DNA of 64,000 nucleotides from Aspidapion aeneum (lineage: Eukaryota; Arthropoda; Insecta; Coleoptera; Brentidae), in the NCBI GenBank assembly GCA_963576565.1, contig OY755045.1:36910667-36974666 (forward strand), in the 5' to 3' direction. The notes beneath the pieces were generated by a model. The model did not search any database. It saw nothing but the letters and a program-made list of their open reading frames with translations, and was not told the DNA's origin. Shown piece after piece: positions 1-64,000 of the stretch. Position numbers and translations under genes: made by a program. How positions within the stretch are numbered: position 1 is the first letter of the stretch; each line of letters opens with the position of its first letter.

Positions 1-535
1 TGAATACAGCAGCTAAAAATATAGGCTTGAGTATGAACTGCATTAAATCTGACATCATAACAAACACAGATAAAGATACCACGATCAGAATAAACCAAGA
101 GAAAATAGAACAAGTAGAATATATACCTGGCACAAATTATTAAACTAAAAAACCCAAAGAATAATGGAAAGATAAAGGTTACATGTAAAGCTAACAGATA
201 GAATAAGGAATGAATGGATAAGAAATAAAACAAAAGTAAGAGAAGTCAGAGGAGAAGTAGCAAAATTAAAATTGAAATTTGCTGCCGGTCCTAATATCAG
301 ACAGAAGGACGATCGATGGAACAAATGTATTGTAAACTGGAGACCTTGGGAAAATAAAAGAAGTAGGGGAAGACCACAAATGCGATGGGCGGACGATTTG
401 AAGAAACATGCGGAAGCTAGATGGATGAACACGGCGTCAGATAGAGAAGAGTGGAAGATGTTAGGGGGGGCCTATATCCAAAGATGGATCGAAGAAGGCT
501 AAATAGTTTTTTTTAATCTAAAATAAAGAAGTATT
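1..535 (+). pseudogene. RTE-like LINE, 3' fragment
   Basis: This is the C-terminal end of a non-LTR retrotransposon polyprotein, cut by the window start. The frame at 272-502 reads FAAGPNIRQKDDRW, then NWRPWENKRSRGRPQMRWAD, and ends in IQRWIEEG before a stop at 500-502. That is the arginine-rich tail typical of RTE-type endonuclease/reverse transcriptases. The same DNA recurs at 59588-60285 (+) and 52313-53130 (-), so it is a dispersed family. The frame upstream of 272 is broken, so this copy is dead. It is inferred to be intronic or flanking to the host gene downstream. Confidence 0.75.
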
Positions 536-769
536 CCATTGAAACGAATCACTTCTGTGTATTAGAACACACCGCGCGGCCTAGTCTATTAAAACCGATC
601 GATAGTTACGTCTGGTCATGACGGTAGGCATCCAGTCATCCACCATGCATGGCTTGAAACAGTGGTTTCATTTTTGTCGGGCGCATTATTTTCTTTGTTT
701 TGGTGGTGAAGTTTTTAATCGGTAGGTAGGTGCATTTATTTTCCTAAAAATGTTAGCGACTAAAACTGT

Positions 770-1150
770 AGAACAGAGGGTCTTGCCTACGTTCAGTCGT
801 TTTCAGTCTTCGGTATCGTCCGTCCACCTTTTTCGTAGTCTCCCTTTTACTGTCCTTCCTGCAAGTCTCCAGTTGATTATTATTCTTGGTGTTCTTGTCT
901 CATTCATTCTCTGTACATGTCGCCACCAAACTAATCTTCTACTTTTGATGAATTTCACGATGTTTGCGCCATCTGTTAACTTTTATAATTAATATTTCAT
1001 CCGTATCCGCCCATAACCCTCGTCTGTTCGTACTGGTCCAAAGATCTTACAATTTTTTTAAATTATATTATTTTTTCTTATTTTTTGCTTTTGTAAGAGT
1101 CCATGATTCGCACCCATATGTCACTACTGGCCTAATAATTGTAATGTAGA
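770..1150 (-). pseudogene. LINE reverse transcriptase remnant
   Basis: On the minus strand the end near 1150 reads IYITIIRPVVTYGCESWTLT, the standard segment after the RT catalytic core in RTE-like LINEs. Nearer 770-930 come remnants of the arginine/tryptophan-rich C-terminus. Stops and shifts break it up. It is a different copy, and probably a different family, from the one at 1-535. Confidence 0.6.
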
Positions 1151-2423
1151 TTTTTTTGTTTGAGAGATCTGGTTAGAATCTTTGACTTAAGCAGCTTTTT
1201 GTAAGTGTTGTAGGTGAGGGTGGGGTGAGTTGAGAGAGGGGGACACTGTGGGATTTCGGTAAGTCCCGCAATAGTTCATATTCTCCAGTGGCGAGTTTTG
1301 GACTGTATATATGACGGACAGCGTAAAGATGATAGAAGAATATGGTTGTTAAAATACCTTTTCAAATTTAATTTTACGAGTTTAAATGTCAATGGTAAAG
1401 TGGTTTTTTCAAGATTTTCAGGTTTACTAATTACTTATTTCTTTGATTTTCGAGAAATAGGTTTTTAAGTGAATATTTTCACTTTGATCAGTGGTTACTC
1501 TAGTGTCCAGGTAGTGTCCAATGTCTCCCCAGTGCCGGGGAGACTTCGAACACTTGCATCATGACACAAATACGTAATTTGTTAGTACATGGAATCCAAA
1601 AAACACCTATGTGGATTTTTTTAGAGGTAAGATTATATATGATAACCATTATATTTTACGAAAAAATAAAAATTGCCATAGTCTCCCCACCCTCCCCTAC
1701 CTTTAGTGCAGTAAAATTAACACACATTTTTTGAAAATATGGCATCTATTCTTAAAGTGCAACTTTTGCGTTTTTATTTTCTCGAGAACCAAATTACTGA
1801 TTGCCCAAATCCGAAATTTGTTAAAAAAGTCTAAGGTTTATTTTTAACCTGCTAATTTAATTATTAAATATTCTATGGTTAATTTGAGGTTTTTAAATTA
1901 TTTCTACTTCACACCAATAAAAACAATCAACCTGTTGTATTTATTATTTAAAAATTCATTTATGTAAGTAGTTTAGGTTCTGTTGCGTTACGAAACAATC
2001 TGAATAGGTTACCGTCGATAATGGTCGGCAAGTAAAGGTAACCTCAAGGTACAGGTAAGCTAGAATACCCACAATCTTAAATATGGTCTGGCAGCGTTTA
2101 AGTTACTTTCTACACCCACCGAGACAAGTGCACAGCACATATAAATGCCAATCCTTATTGTGTCATATTATTTGCTTCGGAATACTTTAGTATTAAATAT
2201 TTTATTTTATTTATTACGAAAAATAGTCCGTGGATTTAGTGACATATGACACAAAAACTTCACTTCTGGTACCATGCTTGTCCCGCCTATATTATATACA
2301 AAAAAAATTCGGGAGACATTATTTCATTAGTTATTCCCCCTCCCTCCATAGTTACGTCATCATTGTACAGGTATGTTTTAAGAAAAATGGAACCATTTAT
2401 ATTACGGGCGACATGGATGTTGT
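1151..2423. other. AT-rich stretch with no gene seen
   Basis: No exon or long ORF is recognised. G-rich DNA at about 1209-1235 (GTGAGGGTGGGGTGAG) and its approximate reverse complement near 1686-1705 could be the ends of a decayed terminal-inverted-repeat element. No target duplication was found. Confidence 0.4.
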
Positions 2424-2810
2424 GATATATCATGGACGCACCCAAGGGGGACCCCCGGGGCCCGGCCCCCCCCAAACCTAAGAATTTTTTAGATATTTTC
2501 CACTTATTTTATGAATAAAAAGGTAAAATAGCATAAAATACGACATCAAAAGGTCTTGCCCTACCCCAGAGGCCTTGGCCCCCAAGATATATTCTTGTCA
2601 CTGGATATATCGTTAAAAAGCTCTGTAAAATTCTAAAAATAATGCCACAACAACTTTTTCTAAGGCAGGCCGAACCCCCTCACCTGCGCTGATGTCATCA
2701 GCAGTGGACAGACGGTAGGTATTTAGAAAAATCGAAACATCTCCATTACGGGTGGCAATATTGGATAAAATCTGTCTCTGCTTCGCTGATGACAATGTTG
2801 TGTAATTATT
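2320..2810. repeat. Dispersed repeat hosting the MITE at 2432
   Basis: The sequence on either side of the 2432-2603 MITE (CATCATTGTACAGGTATG, and later GAAACATCTCCATTACGGGT) reappears in shuffled form at 4345-4450 and 4615-4800. It looks like several partial copies of one unclassified repeat. The open frames here are not convincing genes. Confidence 0.45.
2432..2603. mobile_element. hAT-type MITE (CAGTGRCG family B)
   Basis: A 172-bp element with ends ATGGACGCACCCAAG and TTCTTGTCACTG, flanked by the 8-bp direct repeat GATATATC (2424-2431 and 2604-2611). It has the same inner sequence (TTTTTAGATATTTTCCAC, then a C-rich tail) as copies at 49503-49656 and 56720-56883. An 8-bp duplication is the hallmark of the hAT superfamily. 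It encodes no protein, so it must be mobilised in trans. Confidence 0.8.
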
Positions 2811-3009
2811 GCTCATGATCAAGTAGTCCTGGCCCAAGATTAAGACGATGTAGAACATAATATGACAATTAATTGAATAATACGATAAGAGGGGCTGGAC
2901 GTAAATTTTCAGAAAAGGGAATATATGTGCATTGGTGGGGAGCAACAGTACCTTATCTTGGAACAATAACATCAGCTAAAACAATGCAAAAAGTACAAAT
3001 ATCTGGGCA

Positions 3010-3530
3010 TGCAGATCACTAATGACGGTAGTTTAGGGATAAGGCTGAAAATTAACGCACTTAGATGGTATGGACACGTACAAAGAATCGCGAAAGACAG
3101 AATCCCAAAGAAAATACTAAATTGGACACCACAGGGAAGAAGAAAGAGAGGAAGACCCAGAATGAGTTGTAGAGAAGGAATAGACAGAGACAATATCAAA
3201 CCGAGACCAATGCAAGGGCGGATCCAGAGGTGCTTCTCGGGGGGGGAGGGGGGCACTTTAGGTGACATTCTCTGTTGGTAAAAAAACGGTATATTTTATT
3301 GAATTAGTCAGTGGTTGTAATTTTGATGATAAAACAATAGACACTTTCATGCGCCGCAGGAAAAAATTTTGAATTTTTATTAGCAAAAACATTACTTTTT
3401 ACTCATTCTTTGTATATTCAAAAAATTCTCGGGGGGGGGGGGGGCAGGTGCCCCTAGTGCCCCCCCTGGATCCGCCACTGGACCAATGGAGACTGGAAAT
3501 ATAATATTGGATAATATACTTACATTGTTC
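3010..3530 (+). pseudogene. RTE LINE C-terminal fragment, interrupted
   Basis: The translation reads LRWYGHVQRIAKDRIPKKIL, then GRRKRGRPRMSCREGID, then KPRP. This is close to the C-terminus of the intact RTE protein at 44257-47163. It is interrupted by the MITE at 3213-3480. Removing that MITE and one copy of its 8-bp duplication rejoins the frame (PRP followed by METG). Only about 80 codons remain. Confidence 0.8.
3213..3480. mobile_element. hAT-type MITE (CAGTGGCGGATCC family)
   Basis: A 268-bp non-autonomous element. Its ends are CAAGGGCGGATCCAGAGG and CCTGGATCCGCCACTG. It is flanked by the perfect 8-bp direct repeat GACCAATG (3205-3212 and 3481-3488). Long G runs sit just inside both ends. 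The insertion is into an RTE LINE fragment, so the LINE is older. Confidence 0.9.
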
Positions 3531-3570
3531 GAACGCTCTTAAAATACTCTGCCAATATATGGGCCCCTAA

Positions 3571-4086
3571 TCTCACACTACGTACTATAGTTATAGTGTA
3601 CGTGTGAGCTAATATAACTGAAAACTGAAATATATTTTATTCAACTCTAGACTAAATTACCTTGCGTTTGATACCACACATTTAAATTAAACTCAAATTT
3701 TTGAAATCTACCTCCACCCTTAAAAAATACAAGAACTAAAATGTATTTTGTTTAACTCCGGACTCAATTACCTTTCGTTTGATATCACACATGCCATATT
3801 TTCACGTAAACTCTCATTTTTGAAATCTACCCCCACCCTTTAAAAAGAAAAAACTAAAATGTATTTTGTTTAACTCCAGACACAATTACCTTTCGTTTGA
3901 TATCACGCACGCCATATTTTCACATAAACTCTAATTTTTCAAATCTACCCCCACCCTTTTATTTGGCTTGTGTTCGGTGGATTTTGTTCATTTTTGAATC
4001 GGACCATCTCGACCCAAGACCCAGCCTAGGTACCAAATTTCATTAAAATCGGGCAAGCCGTTTTCGAGTTATGCGCGTTGGTCGTT

Positions 4087-4148
<62 letters not shown>

Positions 4149-4283
4149 GGCGCAACAAAAAAGTTTCAAAATCATCTGAAACGCAAAGATATATAAAAAT
4201 TTTTGAAATCGGAGCAACTTTTTTTTTCTCGAAAAAATTAGGATCACCATAGCTCACACTACTATAGGATAGTATATGTGTGA
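3571..4283. mobile_element. Unclassified element with hairpin ends and internal tandem repeats
   Basis: Both ends are imperfect palindromes built on CTCACACTA...GTGTGAGCTA (3571-3610 and 4248-4283). Between them are three diverged tandem units of about 110-119 bp (starts near 3643, 3753 and 3872), then a conserved stretch ending in ATGCGCGTTGGTCGTTACAG, then a (CAGA)n microsatellite. No transposase is seen, and the superfamily is not known to me. Confidence 0.55.
4088..4148. repeat. (CAGA)n microsatellite
   Basis: About 15 uninterrupted CAGA units inside the hairpin-ended element. The open frames it creates (SVCLSVCLSV on the minus strand) are artefacts of the repeat. Confidence 0.95.
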
Positions 4284-4871
4284 GCTAAAATGCTACAAAC
4301 ATTATTCAAACATGTTTTTTTCCTTACTAGATTCCTTCACTCCTGATATGTCATCAATGTACAAATGGTATGTTTTGAGAAAAAATATAAAATATCTTCA
4401 TTACAAGTTGGCTAACTGGATGTTGTGATCGTTGGAAAGTTCGCAAAAAATGCTACAAATAATTTTTTATCATTTTCTTTTTGGACAGGGTTTCCATCCT
4501 CTGATGAGGGTATTATAAGTGGAATTTCTTCAACAAATGTTCCTAATACTGTGTGTACTTGGTGACTTAATTAAGGGTGGGTGGACCCGTCCAAGAAAAA
4601 AACGGCTCCGACATAATATTATCCAATATTGCAACCCGTAATGGATATATTCTGATTTTTCATAATACATACCGTTTGTGCACTGAGTACAGCATCGGGG
4701 GGGGGGGGGGGGTAACGAAAACATTAATTTATGCTACCCGTAATGAAGATATATCCATTTCTCTTAATCAATACCTGTTCAATGATAACGTAATTGAAGT
4801 GGGGGAATGGGGGTAGTAATTCTGATCGAGAAGAATCTACCGGCGTTTTTACTGCATTAGTATATGGATAA

Positions 4872-5610
4872 CAGTGGTGGCTCGTGACTTTTACAGTAGG
4901 TGACGCAAGGTTCCCCCCCCCCATTTTTTTATACACACACATATAAAAAATAAAAATATAATAATTTTGCTAATAATGTAAATACCTATTTTATAAAGAA
5001 CTTAACTAAACTCAGTAAAGTCAGCGAAATCAGGTAGGTAATAGGATCGCGATGATGCAATTGCAATTTAATTTAAATTTTACTGCTTGTATTTGAGGCA
5101 AATTTGTCTATCCTTTAAATTTTTTACCACGATTCTTCAAAATGTAGAATGTACACTTTGGCCTTAACCTTAGCCGGTTTATTTAAGTTTAATATAGGGG
5201 ACAGCATTTCAGGGTCCAAAAAGTCTTTTTTGTCATTGTCGTTCCACCTCGAAAACGGGTTTTCGAGTAAGACATACACTAAATAGTAATACGCCAGTAA
5301 CCGGACACAAATATTTCAATAATGTACGCAGGAGCAACACCTAATTCTTTGCCCTGCGAAAGCATGCGACGTTGTCATGACAACCAACGGTCGCCTTCAC
5401 CCCGCGCCATTACAAGTAGACACAGGCGAACGAAAAACAAAAACCACTTTGACAATGCTGGGCCCGCAGAGTATCCACGGATGGGAACGCTCACGGTTTT
5501 TTATCGGTTAATAGGGTAACCAACCGCTCGTTCGGTTTTGCTGACGCGGCGATTATTATATTTAATCTAGAAAAAAAGGTTGACTTGTGTCATTAGGCGA
5601 CCCGCCACTG
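4872..5610. mobile_element. Non-autonomous hAT element
   Basis: A 739-bp element with ends CAGTGGTGGCTCGTGAC and GGCGACCCGCCACTG. It is flanked by the perfect 8-bp direct repeat ATGGATAA (4864-4871 and 5611-5618). The termini resemble those of the CAGTGGCGGATCC MITEs, suggesting a shared transposase. The small open frame at 5322-5519 shows no recognisable domain. Confidence 0.9.
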
Positions 5611-6239
5611 ATGGATAAGCAAAGCTTTCAACTGGTAACCGGAAGTGGATTCTTTTTAAATTAAATCAGCGGACTAAAGATTACTAGTCAATAATAATTG
5701 AAGTTGTTATTTATTAATTTAAAGTAATTACAAGAGCCTCCTAAGCGGATAAAATAAATCAAAGTTATTTATTATTAATATTTCAAGCTATAGCTGCCTA
5801 GTATAATTTCTTATTCTTATTTTACCATTAACAATCAAAAATAAAAAAAATACCTATAAAAGTTTTAGCAGTTTTTTTCACCGAAAATTATCTTTTAACA
5901 CGTATTATTTACTTGTGACGTCATGATGGGATGAGTGGGAAATCATTGTAAATAAATAATATAATTGTGCGTAACATTCCTTTTAATTTATTATCTCACA
6001 GTTCATACTTTCCGCATCAGTTGATTTAACAACTGAAGGATTCACTACAGAAAACAGAAAGAATCATTATAATCGGTTTCATTTTGAGGAAGTTACGTAG
6101 ATCTAGAAAAATATGACAAACCTTGGTCTATTTGGGCGGTACCGTTCTTTTATATAAATTTCCTACTTATATTTTCACTTTGACACCACTCATACCAAAT
6201 ACAATATGGCGGTCAAACATGAAAAGCAGGACTATGTTA

Positions 6240-6755
6240 GAAAATTCAAAACATTTTCATTTGTGATCCGATTTTTTTCAAACTAACTTTGTTATGTTTA
6301 TAAATACTATCAATCAAAATTTTTTTTTGCATTTTGTAGAGTAACTGCTTATTCTAAAAAAAAATACAAAGATGTGCAATAAGAAGTTCTAATCATAGTG
6401 GGTACCATTTTTACCATGAGCGGAATGGTTCTTGTGTCATGCTAAAAATCTAAAAAGTTGGCTCAGACTCCTAAATACTAAAAATTCACTTTCTCATGAA
6501 CGTTCAAGCCATATTCATTTCATTATATCAGTTACTTGCAATTATCTGTGTAAAAAATATATCCATTAACATCAAGTTTTTTCTTTTTTGCGTTTTACAG
6601 AGTATCTGCTTATTCTACCAAAAATCACAAAAGGCAAGTTCTAACCATAGTAAGGACCATTTTTACCATGAGTTGAGTGGTGCTCGAGTTGTGATAAAAA
6701 TATTGAAAATTAGCCCGGGCCCCCGGACACCAAAAACTCACTTTCCCATGAAAGT
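6240..6755. repeat. Two diverged direct repeat units
   Basis: A ~260-bp block occurs twice in tandem (about 6240-6505 and 6510-6755). Shared anchors are CTGCTTATTCTA, ACCATTTTTACCATGAG and ACTTTC(T/C)CATGAA. The units are well diverged, so the duplication is old. No coding function is seen. Confidence 0.6.
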
Positions 6756-6759
6756 TTAA

Positions 6760-8737
6760 AACACGGAAAAAATGCTTCTAAAATTAAAAGCCCACGTTAT
6801 TTTAAATAACTTAAACTGGTTTTTATTTAAAAAAGTCAATATTCTGTCAAATATGGCGACTTACATATGGCCAACCCAAAACAGACCTTCTGTCCATGGC
6901 CAACCCGTGATTTTTCGTCATAGTTATCAAGATTATTTTTTAAACCTTGGGACAACCCGAGGGGCAACCTCTAGGAGTGTTTTTACAGTGTCAATGAACA
7001 TCTTTTTTGTATCGTGTGACTTTTTTGTAGAATCAGCAGTTTTGCTTTATAAAATGAAAAAACACAAAAAAAAATCATGATGTTGAGTGATATCTCGTTT
7101 TCAGACACAGAAATATAAAAAATGCAAGTACTTTAAAGTTTTGATAAAAGTCCAAACAAACTAAAGTTAGTATGAAAAAGTTGTGAAATAACATCCGAGA
7201 AGAGGAGGGCATTTCTCTGGTAAAAGTATATAAAACCACAGACTATATCAAAGATAAAACTCTTAAAATTCGGATCCAACTGCTATCAAAATCCATGCAG
7301 TCGTTTTGTCTTTCGCATGGCAGTTGAGTATAAAATCGGCTTTTATTATACGACACAATTTAATTTTTGTTTTGTTGCTCTACTATAATAATTAAACAAT
7401 TTGAAAAAGGATTGAGCCAAAATATGTGTTTTTTCTTATTTTACAAAAAAAAATATTTCAATCAAAATAATTATTTAATAAGCTATTCGGTATGCATTCA
7501 TAAAAAAACCATCTTATGAATGTAAGACCTTCGTTTTTTCACACACATTACATAATTTGTTAGTATTTTGTCAATTTCAATTAAAAACTTTGCATTTATC
7601 AATTTTAATTTCATAAATATACCTACTTTAGATAACCTTTTTCGCATAGGTACATTGTTTTTGCTAAGTTATGTGTTTCATGTTTCATGAATGTTTTTCG
7701 TGGTCTTGAAAAACATGTCAAGAACAAATTAAAATTAAAATTTTTAACTAAAAATTACTTTAATTTAAAGATTTTATGCGGCTGGGCGGGCATTGGTAAC
7801 TATTCTAAGCTAAAACGAAACTAACTATAATTGAATGCTATGCTGGAACAACGTTGTAACCGACAACATAGGCACATTCGAGTTTTCCATGTAACAACAT
7901 TGTACTGTATAAAGTGGCAGGAGTATACGGGGCTTCTATTCGTATTTTATAATGGTATTAAAATTAGTTGACTTGCATACTCCGGTGTAACAACGTTGTA
8001 TGTGTCATATATATTCCATTAAAATATGTAACTTTTTATGAAAATCTTAAGAGTCTATAATTACAGCTTTTGGGTACCTACTAAACCCAAAGATGGTTTT
8101 AAATTAAGTTAATAAACACGTTTTTCTACTGTCATTGTGCTTTATTTTTAAACATAAAGCAATGTTCTAACCGCCCTATTTCCGCAAAACTACATTGTAA
8201 CCGACGTGGATATATTAAAATATAGCAACTAGGTTCATAAAACCCTATCCTTTATACATCTAAGGCAATTATACCTAAATTAATATTATACAACCTAAAG
8301 TCAACACTATTAGACTTATAAAAAATTTACATGTCTAAGCAATTTAATTTTCTAAAAAAACAGTATTTGGCGCTTACAACGTTGTAACAGCATACGGTTC
8401 AATGATACGTCAATTTTTATTTTGAGGAATATTGGAAATTTAAATAAAAACGTAGGTTTGTGTCATTCTAAAAGCGTCAAAGTAAATAAAAAAACCATAA
8501 TTTTTTATGAAAAAGATTTCTCCAAAGATTAAGTAAATAAATACAAGATGAAAATAATAAAATGATGCAAGAAGCACGTCTAAAATAATGATAGGTATTC
8601 TAGGTAGGTAGTATACCTATTACTTCTTGCAAAACCAATTTTGATCTCATGTTCTCAATTTTCTTGTTTTTATCAGAACAATATGTACAGTTTCCCATTA
8701 TTACCACACAATTTTCAATAAAGTATTATAACCACGA
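6760..8737. other. AT-rich intergenic or intronic DNA
   Basis: No exon or known element was recognised. From 7848 to 8388 a short imperfect palindrome of the form ACAACGTTGTAAC recurs at least five times (near 7848, 7893, 7989, 8190 and 8374), twice with a trailing CCGAC. The open frame at 6772-7080 matches nothing I know. Confidence 0.4.
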
Positions 8738-9002
8738 TTGTTCCAATCTTTCTCTCTGAATCTGAATTTTTTTCTGCTAAGGCTCGGTGCTCATTTGAGA
8801 AGAAAATTCTCAATAGTTGCTCTTGAGAGTATGTCTTTTAAATGGACCCAGTTTGGAAAGTATCTGTCAGACAGCTTTCATCGGCTATCAAACAGTGCGC
8901 GAGTTAAGAGCTGCTTGGAGAGCAACTCTGAAACTTTTAATCAATTTCGAGTCACGACAGTGCTCGTAGAAGTCATGGATGAGGAAGAGAGAGAGCTACT
9001 AC

Positions 9003-9741
9003 TAGGGCATCCAATCCCGCACCGAAACCTCAATCCCGCAAATCCGCGGGATTATAGCCATCAAGCCCGCGGATGCGCTAAATTGCGGGATTACAAAAAA
9101 TAGTAATATTCTTTGTACTCAGCCTACTAAATAAATCTAAGTTTTTATGCAATATAAAACTGAGTATACTAGCAAGAAAATATTTATCACATATAGATAC
9201 AATACAAAATACAATAGTCAGAATAGCATAAAAGATACATTTTACATTGATTTTAAAATTATTTCCGGAGGAAAGATAACTTATCTAATGTGTCATCTTT
9301 TAAACTGGATCTAATTTTATTGCACATTATAACCTGTGGCTGAAAACGCATGCTGAGCTTCGATACTTGTCGGAGTAGTCGACTTACGACAGTTATACGT
9401 AGCTTCCAATTATGCCTCTATTCCCTCCGCATTTAAAAAGGGTCATTTCATATTTAGGTAGCTGGTCAAGTGATGCTTGGGATCGGGCTGGTACAGCCAT
9501 AGGAGAGGACTCTGATACTGATACCCATGCAATGCGAAGGATTCGATCCAATTCCTTTTCTAAATTAGAAGGTCATGGTTCGCGTCTTGTTATCAGATAA
9601 GATAAAGGTGCATTATCCTGCTATATCGAGTCACGGAAATCCCGCGGATCCCGCACGGATAATCCTGCGACGTTGATCCCGCGAAATTCCTGTGCGATGC
9701 CGCATTTGCGGGATCCAGCATTTGCGGGATTACATTGCCTA
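9003..9741 (-). mobile_element. Internally deleted hAT transposon
   Basis: The ends are TAGGGCATCCAATCCCGC and GCGGGATTACATTGCCTA, with the perfect 8-bp duplication GCTACTAC (8995-9002 and 9742-9749). Subterminal regions carry many copies of GCGGGATT/AATCCCGC, typical transposase-binding arrays. The minus strand at about 9240-9600 is a decayed copy of the hAT C-terminal region better preserved at 37484-37936. At 739 bp it is a deletion derivative. It interrupts an open frame that starts at 8738 (reading SFKWTQFGKYLSDSFHRLSN) whose identity is unknown. Confidence 0.9.
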
Positions 9742-10008
9742 GCTACTACCATAATAATAACTAACAAATGTATGAATTCTAAATTGCTTAAACCCGCCTC
9801 AAATATATAACAAAAGTTTTTAGCAAAAAATAGCAAAAAAGGCCATCGTTCTACAAAAATTTCCCTATTATCGCGATTAAAATAGTCCATTTTTATTGGT
9901 GTATATTTAGAGTATAGAACATATTGGAATTAATTTTATTCTGTTTGTTTGGTGTAGCAAGCTGTAGGACCCGTTTAATATATTCTTGTAGCTCTAAACC
10001 AATCTATA

Positions 10009-10696
10009 CAGGGTGTCCCATTACTTTGGGGCCATAGGCCAATAGGTGATATAGGAGGTCATGGCTAATAAAAAAGTTCCTATAACGCATGGGTCAAAAT
10101 TCTTTCTTTGTCGAGATATAGAGCATCAAAGTTGGCGATTTTTTAAACTTTTTTGATAATAACTTTATAAAAAAATATGAAATTGGGTAACGTCGTGTAT
10201 TAGAATAAAATTAAAATAATTTAAAAAAAAATTAGTTGGTCAATTTTTTTAGACAAAACTTTTATGAATGCCATATTAAACAAAATGTTTTTTATATTAT
10301 TATTTTTTGTTACTAAAAACAAGTCTCAAGCGAGATTTAATAATAAAATATTATTAATATTTTTTTAAAGAATAATAAGCAAAAACTGTTTTTTTTTTAA
10401 TTATTATTTTTTATACATTTTTGGAGGTTATTTTGACAGCCTGTATCTCCTCAACTTGTAATTTTATCAAAAAAAGGAATGCCACATTTTTGAATCACAA
10501 TTAGCTGAGTATTCAGAGTGCTGTGATAGATTTTTCTTTTTTTGTAAAACCCTTTTCCCCCCACTCCTCTAATTTTAAAACTTTTCTATCTTAAAAACAG
10601 ATGTGTGTTGACCACCATGTTATATCACCTTTTTTGTCGGAAATAACCTCCTATATCACCTGCTGCACTATGGCCCCTAAGTTATGGAACACCCTG
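10009..10696. mobile_element. Mariner-like MITE
   Basis: A 688-bp element. Its ends are CAGGGTGTCCCATTACTTTG and GTTATGGAACACCCTG, and similarity continues inward through GGGGCCATAG and GGTGATATAGGAGG in inverted orientation. A TA precedes the left end. It belongs to the large class of CAGGGTGT-ended Tc1/mariner MITEs, seen again at 27992 and possibly 35465. It has no coding capacity. Confidence 0.75.
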
Positions 10697-11302
10697 TTTA
10701 GTTGTTGATTGTTTCCATTAAGGACTCAGTAATCCGTTTATCAAATCTTATCCGGTAAAAGCCGCTTAAAATATTTACAACATTTTAAAAAAAACCATAA
10801 TTACCCTTTCAAGATCTTGTCGAGAGCAAAAATAATTGTAAATTGCAATTCAAATACAACAACATATGTTTGAAATGTTAAAGAAAATGCACTAGAAAAT
10901 CAAACTTAATGATCCTTAATGTGAACTAGTTCATTTGTTAATAATAAAATTGTAGATAACATGGTATTATTTATTTATCTCTATAATTAAAAAAACATGT
11001 TATAGAAATTCAAGAAATTAATGCAAAAAATAGATAATAATGGTAATTTTCACTACCCACCAATTATATCCTGTCAGGCTACTAGATATGTGGACTGTTG
11101 TTAAAGGAATTTTAGGTTCTGACAAGTTTGCTTTATCGTCTATAATATAATAATTGTAGTGTTTGTTTGATATTAAGAAATTTTGGTTGATTTGATTGTT
11201 TTTTGTCTCAAACAAGTAATTGAGAAAAGGATTGCCAGAAATATAGAGACTCATGTTACCTTTGTGTACCTACAAAAAGCATATGTTCGTTACGTTAGAA
11301 AA

Positions 11303-12250
11303 ATTATAGACAGTGTTAGAACAAACTAATATTAATCATACATATATAAAAGCGATAAAAGACAAAGGGTCAAAATCTAAAATTAAAATTGGAGATCGAC
11401 TTTCAAAACAATTCCTAGTAAGACAGGGATGTTGTATCTCTCCAACTCTTTTTAAAATATATATCGCAGCAGCTCTAAGAAACTGGAAACGTAAAGTACA
11501 CGGCATGGGAATACAACTTAACGACCGATTTACCATATACACACTACAGTTTGCTTACCAAGTAATTGTAGTTAATAATAAAGAAGACATGGAATATATG
11601 ATGAGAAAGTTAACGGAAGAACACCAAAAGTGGGGGTTAACAGTGAACGTGGACGAGACAGTACTTATGTATTGGAAACGAATCAAGTGAGTTGGACAAT
11701 GGACAAACCATATCTCCTTGCAATGAGTATGTATACTTGGGTGTTACATTTGATAAGATAGGAACAGACTGTAAAGAACTGGCAAAAAGAATAGCAAAAG
11801 CAAAAAAGGTTATTGGTTGTCTTAACAGTATTTTATGGAGCAGAGAGATAAAAAGGAATGTAAAATTTAACATATATGTAACAATGGTGAAAAGTACGTT
11901 TTTGTATGGAATAGAGACTTGTCGCGTAACAGAAAAATACAAAGGAAAAATGGAAAGTGTCGAAATGGATGCAATAAGAAGATCAATGAGAATATCTAGA
12001 ACAGATCATATAAGATATAAGATCATAAAAAAAGAACGGGAATCGGGGAAAGCATAACGGATGACATGACTAAAAGTCAACTGATATGGTACGGTCGTGT
12101 ACAACGGATGAACAATGAAAGATTACCAAAGCAGGTCCTAGAATGGCAACCAATAGGGCGCAGAAAAAGGGGGCGTCTTAAACTGGAATTGGCAAGAGTC
12201 AATCCAAAGATCAATGATTGTCAAGATCGAAGGATGTGGCAAATATATAC
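11303..12250 (+). pseudogene. RTE LINE reverse transcriptase, 5' truncated
   Basis: Broken frames on the + strand read in order: YIKAIKDKGSKSKIKIGDRL; QGCCISPTLFKIYI; MGIQLND; FAYQVIVV (the catalytic FADD-type motif decayed to FAYQ); KWGLTVNVDET; EYVYLGVTFDKIGTD; FLYGIETC; LIWYGRVQRMNNERLPKQVL; GRRKRG. This matches the second half of the intact protein at 44257-47163. A stop between 11690 and 11700 and a shift near 12057 show it is inactive, and the EN domain is missing. Confidence 0.88.
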
Positions 12251-12264
12251 GCACTTTATTATAT

Positions 12265-12528
12265 TTTCTGAGAGTCTGCCTCCACGTAGTGGTCTGCCTC
12301 TTCTGGCTCTGCTCAAGTTTAACGCTGGGCACTAGGATATGAAATAAGCGCCGTCTGATTCATCAGCTTTATCATATAGTTTACAATAATTGGGCTCATA
12401 TCTGTAGTTCCTATTTTGTTCAGGTGTTTCTTCAGTGTGCAGTAACTGGTTTTTAGTCCCGTCACGTCTCTGATTTGTTTCCTATTTAGTTTAAGGATGT
12501 CCTAGGTGTGTAATATTGAGGGGGACAT
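12265..12528 (-). pseudogene. Possible LINE RNase H-end fragment
   Basis: The minus strand reads VTGLKTSYCTLKKHLNKIG around 12390-12470. It resembles the segment after RNase H in R1/jockey-type elements (the TGHCxLNxHLxxxG pattern). It appears to continue beyond the hAT insertion, on the far side of 13639. There is only one recognisable motif, so the call is tentative. Confidence 0.35.
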
Positions 12529-13631
12529 CAGGGGTTGCAAAGGGTAAGGCAACAAGGCAGCCGCTTCCGTCAAACACCTTCAGAGAGCTACCAAATTTTA
12601 ACATTTTTAAAATTTTGCCGCTCTCTAAAAAATTAAATAATTTGCAATTAAAAAGTTAAGGGAAATTGTGTGGTGCAAAGCAGAAGTAACTAACGTATGA
12701 TAAACTAATAGATGAGTTTGCATAGAAAAAGGTCGAGGATTCCAAAACTGGGCAAGTAACTTTGCCTGTTGAGGTATTTAGATTAGTTAATTACATTTGA
12801 AGTTTTTGTGAGCAGAAAATATATTTTTTTTTCCTTTTTACCAAAAATTTCACCAATTTTTTTAAAAAAGACCTAATTTTTCTCAAATTTTTGCCTGCGG
12901 TGCCATTATTTTTGTCATATGTGAAAAACTTTTTTCATAACGCGATTTTTCCAAAAATGTATTGGAATTTTACAACATTTTTGTCTGCCGGGCAGCGTAT
13001 TGTTTTTAATTTCACAGTAGTTTTTTATATTGCCAATATTTTCTTCTGTGGTGCTATTTTTGGCAAAAAGAACTTAATTTTTCACAAAAAATGTTCCACG
13101 ACGCGATTTATTCCGTAAAGTAATTCAATTTTTTATAAATTTTCGACTGTGCGCATTTTCTTTATTTTTTTTCTATAGTATTTTTTTATATTGCACTTAT
13201 TTTCTTTATCCTAGAGTGTGTTAAGCCATCTTACAATTTTTTCTATAGTAGTATTTTTCGTATTCCCTAGATATTAAGCCTGGGGCTCAAGCGATCCCAA
13301 AATGCCCTAGCCAAGTTGATAGCTGAGTGGAAAAGTATTAGAACTATTTAATTTTTTTTACATAAATCATTATATGATGTCGGATCAGAATAGAACATTG
13401 AAAACCTAAGGACTGGTCATATTTGAATGAACCGAAAACGTTTTAGCCCGAGCGTAGGTCTCTCTTACTGGATTTTTTCGGACACTTTTAATCTCTGAAA
13501 GATTGAACAGATTCATTTTACTACCTAAAAAGAGGGATTAAAAGTACACTTTTAATCTCTAAACTTCATAAAACATTAAATGAAGGGCAGCAGTTTCTCC
13601 CTTAGGCAACCAAAAAGTTAGGCACACCCCT
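12529..13631. mobile_element. Non-autonomous hAT element
   Basis: The ends are CAGGGGTTGCAAAGG and GGCACACCCCT, flanked by GGGGACAT on both sides (12521-12528 and 13632-13639). Inverted similarity continues just inside (GGCAACAAGGCAGC against GCTGCCCTTC...TTGCCTAA). At 1.1 kb it encodes no recognisable transposase. The interior shares a periodic motif (GCCTGYGGYGC near TTTTTCxAAAAATG) with 53500-54480. Confidence 0.7.
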
Positions 13632-13639
13632 GGGGACAT

Positions 13640-13978
13640 TATACCTAATTATTTTGCCATGCTTTGGTCTCAGTGTTGAATGTACGATGTTGTTCATTAA
13701 CCTATCTCTTGATACAATTAAGTACGTATCGACGTTATTGAAGTTCCAAACACAGTCCCTGGAAGTATAAATGTATTTTCAGGTCATTTTCTTGTTAAAG
13801 AATCTGCCTGTCCATTTCCTGGTAAACCTGTGTGCCCCGGCACCCCTGCAGGGGTAATCTTCTTATGTTTTGCCAGGGTTAGAAGGGATAGTAGGTAGGC
13901 AGTTTCAAACAACTCTTCAGTATATTTGTTGGTATGCTAGAGCCTTGATGACTGCGGCGTTATCTGAGAAGATTTATA

Positions 13979-14032
<54 letters not shown>

Positions 14033-14996
14033 TATCATATCCAGCCCAAAACGGAAGGGGGCGTAGTAGGTTTCGATATTCTTTGGCCTACTCAACTTAA
14101 GGAGCGGGGACAAATTTACAATCTATTTAAATTTCATTGTCTATTTTTAAAAAAACCTGGTAAAATAGGAGGGGCAGTTGCCCCTTACCCTTCCCCTTCC
14201 CCCCTGGAGATACCCATGATATGATATCTCTATTGAGATATCTTCTTTTTTGGGTCTGCACTGCATCAAGAATTTAACTTTAGGTTTAAGAATCTAAAAG
14301 TGCATTGCAGTTCATTGCCAATTTACCTGAACAACTGACTACAAATAAATAAATTAAATGCAATATAATTACAAACATTCTTTATGAAAATTATGAAAAA
14401 TATTGCAAAATATGTTTATAATTACCTGTGCATAAAAGTACCTACTTCATTATGCCAGCAATAGTCATAAATAATATGCACAAGAATACTTTGTTCCTAT
14501 GTATTTATCGTGACGTTGATCTACTTGATGGCGTATGGTGTTTGCAAGGGATAAACACGATACACGTACTGAATAAAGTATTAAATTAAATGAAATTTAA
14601 CAAACTTATATTTTAAAATTAGTAAGGGGGACCACGTCCAGATAAAGCGAGATAAGTAAGGCGTTTTGGACAAAATTAAAATATACGGCCTGGTTTTTTT
14701 GTCCCAATAAAACTTTTGGTTTTGGTCATCCAAGTTTTTTTAAATTGGTTTTTTTAATTGTTTTTTATACAAATAGAATTTTTTTTATTCAAAATCAGGC
14801 TTATATAGCCCCGACGTCGTCATTTACGCCTAACAAATATTGTCACCATAAATTACATTTATACAGAATGCACTAAACAACTGAAAATGCATTATAAGCT
14901 TTTTAAAAAATAAAAAATATAAAAGTATTTGAATTTTTTCTGATGCACCTCTGCAAATCAGAGTATGAGAGAAAGAGAGGCAGACAGATGTTCAGG
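13640..14996. other. Unassigned stretch with AT microsatellite
   Basis: No exon is recognised. It contains a (TA)n microsatellite at about 13979-14030 and a C-rich segment near 14170-14210 that may be the end of a decayed MITE. The ORF across 13870-14100 is largely microsatellite. Confidence 0.5.
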
Positions 14997-15339
14997 TAGG
15001 GTATCCAAGTCCCGGGACCAAATATGTTTTCGGGACTTCGGGACCAAATGTCAGTCCCGGGACTGGTCTCGAAACTAAAATAAAAGTAATTGAATTAATT
15101 TAACACAGAACAGAACACAGGTTTATTGATATTGGTAAATGGTTAACATAAAAACAAATTGACAAACGTAGCAAATAAAAAGGTAAGAAACGTGGAATTT
15201 CGTACCCGTGAATTTAAAAATCAAACAAGTTTCGTGGCTAATCGGGCAAAAAGGAGTTTTTTTGTTTCCCTTATATTTTTCCGTGGGTAGCCTGAAAGCT
15301 AAACCTCACGGGGGTCCAAGATCTAATGGACACCTAATA

Positions 15340-15388
15340 AGTGTTGACAGTTAAACGTTTCGTCCTTATGGGACTCCTCAGAACACTG
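15340..15388 (-). ncRNA. Hammerhead ribozyme, type I (array copy 1)
   Basis: The minus strand has CTGAGGA, a stem II of GTCC/GGAC closed by CATAA, GAAA, and the cleavage triplet GTC. AGTGTT pairs with AACACT in stem I. Stem III has a G-to-T change (ACGT before the TTAA loop), leaving only three pairs, so activity may be reduced. Confidence 0.8.
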
Positions 15389-15857
15389 CTGGTCGATGTG
15401 ACAAATCTTGCGAAGTTAATCAGACGGTTTTGTCTCTAATTAAATGTAATTAGTGAGCGAACTATAGCAAGAGGCGCCATCCACCGAGATACGAGAGAAA
15501 CAAAAAACCAAAAGCAGGCGAAAGAAAACACTGCTATACAATATCGATCAATGAAAAGATCGAATGCAAATAAAAGAAAACAACTATAGTCCGTGACCTA
15601 CGACAGCTCTTTGTCTTTCAGGCCGGATCAACACAGATTGCATTTTTACCCGTCTTCAAGACAGTGAGCGTCAATCAACGGAATTTTTAAGCCAAATAAT
15701 ACTAACAAACGTGGAATTTCGACCCGTGAATTTAAAAATCAAACAAGTTTCGTGGCTAATCGGGCAAAAAGGAGTTTTTTTGTTTCCCTTATATTTTTCC
15801 GTGGGTAGCCTGAAAGCTAAACCTCACGGGGGTCCAAGATCTAATGGACACCTAATA

Positions 15858-15905
15858 AGTGTTGACAGTTAACCGTTTCGTCCTTATGGGACTCCTCAGA
15901 ACACT
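15858..15905 (-). ncRNA. Hammerhead ribozyme, type I (array copy 2)
   Basis: All core positions are present on the minus strand: CTGAGGA, stem II GTCC/GGAC, GAAA, a four-pair stem III (ACGG/CTGT with a G-T wobble, loop TTAA), GTC, and stem I AGTGTT/AACACT. It is the last unit before the orientation switch. Confidence 0.9.
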
Positions 15906-16115
15906 GCTGGTCGATGTGACAAATCTATTTATTTGCATTCGATCTTTTCATTGATCGATATTGTATAGCAGTGTTTTCTTTCGCCTGCTTTTGGTTTTTT
16001 TGTTTCTCTCGTATCTCGGTGGATGGCGCCTCTTGCTATAGTTCGCTCACTAATTACATTTAATTAGAGACAAAACCGTCTGATAAACTTCGCAAGATTT
16101 GTCACATCGACCAGC

Positions 16116-16163
16116 AGTGTTCTGAGGAGTCCCATAAGGACGAAACGGTTAACTGTCAACACT
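16116..16163 (+). ncRNA. Hammerhead ribozyme, type I (array copy 3)
   Basis: The + strand has stem I AGTGTT, core CTGAGGA, stem II GTCC-CATAA-GGAC, GAAA, stem III ACGG-TTAA-CTGT, then C, then AACACT. Predicted self-cleavage is after C16157. An outer ACC/GGT helix beyond an internal loop could extend stem I and give the tertiary contact usual in natural hammerheads. Confidence 0.92.
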
Positions 16164-16633
16164 TATTAGGTGTCCATTAGATCTTGGACCCCCGTGAGGT
16201 TTAGCTTTCAGGCTACCCACGGAAAAATATAAGGGAAACAAAAAAACTCCTTTTTGCCCGATTAGCCACGAAACTTGTTTGATTTTTAAATTCACGGGTC
16301 GAAATTCCACGTTTGTTAGTATTATTTGGCTTAAAAATTCCGTTGATTGACGCTCACTGTCTTGAAGACGGGTAAAAATGCAATCTGTGTTGATCCGGCC
16401 TGAAAGACAAAGAGCTGTCGTAGGTCACGGACTATAGTTGTTTTCTTTTATTTGCATTCGATCTTTTCATTGATCGATATTGTATAGCAGTGTTTTCTTT
16501 CGCCTGCTTTTGGTTTTTTGTTTCTCTCGTATCTCGGTGGATGGCGCCTCTTGCTATAGTTCGCTCACTAATTACATTTAATTAGAGACAAAACCGTCTG
16601 ATTAACTTCGCAAGATTTGTCACATCGACCAGC

Positions 16634-16681
16634 AGTGTTCTGAGGAGTCCCATAAGGACGAAACGGTTAACTGTCAACACT
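16634..16681 (+). ncRNA. Hammerhead ribozyme, type I (array copy 4)
   Basis: Same sequence as the copy at 16116 over the core and all three stems. Predicted cleavage is after C16675. It lies 518 bp downstream of the preceding copy. Confidence 0.92.
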
Positions 16682-17153
16682 TATTAGGTGTCCATTAGAT
16701 CTTGGACCCCCGTGAGGTTTAGCTTTCAGGCTACCCACGGAAAAATATAAGGGAAACAAAAAAACTCCTTTTTGCCCGATTAGCCACGAAACTTGTTTGA
16801 TTTTTAAATTCACGGGTACGAAATTCCACGTTTGTTAGTATTATTTGGCTTAAAAATTCCGTTGATTGACGCTCACTGTCTTGAAGACGGGTAAAAATGC
16901 AATCTGTGTTGATCCGGCCTGAAAGACAAAGAGCTGTCGTAGGTCACGGACTATAGTTGTTTTCTTTTATTTGCATTCGATCTTTTCATTGATCGATATT
17001 GTATAGCAGTGTTTTCTTTCGCCTGCTTTTGGTTTTTTTGTTTCTCTCGTATCTCGGTGGATGGCGCCTCTTGCTATAGTTCGCTCACTAATTACATTTA
17101 ATTAGAGACAAAACCGTCTGATTAACTTCGCAAGATTTGTCACATCGACCAGC

Positions 17154-17201
17154 AGTGTTCTGAGGAGTCCCATAAGGACGAAACGGTTAACTGTCAACAC
17201 T
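17154..17201 (+). ncRNA. Hammerhead ribozyme, type I (array copy 5)
   Basis: The core CTGAGGA, stem II, GAAA, stem III and GTC are all intact. Predicted cleavage is after C17195. With the neighbouring sites this would release 520-nt monomers from a read-through transcript. Confidence 0.92.
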
Positions 17202-17673
17202 TATTAGGTGTCCATTAGATCTTGGACCCCCGTGAGGTTTAGCTTTCAAGCTACCCACGGAAAAATATAAGGGAAACAAAAAAACTCCTTTTTGCCCGAT
17301 TAGCCACGAAACTTGTTTGATTTTTAAATTCACGGGTACGAAATTCCACGTTTGTTAGTATTATTTGGCTTAAAAATTCCGTTGATTGACGCTCACTGTC
17401 TTGAAGACGGGTAAAAATGCAATCTGTGTTGATCCGGCCTGAAAGACAAAGAGCTGTCGTAGGTCACGGACAATAGTTGTTTTCTTTTATTTGCATTCGA
17501 TCTTTTCATTGATCGATATTGTATAGCAGTGTTTTCTTTCGCCTGCTTTTGGTTTTTTTGTTTCTCTCGTATCTCGGTGGATGGCGCCTCTTGCTATAGT
17601 TCGCACACTAATTACATTTAATTAGAGACAAAACCGTCTGATTAACTTCGCAAGATTTGTCACATCGACCAGC

Positions 17674-17721
17674 AGTGTTCTGAGGAGTCCCATAAGGACG
17701 AAACGTTTAACTGTCAACACT
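17674..17721 (+). ncRNA. Hammerhead ribozyme, type I (array copy 6)
   Basis: The core is intact and predicted cleavage is after C17715. It carries the same stem III change as copy 1 (ACGT in place of ACGG), so these two outermost copies share a variant. Confidence 0.82.
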
Positions 17722-18044
17722 TATTAGGTGTCCATTAGATCTTGGACCCCCGTGAGGTTTACCTTTCAGGCTACCCACGGAAAAATATAAGGGAAACAAA
17801 AAAACTCCTTTTTGCCCGATTAGCCACGAAACTTGTTTGATTTTTAAAAAGGTAAGTATAGGGAAACATTACTTTTGTCCAAAGTGAGATTTAAGTGCCA
17901 CGAGTGCATTTAACGACTTATCATCTTCACTGCAAGTAAAGAAAGCTTTAAACAGCTTTTGCGATCCTTTCGCGTTCATGCAATAGACGGCGCTGCGTCA
18001 CGCTTTTTTTTTAACCGGTATGCGCATTCGCAAGGAGATCCCTA

Positions 18045-18930
18045 TCACGCTCGAGAAGCGGCAAGTGCGCGGAAATGTTGGTGTGTGTTGGTTTTGAAAC
18101 GGTTCAGGTTGTAACCTGCAGGGAAAACTGTCGCAGGGAGTTTATTCCACAGCGATGCTGTTCTCCAGAGATATGAATTCTGATATAATGAGGTTCTTGG
18201 TGCCTCTATTTTGACAATAAATTGATGGTTACTTTCTGTTTGACGTGTTCGCCTAGTAGGTACTACTCTCGGGGGGATCATACGTGCCAACTCTTCAGAG
18301 CATTTTCCGTGATAATACCTGTAGAAGAGAGATAGATCGCCCACAGTTCTTCGATGTTCGAGACTATCCAAGCTACGGGTAAGTGCGGGGTCATTGATCA
18401 GCTTGATAGCTCGTTTTTGCACGGTGTTCAAAAGCATTAAGGTATGTTTGGGTGCCGAACTCCATATATGTGAGCAGTACTCCATAGTTGGTCGAATCTG
18501 GGCTTTGTAGAGTGTCAGCAGTTGGCTTGGTGTATACAGATGTCTTGTACGAAATAGCACCCCAAGCTTTTGGGACGCCCCTTTAGCTATATCTGCCACG
18601 TGACTGTGCCAAGACATGTTGGTCTCTGCAGTGACTCCTAAGATGTTCAACTGGCTCTGCAATGCGACAGCACTTCCAGATAGCATGACGTTTGGCTCAC
18701 CGGTGCTGGTCTTTTTTGAATACAGGGCTGCTTGGGTTTTCTGCGCGTTGAACTGTACAAGGTTTTTGTTGCCTCAGTCCTCTATTATCTCCAAGTCGTT
18801 ATTTATCTGTGATATTTCAGTTAGTCTAAGCTAATGGAATTCACGTGCGGAGAGACATGTGGGTGGTATGACTGAGGAGACTACATTGCCATCATCTGCA
18901 AAGCAATAAAGTGGATTTACTGTTTATTAT
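18045..18930 (-). pseudogene. Jockey/CR1-type LINE, 3' part
   Basis: A 213-codon open frame (18686 to 18045) with an upstream remnant to about 18930. Motifs in order: LNILGVTAETNMSWHSHV; KAQIRPTMEYCSHIWSSAP; LLNTVQKRAIKLINDPALT; RRTVGDLSLFYRYYHGKCSE; YLWRTASLWNKLPATVFPAG; then the C-terminus ALAASRA. This is the domain after the RT palm/thumb in jockey-superfamily LINEs. The upstream RT and endonuclease are absent (5' truncation), so the insertion is dead on arrival. The clade (CR1, jockey or related) is not settled. It lies inside the hAT at 14997-19064. Confidence 0.8.
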
Positions 18931-19068
18931 GCATGTGTCTGGTATAATTTAGCGGTTTCGGGACCAAGTTGAGGTCCCGGGACCTTCACTGAGTCCCGGG
19001 ACCACGTTTTTTAGGAATACTCCTGGGACCGCCCCGGGACCAATTCCCGGTACTGAATACCCTATGTA

Positions 19069-20187
19069 CAGGGTTTTGCTGTATATTTTTACACCATATC
19101 TAAAATGTTTATTTAAATAGATATCAAAGTTTCCTAATATCTAAAATGTTTATTTAAATAGATATCAAAGTTTCCTAATTTTTTACGAAGTTTAAGAATA
19201 TTTGTGTCAGAGTCGAAAAAGTAATTCTAAATGTCAAAAAGTTCGATGGTTTTTTAACCCTATATATTATTTTAGAATTTTATAAATCTTTCCTTTCTAA
19301 CTTCAAAAATATATTTGTTGCATGGGATTATTTCGTTTACTAGTTTAAAAGCTTTATAAACTTAAATTGGTACTCTTTAAAATACTTGTCAACTTGTCAA
19401 AGTTTTAGAAGTGGTTAAAGATGGTTTTTTCCGAGAAAGAAAAACTGCATATGATTACATTTTTTCCTCAAATAATGAAAACACATCTATAGCTCGCAAC
19501 CAGTATTATATTCAGTTTTCCGGCAAAGACAACCAATTCGCCAAACCATATTTAATACAGTAAATAGATTATTATGGGCAGCAATTAGCCCTGATTGTTC
19601 TCCCCTTGATTTTTTTAGGGCTACAGGCTGGTAACACTTCAAATTCTACAAGAGAAAATACAACAGATGATCGTCGATCGTAATCAAAATTCCGCACACT
19701 CAATCTATCAAGCAATTCAAAGAAAATTTATAAGAATAATTATAATAATAATCAAGGAAGCTATGTAGAAAATTACCAAGTATTACCGAACCAAGTTTTT
19801 TGAAATATTAGATATTTATTTTTTTCATAAAAATTTTTATCCTTTTTTGTTTTTACTGGCTTGCGGCGCCACACATTACTGTGCAGAATCACCGCGGATG
19901 GTAAATATTAAACATTATACACCTTACAAAAGCAACAACATCACTTTTTGTCTCAATGCGATTGTCTTTTTCGTTGCTGCCTTAATGTAATAAAGAGAAT
20001 CCTTAAGTTTTTAAAACTTTTAAACGTATTATATCTCCAAAACTAATAAACGAAACACAGGTTGTACCATTAAAAAAAACCAAATATTCTTAAACTAAAA
20101 AATTATGAAACTTTTGATTTCATCAGATTTTGATATCTATTCAAAGAAACGTTTTAGATATGGTGAAAAATATACAGGAAAACCCTG
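19069..20187 (+). mobile_element. Decayed mariner/Tc1-type transposon
   Basis: Long imperfect inverted ends: CAGGGTTTTGCTGTATATTT on the left and AATATACAGGAAAACCCTG on the right, with similarity continuing through CCATATCTAAAATGTTT and AGATATCAAA. A TA flanks each side (19067-19068, 20188-20189). The + strand near 19565-19620 reads NRLLWAAISPDCSPLDFF, resembling the catalytic-end SPDLNPLDFF motif of mariner transposases. The rest of the ORF is shattered. A 41-bp tandem duplication lies in the left end (19098-19179). Confidence 0.7.
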
Positions 20188-20571
20188 TACTTACTTTGTT
20201 TTTATGGTTGTTACTTCGGTGTTTTATTTATTTTCAAAATGTTTCTCAGCAATTTTCAACTAAAATCAATTTGTTACGGTTACTAAATTTTTTCAATACC
20301 TTTTTAAATAATTTCGTACGATTATTGGTGGATGAAATATAATAACCTCACCAAGAAATGCTGTTTATAAGGTGCAAAATATAATCTTATATCCGACCAC
20401 TCCCCACTGGGTTTAACGGGGTTTAACCTTCATAGCATTGAGTAATTGAAAAAGTTTTTAACACTACGTAGGTATATAAATTATTTTAAGTCTTCATACC
20501 ATAATTATTATTATCATACCATGATAATATCAGGTTTATAAAAAATGATATGATCCAAAACTTTAGAATTT

Positions 20572-21070
20572 TTACCTTCCTAGCCCGCGTAGCAATGGCT
20601 AGAGAAGGTATTATTTTCGACGAAAATTTTTTTTTCAGATAACGCCAAAAATGTGTTATTTGGATGTATTTTGAGGTGTCTGTGTGTGCGTATATGATTT
20701 CTGTCTGTAACACGATACCTCCTAAACCTCTGAACCGATTTTCATAAAATTTTCAGGTAAAATAGTGTTCGACACTCTTACGAGCTGATTGGATTTTGGT
20801 CAAAATCCATTAATGCTAATGATAGTTTTTTTACAATTAAAAACTTTAAAAAATGCTAACTTTTTAACGGAATATGGTATCAATACACTGTTTTCGGAAA
20901 ATAGTAGAATATGTGTTGCTCAATAATTCACGTTATAACCAAAAACTTCGTAGGAGCTTCAGTTTCTGAGATATTTACAAAAATCTGTTTTCAAGGCTAA
21001 TATATTATCATGGCTTCACTTGAAGTGTGATAATAGGCTAGCTAGGAAGGTGTCAGATCCGTCATGGATC
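20572..21070. repeat. Dispersed repeat, ACCTTCCTAGCC family
   Basis: Begins with an imperfect hairpin (ACCTTCCTAGCCCG...GGCTAGAGAAGGT) and ends AGCTAGGAAGGTGTCAG followed by ATCCGTCATGGATCC. A second copy with the same beginning and end is at 53838-54262. There is no ORF. The class (a foldback, or a Helitron-like end) is unclear. Confidence 0.65.
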
Positions 21071-21937
21071 CATTTATTTTTTAATATTTCTATATTTTAA
21101 AATTGTCTAATTTAAATAAATAACAAATGAAATAATTCGCATCTTCTTGAGAAAATAAATTTATATCAAAAACAAACAATTTAAACTTTCACCGAGATGA
21201 TTTTTAATGATGAGTTCACACACAAAGGTGCAAAGTTGAAGAATATGCACTAGGTTCAGTAGCGCAGTAAAAATAATAAAGAGGGGTTCAAGAAGTAAGT
21301 AAGAGCAAATTGGAGCAATCGAAGGAAATATACCCAATTCTAAATACGAACATTTTAGCATTTATTTAAATATTTAATCAAACTGGAAAAGTTATATGGA
21401 TCTTTTATGTAAGGGTAATAATAAATACGGTGTTTGATTTCCATTATCCATCACGCTAGAGTAAAAAGCGCCACAAAACAAGAGAAATTAGTTTTTAAAA
21501 GGAATAAAATATGTGTACTAACATAAATGTTTGCCTTAACAAAAAAAACAGAGTTTGGTAACCTTTAAAGTAAACACACTTCCACTAATAGTTACAGGGA
21601 CAAATCCAAGAAGGCGGAAGCCTAAGGGAAGATGGAAACTTTTTGTATTATTTAATAATTTTATTTTTGCATTTGTAATTTCCTTCGAACATTAAACCAG
21701 TTAATTATCTAAGAAAATTTCCTTTATTAAGAATAATACTGTTTCTTTTAAAGACTTTTTTAAATGCAAAATAATTGACAGTTTGCTGAAAGTTCGTTTT
21801 ATTGTAAATTAAATGCATGTAAAAGTCCGTCAAAATGCCTGTTACCTTAAAAAAACATATATTTTTACGAAACAACACTGAAAAAAACTATTGAAATAGA
21901 TAACAAATGATAGATATAACTTACCACGACTAGTATC
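21071..21937. other. AT-rich stretch, nothing recognised
   Basis: No exon, element end or motif could be recognised. The small open frames lack known domains. Confidence 0.4.
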
Positions 21938-22641
21938 TTTGCTCCGCCACCCGGATGAGGGTGGTAAACAAAGATCGAAAGTCAAAAGATCGAAAGACAA
22001 AAGATCGAATACAAAAGATCGAAAAACAAAAGATCGAAAAGGCAAAAGATCGAAAATAAAAAAGATCGAAAAACAAAAGATCGAAAGACAAAAGATCGAA
22101 AATACAGAAGAACTAAAAACAAAAAATCGAAAAGGTAAAAGATCGAAAACCAAAAGATCGAAAGTACAAAGATCGAAAGACAAAAGTTTTTTTTTACAAA
22201 GTATGTTAAAAAGAGACCCCATAGTCGAACCGGTTCGATTCGGTTCGGTTTAGTCACAAACCCTCTAGGATCCCGGAAAAAAAATCAGGAAAGTTTTTTT
22301 TTGAAAAAAGTATGTAATAGCGATATTTTGAAATGCGCTATTTTGATACACGCTATTTTGATACGAGCTATTTTAATCTTTTGTCTTTCGATCTTTTGTA
22401 CTTTCGATCTTCTGTACTTTCGATCTTTTGTTTTTCGATCTTTTGTATTTTAGATCTTTTGCATTTTCGATCTTTTGTAGTTTCGATCTTTTGTTTTTCG
22501 ATCTTTTGTGGTTTAGATCTTTTGTCTTTTCGACCATTTGTATTTGGATCTTTTGCCTTTTCGATCTTTTGTTTTTCGATCTTTTGTATTCGATCTTTTG
22601 TCTTTCGATCTTTGTTACTCCACCCATTGGACGAGGAGGTA
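21938..22641. mobile_element. Foldback element with GATC-containing minisatellite arms
   Basis: Two arms of tandem, variable 13-17-bp units of the type AAAAGATCGAAAGAC face each other. The left arm (about 21972-22190) reads AAGATCGAAA and the right arm (about 22376-22618) is its inverse (TTTCGATCTTTTGT). The outer ends are also inverted: TTGCTCCGCCACCCGG... against ...CACCCATTGGACGAGG. The ~180-bp centre (22192-22372) contains GAACCGGTTCGATTC and three repeats of a CTATTTTGATA-type motif. The architecture is that of Drosophila FB-like elements. Open frames through the arms (KDRKTKDRKGKRS) are artefacts. Confidence 0.8.
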
Positions 22642-22643
22642 CA

Positions 22644-22767
22644 AGCGCGGATCTACAAAAGGGGAAAAAGGGGATACACCTTCTGGTCACTATGCAAAAT
22701 AGTTTGACGCAATATTGATTATGATATTTCCCCTCCCCCCAAATAAAGTTCCTAGATCCACCCCTGG
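22644..22767. mobile_element. Short MITE (GCGGATCTA family)
   Basis: Ends GCGCGGATCTACAAAAGGGG and AGTTCCTAGATCCACCCC. It shares its interior (CTGGTCACTATGCAAAATAG, ATTGATTATGATAT) with the copy at 36056-36217. It directly abuts the foldback element. Confidence 0.6.
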
Positions 22768-25373
22768 GAGATATAATCAAAACTCGAGTCAAAATTTAAA
22801 ATAAAAAGTTAATGTTATGTACTAATGGCGCGTACCCTAGCTTCCTTTTTTTCCACATCATAGAGCAGATATTTCAGTCACTTTTTACTAGGAAGTTCCT
22901 AGGTCACCTTCCCTATTCGGTACAGCACTGAGTTGCTTAATAAAAGTTTATAAAGTGCTACCATGTTACGTAGGTATCATCAGGCGCTTCTCTATTTAGG
23001 AGAAAGTTTTTTTTTAAATTAATTATTAGGTATCAATATTTCACAAAGCCTAAAATTTATTCATAAAATTAATTAATGAAGCAGCAAAAGTGAAAAAATA
23101 AAAATTGTCGTTCATCAACTTTTTCTTTTACTGGTATGACACGCATCTATTCATGCAGAACATAATGATATTTTTTGTGTTACATAGTTTCTTTTCTCTT
23201 TTTATTAATTTAAGCTATGATCAACAAATAGGAAAAAGATTCTTCCACTTTAAAAAAGTTTATATCTTTACGTTTTAGGAAATTACGTTTTGCAAGACAA
23301 AATCGTTTAATAGATCATCATATTATACGAAGAATAAGAGTTATTGACTGTTAATGGACTTGCGAGGGCATCAAGGAGGATAAGTGCAAAACTTTTTTTA
23401 CGCCTGTGCTTGAAACAAGGTTTTTTGTACGAACAGTAAATAAGTAACTAATAATAAATATCAAATCATATTAAAAAATTTAGATTGATCATTTAATAAA
23501 TTCTAAATCAAATAACTTGAGAACTAGTTGTTTGATATAAAAAATAACATCAGTTCTGAGTAAAGAAAACCTTTCCAACGAGGTATCACTCGATATACTT
23601 TCTTTATTAAAGATGAAGGAGCAGAACCTAAGAAGGAACTTCGTTATATAGTGGACCTTACTAGGGACCGGTTCTACTAAGGTAGATAGACTAGGAGGAG
23701 TAGTTAAGGTAGATAGGTAGATAGAGATCGCGAAAAAGTGTCCCTCTTGGAAACAAAATCGACGAGTCTTGTCATTTTTTAAATTTTCAGCAGTTCTCGA
23801 GAAATCCCGGGTGGAATGTTTTAAATAGGATACCCTGTATACGTAAGTGGGTTTCTTACAACGCAATCGGAGTATTTTCCAGCCGAAAAATTGAGAAGGA
23901 AATATACAATATACCATAAGTCTATCGCAACCTATTTTAGAGCGTTCCTGTGCATAATTTATATAGCGTGGTGAAAAAGTTATTTCAAAAAATAGTTAAA
24001 ATTAAACTTTTAATATTTACCCCTAGCTATTTAGGCTTCACTTTGACTTTGACGTGTCTGTCACTTTTGGTAATTATTTTAAGGTTAGGTTTAAAATTTT
24101 AAATGAAAATCGAGTGAAAACTATATGGTTTGTTTTTTTATTTGGTAGCTAATTAAAAAAGTTACCTACGTATAATGGAATAAAAAATTTAATGCCAAAT
24201 TTTTATGCTAAATTTCCATAAGAGGATAAAAAACAGATAGAGTATAGCATTTATTAAAAAGAGACCGCGATACGCCCGAGTCCTGCAGAAAGCTTTGCAG
24301 CGTTGTCAAAGGTAACCTTGATAAATTACGACAGGCGCACGCGGTCGCACGCGGTCTGAAAAATCTGAAACATTTTTTTTAGGGCGAGAATTATTACTTG
24401 ACTTATCACCATACAAGAAGTGGACTATTAATGTTTAAAAAAAAATTATTTTTAAAATTTTATTAAATGTGAGTTATTTAGGATACCAATATTTTCAGAA
24501 TTTTTTTTTTTGGTTTAAAAGGCATTACTACTCATAATTATGGTATTTGTCTTGAAAAAGTACTAAATGAGCTCCGCGGCACTACTTTTGAGGCTCAATA
24601 CCACCTCTGCCGCCCCCCTAAGGTCTCGACCACCCTCCCGCGTCCTATAACCACGCTGCGTTCACTGTGGTCTACCATTACCTTTGTTAGGGTTGGACAA
24701 AAATGCATTAAAAAAAAACTAAAATTAAATAATAGTTAGCTTACTAATAGATTGGTAAACTGTGGTGTAAGAAAATTGACTTTAGTGAATGTGAAACGAA
24801 AATCAATAAGAAGAGTAACACTTCAAAATGTTGTTTGTTTGTAAAAGTAAGTGAATTATTAACATTTAGGAACAAGCAGACTTTTAAGGTATTCTGGTTC
24901 TTTATTACCCCGAACCAAATAGCGGATTATCCTGATTTCGCTAAACTGGCAACGTTGGTCTGTTCTCCCATGCAATTCTTATGGCCCATACAAAAATCCT
25001 AGCCCTAGACAGAAGGCTGGTCACGCGGAATACATCTTTTAGGGAGTTGCTCTACTTTTGCTCGATACTGTACGTCTGATGTTCATTATGCTTCAAACTC
25101 GGTCATCAGACAAAAAAATACACACACTTAAGATTGAAAAATGTCACGTATAGAGGACTGACCGTTAGTTCAGATGTCTAGCGGTTGTAAAATGCCTTGT
25201 AAATCGCTGGCTAACCAGTTTAATCCGCAAGACGTCGCAGGAATTAATTATTGGTTTTAGAAAAAACTACACGGGTAAATAAAATGCGTGCCACGCAGAT
25301 TAGAAAGCAACGCCAGTTTTTTAATTTTGTATGCTGCATATTCAAAATTCGCCAAGTGTATAAGGGACAGAAA
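22768..25373. other. Unassigned AT-rich DNA
   Basis: No exon or transposon ORF is recognised. The open frame at 23489-23917 (-) has no domain I know. A GC-richer patch near 24560-24660 shows no coding signal. Confidence 0.4.
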
Positions 25374-25624
25374 CAGTGGCGGATCCAGGATTTCCAGGGG
25401 GGTGGGGCCAAATAGAAAGCAAAAACTAAAATGTTTCTTGGTTTGCGTGCGTTTTTATTAACTTTTAGGTCTGAAATTTAAATTTACAGGTAACGAAAAT
25501 TTGCGAAATACTCACTACTTTTTATATTAAAAAATGGAAAAAGTGGTGTGGCGGGTAAATGTTTGTTTCAAGGAGGGGGGGGGGGTGCCCGGGCTCCTCT
25601 GGCCCTTCCCTGGATCCGCCACTG
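25374..25624. mobile_element. hAT-type MITE (CAGTGGCGGATCC family)
   Basis: A 251-bp element with near-perfect inverted ends CAGTGGCGGATCCAGG and CCTGGATCCGCCACTG and a perfect 8-bp target duplication GACAGAAA (25366-25373, 25625-25632). It is the cleanest family member here and was probably mobile recently. Confidence 0.95.
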
Positions 25625-25889
25625 GACAGAAAGAGGTGTTCTTTGCAGGAATCAGTGATTCTTTTATACTTTTTTAAAAACAAAACAAAAGCTCTTTTGA
25701 GCTAGTTTTGTACGTTTTAGGAAAAAACTCTTGAACACGTAGATTTTGAATGCGAAGAGGACACTTTTTGACAACTTGAAATTTTTGTAGCTCGCACCCA
25801 CTTCGAGGGGGAAACTTTACCGCTATATTTTGAATGAAAAAATGGTTTGAGTGATACTTCTACTATGTTAGCTAAAAACATTTTTCTAC

Positions 25890-26560
25890 GTTATCCGACG
25901 CCTATTCTCCACCTCCTTCGATCCTGACAATCGTCTTCTGTCAGGTTTTTTTGACTCATTGATCTTTGGATTGACTGTTGCCATTCCAGTTTAGGACGTT
26001 TCTGCGCCCTATTGGTTGCCATTCTAGGACCTGCTTTGATAATCTTTCGTCGTTCATCCGTTGTACATGATGACCGTACCATATAAGTTGTCTTTTAGTA
26101 ATGTCATCCGGTATGCTTTCCTCGATCCCATTCTTTCTTTGATGGTCTCATTTCTTATATTACCTGTTCTAGATATTCTCACTGATCTTTTTATTGCATC
26201 CATTTCGACACTTTATTTTTGTATTGTATTTTTCTGTATCACGACAAGTCTCTATTCCCTACAACAGCGTGCTTTTCACCATTGTTTCATATATGTAAAA
26301 TTTTACATTCCTTTTTATCTCTCTGCGCCATAAAATACTGTTAACTTTTTTGCTTTTACTATTCTTTTACTATTCTTTTTTTTTTGTTCTTTACAGTCTG
26401 TTCCTGTCTTATCAAATATGACACCCAAGTATACATACTCATTGCATGGAGATATTGTTTATCCATTGTCTAGTCTAACTCACTTGATTCGTTTCCAACA
26501 AGTACTGTGTTTTTCCCACGTTCAGTATGAGTGATACCTCGTTTTAATGCTCTCTTGTAA
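25890..26560 (-). pseudogene. RTE LINE C-terminal fragment
   Basis: On the minus strand, reading from about 26545 down to 25890, are remnants of the same RTE family as at 11303-12250. They include the TCxVTEKYKxK region, the DAI-K-S-RIS segment, HDERRKIIKAGPRMATN, KRPKLEWQQSI and DDCQDRRRWRIGVG at the C-terminus. The frame is repeatedly shifted. It shares private features with the 11303 copy (ATNRAQKRPKL against PIGRRKRGRLKL), so both may come from one subfamily. Confidence 0.75.
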
Positions 26561-27489
26561 CCGTGTAAATAAAAAAATGTCAAAAACCCATCAATTTGTT
26601 TTTGAGATATTTGTCTGTATAGTAATCATAGAATGATAAAAACATTAAATAAAAGAAAAAATAAATAAGAAATATGAGTCCAGCGAAATATTCCTTTAAT
26701 AAAATATAAATCGACGTGTTTAAAAAATGTATGTAAAAAAAGTTTTTATCTATAAAGATTGGTGGGAAAACGCTTTGATTTAAACATTTTTTAAATGTTT
26801 TCGCCTTAATGCGAATCAATAAACACATAATTATTTTCAAGTTCATGGTAATTAGACTAATTATTTTCTCAAGAACAAGTATGTATCTACCTACTTAAAC
26901 TGGATTACTAGGTTTCCAAATAAAAGACATTAGAATTTAAGTACCGATTATACTATGAATAAGGTATTTGTTTTGCTAAATAAATGTTTGCAAACAGGAT
27001 TTATTTTAGAGAGAACTAAAAATTACTTAGTTGCTTAAACTGATATTATATTAGTTTATGCTTAAACTAAGATCTTCCGTTTCATTATAGAACCAGCTTT
27101 AGTTAAATTTGTAGAACATTAATTCAAAAATTGAAAAAAATATGGTGGTGTGGTTCTTTCTCTGATTCTTAAACTGTTTATATTATATTAAGTAATAAAT
27201 TAAATAGAGATTAGTATTCTTAAAGCATTAAAAAGTATAATTGTGGTAAAAATTATATAAATGTAGTCATTTTGAATTAAGGCTCCTTAAAAGTTATTCT
27301 TCATCTAATCATATACTGCTTTTCAAAATAAATTGTACACCAAACATGTGTTTTTATATTATAGGTGTACAAATTTTTTTGATAAGTAGTATATTTGATC
27401 AAACTTTATTCACAATTTTGATAGCTTTCATAACAATCAGCCTTTGATTTGTTATAATAAATTTAATACAAAACCAACTAATTAATAAT
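26561..27489. other. Very AT-rich stretch, nothing recognised
   Basis: Low-complexity AT-rich DNA with no coding signal. The 88-codon open frame at 26580-26846 (-) is unsupported. Confidence 0.4.
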
Positions 27490-27991
27490 TGTAGTTTGCA
27501 AATAGAATACACACAGACACATAATACCATTTTTTTTTGTGGACAACGAAAATGTAATTTTTATTATCAGGGGAAAAGAAAGTATAGTTTGACGTTGATG
27601 TTTCATATACATTCTTGCACAAAAATGAATTTATAAAGTATGTAGCAGAAATATATAAACTTAGAAATATTTTTAAAACTTTGCTTTATATCTGACTAAA
27701 TTTCTACTTAAAAACATTGGTCTTGAACAGTAGTACTAATATGTAAAAATAAAGAAAAAGAAAGGTTTCTTGCTTACTCTGACGTTAATAATAACTCCAA
27801 GACACATTTACATGTAAGTTATTATGACTCATCAAATGTAAAACCGATTTAGGGAAAATTTCGTTAACATTATTTAAATACTTTTAATCCGGTTAAGTTT
27901 TTAACAAAAACAAGGGTTATAAATGAGCCTGATTTAAATTGTTTGTTGTCTAAAATTGTAGATTGTTAATAGAGTGGACTTGCACCCTAAA

Positions 27992-28513
27992 CAGGGTGTT
28001 CCAAGTTAAATGTCCACCTTTGCTAACTTTTTTATTATTAAAGATAAAAATATTGACAAACTGGTAGAATTTTTGATGGTCTTTAACATACTTTAATCAA
28101 AAGAAATAGAGCATGACTTTTTGAAGTTTTCGAGTTTTTTCAAAAAACATACCAAACAAATTAATTGAACAACCTGTAATTTATATAACAATTATCTTCA
28201 AAATTAAATTCAAGATATTTTAAATGAAAAATTAAGAATTACAATTTTATTTGATAGAAAGAAGTCTAAGCGTAATTTTGCATTTGGAATATCTTCTTTT
28301 TTTTTAACTTTAGAAAAAAAAATCAAAAACAATTTTTGTTTAGAATTGAAAGAACTATCACAAAATTTTTTAAAATACAGGATGTTCAATTTGTTTTATG
28401 TTTTGAAAAAAAACTCGAAAATGCGATGTTCAATTTTGTTTTTTTGATTTAAGCATCTTAAAGAGCGTCAAAAAATCTACTAGTTTGGAATGGTGGACAC
28501 TTGGAACACCCTG
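27992..28513. mobile_element. Mariner-like MITE
   Basis: A 522-bp element with inverted ends CAGGGTGTTCCAAGTTAAAT and ACACTTGGAACACCCTG, the inner parts also matching (TGTCCACC...GGTGGACA). No clear TA duplication is visible. It splits a unit of the degenerate tandem array. Confidence 0.75.
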
Positions 28514-28792
28514 GATAGTATAGATGTATAAAGATGATACACGTCGTCACATAATAAATATCAAAAGATTGGCTTTTTATATTCCCATCAAGGACAAGCA
28601 AAATGTAATTTTTATTATCGGGGAAAAAAAAGGTTTTTGTTCTAATTTAATGTTGATGTCTCTTATGCATGCTTTTAAAAAAATTACTGTAATTTATCAA
28701 GTGTGAAATTTATTTATATAAAATTAGGCAAAAACATTCTTAAGACATCACTCTATATCTGAACACTTAAAACCTTTGCTCTTGACTTCAGT

Positions 28793-28945
28793 AGCGGCCC
28801 ACGAGTTTGTTTGAGAAGGGAGGGGCGGCAGGACCCCATGATGTCGTATTTCATGGTATTTTTTGTTTTTATGCATGAAATATGTGGAAAATATCTAAAA
28901 AAACATTAGACTTCGCCTTGGTAGAGTCCACCCATGGACATATAA
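28793..28945. mobile_element. hAT-type MITE, inverted copy of the 49503 family
   Basis: The left end is CAGTAGCGGCCCACGAG and the right end GAGTCCACCCATGG. The interior (ATGCATGAAATATGTGGAAA followed by TATCTAAAAA) is the reverse complement of the interior of the copies at 49503 and 56720. The target duplication is not clear. Confidence 0.55.
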
Positions 28946-30547
28946 TACCAATCTTTATTATTTACATCAGGAACAACGAAAATGTGATTTGTATTGTAAT
29001 GGGAAATGAAGGTTTGTGTTTTCGTTTGTCGTTGATGTCTCTTATACATTCTTGCACAAAAATTACTGTAATTTATTAATTATGTAACAGATTTGTTTTA
29101 AATTGGGTAAAATGATTCCAAAGACATCACTCTATATCAGAATAAATAGTTACTTAAAAACATTGCACTTAAACAGTATTAATATTGAAAAATAAAGGAA
29201 AATAAATGTTTCTTGTCTTCCCTGACGTTGATATATCCAGGACACATTTGCATACAAAATCATCATAACAGATTAAATACAAAACCGATTTAAGCAAAAT
29301 TTAGTTACACAGTATCTAAATCATAACTTTTTGACCGGTAAAATTTTTAGCAAAAACAATTGCTTTAAACAATCCTGATTTCCCTTTGGGTTTTTGCTTG
29401 AAATTGTAAATAAGAATATCGTTAATTTAAAATTGCTTTAGATAATTAATTTAAGCATATTTGAACACTGTACAGCAAATTTGTGCCTAAAGTAGGGCTC
29501 AAGAAGGAGCACTTAATGCTTACTTGTGATAAAATTTTTTACAAATACCAATACCTGTCCAAACATAATACTCGAGAACAGCAAACCAATCTTTTTTGTA
29601 TTTCCATTGGGAACAACAAAAATGTAATTTTGGTTATCGGGGAAAAGAAAGGTTTTGGTCTGATTGGATTGGGTTTCTAGTGTGAACCAGATTTAAATAA
29701 AATAAGGTTAAATCATTCTTAAGACACAACTCTATAGTTGGTTAAGTTTTAACTTTCACAAACATTGCTTTTAGGGTAAAATATCGTTGCTTGAAAAAAG
29801 GTTGCTACATTAAATCTAAAGAAAATTAGAAGGGTTTCTTGTGTCCTCTGACGTTCATATATCCAAGACTCCTTTGCATATAAATCATTACAGCCAATTT
29901 AATACCAGACCAATGTTGTCAAAATTAAGTCCAGTAGTATCCAAAACCTGACTTTTTAACCGATAAAATTTTGAATAAAAACAATTGCTTTGAACAGGCG
30001 TGACTTTTTTTGAAAAAAATTGGAATTCTAGTTAAAACTTTATAAAAGTATATTACTAATTTAAAACAGCTTTAAATTAATAATTTTGATCATAATTACG
30101 CGCAGCATAACACAGAACTGTGCACTGAAAGTAGGGTGCAAAGAGGCGTACTTGTACCCATTGGCGGATTCAGGATGTCCGGATGGAAGGGGCAAGCAGG
30201 TAGCAAAAAGCAAAAAAAATATTTTTTGCCTTTTTTAATAAGTCTGACCTCTGAAGTTCGTCAATATCGTTTATGTAAAAAAGTTAATTTAATTTTTGTA
30301 AATTTAGTAGAAAAGTGCGGTTTATATATTACATAACTTTTTTACTGGAACAAAAGATTATAAACTTTATGTATGTTAAGGAGTGAGTAAAGAGGTTTTT
30401 CTTTTATAAAATATTCTGGGCAGGGTTTCTACTTTAATTAAATATGAGTTTTTTTAATGTATATGGCCTTACTTGAAGTATTGATAATGTTATTCGAAAA
30501 CCCACCTTAAGCAAATTTATTAATTAATTCTAATATTTTCTTTTCAG

Positions 30548-30724
30548 AACTAAAATGCGGTCATCCTCCAATTCCCCTTAACGCGCGACTGACTTTAAGT
30601 GCGCCGGAGTTGCTTCCAGGAACCATAGCTTCATACCGGTGCGACGAAGGATACGAGACATTTGGCAACACTCAAACCAGCTGTTCACCCAGCGGACAGT
30701 GGGCGGGGGAAATGCCTTTTTGTG
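30548..30724 (+). CDS. Exon: sushi (CCP) domain
   Basis: A 177-nt exon, phase 1 at both ends, preceded by TTTTCAG and followed by GTAAGC. It encodes one complete sushi/CCP module of ~59 residues with the four expected cysteines (LKCGHPP, SYRCDEGY, TSCSPSG, PFCG) and the tryptophan before the last cysteine (GQWAGEMPFC). Such modules form rigid beta-sandwich beads in extracellular adhesion proteins. One domain per symmetrical 1-1 exon is typical of sushi genes. The last codon is split and completed by the next exon to give CG-VNIAF, leading straight into the FTP domain. No exon upstream of it was recognised in the first 30 kb, so the signal-peptide exon is presumably outside the window. Confidence 0.9.
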
Positions 30725-30841
30725 GTAAGCGTAATAAAATAATAATTATAGAGGAGGCCAAAATAAGAAAAAAAGTAAAAATCTATGAAGCAGTAAAGTT
30801 TAAATTTAAACCCTATTGGTGTTTAGGCTAAAATTAATAGG

Positions 30842-31116
30842 TACCTATTGCAATAAAGCCATGCAGTAATTGTGCCGGGCACTATTGTAACAGTTTCGCA
30901 TTGAAAACTGATAGTTGATCTTTCAAAATTGACATACCAAAGTTGAACTTATAAATCCAGTCATTTATTTTCCAATAATAGTGGCGGCACTATTAATTCC
31001 GGCTCTCATAATGCACAAAGGCCTAATTTTGAAAGAAGACAGCTGTTCTTATAATGCAAAACTGTCAGAATAGTGCTCATCACAATTATTGCCTGGCTTT
31101 ATTGCAATAAGTCCCT
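30842..31116. mobile_element. Palindromic MITE (TATTGCAATAAAGCC family), copy 1
   Basis: Inverted ends TATTGCAATAAAGCCATGC and TGGCTTTATTGCAATAAGT. The interior (ATTAATTCCGGCTCTCATAA, AAAGAAGACAGCTGTTCTTA) recurs almost unchanged at 62731-62997. Both copies lie in introns or flanks of the lectin gene. It is a short non-coding element of unknown superfamily. Confidence 0.75.
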
Positions 31117-31887
31117 AATGTATTATATACATATACCTAATATTCCAATACCCACTATGCATTTTTCGTACCTTTATTTCTGAATGTTTGGATCGAACGC
31201 CAACCATTGTGGAAATAGGTAACAGGGAGTATTGGAATATTACGTATATGATTATATAACAGTATACCTGTTTTGTAAATTCATTTTGCATTATTAAATT
31301 AGGTATACTACTGTTTGTAGTGATATAATGAAGATAAGTTAATATTTTTCCCACCCATAAAACAAACCAGAGACCCTGAATTTTCTTTTGGTTCTAAAAT
31401 GCTGTAATTTTTTTTTACTAAAACAATCTTTAAGTAATTAATAATTTATAAGTTATGATCTAAGTATTTACAAACACATGCGATATCCTTTTAAATGGTG
31501 TTAAAAAATCCAAAACAATAAAAATGATGATTTCAGTAATTAACTGCGTTTAGAGGAAGTAGTGAAGTACCTATTAGTTGTTAGTCCTTCTAATGTCATT
31601 TTTTTATATATCTTTTTGCCTATCAGTCAAATCTATGCGTGATGTGTGAAGGATATATAATCTTATCTAACAACATTTCAAACAAGCATATATTTACAAA
31701 AAAAAGAGCATCCGTCTACCGTATTATTATAATAGAATATGCGGACTACAAATAATTAATAAAATTATTATAACAATTTTTTGTGGCTAAGCGGGCATAG
31801 AAAGATTTTGTTTCTCTGGTATTTTTCCGTGGGTAGCTCAAAAGCTGTACACCCACGGGGGTGCGCGATATAATGGACACCTATTAA

Positions 31888-33512
31888 GGGCCGGTTTATC
31901 AATGGCGGGGTATCTCATCGTGTTAGCTAGCCCTGGGCCAACTCTAACCTTGGGGTAACCCTCGAGTTAAAGGGAAAAGTGTTTATCCACGCGATTTTAA
32001 CCCAGAGCTCCGAAACTCGCAGGTTGGCAATGCTGGTAACAATCGACCATCTAAGTTTTCCCTTCTTATTTAATAGTCTGTGGAATTTTTGACATTTTGT
32101 GGTTATAATCATATGTCTTTTTGTATTGTTGGTGTCGGGTGTTTTGTTAAAAAATATTATTTGGAAAAACTTATTCAGTTTCTTCAGTTATTGCACTCTA
32201 GCCAGTAAGTATCTACTATATGTATGATGAAAATAATTTAGCTACATAAAAATTAGCATGTAAATAGTTACAACTTTGTAAATTGTTTCTGTTGTACTTA
32301 ACTACTAATTATAGTCTAAAATAAAAATGCATCTATAGGTACCTATCTACCTATTAAAGCTAAATAATTTAAGAGATAAAATAACTTAAAAGCAAATGGA
32401 TTAATATCTTTGGTATTGGATCATATTTCTGCATTTTTTAAGTTTATTTTTAAACTACTACACCTATTTTATTTTTGTTACAGGTTATGCCTTTAAAAGG
32501 AAACCAATAGACTTCTACATTTTAATAAAGAAATATCAATAAGGCACATCAACAAGAAGTAATGGTACTAGTTTCTGAAACATCAACCTGTTATCCCGGA
32601 ATGACTGATTTACAAACACTCCCCTGTAAAGAGCAAGCCGAGGCTTCCTGGGAGACCAGAAAGTGTTTAAAAACCTTGATGTGATATAATATTTATTCTG
32701 TAACATATTTTTTTTAATTATAAAAGTGCTCTAGCATGTTGCAATAATTTAAGTATTTTATTTTGATGTTACGTACAATACATTGTTGTTTATTTCTGAT
32801 TCCTAAAATACTGTTGTATAACAAAAGAACTTAATAGTCATTTTTCAGGGACCGCCAAATAAAAATTTAAAAAACAGTGTTTGAAATATACATTCACTTT
32901 TTATTTTGCATTTTTAAATACATATTAAAAGTTTTAAAATTATATACATAAATTAGTAATTATAATAAAACTGATACACATATTGATGAAGATTCATATG
33001 TGAGTGGGCCTTGCAGCCCTTCCGCTGCGACCGCCAGTGGGTCTATATTGTGGCTCGGTACCTACACATATAAGGTATAGCTCTGTTGGCAGGTAGGATA
33101 TTTATTGGGTGCTTTTCTATTAAACATGATCTTGCTCATAGAAAAAAGAATATTTATTTTGGGTTTGCTTGGTAGACTGCTCCCATTGCAAAAATCTCCA
33201 TGTCTGTGGGAAATTCCATCATCTCAGCCTCACACCATTAAAAGTATCACCGCTGGTGTTTTAAAAATTTCGGAGCATCCTATTTAACACAAAAATTGAA
33301 GTACACAAGTTAAATGTTATGCTTTTGAGAAAAATCAACCAAAATAAAAAAAAAACACTTCAAAATAATTGGAAATTTTCGAGCGCGGGTCATGTTAGCT
33401 TAGGGTTAACCCTCGAGTTTGCATTTAACCTTGGATGGATAAACACTTTTGACAACTTTAACCCAGGGCTATCTCTAACTCGAGGGGTAACCCTCCATTG
33501 ATAAACCGGCCC
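31888..33512. mobile_element. PIF/Harbinger-like non-autonomous element
   Basis: The ends are GGGCCGGTTTATCAATGG and CCATTGATAAACCGGCCC, perfect over 18 bp and with further inverted similarity (CCCTCGAGTTA, CCCTGGG). Likely 3-bp TNA target copies are TAA (31885-31887) and TCA (33513-33515), one base apart. Removing the element restores the family B unit (CCTATTAAGTG). Inside are only coding scraps, such as minus-strand NIDPLAVAAEGLQGPL near 33003-33050. A G-rich GGGCC start with a 3-bp target is typical of PIF/Harbinger. Confidence 0.75.
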
Positions 33513-33516
33513 TCAG

Positions 33517-33560
33517 TGATGACAGTTAACTGTTTCGTCCTTAAGGGACTCTTCAGAGCA
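33517..33560 (-). ncRNA. Decayed hammerhead ribozyme (family B)
   Basis: CTGAAGA, stem II GTCC-CTTAA-GGAC, GAAA and a perfect stem III (ACAG-TTAA-CTGT) with GTC are all present. Stem I is lost: the flanks ATGCT and ATCACT do not pair, partly because of the insertion next to it. Probably inactive. Confidence 0.7.
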
Positions 33561-34007
33561 TGGTCAATATGACACTTTTGTAAACCTATAGAGACGGTAT
33601 ATGAATCTCATCTTACGATATTGGTAAGAGAAATGAATAAATAAGGCCTGCGATACCGTATGGTTTCAAATAAGTGGCGACATCTACAAATACAAAAGAA
33701 ACTACCAGATTAAAAATAAAAGGCAGGCAGATGAAACAAAAAACAGTACCCATGACCGTGAAATAGATTGTTCCTCAGGTCTGATCATTGTATATTGCAT
33801 TTTTTTCGCCTTCGCAACGTTTTATGTCAAGTCAGCGGGGTGTATGTCGAAAATACTACAAACGTAAAGTTTAGTACCCGCGAATAAAGAAAACAACAAT
33901 TTTTCGTGGCTAAGCGGCAAAAAAAGATTTTGTTTCTCTTGTATTTTTCCGTGGGCAGCTCAAAACCTGTACACCCACGGGGGTCCAAAATATATTGGAC
34001 ACCTATT

Positions 34008-34057
34008 AAGTGTGGACAGTTAACTGTTTCGTCCTTAAGGGACTCTTCAGAACATTG
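34008..34057 (-). ncRNA. Hammerhead ribozyme (family B), weakened stem I
   Basis: The core CTGAAGA, stem II GTCC/GGAC (loop CTTAA), GAAA, stem III ACAG/CTGT and GTC are intact. Stem I (AATGTT against CACACT) has mismatches at its first and fifth pairs, so activity is uncertain. Confidence 0.75.
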
Positions 34058-34534
34058 CATGGTCAATGTGACACTTTTGTAAAGCTATAGAGACGGTATA
34101 TGAATCTCATCTTATGATATTGGTAAGAGAAATAAATAAATTATATTTGAGCAAAATGGGCAAATAGACCAAAGGTCAGCATAGGGTATACCTCCACTGC
34201 TCCCCCCCTTTTTTCCCACCGTGGAAATTTTCGACATATATATCTTTTATTGCTATTGGAATCTAGTTTAACGGTTTTACTTATTTGCCACGTATCAATT
34301 ATCAAACCAAATGTTAAAATACTCCCATTTATTAGTGTCACCATGAGCTGAACTGTCCTTTTGTACCAAAATGAAATTACCTTTTTATACCAAAATGCTT
34401 TTTTTGAAAACGACTAAAAAAAATTAAAACCTAAATGGTTTTAATTTGCATTAAAATATCATTAAATAATATAATTAAGATTTACCAAAAAAAGAGTAAA
34501 AAGAGTTCATCATACTCTCTTGGGTTCCTATATA

Positions 34535-35161
34535 CAGTATGTCCCCTAAGTTGGAATCATATGGAAAACTATTTTATTATTAATTTTAAGAAAAAAAGTT
34601 ATTCTTCATAAAAAGTTCTGCATTATCTAAAACTTAGAATACAGTCTTCAAATTTTTTTAGTGGTATACGAGGTTTGTCAAAAAATATGAGTTTTACTCA
34701 AGAATAAAGTAACTTTAAATTTGACACTATCGAAAAATGTTACTTATTACGCGTTTTAATTGCAAAATTATTAGAAAATATCAAAAAACTGAAAGGTCAT
34801 CATGTGTTTCGTAATCACAAGAGATACATGTTTATTCAAAATAGAAATCTTAGTAAAAAATAAAATAATCTGAAGTTTTAATTTAAATGGATTTACTTGC
34901 ATATTTAAACGTAAATATTAATTCTGATCAACTTTTTTTTAATAACATTTTTCGATATTGTCAAATTTAAAGGTACTTTACTCTTAAGCAAAACTCATGT
35001 TTTTTGACAAACCTCGTATACCACTGAAAACATTTGATATTTGATGACTGTATTCTAGGTTTTAGATAATGCAGAACTTTTTATGCAGAATAACTTTTTT
35101 TCCTAAAATTAATAACAAAAAAGTTTTCCATATGATTCCAACTTAGGGGGACATCATACTG
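34535..35161. mobile_element. Mariner-type MITE with ~190-bp arms
   Basis: The ends are CAGTATGTCCCCTAAGTTGG and CCAACTTAGGGGGACATCAT, with TA on both sides (34533-34534, 35162-35163). The inverted arms extend almost to the middle and include CAAACCTCGTATACCACTGA. It is a 627-bp near-palindrome with no ORF. Confidence 0.85.
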
Positions 35162-35464
35162 TATATATTTTTTAGTTTAGTTATAATATGGGGTCAGAAT
35201 AATTTATTAGCCTTGGCGAAATTTTAAACAATAATAATACGTCTGGGCATCCCACTTATACTTCCTATAAATCTATCCTTGTTCACACCATTAATTTTAA
35301 GATATTTGCGCTCTTTCTCATTCATTTTTAATATACAAGGTGTACCCTTGTAGTATAATTTTAGAGGGTATCCCTAAAAATTCTTTACAGCAGCTTACCA
35401 CTAGTGTCGAAATAGGCCGACTTTAAGTTACCTTAGTCAAAAGTTGCTGCGTTTTTAAGATATA

Positions 35465-36433
35465 CAGGGTGTTATATTTAAAAATTTAAGATCGATAATT
35501 AATACAATATATTTTTGTACGTGTTATTTTTAAAACCGGGATCCATAGGTTTTTGGGATGCAAAATCCAAATAGGGACACCTTTTTACTGTGGCCGAAAG
35601 AGGGTGCTTCACACTGCACTTGTAATGGTTTAAACCGGTCATAATTTATTTTGTGTATTTTTTAACTTTTTTTGTTACAAAAATAATTTTTAAACATTAA
35701 AATGTTTTTCATTATTTAATTTTATAATCCGCTAAAATGACTTTAGTTGTTTAGTTTAAAAGTTTTAAATAATATTTTAGCATAATCCACTTGGCACTGC
35801 CAATTCATCGACCAGATTTCACTCTTAACGGTAACAAATTTGTTTTTTTTTAAATAATTTGAACATTGCGGATTCCAACACTAACGACCTAAATATCTTA
35901 AAAACGGCTTACTTTGGCTAATTTTAACAGGAGTACCATTTTCGCTTAAATTGCTTACGAAATCACTTTCTTAATAAAAAGTGAAAAAATACACTGAGGA
36001 ATAAGTTATAACCGTTTTAGGCCCTCAGAGTGCAGTGTGAAGTGCACTTTAACGCAGGCGCTGATTTACGGTAGGGGAGAAAAGGGAAATTTCCCCATAA
36101 ATCTCAAACTGACACACGGAATACACGTTTTGGTCACTATGTAAAAAAAGTGTTATGCAATATTTATTATGATATCCCTCCCCCCCCCCACAAATAAAGT
36201 TTCTAGATCCGCCCCGGCTCTGACGGCCATGGTCAGAGGGTATATTCTGATTTTGCATTGCAAAAAAAACATACGAATACCAACTTTGAAATTATTTCAT
36301 AAAAAAAAGTTTCAATTTTATTTTTTACCTGCACCATCTCAAAAATAGAGGAATTTCGGCGAAAGTTAGTTGCTTTAAATCGGTATAGTTTGACCTTAGG
36401 AATATGCTGTAAAAATATTTTAATTACACCCTG
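35465..36433. mobile_element. Possible CAGGGTGT-ended MITE
   Basis: CAGGGTGTTATATTTAAAAA at the left and ATTACACCCTGTA at the right, each next to TA, but inverted similarity beyond the first eight bases is weak. It contains the short MITE at 36056-36217, which may have been inserted later. Confidence 0.4.
36056..36217. mobile_element. Short MITE (GCGGATCTA family), second copy
   Basis: Its interior TTTTGGTCACTATGTAAAAA and ATATTTATTATGATAT match 22644-22767, and it ends AAGTTTCTAGATCCGCCCC. The left end is eroded. Confidence 0.55.
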
Positions 36434-37258
36434 TATACCCTAGATTATAAACACTTAAATTTTGCATCTAAGTATACCAGGGGCACTAACAAAATTACAA
36501 ACGAAAAACAAATATAAAAACAATTCGTTCCCTTCCTGCATGTCTCTCGTTGTTTTTTGGGAATTTAATGCATTTAGTTTTTGACTTATTTATGTTCAGT
36601 CGTAGTTGTTTGGCTTTAAATATACATGGGTACCATAAAAACAATACCAAGAAAAAAAGCAAAACTGTCACAAAAAAAGACTCATACGAAAATTCTTTAA
36701 CCAACAAAATCATAAAACTAAACATTATCGTAACCTGAATTCGTTCACCCTGTATTATTACACTAAATCTTAAAAATTTTAAATGTGGGCATGGCACACA
36801 ATATGAAATATTTTCATGTCGCGGTTAAGATAATTTTTTGTGCACAATGAGGTAGAATTAAACCGCCTCCTTATTTGACACATTTAACAGCCTTGTATGA
36901 TGATTATGTCTTGGTTTTTGGCTTGTATACTGGGTGATCTATACCGACTGGTCCATCCATCTATAGAAACATTTAAAAAAATGAAAGTTGTAACAAAAAT
37001 ATTTTTTTGTATTCTTCTGAAATGTATGCACTTACATGCCTTCTTTTCTTATTTGTAAAACTGAAGAAATTCCAATTTCCACGATATATTTTACTCCCCC
37101 CTCAACGCAGCCGTGCATAGACGTAACAAAACTTGTATATACCTCCAGAAATCTTCATAAAAACACATTTAAGGGAGGGAACCGCCTCTCCACGAATGGT
37201 GGGGGTGGTTCCTACTCCAAAAATATTGAAGCGAGTGTAGACATATATCCGTGCCAAG

Positions 37259-37936
37259 TAGGGAATCCAATCCCACACCAAAACCTCAATCCCGCAAATC
37301 CGCGGGATTATAGCCCTCAATCCCGCGGATCCGCTAAATTGCCAAAAATAGTAATATTCTTTGTACTCAGCCTACTAAATATGCTAATAAAAGTTTTTAT
37401 GCAATAAAAAACAGAGTATAGTAGCAAGAAAATATTTATCGCATAAAGATAGAATACAAAAAACACTCGGAATAGGTCAAAAGTTACATTTTACATTGAT
37501 TTTGAAAATATTTCCGGAGGAAAGATAACATATCTAATGTGTTATCTTTTAAACTGTATCTAATTTTATTGCACATATAACCTGCGGCTGAAAACGCACG
37601 CTCAGCTTCGACACTTGTCTGAGGAATCGACTTGAGACAGTACGCAGCTCCCAAGTATATGCCCCTATTCCTTCCGCATTCAAAAAGGGTCATTTCATGT
37701 TCAAGTAACTGGTCAAGTGATGCTCGGGATCGGGCTGGTACAGCCATAAGAGAGGACTCTGATACTGGTACCCATGCTGTACGAAGGCTTCGATCTAATT
37801 CCTTTTCTAAATTCAAAGGTGATGGTTCGCATCTTGTTATCAGATAAGATAAAGGTGCATTTAAAGAATAAACCCCCTGGAGGGTCTTTAAATGCTCCCT
37901 AGGAAGTAAATGTTCTCTTAAACTGACGGTTACCAT
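37259..37936 (-). pseudogene. hAT transposase C-terminal region
   Basis: A 150-codon minus-strand frame ends in GAAYCLKSIPQTSVEAERAF, then SAAGYMCNKIRYSLK, then DMLSFLRKYF. This is the hAT C-terminal dimerisation domain (SVEAERAFSxAG...LRxxL) found at the end of hAT transposases. The element end TAGGGAATCCAATCCC is at 37259 with the same subterminal AATCCCGC repeats as the 9003-9741 element, so both come from one family. The opposite end was not found, and the catalytic core upstream is missing, so this copy is a fragment. The flank beyond about 37880 to 38170 contains inverted copies of an ATGCTCCC-type sequence, possibly another insertion. Confidence 0.85.
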
Positions 37937-38169
37937 TGGTCAATATTAGTTATGTGACATAAATTTGGTAGTATTGACATTTTTGGTGAATATTTTCAAG
38001 AATAAATCTCACTTTAAAGTTCTCCTATTGCAAAGCAGGAGAGCAGGTTATGTCAAATGTTCTCTAGAAAATGATCCATTCCGCGTCAGTTTGAAGTCAT
38101 ACACTATAAACTGACAAATGGTAACGGTGAATTGAAGAGAAAATTTACACCCAGGGGAGCATTTACAGA

Positions 38170-40017
38170 ATAAACCCCCAAGTGGATCCTCTTTGTCAGA
38201 TTTTCGGAGGAGTCTTATGTCTATCTATACCAAATGTGTTGCTTCCCTCTTAAACATAGGAACTGAACCTGTAAGGCCTGAACTAAATAAGGTAAACTAG
38301 AACAAATTGTATTGATCAGTGGTAACGTTTCAAGAAAAGAAGCTGTCTAAAAATATAGCGAAATATGGTTAAAATTCTAATCACCCTATAGACGAAGAAC
38401 ACGAACAAATTTAAAATAAGTATACATGTGACTCAGAAAAAGCAAAATAAAAGCACATTTAAAAGACATTTAGTAAAACAAGTTCAAGATCAACTTTCTA
38501 ATTTGGTATCTAGTCTTTTTTGACGACTTATATTTTGTTAATTGAATAATTAAGTTGAGCAAACAAATTAGAGATAAACATCACATAAGTATAAATTTTA
38601 GTTAATAGAAACAATTAAGAGCATTTTGGTAGGTTTTCCTTACTTTTAACCTAAAAGTTTTTAATATCATGTGTAGCGATATTCCGTCCCAACTCATGCT
38701 GTCTCAAAATTAAAAATGTATACAGGGGTTCTCAAAATGTCGCTCAAAAACTAAAAATTACTATTTTTGTTAAAGTATTTTTACTCGGGCACTTTAATCG
38801 CGATTCTCGTTACTCTTGTGGTTACCTTTACCGTAAATAAAGGTTACTTCAAGTTGTTAAAAACGAACATTTAAACGTACATAAAAATAACGTTTGGCGA
38901 TACACATAACCATAACTTTTTATTGACTTTTGGTATTTGAAAAAATAAAACAAGAAGATTGTGGTCTTAAAAATTAATTTAGTTTTAATTTTTTCAAAAC
39001 AAAATAAACTTTTCAACCTTTAAATTTAATGGTACAGTTAATTTCATTATTTTTGGGACCATTTTTTTTTCGCTGGCTTATGCCATTCTTGTGATAACCA
39101 GCTGATAACTGTCACACAGTTATCTGAAAAATTATGAAGCGGATTGTATCCGTTATCTGGCGCTATTTAACACCTTACGTTACCATTAATAAAAGTAACA
39201 GAGCGCTACTGCGTCCCCGCAGAAAAAAGGTACTCAAGGGTGACAAACTGGCAAAAAGCCTGACCTAAACCACCTCAAATAATTTAAATTTTTATACAGA
39301 ATCAAAATGAGCTCTGACTAGCGCCACTTTTTTCTATGTAAACAAAATTGTATGTCTTACCTTTTTCGAAATCTTTATGAAGTTACTTTTATCCGGGACA
39401 ACCTATATATTAACGTTTTGTTTTACGTTGCCCAACTTTCAACTTAAAGAGATTATTTTGTAATTTTATAGGCAAATATCTTAAAATCCAATTGAGAGAT
39501 TTTCGATATTTTTAACCGATTATAAAGATTTTAGAGAACTTCAATCAATACAAGCTATTACCCCTTACCTATATATATAGTGTTGAAGTTTACCCCTCGA
39601 AGAAGTTGCGTGCTACAAACAAGAGAGCCAAAAAGTGTCCTGCTCGTACACAAAATCGTCGTAATCGAAACTTTTTAAAAACGTATGAAAAATACCTTTA
39701 AAAACCTCTCTCATCTTTTAAAAAAATCATCCTGTATACCCATATATCTTATATAGTGCACAATATTCTTCTTGTACTTTAGGGAAAACAGTTCCTTATC
39801 AATATTTCGGGGATAAATGAACAGTTTAAATAAATAAAAAATCTTATATTGAAGAATTAATCTTTTAATTAATATGCAACCGTTTTAATTTTTTTAAGAA
39901 GATTTTGTATAAGTAATCGAATTTTTATACAAACTAAAAGAGTTTACTGCATCACTGGTATAAGGTGCCACAAGTGAAGTCATACACATTTATAATAAAA
40001 CAGTTTTATAATCTTAA
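38170..40017. other. Unassigned intron DNA
   Basis: AT-rich. No exon is recognised between the hAT and LINE fragments. Short phrases resembling mariner MITE arms (GAGAGATTTTCGATATTTTT, near 39494) suggest old MITE remains. Confidence 0.4.
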
Positions 40018-41200
40018 TCTTGTTGGATTTTTCCAAAGCGTTCGACACCATAGATCATAGACTAATGTTAGCCAAACTTAAAGTCTACTTAAATAATAGG
40101 TTTCAACGCATTACTTGCAACGGCCGTACATCTTCACAAATGGACATGGTCAGTGTCTGGTGTTCCTCAGGGTAGCGTCCTAGGGCCTCTCTTTTTTTAA
40201 ATTTACACAAGTATTTTAAAGGCAATAGAATACTGTAAGGCCCAGGCTTACTCTGATGATGGCCAGCTATATGGTCATTTTGATGTGGGTGTTGCGAAGA
40301 ACGTCGAAGAACTAATTAATAACGACCTAAACAAAATTTACAAGCTTTCTTTAGAACATAACCTAAAATTAAATGCCAGTAAGTTATATGTCCTCTTCTT
40401 TGGGAAAAGGGATAAAGTAACAATTTTAAAACAGCAGGTTAATTTGCAACATTCCTCTAAATGTCGTTAATTCTGCCAGGAATCTTGGAATTATTTTAGA
40501 TACTGAAATGAGATTTCGTGAACATGTTAAAAAGTTAATACAAAAATCATTTTTAAGTCTGATTCAAAGAAACATTTTCTTAATAAAACATTAAAGCGCG
40601 ATTTATGTGAAAGTTTATTTATTAAGTTAGATTCAAAATAGTTCCTTTAGACTTATTTTCAACCTTAAAAAACATGATCGTGTCTCTGAAAAAATAAAGG
40701 AGCTTTCCTGGTAAAAATGGACAAGCGCATGAAACTTCATTTGGTTAATTTTAGCCACCAGCTTTTACAAAGTACCCATTCTACCCCCCTTAAAGCTAAG
40801 TTATAACACGTCAAAATAACCGTATACGTAGTTTAAGAAATGATAACCTATTATCAATTCCTAAATATCGAACTCGTTGCCCAGTGCATTGAAGAGTCTA
40901 ACAATAATAAAGTTCAAAAAAGAAGTAAAAAAATATCTGTTTATAAACTAAAAGTTAAAAATTTTTTGTGGAATATTGTATGCTCACTGGTTTTTTTTCT
41001 CCTTATCAATACTATATAGAAAATAATAATGTAGTGTTTATATTTTTTTTGTTGATATGCTCGATCAGCTATCAATGCTTTTTTTTTCTTCTAGTGGTTA
41101 AGTAGAATAGCTAATAGCTAGACTCCGCCACACTGAAGCCTATTTGTTTGAGATTTGTAATTTATTTTTTCAAATTAATAAATGTCGGTTTTATTTATTT
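40018..41200 (+). pseudogene. Jockey/CR1-type LINE remnant
   Basis: The + strand reads LLDFSKAFDTIDHRLMLAKL (RT motif A), then a segment translating to roughly VSGVPQGSVLGPLLF around 40150-40195 (motif B). A decayed ADDxQLY region follows (YSDDGQLYGHFD near 40250-40285), then a frame with DLNKIYKLSLEHNLKLNASK. Multiple shifts kill it. It ends in a (TTTA)n tail near 41170-41200, as expected at the 3' end of such LINEs. It is distinct from the RTE families. Confidence 0.8.
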
Positions 41201-41807
41201 ATTTATTTATATGGCTGGACACATTTTCACTAGAGTCACTGCGTCCTGGATGCAGTGAGCGTAATTTCCATCCTTCCAAAGAAAATTATTCTTAAAAACG
41301 TGTCCCGATAAGAGTTTTAATAAACGTGTTTTTAAAAGATTTTTCCAGAAAACAATATTCTACAGCACCACCGTTCCAATTAGATTCGCCACTCTGTATA
41401 TGCGGACACAAAAACAAAAAAAAATCGTGCTCCACGAATATAAATGAAAAACAATATCATTTGCTGCCTGTTAACAATATATAAGCGTTTACAAAAAACC
41501 ACGTTTAATTGTTTCAAAGGTATAATTACCTTCAAGAATTTCAAAATAATTATTTTATCTAATGATGATTTAAATGAATGCTAGTTAGATTTCTTACTAA
41601 TAAGATAATTAAAGATAAAAACCTTGGTGTAGGTATCATCTTCTCTTGCATCAGAACTCCGCAAAGATTAAAAAAATTTAATAATTAATAATAATATGCA
41701 CTACCTGAGATATTTTCTGATAGAGATTCCCTTTTGGTTTTGAAAAAGAAGACTGACAAAGAAACGCTCAAGAACCTAATGAATAAAAATACAAAAGAAT
41801 CAAAATC
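41201..41807. other. Unassigned intron DNA
   Basis: No gene is seen. A short segment near 41218-41270 (CACTGCGTCCTGGATGCAGT) resembles one near 51750-51785 and may be a minor repeat. Confidence 0.35.
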
Positions 41808-42090
41808 TTTCTATGCCCGCTTAGCCAAGAAAAATTGTTCTTTTATTCACGGGTACTAAACTTTCAGTTTGTAGTATTTTTGGCTCACACTCCGCTGACT
41901 CGACATAAAACGTTGCGGGTACTGTTTTTTGTTTCATCTGCCTGCCTTTTATTTTTACTCTGGTAGTGTCTTTTGTATTTGTAGATGTCGCCACTTATGT
42001 AAAAAGTATACAGCAGGCATTATTTATTTATTTCTCTTACCAATATCGTAAGATGAGATTCACATACTGTCTCTATAGCTTTATAAAAGT

Positions 42091-42136
42091 GTGTTCTGAA
42101 GAGGCCCTTAAGGACGAAACAGTTAACTGTCAACAC
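42091..42136 (+). ncRNA. Hammerhead ribozyme (family B), stem II mismatch
   Basis: Stem I GTGTT/AACAC, core CTGAAGA, GAAA, perfect stem III ACAG-TTAA-CTGT and GTC are present. Stem II is GGCC/GGAC with one internal mismatch. Predicted cleavage is after C42131, probably slower than family A. Confidence 0.75.
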
Positions 42137-42585
42137 TAAATAGGTGTCCATTAGATCTTGGACCCTCTTGGGTGTACAGCGTTCGAGCTGCCCACGGAAA
42201 AATACAAGAGAAACAAAATCTTTCTATGCCCGCTAGCCACGAAAAATTGTTTTTTTATTCACGGGTACTAAACTTTACGTTTGTAGTATTTTTGGCTCAC
42301 ACTTCGCTGACTCGACATAAAAAGTTGCGAAGGCGGAAAAACATGCTATATGCATTGAGCCGAGCTGAGGTACAAATTATGTCACGGTCATGGGTACTGT
42401 TTTTCGTTTCATCTGCCTGCCTTTTATTTTTACTCTGGTAGTTTCTTTTATATTTGTAGATGTCGCGACTTATGTGACAGCATACGGTATCGCAGGCATT
42501 ATTTATTTATTTTTCTTTCCAATATCGTAAGAAGAGATTCATATAGCGGCTCTATAGCTTTACAAAAGTGTCACATTGACCATGC

Positions 42586-42632
42586 AGTGTTTTGAAGAGT
42601 TCCGTAAGGACGAAATAGCTAACTGTCAACAC
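42586..42632 (+). ncRNA. Decayed hammerhead ribozyme (family B)
   Basis: The catalytic CTGA has become TTGA, and stems II and III carry changes (GTTCC/GGAC, ATAG/CTGT). AGTGTT/AACACT of stem I is retained. Probably inactive. Confidence 0.65.
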
Positions 42633-43861
42633 TTAATAGGTGTCCATTAGATCATTAGATCTTGTAACCCCGTGAGTGTACACCGTGTTCCATTTTCGAT
42701 GGGATTAAATGGGAACCTCGGTTATTATTAATGAAATCGATTTTCTGATTGCACCTTACCATGTTCTTTTTTTGAGCCGTTAAAAATGGTGTAATCAGAT
42801 TTTTGCTATACTCCGTGGTTTCGCTAATACAGGGAGTTTTTTAATAAAGTGCATTTTTATTAATTCCTTGCACCTCCCTTATTTTGCAAGATATTTTTAT
42901 TCTGTAAAAACTTGTCTATGAAAACTTTTTTAGAGCAAAATAATGACGTTGTCCATTTTTTAAAATATTGTTTAGTTTTTGAGATATGGTATTTATCATG
43001 AAAAAATTACAAACGGACCTGGATTTTTTTTATTACTATTTTGATTGGTTCCATGCTATTATTATCTTAAAATGATAAAACTTTAATATTTTTTTTTTGA
43101 TTTAAGTTTAAAAAGAACTATTTAATATTTAAAAAAAATAAATTAGTACAAACCTGGAAATTTCCAACGTAATTATAAATTAAAAATTGCAAGACACGCT
43201 AGTTGAACGATTTTTAAATTATCTGTTTTGAAACGTTGATTAAAAGATTTATAAATAAAGAAAAAAACGTTAAAAAGTTACAAATATAATATTATAGTAA
43301 TTATTTGATGGTAGCACAGCAACTCATAAAATTTACTTCAACATGGAAAAAGAAAAGCGTGGAATTGACATTGTCATTTTACTTGTCATATTTGTGAATG
43401 GCTCACTCACAATTATTCTAAAATGGCTAAAAATCGACCATATCTAGATTTTGAAAAATGTGATTTGACTGCTTTATCAAGCAACAAAATCCCAATATTT
43501 AAACGGCAGAAATATTTTTATGCAAAATGCGTTAAGAAAAATTGCTCAAAAATGTTAACTATGTTTTACATAATGGCAATCAGTTTGAACATTTATATCA
43601 TTAAAGAAAAATTAGTTATTATTTTTTGTAATTCGTTATTTTTTTTGTATTTTTCATAGACTTTGTTTCAAATACACCTGTAAATTAACGTAAAACCATT
43701 TTAATTTGTTAAGTATCAAAACAGTTAAACTAAAAATCGTTTAACTAGCAATTTTTAATTTATGTTTATTATGGAAATTTCCGGGTTCGGACTAAATTTT
43801 TGTTTGAAATAAATTTTTTTTTTTACCTTAAAACAATTTTTTTGTAATTTTTATTATTATT

Positions 43862-46800
43862 ACGGGTACGGGTAGACCTCGTCAGATGTCTATCAGGGGA
43901 AATGAATCGACCCCTGCCCTCCGTAGATTCCAGGTACTCTTCGACCCGGAGAGTTAGCACCTGTATGGGGTCCCTTTCCCAGGGTTACGGGAGAAGACCA
44001 CATCGATATGAAAGGCGGAGAGAATGGACCTCGGTACGGTGATCATAGCGTAGGTGGCAACCCTTTCTTTTAGGGATAGTATAAAAGACTACTGCCTTGT
44101 AGTACCGGCGTTGGAATCGTCAAAGGCTAGGGGAAGAAAACCTCGATCAAAAATCACCTGGTCCTCCAGGTTGGGGGTTGGGGCATCAGACTAACTCTCT
44201 GATACCCGGAAAAAACGTACACTGTTAAAAAACCCAATCAAACGCCTCGGAAAGAAATGAAAAACCTAAGACGCACCAAGCAAAGAAACAGGAATATGAT
44301 TTTTGGTACATGGAACGTACAAGGAATGAATCGAAAAATGAATGAAATAGTACATGAGTGCAGCAGAATGAAGGTAGACCTTGCTGTACTAACAGAAACG
44401 AAAAAGAAAGGAAAAGGATCTGAAAACCTAGGACAATATGACCATTTCTATAGCGGAGTGGCAAAAGAAAAACATGCCCAACAAGGAGTATCTATTTTGG
44501 TCAACAAAAGATTTAGAAAATTTATCACCAACTGGGAAGCAGTCAATGAAAGGCTAATTAAAATGAATATAACAATAAAAGGAATGAGACTTACGATTTT
44601 TGGAATCTATGCGTATAACGACGATGCAAATGTAGCCGTGAAAGACAATTTTTTTGAAGAAATACACAATGAAATATCAGCAGTAAGTGCATCTAGAGAA
44701 ATTGTCATATTGGGAGATTTAAATAGTAGAACCGGTAACAGAGTTAATGATCTGACAGTTGGCCAATATGGAGAAAATCTTGTTAATGACAATGGAAACC
44801 GGCTAATTACAGTATGTGAGCAATTAAACCTAAAAATCCAAAACGGTTTTTTTCAACATAAGGAAATACACAAATATACCTGGACCAAACCCTCACAAAA
44901 CCTGAAATCCGTCATTGATTATCTTATCACTAAACAAAAGACAAAACTAAAAATTCAAGATGTCAGAACAAAGCGTGGATCAACATGCGGAAGTGATCAC
45001 TATTTTCTGGAGTCCAAAATTCTCTTTCCTTATCAAGGCCGAAGCCTGCATCAACAACATCTTGATGATACAGTCATTGAAGAAATTGATCACTGTAAAT
45101 ATAATTTACTAAGCCTAGAACATGACAGCGTAAAAAACTTATACAAAAAGAGACTGAACGAAAAACTTAATACAAGTTCAGGTGAAACCCCAGATGAGGA
45201 ATACGAATGTATTACATTAAGCATCCACCAAGCTGCAAAAGAAGCACTAGGATTAGTGGAAGAAACTTCTAAAAGAAGAAAACCATACTGGTGGGATGCT
45301 GAGATTGAGAGAGAAATAGAGGAAAAAAGGAAATTATATCACACCTACTTATCCCAAAAGACAGATAGAAGCAGACAAGAATACAAAATCGCGCAATCAA
45401 AGGTGAGAAGAATGATCAGTGATAAGAAAAATCATTCGTGGACGCAAAAATGTCAGAAAATAGATTCTTACTTAGGAGGTAGGAGAAGTACCGAAAGCTG
45501 GAAAACTATAAGATCGATTAAAAAAGAAACATGCAGAGATATCATTTCACCAATACCAGACAAAGAATGGGATGAGCATTTTAAAAAACTTTTAACTGAA
45601 GATAGAGCAGAATTCAAGGAAGACGCAAGAGACAATATAATTAGAACGATGGGATCTCCAGTACCCCTCACAATCTCTGAGGTCAAAAACGTGTGCACAA
45701 CCTTAAAAAGCGGTAAATCTGCCGGACCCGGAAATATCCCAGCCGAACTTATTAAATATGGCACTGAAGAACTGTTTTGGAGATTACGGAATCTTTTCCA
45801 AAAATATTTAAATGGAACTGTAGTCCCAACTGAGTGGAAAACGTCATATATATCCACAATACACAAAAAAGGAAGGAAAGATATATGTGACAATTATAGA
45901 GGTATATCTGTGACTAGTACGCTAAGCAGAATATACGGTAAAATAATAAGAAATAAAGTAGAGAGCGAATATAAAGACATGGAGGCAGAAGAACAAGCTG
46001 GTTTCAGGGCGGGTAGATCGACTTCAGATCATCTCTTTTGTATAACCCAAGTTATTGAAAAGAAAATGGCATACGGTCAAGAGCTGCATCTGCTTTACGT
46101 GGATTTGCAGAAGGCATATGATAGTATACCACTAAATCTACTTTGGAAAGCGTTGGAAAACACAAACATAAGCGTACAACTAATTAAGGCCATCCAAGAG
46201 TTATACCGCAATAGTAAGGCAAAAGTTAAAATAAAAGCAAAACTAACCAAAGGCTTTCAAGTAAATAAAGGTCTTAAACAAGGTTGCTGTATCTCGCCTA
46301 CGCTCTTCAAGATATACTTGGAACAAGTCCTTAAAGTATGGAAGAGAAAATGCCAAAACATGGGAATTCCGTTGGACGAAACCACCTTGTATACTTTATG
46401 TTTCGCCGATGATCAGATAGTAGTGGCTCAGGATTATGACGACCTCGAATATATGACACGAAAACTAATAGAAGAGTACAATAAGTGGGGACTAGAGGTT
46501 AATCTCAATAAGACAGAGTATATGTGTATCGGTGGAATGAAACAGGATCTAATCTTAAATACCGGGCAGCGAATTCACTCCTGTGATGAGTATAAATACT
46601 TAGGTCTAAAAATTACAGCTGACGGAACACTAGACAAAGCTATAAAAGATCGAAACGTACAAGGAAGAAAAGCAATAACTTTATTAAATGGAATAATTTG
46701 GGACCAAAGTATATCAAAACATAACAAAAAGCTTATATATAACACCATTATAAAAAGTATTATTACATACGGCTCAGAAGTATGGCCAATCAAGGATAGA

Positions 46801-47190
46801 ACAGAAAAAATGCTTTCCGCTACGGAGATGGACTATTGGAGAAGAGCAGCAGGGAAATCAAAAAGAGAAAGAGTTACAAATCAAAGAATAAGAGAAATTA
46901 TGACAGTAGGTGAACGTACTTTAGTGGATGATATAAGAACAAAACAACTGGTGTGGTACGGACATGTACAAAGAATGAATGACGAAAGACTACCTAAACA
47001 AATACTACAATGGAAACCAACTGGCCGAAGAAAACGAGGACGGCCAAGGAGAAGCTGGAGAGAAGGAATAGACAGTGAAATAAGAATAAGAGGCCTAGAT
47101 GATGAATTATGGGCAAACAGAAACGAGTGGAGATTGGGTATCGGAAGACGTAGAACGTTGTGAAACCGATAAATATATATATATATATAT
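43862..47190 (+). mobile_element. Full-length RTE non-LTR retrotransposon
   Basis: A ~400-bp GC-richer 5' leader begins about 43862 (ACGGGTACGGGTAGACCTCG), followed by one intact ORF (44257-47163). The 3' end has almost no UTR and terminates in a (TA)n run (47170-47190), as RTE elements commonly end in short simple repeats. It is inserted in the mariner-type element at 42681. No clear target duplication was found. The intact frame indicates recent arrival. Confidence 0.85.
44257..47163 (+). CDS. RTE polyprotein: endonuclease and reverse transcriptase
   Basis: A 968-residue single protein, close to the usual ~1000 residues of RTE elements. Residues ~10-250 form an APE-type endonuclease: GTWNVQGMN, LTETKK, ILGDLNSRTG and the final SDH (CGSDHYFLE) carry the catalytic residues. 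After a linker, residues ~450-760 form the reverse transcriptase: GKSAGPGNIPAELIK, NYRGISVTSTLSRIYGKII, EEQAGFRAGRSTSDHLFCI, YVDLQKAYDSIP (first catalytic Asp), LKQGCCISPTLFKIYLE, CFADDQIV (the Asp pair) and KWGLEVNLNKTEYM. The C-terminus is basic (PTGRRKRGRPRRSWREGID). It nicks genomic DNA and copies its RNA at the nick. No stop or frameshift is seen, so it may be active. The methionine at 44257 begins the frame right before FGTWNVQGM. The broken copies at 3010, 11303 and 25890 are relatives. Confidence 0.93.
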   Translation: MKNLRRTKQRNRNMIFGTWNVQGMNRKMNEIVHECSRMKVDLAVLTETKKKGKGSENLGQYDHFYSGVAKEKHAQQGVSILVNKRFRKFITNWEAVNERLIKMNITIKGMRLTIFGIYAYNDDANVAVKDNFFEEIHNEISAVSASREIVILGDLNSRTGNRVNDLTVGQYGENLVNDNGNRLITVCEQLNLKIQNGFFQHKEIHKYTWTKPSQNLKSVIDYLITKQKTKLKIQDVRTKRGSTCGSDHYFLESKILFPYQGRSLHQQHLDDTVIEEIDHCKYNLLSLEHDSVKNLYKKRLNEKLNTSSGETPDEEYECITLSIHQAAKEALGLVEETSKRRKPYWWDAEIEREIEEKRKLYHTYLSQKTDRSRQEYKIAQSKVRRMISDKKNHSWTQKCQKIDSYLGGRRSTESWKTIRSIKKETCRDIISPIPDKEWDEHFKKLLTEDRAEFKEDARDNIIRTMGSPVPLTISEVKNVCTTLKSGKSAGPGNIPAELIKYGTEELFWRLRNLFQKYLNGTVVPTEWKTSYISTIHKKGRKDICDNYRGISVTSTLSRIYGKIIRNKVESEYKDMEAEEQAGFRAGRSTSDHLFCITQVIEKKMAYGQELHLLYVDLQKAYDSIPLNLLWKALENTNISVQLIKAIQELYRNSKAKVKIKAKLTKGFQVNKGLKQGCCISPTLFKIYLEQVLKVWKRKCQNMGIPLDETTLYTLCFADDQIVVAQDYDDLEYMTRKLIEEYNKWGLEVNLNKTEYMCIGGMKQDLILNTGQRIHSCDEYKYLGLKITADGTLDKAIKDRNVQGRKAITLLNGIIWDQSISKHNKKLIYNTIIKSIITYGSEVWPIKDRTEKMLSATEMDYWRRAAGKSKRERVTNQRIREIMTVGERTLVDDIRTKQLVWYGHVQRMNDERLPKQILQWKPTGRRKRGRPRRSWREGIDSEIRIRGLDDELWANRNEWRLGIGRRRTL

Positions 47191-47528
47191 ATTATTTGGT
47201 GATAATAATAGCATGAAACCATTCAAAATAGTAATAAAAAAATCCAGGCCCGTATTTAATTTTTTTATGATAAATAAAAAAATTACAACGTCATGATTTT
47301 CTTCTAAGAAGATTGCCATAAAAAGATTTTTACAGAATAAACATATCTCGCAAATAAGCGAAATATAAAGGATTATTAAAAATGCAATTTTTTCAAAAAC
47401 TCCCTGTATTAGCGAAACTACGGGGTATAGCAAAAATCTGATCACGCCATTTGTAAGGGCTCAAAAAAAGAGCACGGTAACGTGCAATCATTTCCCATTT
47501 AATTCCATCGAAAATGGGACACGCTGTA

Positions 47529-47640
47529 CAGCTTTCAAGCTGCTTACGGAAAAATACTAGAAAAAATCTGTCTATGCCCGCTAAGCCACGAAACATTGTT
47601 GTTTTTTTATTCACGGGTACTGAACTTTACGTTTCTAATG
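47529..47640 (+). repeat. Distal part of the interrupted family B hammerhead unit
   Basis: Resumes with CAGCTTTCAAGCTGCTTACG and continues through CGCTAAGCCACGAAACATTG and TTATTCACGGGTACTGAACT, the same order as at 42178-42290. It ends before the next ribozyme, so the array stops here. Confidence 0.8.
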
Positions 47641-48039
47641 AATCTATGCCAAATTTCCTCTTGAGATCCCCCGTCGCCCATACCCTACATATAATAACAA
47701 AACTTTCTTAAACCTAATTCCTCAATCACTATAGACCCAGCTTAAGCAATTTAATTCGAAGCATTAATAAGTTATAGTCATCAAATCCTCATACCTAAAA
47801 AACCTTATCAAAGAAGATTCCATTCCAGTCAAACTTACAGCTGGTAAAAAAGAAAGCTCCTCTAACAAAAAATGAAGACTATTAAAAAGACCCTTAAGTA
47901 ATCCGGAGAAATCTCTTCCATACAATGGAGACTAGCGTTCATGTAGCGACTATAGACTTCTCAGTTAGGTGCACTTCCAGATCGATACCCAATGCCTGTC
48001 ACAAAAGACGTTACAAAGGCCACAAGAAATACAGTCCTC

Positions 48040-48800
48040 GACCATGAAAAAATTAGGTGATATCCCAAGGCCTATTTTAACATTGGCTCTTATAGCAGGA
48101 TCGTGGTTTTTTTGTGATATTTTCAAAATGCCACTATAGATTTTATTGAAATTTCATTTAAATATTCCCCGACACTATCCCGATATTTCACCAAACTTAT
48201 TAAAGGATGAAGAGTAATAATTAAAATATTAAGATTTAGCCCTAGACATGTGCTGTAAAATCATCTTTCCTTTTCAGGTGTAAACATCGCCTTCAGGAAA
48301 CCAGCCAACCAATCTACTACATCAAGAGGAGGTAGCGCACTAAATGCCAACGATGGAGAAAGAAGTACAGATCACGACACAAAAAAGTGCTCAGAAACTC
48401 TTAAAGAAGCCAGTCCTTGGTGGCAAGTCGATTTACTAAGGTACAATACCATCGTTTGTATTCTTAAAGTTGACCTTATTATATTTTGGGCCTCTCTGCC
48501 ACCATAATTTTTTTTTAAAATGACACCTGTTATTGGTTTATTTAGTCTTAGGTTGAGTCAAGGCCCACAAAAAAATACAGGCCACGACCCTGAAAAAATC
48601 AGCTGTTCTCCGGGGGCTGACTTTTACATTGGGTCTTATGGGAGGTCAGACGTTTTTTTATGATATTTTCAAAATGGTACTACAGATTTCCGCGAAATTT
48701 CAGTGAAATATTTTCGGACACCATCCCGATATTCCACCAAACTTTTGTAAGGATGCAAGATGATGAAAATATTAAAATCTTCAAGATTTAGCATTTATTT
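48040..48800. repeat. Paired direct repeats flanking the FTP exon
   Basis: A ~230-bp unit occurs at about 48040-48260 and 48553-48800. Shared strings are TGATATTTTCAAAATG, CACCATCCCGATATTCCACC (CACTATCCCGATATTTCACC in the first) and AAGATTTAGC. The exon at 48278-48440 lies exactly between them. The copies are ~80 percent similar by eye. Confidence 0.75.
48278..48440 (+). CDS. Exon: FTP/fucolectin domain, part 1
   Basis: A 163-nt exon, acceptor TTTTCAG, donor GTACAA, entering with two bases and leaving with two. It encodes VNIAFRKPANQSTTSRGG, then ALNANDGERSTD, then KEASPWWQVDLL. These are the opening motifs of the fucolectin/tachylectin-4/pentraxin-1 (FTP, F5/8C-like) fold: an NxAxxKPAxQSS start, an NAxDGxxxxD calcium loop and an ExxPWWxVDL strand. 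The exon is flanked on both sides by copies of one ~230-bp repeat (about 48040-48260 and 48553-48800). The donor GTACAA is weaker than those of the other exons. Confidence 0.9.
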
Positions 48801-49502
48801 TGAATTTAAATTACCCGCCATGTACCGCATGCTAACTGTTATATTTGACATGTATTTGACTTTGTCATCTGTGTTTGTCACATTCGCTTCTGCTTTAAAT
48901 TTCATTTTAGTGTGAGCTAATGAAGCGGCTCTGAAAAATTAAGGATCACTATACATTTAAAAAAAATGTTCTGCAAGAATGTAGTAAAAATAATCTCAAA
49001 ATCGGCTTTATTTTTAAAAAAATCAAATATTCGTGAACCGTCATTCCAACTTTAATATTTTAAAGACAATCAGCTGTGTCGTAACGTGACCATCAAAAAA
49101 AAATCAGCCCCGGATGTGACGTCAACAAAGTGGAGGATCGTGGCCCGTCCGTTTTAATAGCCCTGGTTGAGTCTTAGGCTCCATTACCCTACTTTGTCCT
49201 GTATTATTCTGACGTATAACGACAGATGTCATGTAATATTTATGAGTCTAATTTAACCTTTGCAGGCACAATGTCTATTTGCGTTATTATTTTTATTCTT
49301 TATTTATCTGTCAAAAGCCTGTATTGTGTTCTGTAGGAAAAGTTAATTAAAAAGTTCCGAACACAGCTAGGGAAAAACTGAAAAATCAATAACAGTTAAA
49401 AAGGCATAAAAATAGAGGATTAGGTCTGAGTACGGTGACTGTTTCTTTTTTTAAAGAATTACACAGGACATTAATGACTTTTGGTTATTTGGTGAACACT
49501 GT

Positions 49503-49656
49503 CATGGACACCCCCAAGCCTTAGATTTTCTTAGATATTTTCCACATATTTCATGAAAAAACACGAAGAATATCTTAAAATTCAACACTGTGAGTCTTCG
49601 GCCCCCCCAAGAGGCCTCGACCCCCCCCCCAAGACAAATTCCTGGGTGCGCCACTG
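49503..49656. mobile_element. hAT-type MITE (family B)
   Basis: 154 bp, ends CATGGACACCCCCAAG and CTGGGTGCGCCACTG, with the perfect 8-bp target duplication AACACTGT (49495-49502, 49657-49664). Confidence 0.9.
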
Positions 49657-49664
49657 AACACTGT

Positions 49665-50888
49665 GTTAAAAGTTCAAACCAGGTAATTGCGGATGCCACA
49701 ATTATTTAATATAAAATTTAGAATGTTTCTTATTAAAATAAGACTTGAAATTTGAATTTTGATTAAAATAATTAAAAATGTAGCAATAAAACAATATGAA
49801 TGTATTATTCCCTTAAGCATGCGCACGGAAAGGGGGAGCAAGAAGGAACGCCCCCTTAACATAACGAGTTGGTAAACAAACCGGACAAAATGTTTTTCGT
49901 TATAACTTCCGAACTATAGCACCGATTATTTTACTTATAAATGAAATTTTGCTGAATCGATTTTTTCCAAAATATTTTGGGCTTTTTTAATTTATAAAAA
50001 ACCTCCCTCTTCATCACGCGCAACAGGTTATTAATTATTAAAACCTCTTTGATCAGTCGTTTCCGAAATATTAGTTTTTGTTTCAACCTTTGTCTTACAG
50101 ATTATACAATAATTGTCTTGCCAAGTCCCTTTGCATTCATTTTGTCGTAAATTCATTTTAACTGAATCAATTTTAAGAACATAAAAAGCATCATGATGAA
50201 GATCGATTCCTCTTTGGATATAACTATTGAAATTTTCCGCTTTCTGGAAATCCAATTTAGTGTACTAAATCAAATTGGACGCTCTATATAAGATCGCTTT
50301 TTCTTATGTTGTAAAATTTTTAAAACATTTTTAGAATTTTCGTAAATGATCTAGGTCCACTTCATGTAGTCATGAAAATAGTTTGAGTAGTTTTCGAGAT
50401 ATTAGTGTTTGTTTTAACGATTGTTTCTTTGTATTTTATGATGCTTTTTATTTCATTGAAATTAATTTATGAGAATATGACAATGGTTGAAACAAAAGGT
50501 TTTATTTCGGGAACCACCAAACTTATTTCAATGATCGTTACCTTGTGAGGCATTGCTGACATCAAGCTTTTCTCTCTTCTTTAAGAATCAAGTTTAGTTC
50601 TGTCCGCAATCTTGGATTTTTGGGTGATAGACAAAAAATTAAGTTTGTCCTACTAAAATCAGTAGTATAGTTCTAAAGATATATCGAAAAATATTTATTC
50701 ATTTGGCTCACCCGGTATACCCACGAGTACCTCTTTTTAAAACTGGCAATGAAACCTTTTTTTTGATTATTGGGTTTTCGACTTTTGTAATTTGGACTAT
50801 GTTATGCATCGCCCCCCGAATCCAACATGCTGCGCACGCCTCTTCTTATTCCAGAATTATTTCAGTAATTTTTTAATAATTTATACAG
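49665..50888. other. Intron 2, unassigned
   Basis: AT-rich intron DNA up to the acceptor at 50888. No further exon or element is recognised. The short minus-strand frame at 50031-50255 has no known domain. Confidence 0.4.
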
Positions 50889-51031
50889 GCCGTATGCAGT
50901 AAAAGTTGTCAGATTAACGACAAGGGGTTGCTGCGGGCATCAACCCTTACAGGACCTAGAAATAAGGGTGGGAAACAGCAGTACTGATTTACAAAGGAAT
51001 CCACTGTGTGCTTGGTTTCCTGGAACTATTG
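50889..51031 (+). CDS. Exon: FTP/fucolectin domain, part 2
   Basis: A 143-nt exon, acceptor TTATACAG, donor GTAAGT. Its first base completes an arginine codon from the previous exon. It reads PYAVKVVRLTTRGCCGH, then LQDLEIRVGNSS, then NPLCAWFPGTI. It covers the central strands and the vicinal cysteine pair of the FTP fold. In the eel fucolectin the stretch around this pair (R-G-D-C-C-G-E-R) supplies two fucose-binding arginines. Here the aligned positions are T, G and Q (TRGCCGHQ), so canonical fucose binding is doubtful. Confidence 0.9.
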
Positions 51032-51218
51032 GTAAGTCAAAGAATAATATTATTTAAACTTAAACATTTAGTAAAATAGTATCTGTAATTTGTAATAAAA
51101 CAACCTGGCTATAATTTGACATTATTAGTTCCTCTTGCTTACAGTAGACTTTTTTGCGAAGTTGAACAAATTTTACATCAAAAGGTTTTGGGAAAATAGC
51201 TCCAAGCTTTAAATGTAA

Positions 51219-51453
51219 AGCCGCGCACTTCTTAGTAAGCGAACGCTGTAAGCGCGCCGTTACAGTAACTGATAGAGTATCAGATACAGTATATCCGTTA
51301 CTCTTTGTTTGAAACCCATAGACAGTGGTTGAGTAGAAACAAAATGTCGGACTTTTATTATTGTCTTTTCGGTTAGTAAGTATCTGTAACCGTTTTCAAG
51401 TGTTTATATCCGTTACTGTAACGGCTTGCTTGCTAATGTGTACGCCGCTTAAA
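51219..51453. mobile_element. MITE in intron 3
   Basis: Inverted ends AAGCCGCGCACTTCTTAGTA and AATGTGTACGCCGCTT, continuing through CGTTACAGTAACTGATA and TATCCGTTACTGTAACG. It makes up about half of the 486-bp intron. The superfamily is not clear. Confidence 0.65.
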
Positions 51454-51517
51454 ATATGGACTTTTTCGTTAAGCTATAAAAGCAATTCTAGCTCATAATT
51501 TTGATTATTATTTATAG

Positions 51518-51640
51518 ATGAAGGATCCACAAAAACCTTTACTTGTGCCAGGCAGCTGATTGGACAGTACGTTTTTATTCAACTTGTTGGAGTTGAAGGG
51601 TCCCTCTCCTTATGTGAAGTTGAAGTATTTACCACAGACG
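51518..51640 (+). CDS. Exon: FTP/fucolectin domain, part 3
   Basis: A 123-nt exon, acceptor TTTATAG, donor GTAAGT. It reads EGSTKTFTCARQLIGQYVFI, then QLVGVEGSLSLCEVEVFTTD. It supplies the last strands of the FTP domain, including the highly typical SLSLCEVEVF ending. The two cysteines (FTCARQL and LCEVEV) would pair with others in the domain. The intron before it is only 486 bp and holds a ~235-bp MITE. The last codon is split with the C-type lectin exon 9 kb downstream. Confidence 0.92.
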
Positions 51641-52312
51641 GTAAGTTTGTTTTCTATTCATTTCGGGTAACAAACAAATTTAGCTAATTAAATAAATTTT
51701 GAAAATAATATTTTAATTTTGCTAATTTTGTCACCAAGCCTGCGTCTTCTGGAGACGCCAGGCTTCATGATGCAGTGACCCTAGTGTAAGAAACTAACCA
51801 ATAAAATAACTAAATCTTGACCCCTACCCTATTTATTTCTGGGCATGAATTCTTGAAATGGGGAGAGGAGAACAAGTTTCATATATCTTACCACATCATC
51901 GTCAGGGCCAATCTAGATGCAAAAATCAAGCCAGTTCGCGTGCCACTTTCCCCGATATTGAGGAACTACTCGTTTTTACTCTTTTCAAGAATTCATACAC
52001 TGTTTTGTTTTTGAAGGATTTTATGTAACATCAAAAACTGATAATGTTTACGATTCGTCGCACAACAAAATTTATTCTCCTTAATTAATACGTTTTAATG
52101 TTTTAAATATCATAATTAAAATGCAAACAAAATCAACAAGAGAAAGCCAGTTTTTGTACACAACATAGGAAGGAACTTGCGGACGTATTTTTGCAGTTTG
52201 TAACACGATAATGATAGATATTAAGATTCAAGATTAAGAAGTATTTTGTCGACTAAGAAATTGTATCAATTAAAATTATATTCTTGTGAATTAACTTTAA
52301 TTATATTATACA

Positions 52313-53130
52313 GGGTGATTCCTATCTATCTATCTATCTATCTATTTAGCCTTCTTCGATCCATCTTTGGACATAGGGCTCCCCCAGTATCTTCAATTCT
52401 TCTCTGTCTGTCGCCGTGTTCATCAATCTAGTCCCCGCATGTTTTTTCAAATCATCCGCCCATCTCATTTGGGACCTTCCGCTACTTCTTTTATTTTCCC
52501 AAGGTCTCCAATCTACAATACATTTGTTTCATCGATTGTCTTTTTGTCTGATATTATGACCGGCAAATTTCCATTTTAATTTTGCTACCTCTCCTCTGAC
52601 ATCCCTTACTTTTGTTTTATTTCTTATCCATTCATTCGTTTTTCTATCTTTAGCTTTACATGTAACATTTGTCTTTTCATTAATCTTTGGGTGTTTGTTA
52701 CGTTATTACATCGTTTTATGTAAGTGTCCAGGTCTGGGATCCATATGTGAGTACAGGAAGGATACATTGGTTATACACTTTTGTTTTGAAGTATTGAGGA
52801 TATATATATTTTTTTAATTTAGCTTAATTTACCGAATGGTGCCCAGGCCAATCTTACTCGTCTCTTGATTTCAGCCGTTTGATTTTCTATTTTTAATTTA
52901 ATAATTTGTCCCAGATATATATATATATATTCCTCCACTTGTTCTATTTTTTCTTGGTTTAGTCTGATTATGATATCTTCATCTGGGTTTTTTATGAGTT
53001 TAGTTTTAGTGTAGTTTACACTCGAGCCTATATTTTTAGATGATGTATAACCTTTCTTCCAGCATTTTTATCAGTTCTTCCTTCTTACCTGTTACTAAGG
53101 CCATATTGTCCGCTTACTTTAATGCTTATT
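52313..53130 (-). pseudogene. RTE-like LINE fragment
   Basis: The reverse complement matches the family at 1-535 and 59588-60285: it includes the segment for NIRQKDNRW, CIVDWRPWENKRSSGRSQMR and the end WIEEG, then a (TAGA)n tail (52320-52346 on + as CTAT repeats). RT parts run to about 53130. Frameshifted and dead. It lies in intron 4, antisense to the host gene. Confidence 0.8.
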
Positions 53131-53499
53131 CTTCTACGGGGATTCCAACTTATTTAAAAAAAAAACCTATTTCTTGAATCATGTTTCAATTTTGTCTAAT
53201 TAACTAAAGTAGCTAAAGGTCTCGTTCACGAAATGCTAGGATAATAACATATTTTTCACACTTTAGGGGCGAAATAAAGGGGAGATATTAGCCCCTCCAA
53301 ACTAAATAAGACATATTTATTAGGGGCTAACTCCCTAGGACTGTAAAAATTTCTGACTACGGCTCTTTTGAAAGGAGCCAAAGCTTTTTCATTACGTATA
53401 ATTTTTTCCGATTTTTTTTTCGTTTTTTTTTCTTTAAATTATTTTATTTTTCTAAAATTATCGCTTGTATCATAATTTGTTTTTCGTTTTTACCAAATA

Positions 53500-54480
53500 T
53501 TTTTTCTGGGACACCATATTTTCCAAGAAACCTATAGCAAATTTTTTTTACATCTACAGAAAAATATTCACGGTGCGATTTTGACCGAAAATGACTTAAA
53601 TTTGTGCAAGCAGAGCAATTTTTTTGATATTGAAGATATATTCATCTGCGGTGCAATTTATTTTTTTAAATTTTTTTTTAAAGTTTCTAGAGTCGCGATT
53701 TTTCGTATAAAACATTATTTTTCAAAAATGTTTGCCTGTGGCGCACTGTTATTCGATTTTCCAGTAGCTTTTTTATATTGCTAAAATTTTCTTAGTACAT
53801 ACATTTTTTAGAATTTGACTTTTTATATTGCACTATTTTTACCTTCCTAGCCCGTGTAGCAATAGCTAGAGAAGGTATTATTTTCGAGGAAATTTTTTTT
53901 TGAGATAACGCCGAAAATGTGTTTTTTGGGTGTATTTTGTGTGTGTATTTTTCATAAAATTTTCAGGTAAAATAGTGCTCGACAATCTCACGAGCTGACT
54001 AGATTTTGGTCAAAATCCATTAATGCCAATGACAGTTTTTTGACAACTAAAAACTTTAAAAAATGCTAACTTTTAACCGGAGCATTGTATCAATATACAG
54101 TTCGGATTATGGTGGAATACATTTTGCTCAATAATTTGCATTGTAACCAAAAACTTCGTGAGAGCTTTAGTTTCTGAGATATTTACAAAAACTATTTTCA
54201 AGGCCGATATATTATAGCCGAGCTAGGAAGGTATCAGATCCGTCATGGATCCATTTATTTTCTACATTTTTTCGTCGCGATTGTTTTAAAGAGGACATGA
54301 TTTTTTACAAATTTTTGCTACGGCGGACTTTTTTTCATATTTTCGTCTGCGAAGCCAATTCTTCAGAACAAACTTAATTTTTCTAAAACTCTCACCTTTA
54401 ACATTTTATTTTTTTACAAATTTTTTTATCACAATTGTCCTTTATTCTGTTATGTTTTAAGGCATTTCACACCCTCTCCT
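53500..54480. repeat. Unclassified repeat, related to 12880-13260
   Basis: Recurring phrases such as AAATGTTTGCCTGTGGCGC and CAGTAGCTTTTTTATATTGC match those in the hAT interior at 12880-13260, with ~60-100-bp spacing. A copy of the ACCTTCCTAGCC repeat (53838-54262) is inserted in it. Confidence 0.55.
53838..54262. repeat. ACCTTCCTAGCC-family repeat, second copy
   Basis: Begins ACCTTCCTAGCCCGTGTAGC and ends GAGCTAGGAAGGTATCAG, as at 20572-21070, with a ~70-bp internal deletion relative to that copy. Confidence 0.65.
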
Positions 54481-55617
<1,137 letters not shown>

Positions 55618-56227
55618 TCATTGTTTGTAGCATGTCTGGAAGTACAGTAGAATTTTGATATCTATATTTGAGTAAGTGAGTGGCAATTTCAACGTTTTTT
55701 GAAATTTCGTAACTACTTTACTACTTTATGGAAGTCCATGAAACTTGAAAGGGTTGTTAACTTTTCGTAAATCTACGACTGTACAAAGTTTGGGTTTCAT
55801 AGCTCATTCCGAAGTAGAGTTTTAAATAGGTCAAATATGGATTGAAATGTTTCAAGAAAAGATGGCAAAACTTGGCGAGGCACTGCCGTGATCCCCGATT
55901 AAAGTTTCCATATAGTTTTAGAAGGATAAATGTACCATAACATTCATTCATTAAGACGTTTATTGATTGGACCCAGTTAAAATTTTAAAATTAGTTATCG
56001 AATAGAAATACTAATTAATAAGAAAGACGCGTAATATGGCTACTTATCGTAATTCCACTGTCGCTTTCTATGAAACGATGCAACTTTCCTTTTAAGTTTG
56101 CAATTAAATTACTTCTTACACGTTTTTATACGGCGAAACCATGTTTAAACTATTACATTGTTCATTAGGTGATTGCTTTATAAAAAACAATCACTGCAAA
56201 TTATAACAACCCGAGCATATAGTGGTA

Positions 56228-56640
56228 GCGTGTCCCATTTTCGGTTATTATAAAAGATATATAGAGACCTGGGGATTTCACAATATTATCCTCAAATTTT
56301 GAGACAAATTTTTGGTTTGTCAAGTCGGATTCGAGATTTCAGAAAATTAATAAATTCAAAAACGGATCTGGATTTTTTTTACAATTTCTTGCTTCACATT
56401 GGGTGATGTGACATTATGTGTATTAACTTTCTGTAGAGAAGTTTTAGCAGAACTAAAATATCTGCACCAGGTGAATTTTTATAATTCCGAATTTTTAAAT
56501 TTTCCCTTAGGGCTAGTAAAAAGTTTTTGCAATATCTTTTCTTGACTCAAAATTTGAGGACAGTAATGTGGAACTCCCAGGCTATATCTTTAATAATAAC
56601 TGAATTTCCCATTTAGTACTATAAAAAATGGGACACTCTG
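56228..56640. mobile_element. Mariner-type MITE (CAGCGTGTCCCATTTT family)
   Basis: The ends are GCGTGTCCCATTTTCGG and AAAAAATGGGACACTCTG, with inner inverted similarity (TATCCTCAAATTTTGAG against CTCAAAATTTGAGGACAG). A TA flanks both sides. Its right TA (56641-56642) is also the left TA of the next element. Confidence 0.8.
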
Positions 56641-56642
56641 TA

Positions 56643-57360
56643 CAGCGTGTTCCATTTTCGATGGGATTAAATGGAAAACTCGGTTATTAATAAAGATAGC
56701 GATCTTACTTACTGGGTTCATGGGCGCACCCAGTGGGGGGATGGGTCTTAGATTTTTTTACATATCTTCTACATATTTCATGATAAAACACAAAAAATAG
56801 CTTAAAATTTGACATCATGAGGCTTTGGGCCCCCCCCAAGAGGCCTCGCCCCCCCCTAAAACACATTCCTGGGTGCGCCACTGCTGGGTTCTTTTATGAG
56901 CTCAAAAATGATTATATCAAAAATCCGGTAGTTTTTATTTGTGAAAATATCGTAATTTCAACAATCCTTTATATCTTGCTTCTTTTATAAGGTATTTATT
57001 TCATTTCTATAAAAAGAGATTCACGGCAACTTATTTTGAGGCACGGAACATAAAAAAAACGTGTAATTTCCGTGTTTTGAGGAAAAAAATTACACTGCCA
57101 AATTTTTGACGGAATGGCATTTTTGTCATACGGCATTTAAAATAAACAAGTTAAATACGGACCTTGATTTTTTTTAAACTAAAAATTGCTGTTAATTGGT
57201 AATTATGCCAAAATAAAAGGCTTTGTTTTTTGACATTTAAAAAAATAATTTTCCGTTTTTTAATAAAGGATATCAACAAAAACATTCAACTAAGAATTTC
57301 TTTGGATATCAAAAACAAAACCATTTCTTTTGTAAAAAAAGGTTGGTCTAATTTTTTTTT
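56643..57360. mobile_element. Left part of a second CAGCGTGTTCC element
   Basis: Starts CAGCGTGTTCCATTTTCGAT, identical to the left end at 42681 after the first bases, and shares interior text with it (GAGCTCAAAAATG, AAAAATC). It is interrupted by a hAT MITE at 56720-56883. The right end was not found. Confidence 0.65.
56720..56883. mobile_element. hAT-type MITE (family B)
   Basis: The ends are ATGGGCGCACCCAGTGGG and TCCTGGGTGCGCCACTG, with an 8-bp duplication CTGGGTTC (56712-56719, 56884-56891). Confidence 0.88.
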
Positions 57361-57413
57361 ACAAAATATTATTATTATTTACTAGCGCGTTGTCTGAAAG
57401 TTGATTGAAGCTA

Positions 57414-57598
57414 CAGTCGAACCTCCCTAACTCGAACCTCTATAACTCGAACCCCTCTATAACACGAACCTTTGAAGCGGTCCCTGCATTTTTTACATGT
57501 ATTTTAACCTATGTAATTCGAGTTTCTATAACTCGAACTCTCCATAACTCGAACTGTTTTGGTTGTCCCTTCAGGTTCGAGTTATAGAGGTTCGACTG
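57414..57598. mobile_element. Pogo/Tigger-type MITE
   Basis: 185 bp. The ends are CAGTCGAACCTCCCTAACTC and GAGTTATAGAGGTTCGACTG, with TA at both sides (57412-57413, 57599-57600). The CAGTCGAACC start and repeated (T)AACTCGAAC are hallmarks of pogo-type (Tigger) elements. Confidence 0.88.
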
Positions 57599-57719
57599 TA
57601 TATGATATTTGATTTGAAAATGTGTCCATTTGCGAAAAATGCTTTCGAAAGCAACTCTCTAGAATGGACACGGCGCCGGCGCACCCTTGAAGTTGATCTT
57701 TTACCTTTACCTGCAATAC

Positions 57720-58170
57720 CCGTGAATTATGTATTACTTATTATATACAGGCTTTTTTGGGTAAATGTACGTTTTTGGAAAAACTCCTGAACCCATTGAT
57801 TTGTGTACCACCTTCGAGATAAAAACTTGACCTTTACATTTTGAATGAGGAAAGTGGGTCTAGTGATACCTTGTTTTGAAGAGCTCTATACAACCGTGTA
57901 AAAATTTCAAAAATCTATTGAATATTTTTGAGATATTTGCCTTTAAATTTTCAAAGTTAACATGGACTGATAAAATAAAAATTAAATCATAGAAATATAA
58001 AATTTTGGTTTAATTTTTAATATATATAATCCATGTTAAATTTGAAAATTTAAAGGCAAATATCTCAAAATTTAACTGATAGGTTTTTAAAATTTTTACA
58101 GAGTTGTAAAGACATACACCAGACCTTTAAAACAATGTATCACTCAATCAACTTTCCCATATTGAAAATA
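57720..58170. repeat. Large imperfect palindrome
   Basis: Arms such as GATATTTGCCTTTAAATTTT (near 57941) and AAAATTTAAAGGCAAATATC (near 58048) face each other, and similarity extends outward through GGTTTTTAAAATTTTTACA-type sequence. It resembles the arms of mariner MITEs whose tips are lost. Confidence 0.6.
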
Positions 58171-58789
58171 TAGAGATAAAGAAAATAACCCTAAATTATT
58201 TATATCCTTTTTTGAATTTTATCATATTCTACATACTTAGTTTTCACAAATTTTTAGTAGTTTGGGTACAAATTAAGAAAAATATTTCATTGTTTGTGGT
58301 TTGCATATTGCAGAGCAAAAACTTTTGATAAATAATAAAATAAAGGACCAAAATTTGTTGCACAAATCACGTCTGTATAAAAACACAATGATTTATTATT
58401 GTTTGAGTGTAATTATTTAATCAATTTGTCAACTATTTAGTAAAAAAAAAAGAGTTTTCTTAGTTACTTTTATTTGTTTATTGTAGCGTTAAATTAAACC
58501 AATTGTTTTTTAACACGCAAAGTATAATAATAAACCAATTTATTTAACACCGAAGCTTAGTTCTTTGGGCAAAAAAACAATCAAACAATTGCTGCTAGAA
58601 ACCACAATCTACTTAATTTAAAGTTCTTCGCCCCTAAGTGAAATAAATAAAAACGCAAAAGGTTTCAAATATATTTACGTTCAAATACATTAACTTAAAT
58701 GATCTACATGCTTTATTAATGATTAGTTTTTAAGTTATTTTTTTTATTAATGGTAATCGTAGTAGTACGAAGGAGGAGACCTGAGGCCT

Positions 58790-60285
58790 GGCAATCCGAC
58801 CTTAAAGCGCAAGCTATTTGGCTCCCCATCCTATCCTATTTGATAAAATTGCCGTTCTCCTAAGGAAACTAAAAATATCTGACCACTTTAGGGACTTTAA
58901 TTTCTTTACCCACAAAGAACATAATCTCAGAGCTACAACCTGAAATAAGCAAAGCGGAATTAAAGAGAGCAATAAAGAAAATGAAAAATAACAAATCACC
59001 TGGAAAAGACCGAGTAACGGCAGAAATGCTCAAGTAACGCTGTAGTTAATACCCTCCATATTCTTCTGAATAAAATACTAAAAGAAAAAATAATCCCAAA
59101 CAAAAAACTATCGACCTATAAAATTCCTCAATAATAATAATAAATAAATATTTATTTCCCAAAATAAGTATTTTTACATAAATGTGATCCAGTCATTAAT
59201 TATTTTCTGTCTACAAGAATCTTGGAAAATAAATAATACTGCCACTGAAGTTGCTAAGTGCGACTTCAAAAAAGCTTTCGATAGCATTGAGCACTGTCCA
59301 GTAAAAACATCTTTAATTAATAGCCGAAAAGTTCACAGATACACAGACATAATAGCCAATATATATATAGCGAGACAACAACATTAATCAAAATCCACAA
59401 AGGAACCAAGTCAACCCGCCTAAGAAGAGCGCCAACCAGGGTGCCACAATATCCCGTAAACTATTTAACCAGGCACTATATGTTTTTAAAAACTTAGATT
59501 GGGACGAAATAGGCATCAAAATAAGCGGACAATACTTGAACCACCTAAGATATGCTAATGATATCGCTGATAAAAATGCTGAAAGAACTGGATACAGCAG
59601 CTAAAAATATAGGCTTGATTATAAACTACACTAAAACTAGAATCATAACTAACACAAAAGAAGATATCATGATCAGAATAAACCAAAAGAAGATAGAATA
59701 AGTATAGGAATATATATAACTGGGACAAATTATTAAACTAAAATAAGAAAACCAAACAGTTGAAATCAAGAGACGAGTAAGATTGGCCTGGTCAGCATTC
59801 GGTGAATTAAATTAAGCTACATATTAAAAAATATCCTCAGTAACTCAAAACGAATGTGTATAACCAATGTATCTTTCCTGTACTTACCTATGGATCCCAG
59901 ACCTGGATACTTACAAAATCAAACATGGATCAATGGAAAGACACATGTTACATATAAAGCTAACAGATAGAAAAAGTAATGAATGGATAAGAAATAAAAC
60001 AAAAGTAAGAGATGTCAAAGGAGAAGTAGTAAAATTAAAATGGAAATTTGGCGGCCATAATATCAGACAAAAAGACGATCGATGGGAAAAATGTATTGTA
60101 AACTGGAGACCTTGGGAAAATAAAAGAAGTAAAGGAAAACCCCAAATCAGATGAGATGAGGTGGACGATTTGAAGAAACACGCGGGAACTAGATGAATGG
60201 ACACGGCGACAGACAAAAAAGAGGGGAAGATATTGGGGGACGCCTATGTCCAAAGATGGATTGAAGAAGGCTAAATAGATAGAGA
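58790..60285 (+). pseudogene. RTE-like LINE, RT and C-terminus, broken
   Basis: In order on the + strand: LQPEISKAELKRAIKKMKNN then KSPGKDRVTAEMLK (start of RT) near 58930-59035; CDFKKAFDSIEHC (motif A) at 59260; LNHLRYANDIAD (degenerate ADD motif) at 59530; and the C-terminal GGHNIRQKDDRWEKCIVNWR to about 60150. Stops and shifts, including an AT-rich interruption at 59130-59190, make it inactive. It ends with AGATAGAGAT after the stop. Same family as 1-535 and 52313-53130. It lies in intron 4 of the lectin gene, same sense. Confidence 0.85.
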
Positions 60286-60653
60286 TATAACCTCAAGTAC
60301 TCCTTCTCTTACGTTTTTTTGTCCCTCACACTAAGCCAGAAAGTAAAACTACTTTTTCGTTTACTATACCTTGGAACATAATCTATCGTACTTTATTTTT
60401 AGATGATTTAATTGTCCATGGAGTGCACAGTGTCCTCTGAGCACTCCAAGCAAGAGATTTACTCTAGCTCAACAATCCATTCCTTTGTTTCTTTATTTGT
60501 CTACAGCTGTTTGAATTCGCACACGCTTTGTGTATAAATTAGTAGAGTCCCCTCTTTAAAAGCTAATTTTATGTGTCCTCTGGTCAGAAACATGGTTGAT
60601 GAGGATACTTTATGTATATTTGACAACATTTTATTGGTTGATTTTTGTTCCAG

Positions 60654-60809
60654 AATTCTCCGTAGACCGATGCGCCCCAAAGAACTCACCAGAAGACGCT
60701 CAGTTAGCAGCTTTTGCCAGAACATGCTATGAATTTGGAGTGACTAAAGGTGGTTCCTTCCAGGAGGCCAGAGCGAACTGCCAAAGTCATAATGGAGATT
60801 TGGTGCACG
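60654..60809 (+). CDS. Exon: C-type lectin domain, N-terminal part
   Basis: A 156-nt exon, acceptor TTTGTTCCAG, donor GTAAGC. It reads EFSVDRCAPKNSPED, then AFARTCYEFGVTKGGSFQEA, then RANCQSHNGDLVH. It contains the start of a C-type lectin fold: the first-disulfide cysteine pattern, CYEF, the SFxEARANCxSHxGDLVH helix and the start of the second strand. It continues in phase to the exon at 61416. The open frame running 3' past the donor is intron read-through. Confidence 0.92.
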
Positions 60810-61415
60810 GTAAGCAATTGAGGCGTGTTTTACAAAAACCGCATAAGTCCAAATTTGACTAAAATGAGTTAGTGGCGTCATCTAGTCGAAAAAATGGATG
60901 GCTTTAAGACCATGAAATAAGATTCTGCAAAAACACCACGAATGCCAAGAAATAAGTTTTCTTTGTATTAACTTTTTCTTTCTTGCAAAAACAACTTATG
61001 TCCAACAGTTTTTTTTTCTAAAGTAATTAGGCAACAAACGTTTTTTCTTATGTAACGAACAGAGTTCTAAAGTCAATAGTTACTGTGACTAATAAAAAAA
61101 TATTTAAGAAAATCATTCGTTTTAAAATAAACCGTTTTTTTTATTTTCTGAATTTTTTTTGTTTTGGACATATGTTGTTTTTGTAAAACACGCCTTAATT
61201 TTTTTCGGTCTTAAATTAATAAATCGCACAAAGAGTGAACCGAGGTAGATATTGTAAAAAAAACCATGTTGAACTATTTACATATTATAGTTAATAAAAC
61301 CTTCACGTAACCTTTTATAATCTTATATTTATAAAATGACTGGACTATTTATATTTAATAAAATCTTAGAGTGGGTATACAATAAACTAACAGCAATTTC
61401 TTTTTTTTTCTATAG

Positions 61416-61550
61416 GCATGGGTCCAGGGGAAACTTCGTTTCTTTACGCCGAACTGGAACGAAGAAAACCGATGTTAAAAACTCAATTGGTTTGGATTGG
61501 AGCCCAGAAGGAACCCGGACTTACTTCGAGAACGTGGAAATGGGTAGATG
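61416..61550 (+). CDS. Exon: C-type lectin domain, middle part
   Basis: A 135-nt exon, acceptor TTTCTATAG, donor GTAAGT. It reads GMGPGETSFLYAELERRKPM, then KTQLVWIGAQKEPGLTSRT, then WKWVDG across the splice. VWIGAQKE...WKWVDG is the WIGL-type core of the C-type lectin fold. The calcium/sugar-specificity loop (EPN or QPD) and the final cysteines would be in the next exon, which I do not find before 64000. Confidence 0.92.
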
Positions 61551-62730
61551 GTAAGTACTATGAAAAATAACTTAAATTGTATATACAGAGTGATTTTTTA
61601 ATGTGTAACAGAGAGTCTTTTTCGGGTGTCTGGTAGGTATGTTTTTGAAAAAACGCTCGAACGTCGATTTTGTTTGGCATCTTAAAATTTTTGTAGTGCC
61701 AACTGAAATGGGCTGAATTCATAATAGCTTATTTGCTAGGGATCTATAAGCACCACTCAATCGGGTACAACAATAAAGAGCGCGAGAACAGCAGAACGTA
61801 ATTTAAGCTAACGCAGTGAAATGGAGGAACGACCCTTAATGGGTATTAAAACGAAAGGAAAGGAGCTAAAGAGAGTTATGGTTGAAAATAAGACTTACGT
61901 CGATGGTTTTCTTTACCAGGAAATGCGTACCATGAAAATGGAATAATCCGATTGTTGTTTGTCTTCTTTCGGCGATCTTAACTCCTTTTTGGCTTCACTT
62001 AAGTATTATGTTTTGGTAATTTTTAAGGCACTGTTAGGTTTTGCGCGATCGCGCGGCAATAATCAGAAAGTAGGTTTAGTGGCAAGGGCCGTAGGTTGAT
62101 GCCATAGGGAGGCAAAGATGCGTTTCAGTTTCTCGCTTGTTGACTCCAGGTGCTCGTATTTTAAATGGATTAGTTTACTAAAGAGGAAATAGTTAACCGG
62201 AATATCAGGTATGTTAAACAAGGACACACATCGAGATTTGGAATTGCTGCAGTTTTAATTATAATATTTTTATTATCCCAATGAACCGAGTATCATTTAT
62301 TCTTAACACCGGGTTGTTCAAAAATTAAATTATAAAAAAATTGAAATGTTTTGTAGTTCAACAAATGTAACTAAGGGCGTAAAACGAAGCACTCTCCTCT
62401 TTCGCGGGGTTAACTTTACCCCTGTATTTTAAATAAAGAAAGTGTCTATAAAACTAGGTAAATTTTTTTAAGTGTATTGATTTGTTTTTGAAATATTTGC
62501 TTCTAAAGTTACCATGGAGCATAAAATTTAAACACGTCGTTTTTATTTTTATCGGAATATTTGCACTGACTTCTTTTCATTTTATTTTTTAGTTTTCTTA
62601 TTTTGTTTCTTTATCGCTATATGGTAAAGTTGTAAATTTAATATAATAATTATTCTTAAAATGTTCACATGGTTGTAAAGATATTTAAGAGACCTTAAAC
62701 AAAAGGTATCATTCATCCCTATTCAGAATA
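61551..62730. other. Downstream intron DNA
   Basis: After the donor at 61551 no further lectin exon is recognised. Phrases at 61593-61690 (TTTTTTAATGTGTAACAG, AAAAAACGCTCGAACGTCGA) look like an eroded mariner MITE arm. The remainder is unassigned. Confidence 0.45.
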
Positions 62731-62997
62731 GGAACTTATTGCAATAAAGCCAGGCAGTAATTGTGCCGGGCACTATTGTCCAGTTTTCCATTGAAAACTG
62801 ACAGTTAGTCTTCCAACTTGACATATTAAAGTCGAATTTATAAATCCAGTCCAGTTAATAATAACGACACTATTAATTCCGGCTCTTATAATACACAAAG
62901 GCCTAATTTTGAAAGAAGACAGCTGTCCTTATAATGCAAAACTGTCAGAATATTGCCCGGCACAATTACTGTCTGGCTTTACTGCAATAAGTCCCTA
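62731..62997. mobile_element. Palindromic MITE (TATTGCAATAAAGCC family), copy 2
   Basis: Ends TTATTGCAATAAAGCCAGGC and TCTGGCTTTACTGCAATAAG, with the interior nearly identical to the copy at 30842-31116. Confidence 0.78.
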
Positions 62998-64000
62998 ATA
63001 TAGAGGTTAGGGTTTCCCCCCGAAAAGGGTGCGTGCTAAAACATTTCAAGATAGTCCTATCGCAGTTAAAATAGATGTGTTCTAGGATTTTTCCAAAAGC
63101 GTATATACAAATACCCGCAAAAGTCTCTGCATTTTCTCCGCCAATAACATTTTTGCTGCTTTTCGTCGTTTCATAAAAATATTTAAAATACCCTTTGTTT
63201 ACTGACATATTATCTTACCTATTATTCGTGCGGGCCCTTTAAATCAACACTATTTTATTTATTTTGAGCTCCCGTATAATTATTATATCTTTTTCATTCT
63301 AATAATAGCAGCTTCAAACAATAGGATGTTAACGTAACGAAACGATCATTTTATTTTTATTTTTTTAATCGTTACATAGTTGTTTAGGAACGTAATGGAT
63401 CATGATTTATTGTGTAAGTTGGATCTAAATGATTTCATTTTAATTTGTATTTAATTGAACTGCACAACAACCCAACAACCAGGAAGAAAAATAAATCAAA
63501 ATAAAAATAATACTCATAGTTATGACGTGAGCATATTAATAAGTTAATTTTTCTGACGTTAGATGTATTGATTTATTTAGCCTAGTCTCATTGAAAAAGC
63601 CTAGGCGTAATACAATAAGACTGATATTATAATAAGCCTGTGACATGTGGCTTCAACATATCAAAGGAAACCACAACAAAATTAAGTATTCACAAGCTGT
63701 AACTATAAAAAATTACAAAAACCCTACAAGAAAAAATAATTTGAGATCTTTAAGACAGATAGGGTCAATGCACCAGTGAATGAACAATTAAAAGGATCCT
63801 TAACTTTGGGTTATGAAATAAGCTAGATGATTTTGACAAATCTATTTAAGAATTGCATACGTAGGTAGATTAAACTATTTTAAATTATAAAAAGTAAGTA
63901 AAAGTTAATTAAGTGGAATCTAATGTAATTTTCCAATTATTTTCTTAATATTGTATAAAACTCCAGTAGATGAACAGGCATCTCTAATTACTGAACCCTA
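62998..64000. other. Unassigned intron DNA at the window end
   Basis: No exon, LINE or element end is recognised. The next lectin exon must lie beyond 64000 or be too diverged for recognition. Confidence 0.4.

Follow-up and report, generated by a model that had tools for sequence, protein, structure and literature searches.

Metazoan non-LTR retrozymes have been described as hammerhead-bearing, non-coding sequences that are repeated and dispersed in the genome and accompanied by target duplications (Cervera and de la Pena 2020, PMC7229834). According to passages of a 2020 review (PMC7761336), they lack any conserved motif from which the transposition machinery serving them could be recognised. 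Penelope-like elements (PLEs) are presented as a strong candidate in the relevant sections of PMC7229834, because both kinds of element carry type I hammerheads, occur in tandem and co-exist. In the Anolis PLE (PAc), reverse transcription is initiated internally, past the hammerhead, and both strands are extended; in vitro, hammerhead cleavage is unneeded, unprocessed RNA is the dominant substrate, and the two strands are alike in start site (PMC11167929). For the Adineta vaga Penelope, the sections of PMC3846280 on its insertions report inverted pLTRs, an optional 31-bp tail on one side and target duplications of 8-10 bp.

Hammerheads are also carried by satellite DNA. The hammerhead satellites of Schistosoma and newts, likened to the present arrays by description only, contain type I hammerheads in tandem repeats. 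Their units are shorter than those reported here; the newt unit is about 330 bp (PMC7229834). The pDo500 repeat of Dolichopoda cave crickets is closer in size, being an insect repeat of about 500 bp with one hammerhead per unit, but it is described in the corresponding parts of PMC2837043 as satellite DNA amounting to about 5% of one genome.

In the 64-kb stretch of Aspidapion aeneum DNA analysed here (the window), the block at 15188-17848 comprises six type I hammerhead motifs whose core and stems are intact; each carries CTGAGGA, GAAA and GTC, stem II GTCC/GGAC and stem I AGTGTT/AACACT. A structural descriptor recovered exactly these six motifs in the window and none in 100 dinucleotide shuffles. 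The initial annotation had reported the same six intact motifs in near-identical units spaced 518-520 bp apart, and both observations hold, the full units being 518, 520 and 520 nt on the plus strand and 518 nt on the minus strand, with identities of 98.8-99.8%. One correction concerns orientation: 15340 and 15858 mark motifs of the minus strand, and the other four, from 16116 onward, belong to the plus strand, so that the block consists of two arrays set head to head rather than one direct array.

The left arm (15188-15926, minus strand) holds 1.4 units; read in the sense direction, it finishes at its 3' side with the 'long' end ...CCACGTTT at unit position 158. It contains motifs at 15340-15387 (predicted cut between 15346 and 15345; G to T in stem III) and 15858-15905 (between 15864 and 15863). 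The two arms meet head to head at 15926-15928 around a single base, 15927, that is assigned to neither. The right arm (15928-17848, plus strand) holds 3.7 units and finishes with the 'short' end ...CTTGTTTGATTTTT at unit position about 125-133; its terminal 4 nt may be part of the target duplication. Its motifs are located at 16116-16163, 16634-16681, 17154-17201 and 17674-17721 (the last with G to T in stem III), with predicted cuts between 16157 and 16158, 16675 and 16676, 17195 and 17196, and 17715 and 17716, respectively; the reference 520-nt unit extends from predicted cut to predicted cut (16676-17195, plus strand). At both outer ends stands the exact 12-bp repeat TAAAAAGGTAAG, the target-site duplication, on the left at 15176-15187 and on the right at 17845-17856, where its first 4 nt overlap unit sequence. 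A match of at least 11 bp within 3 bases of the borders was obtained in 10 of 20,000 random boundary pairs. The longest open frames of the unit are 52 aa (sense) and 70 aa (antisense), and its GC content is 40%. The block is a recently inserted, non-coding mobile element.

The assignment to type I hammerheads is based on the descriptor, by which all six motifs have the conserved core and three stems, of which stem I is open. The covariance-model check that the initial annotation had set beforehand went against it: the block motifs scored 24.4-24.7 bits with Rfam Hammerhead_1 (E 0.0058-0.0075, all families), below the gathering cut-off of 34, which is a curation threshold and not a defining property of the type I hammerhead. 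At gathering threshold, Rfam gave no match anywhere in the 64-kb window. The minimum-energy fold of an 83-nt piece is not the hammerhead, hammerhead-pattern searches of viral and prokaryotic collections yielded no match, and covariation in the 160-nt module is weak among five sequences (two-sided change in one of 19 pairs). In the genome, the core, stem II and the 3' strand of stem I are intact in 95 of 119 full units.

Two older, broken relatives lie elsewhere in the window. The first consists of a 3' part at 31771-31888 (minus strand, unit positions 5-124, with an end near the 'short' site) and a remainder at 33515-34147 (minus strand, hammerhead motifs at 33521-33556 and 34015-34050); because the unit phase continues from one to the other, they represent one array split by a later insertion. 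No target duplication was found at this array (31771-34147). A permissive Rfam search returned Hammerhead_3 matches at 33527-34077 (23.9 and 27.7 bits), attributable to a different pairing around an upstream GTC in older copies. The second relative is a 5'-truncated direct array at 41785-42688 (plus strand), with a hammerhead motif at 42096-42131 and a mutated one at about 42592-42627; its 3' end, beyond a later insertion, is found at 47521-47634 (plus strand) and terminates in ...ACGTTT, the 'long' site. This array is bordered by a 9-bp target-site duplication, CTAATGAAT, at 41776-41784 and 47635-47643. Units of the older family are 494-496 nt and those of the younger 518-520 nt, and the hammerhead with the first ~160 nt is the unit part best conserved between the younger block and the older subfamily. 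Likeness within an array is slightly higher than between arrays in one older array (92.9 vs 90.0%) and not in the other (81.0 vs 85.7%).

With type I hammerheads in repeated, low-GC, non-coding units arranged in tandem, and with target duplications that exceed 4 bp (exact over 12-15 bp in 17 of the 19 loci that have both 3' ends), these sequences resemble the metazoan non-LTR retrozymes of PMC7229834. Their units of 518-520 and 494-496 nt exceed the 150-450 bp summarised there, yet fall within the range of circles (150 to more than 1000 nt) given in other parts of that paper. A second difference is that metazoan retrozymes are described there as tandem repeats, whereas the units here usually stand head to head and end at two fixed 3' sites. 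PLEs, unlike the present unit, encode a reverse transcriptase (RT) and a GIY-YIG endonuclease and possess minimal hammerheads; the unit has no coding capacity, and its hammerhead includes a stem III of about 4 pairs. Since it contains no frame above 70 aa, and hence no RT plus GIY-YIG ORF, it is not itself an autonomous PLE.

The distribution of the family was examined in 39 loci (38 fetched and that of the window) of the 1.29-Gb genome; 39 of 1075 candidate places were scored, and 40 of 3697 for the older family. Ordinary satellite DNA spread by unequal exchange, with the hammerhead incidental, might be suggested by the cave-cricket satellites, described in part of PMC2837043 as tandem hammerhead units of about 500 bp. 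This explanation is hardly credible here, as short arrays of the family are scattered over at least 10 contigs and possess both defined ends and target duplications. Both strands are present in 29 of the 39 loci, and all 29 are head to head with the minus arm on the left and the plus arm on the right; ten loci contain units of one strand only, and another ten have one end elsewhere than at the two sites. Among 68 outer 3' ends, 57 fall at two sites (32 at the 'short' site, ~125 nt past the predicted hammerhead cut, and 25 at the 'long' site, ~158 nt past it) and 11 elsewhere. In every one of the 19 loci in which both outer 3' ends could be typed, by alignment end and also by end motif, one is short and the other long, and in none are they alike. 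No flank is common to any two of these 19 loci, and 17 of them have an exact target duplication of 12-15 bp (of the other two, one lies in a microsatellite and one has 10 bp); mismatched-flank controls gave at least 12 bp in 0 of 300 cases. The 5' junctions are spread across the unit, at 68 positions from 1 to 474. The informative features are the layout in opposed arms, the pair of fixed 3' ends and the duplication of 12 bp, none of which appeared in the initial annotation.

These ends also bear on movement by other machineries. Inverted 5' parts are a known outcome of LINE insertions, and the window contains genes for LINE-type reverse transcriptases, so that a retrozyme moved by a LINE via ordinary target-primed reverse transcription, with inversions from twin priming, may be considered. 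Twin priming places the outer end of the inverted arm at any internal position. In contrast, the outer ends of the 19 loci are confined to two sites, with one short and one long end in every locus, and no poly(A) tail was evident among the ends displayed, only L042 ending in a simple repeat, which makes this route quite improbable. Head-to-head tandem arrays within a short target duplication also resemble fold-back DNA transposons with long inverted ends of tandem units, moved by a transposase (compare Drosophila Tetris). However, the ends are not mirror images (short vs long site), the arms of the 19 loci vary freely in length (122-3643 nt), the junctions lie anywhere in the unit, and the hammerhead is intact in most units. 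Moreover, 5'-truncated single-strand copies can bear a border repeat, as in the older array at 41785-47634 and in L041 (15 bp, including element bases), the only one of the ten single-strand loci with a border repeat above 8 bp. A transposase-moved fold-back element is therefore very unlikely.

The initial annotation had also suggested copying from a concatemer, as in retrozymes, and this is supported by the non-coding, 40% GC, dispersed units with a type I hammerhead motif and target duplications and by locus-private variants. Such variants are present in every full unit of 11 of the 27 loci with at least two full units (mean with shuffled labels, 0.038), so that many loci originate from one unit; in eight of 16 testable loci they extend to every full unit of either arm. 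These patterns support the view that one unit was probably copied many times per insertion, and the variants common to both arms favour one small, probably circular, template. Some variants are confined to part of a locus's units, and in three of the 16 loci (L027, L029 and L040) the similarity between the arms does not exceed that between different loci. In the window block, two private 1-nt deletions are common to one minus and one plus unit, which may suit a multi-unit template or copying between the arms. Because both arms share these deletions, the left arm might also have arisen from the right arm by self-priming and folding back; this is less likely given the two-site rule in the 19 loci. 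Across 119 young units, substitutions are evenly spread (0.68% in the hammerhead, 0.78% in the next 148 nt and 0.61% in the rest), giving no sign of selection on young copies after insertion.

The same genome contains PLEs with which the retrozyme could be compared. One copy, assembled from L047 and L049, has one ORF with RVT_1 and GIY-YIG domains, a minimal hammerhead and a head-to-head layout; its ends lie 59 and 98 nt past its predicted cut, with a duplication of ~12 bp. It is the only PLE copy in which both ends and the head-to-head layout were seen. Seven other copies of its family each provide a single 3' end, at 59-62 nt in three and 93-98 nt in four, and an eighth stretch, L053, gave no match. 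There is no apparent primary-sequence likeness between the ends of the retrozyme and those of this PLE, and no PLE carrying the retrozyme's 160-nt module was found among the few PLEs read, both of which weigh against a PLE as the source of the machinery. The shared anatomy points to the machinery moving these small RNAs. It also agrees with hammerhead PLEs elsewhere, as far as described in parts of PMC11167929 (Anolis PAc) and PMC3846280 (Adineta vaga), in the internal start of reverse transcription after the hammerhead, two start sites about 30-40 nt apart (the optional 'tail' at one 3' end), inverted head-to-head copies and short target duplications, the latter being 8-10 bp in PMC3846280 and 12-15 bp, exact, in the retrozyme.

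Another reading regards the arrays as solo pseudo-LTR concatemers of an unseen autonomous PLE that shares the 520-nt unit, the retrozyme being a deletion derivative of one PLE family. PLE insertions do occur as tandem or inverted pseudo-LTR arrays (reported in parts of PMC3846280 and PMC11167929), and GIY-YIG genes are abundant in this genome, with at least 91 matches among 150 of 633 candidates scored. On the other hand, the unit is without coding sequence, and its hammerhead includes a stem III whereas that of the L047 and L049 element is minimal. On the few PLE families read, such an origin appears unlikely.

The best explanation, which is considered probable, is that the block is a non-coding metazoan retrozyme inserted by PLE-type machinery, and that priming takes place from both target strands, at two fixed sites. 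Array transcripts would cut themselves at each hammerhead, and the 520-nt monomer would probably circularise. Both target strands may then be cut about 12 bp apart by a PLE reverse transcriptase/GIY-YIG endonuclease, and from each strand cDNA synthesis would start at one of two fixed positions inside the unit, lying about 125 and 158 nt beyond the hammerhead cut; this internal initiation is deduced from the ends of the retrozyme. Both polymerases would travel several rounds of template, the two growing arms would stop at any point and be joined head to head, and gap repair would yield the 12-13 bp duplication. Arms of several units, with a 3' end at either side of the insertion, suggest that both target strands are extended, which bears on PLE integration in general.

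A more specific reading, plausible and slightly short of probable, is that animal retrozymes are PLE parasites: one hammerhead-made RNA circle would be held by a pair of PLE enzymes, each strand would prime its own site (~125 or ~158), both polymerases would roll the same circle, and the concatemeric arms would be fused head to head. The findings on the Anolis PLE, with no need for cleavage, dominant unprocessed RNA and equal strand starts, predict neither a circle nor strict short and long pairing. If the parasite reading is true, this strict pairing would be a direct footprint of an integration complex with two polymerases and one template. The link between PLEs and retrozymes has already been proposed in print; the insertion anatomy found here supplies a mark of the machinery in the form of two fixed 3' ends, head-to-head arms and ~12-bp duplications, matched by a PLE of this genome. 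The question of which machinery serves retrozymes is now approachable in vitro, with PLE protein and the 520-nt RNA, and by end counts in retrozyme-bearing genomes.

The initial annotation described the block at 15188-17848 as a single array of six hammerhead ribozymes with intact core and stems. All six motifs are present, but their orientation is mixed: two (15340 and 15858) lie on the minus strand and four on the plus strand. A descriptor built from the core together with paired stretches of 5 bp in stem I, 4 bp in stem II and 3 bp in stem III matched exactly these six motifs in the 64-kb window and nothing in 100 dinucleotide shuffles of it. The covariance-model check proposed with that description was less favorable, as the block motifs scored 24.4-24.7 bits with Rfam Hammerhead_1, below the cut-off of 34. 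Beyond an internal loop, ACAUC/GGUGU extends stem I outward; UUAA closes a four-pair stem III in four of the six copies, and stem III is shorter in the two copies with a G-to-T change. In both the younger units (CGGTTAACTG) and the older family (CAGTTAACTG), the strand that forms stem III is close to a palindrome. According to a folding energy calculation, the hammerhead (-12.7 kcal/mol) is not the minimum-energy fold (-18.1 kcal/mol) of an 83-nt piece, which suggests that the predicted activity could rely on folding during transcription or on dimers.

The block consists of two arms meeting at 15926/15928. The left arm (15188-15926, minus strand) is the reverse complement of a 739-nt stretch starting at 16095, apart from a single mismatch, and the insertion is bordered by a target duplication, TAAAAAGGTAAG, at 15176-15187 and 17845-17856. 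About 190 bp from the array, a 242-aa frame (18045-18773, minus strand), which we take to resemble the end of a jockey-type LINE, gave no Pfam match.

By searching the genome (1.286 Gb, 149 contigs) with the unit, at least 247 matches were obtained, with 39 of 1075 candidate places scored. The listed matches were grouped into 39 loci (the block and 38 fetched loci), and since these are the best matches, the sample is biased toward young copies; flanks are shared by three pairs (L015/L016, L023/L027 and L040/L044). Both strands occur in 29 of the 39 loci, always with minus units on the left and plus units on the right, i.e., head-to-head; L031 has an additional small inversion. Single-strand arrays account for 10 loci when pieces up to 60 nt apart are joined, a rule that omits pieces lying farther apart, as in L037. 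An older-subfamily query (window 33852-34100) gave 3697 candidate places at the first-look stage versus 1075 for the young unit, with queries of unequal length and just 40 and 39 places scored, respectively.

The outer 3' ends of these arrays fall into two classes, typed by alignment end as short (121-139) or long (155-172), chance matches making the alignments overshoot. Among 68 such ends, 32 were short, 25 long and 11 elsewhere, and typing by end motif reproduced this table. Base-by-base reading gave ...AACTTGTTTGA and ...TTCCACGTTT for most ends, which places them about 125 and 158 nt beyond the predicted cut. Every one of the 19 loci with two typed ends, none of which share flanks, carries one short and one long end (long on the left in 13, short in 6). 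The longest exact border repeat is 12-15 bp in 17 of them, 18 bp within a microsatellite in L042 and 10 bp in L025; when flanks of different loci were paired as a control, 12 bp or more was reached in 0 of 300 pairs and 11 bp in 2 of 300. A border repeat above 8 bp was seen in just one of the 10 single-strand loci, L041 (15 bp). The inner 5' ends are scattered along the unit (68 printed positions, 1-474).

Among the 27 loci that contain two or more full units, 11 have a variant present in all full units of the locus and absent from other loci, compared with a mean of 0.038 and a maximum of 1 after shuffling locus labels. Eight of the 11 have full units in both arms. In 13 of all 16 such two-arm loci, the arms resemble each other more than arms from different loci do; the exceptions are L027, L029 and L040. 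Differences over all loci average 5.9 between arms, 6.3 within an arm and 7.1 between loci, a small gap that we attribute to mutations acquired later by older copies. The longest arms measure 3.6 kb, seven times the 520-nt monomer. A putative circular monomer, or a multimer of highly uniform units, would explain both the private variants and the long arms. Some variants are common to only part of the units of one locus, including two private deletions common to one unit of each arm of the block; thus, the one-template picture is not clean.

Comparison of the unit with the window detected two older insertions. One array (41785-42688, resuming at 47521-47634) is flanked by CTAATGAAT; among 20000 random boundary pairs, 24 gave a match of at least 9 bases. 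Around the other (34147-33515, resuming at 31888-31771) no target duplication was found, the best being 3 bp. Each array was subsequently interrupted by another insert with inverted ends, across which the unit phase runs on. In alignment columns counted from the cut, the younger unit is 65-88% identical to the two older ones in columns 1-120, 68-70% in 121-160, 22-62% in 161-440, 68% in 441-480 and 72-78% in 481-520 (the older C unit being 9 nt short in this comparison), so that the hammerhead and roughly the first 160 nt are the better-kept part.

At 33527-34077, the older copies match a type III hammerhead model below its cut-off (27.7 and 23.9 bits) via a GTC located upstream, combined with a local stem I hairpin, possibly an alternative fold of the same RNA. 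The insert at 42689-47520 has inverted ends of about 330 bp (42746-43077 versus 47190-47490, 77% alike) and a LINE-type frame of 986 codons (44203-47163) that carries endonuclease and RT domains; among the matches listed, the closest are unnamed proteins (about 63% identical), and the named ones are from arthropods. The other insert (31889-33514) has inverted ends GGGCCGGTTTATCAATGG and a possible 3-bp target duplication. Elsewhere in the window, two minisatellites about 190 bp apart (21966-22186 and 22376-22613, units of 15-16 bp) have units, AAAGATCGAAAGACA and ATCTTTTGTATTTTCG, that look like near reverse complements. A dispersed repeat (9003-9614 versus 37259-37861) is 87% identical, and its second copy overlaps a minus-strand frame (37484-37939) that encodes a hAT dimerisation domain.

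A Penelope-like element (PLE) in the same genome provides a parallel. The GIY-YIG endonuclease had at least 91 genome matches, with 150 of 633 candidates scored, and L047 encodes RVT_1 and GIY-YIG in one frame, a pair described as defining for canonical PLEs in the accessible text of PMC11167929. L047 (1082-5001) and L049 represent a PLE family that combines a minimal hammerhead with two alternative 3' ends. The motif, CTGAAGA-stem II-GAAAC-GTC, occurs in each arm of a head-to-head insertion; the arms stop 98 and 59 nt past the predicted cut, with a flanking repeat of 11-13 bp. Eight further copies of this family were checked, with a single 3' end each: three end at 59-62 nt and four at 93-98 nt, and L053 gave no match. 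The two ends are therefore about 36 nt apart, the same layout as in the retrozyme (about 33 nt). For two other GIY-YIG hits, L051 and L052, no hammerhead was found within the 1.6 kb read. Those copies of the L047/L049 family that were compared share 96-99% identity, and equal scores recur among the GIY-YIG hits (several of them), so the family looks recent.

Published work on PLEs contains similar features. As far as the available text of PMC11167929 goes, the purified Anolis PLE cleaves and extends both strands, with no difference in start sites between them; reverse transcription begins inside the RNA, 111-118 into the ORF, with the hammerhead cut at 26; two start sites bracket the optional 'tail' of 30-40 bp seen in genomic copies; and hammerhead cleavage is dispensable. 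Excerpts of PMC3846280 describe rotifer Penelope copies with an inverted pLTR, most often head-to-head, in which one inverted pLTR bears a tail of 31 bp and the duplications span 8-10 bp; self-priming was considered by its authors. PMC7229834, in its accessible part, defines metazoan retrozymes, mentions their occurrence in insects, proposes circRNA templates and names PLEs as a strong candidate; passages of PMC8969392 and PMC11722881 repeat that retrozymes may depend on PLEs, and the portion of PMC7761336 available states that the partner is not revealed by any motif. The literature searched, mainly the main text of open-access papers, yielded no account of retrozyme arrays in head-to-head arrangement or of fixed 3' ends. 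The element in the block is a metazoan retrozyme, an already-known kind; what is new is its head-to-head, two-ended insertion anatomy and the match of this anatomy to a PLE of the same genome.
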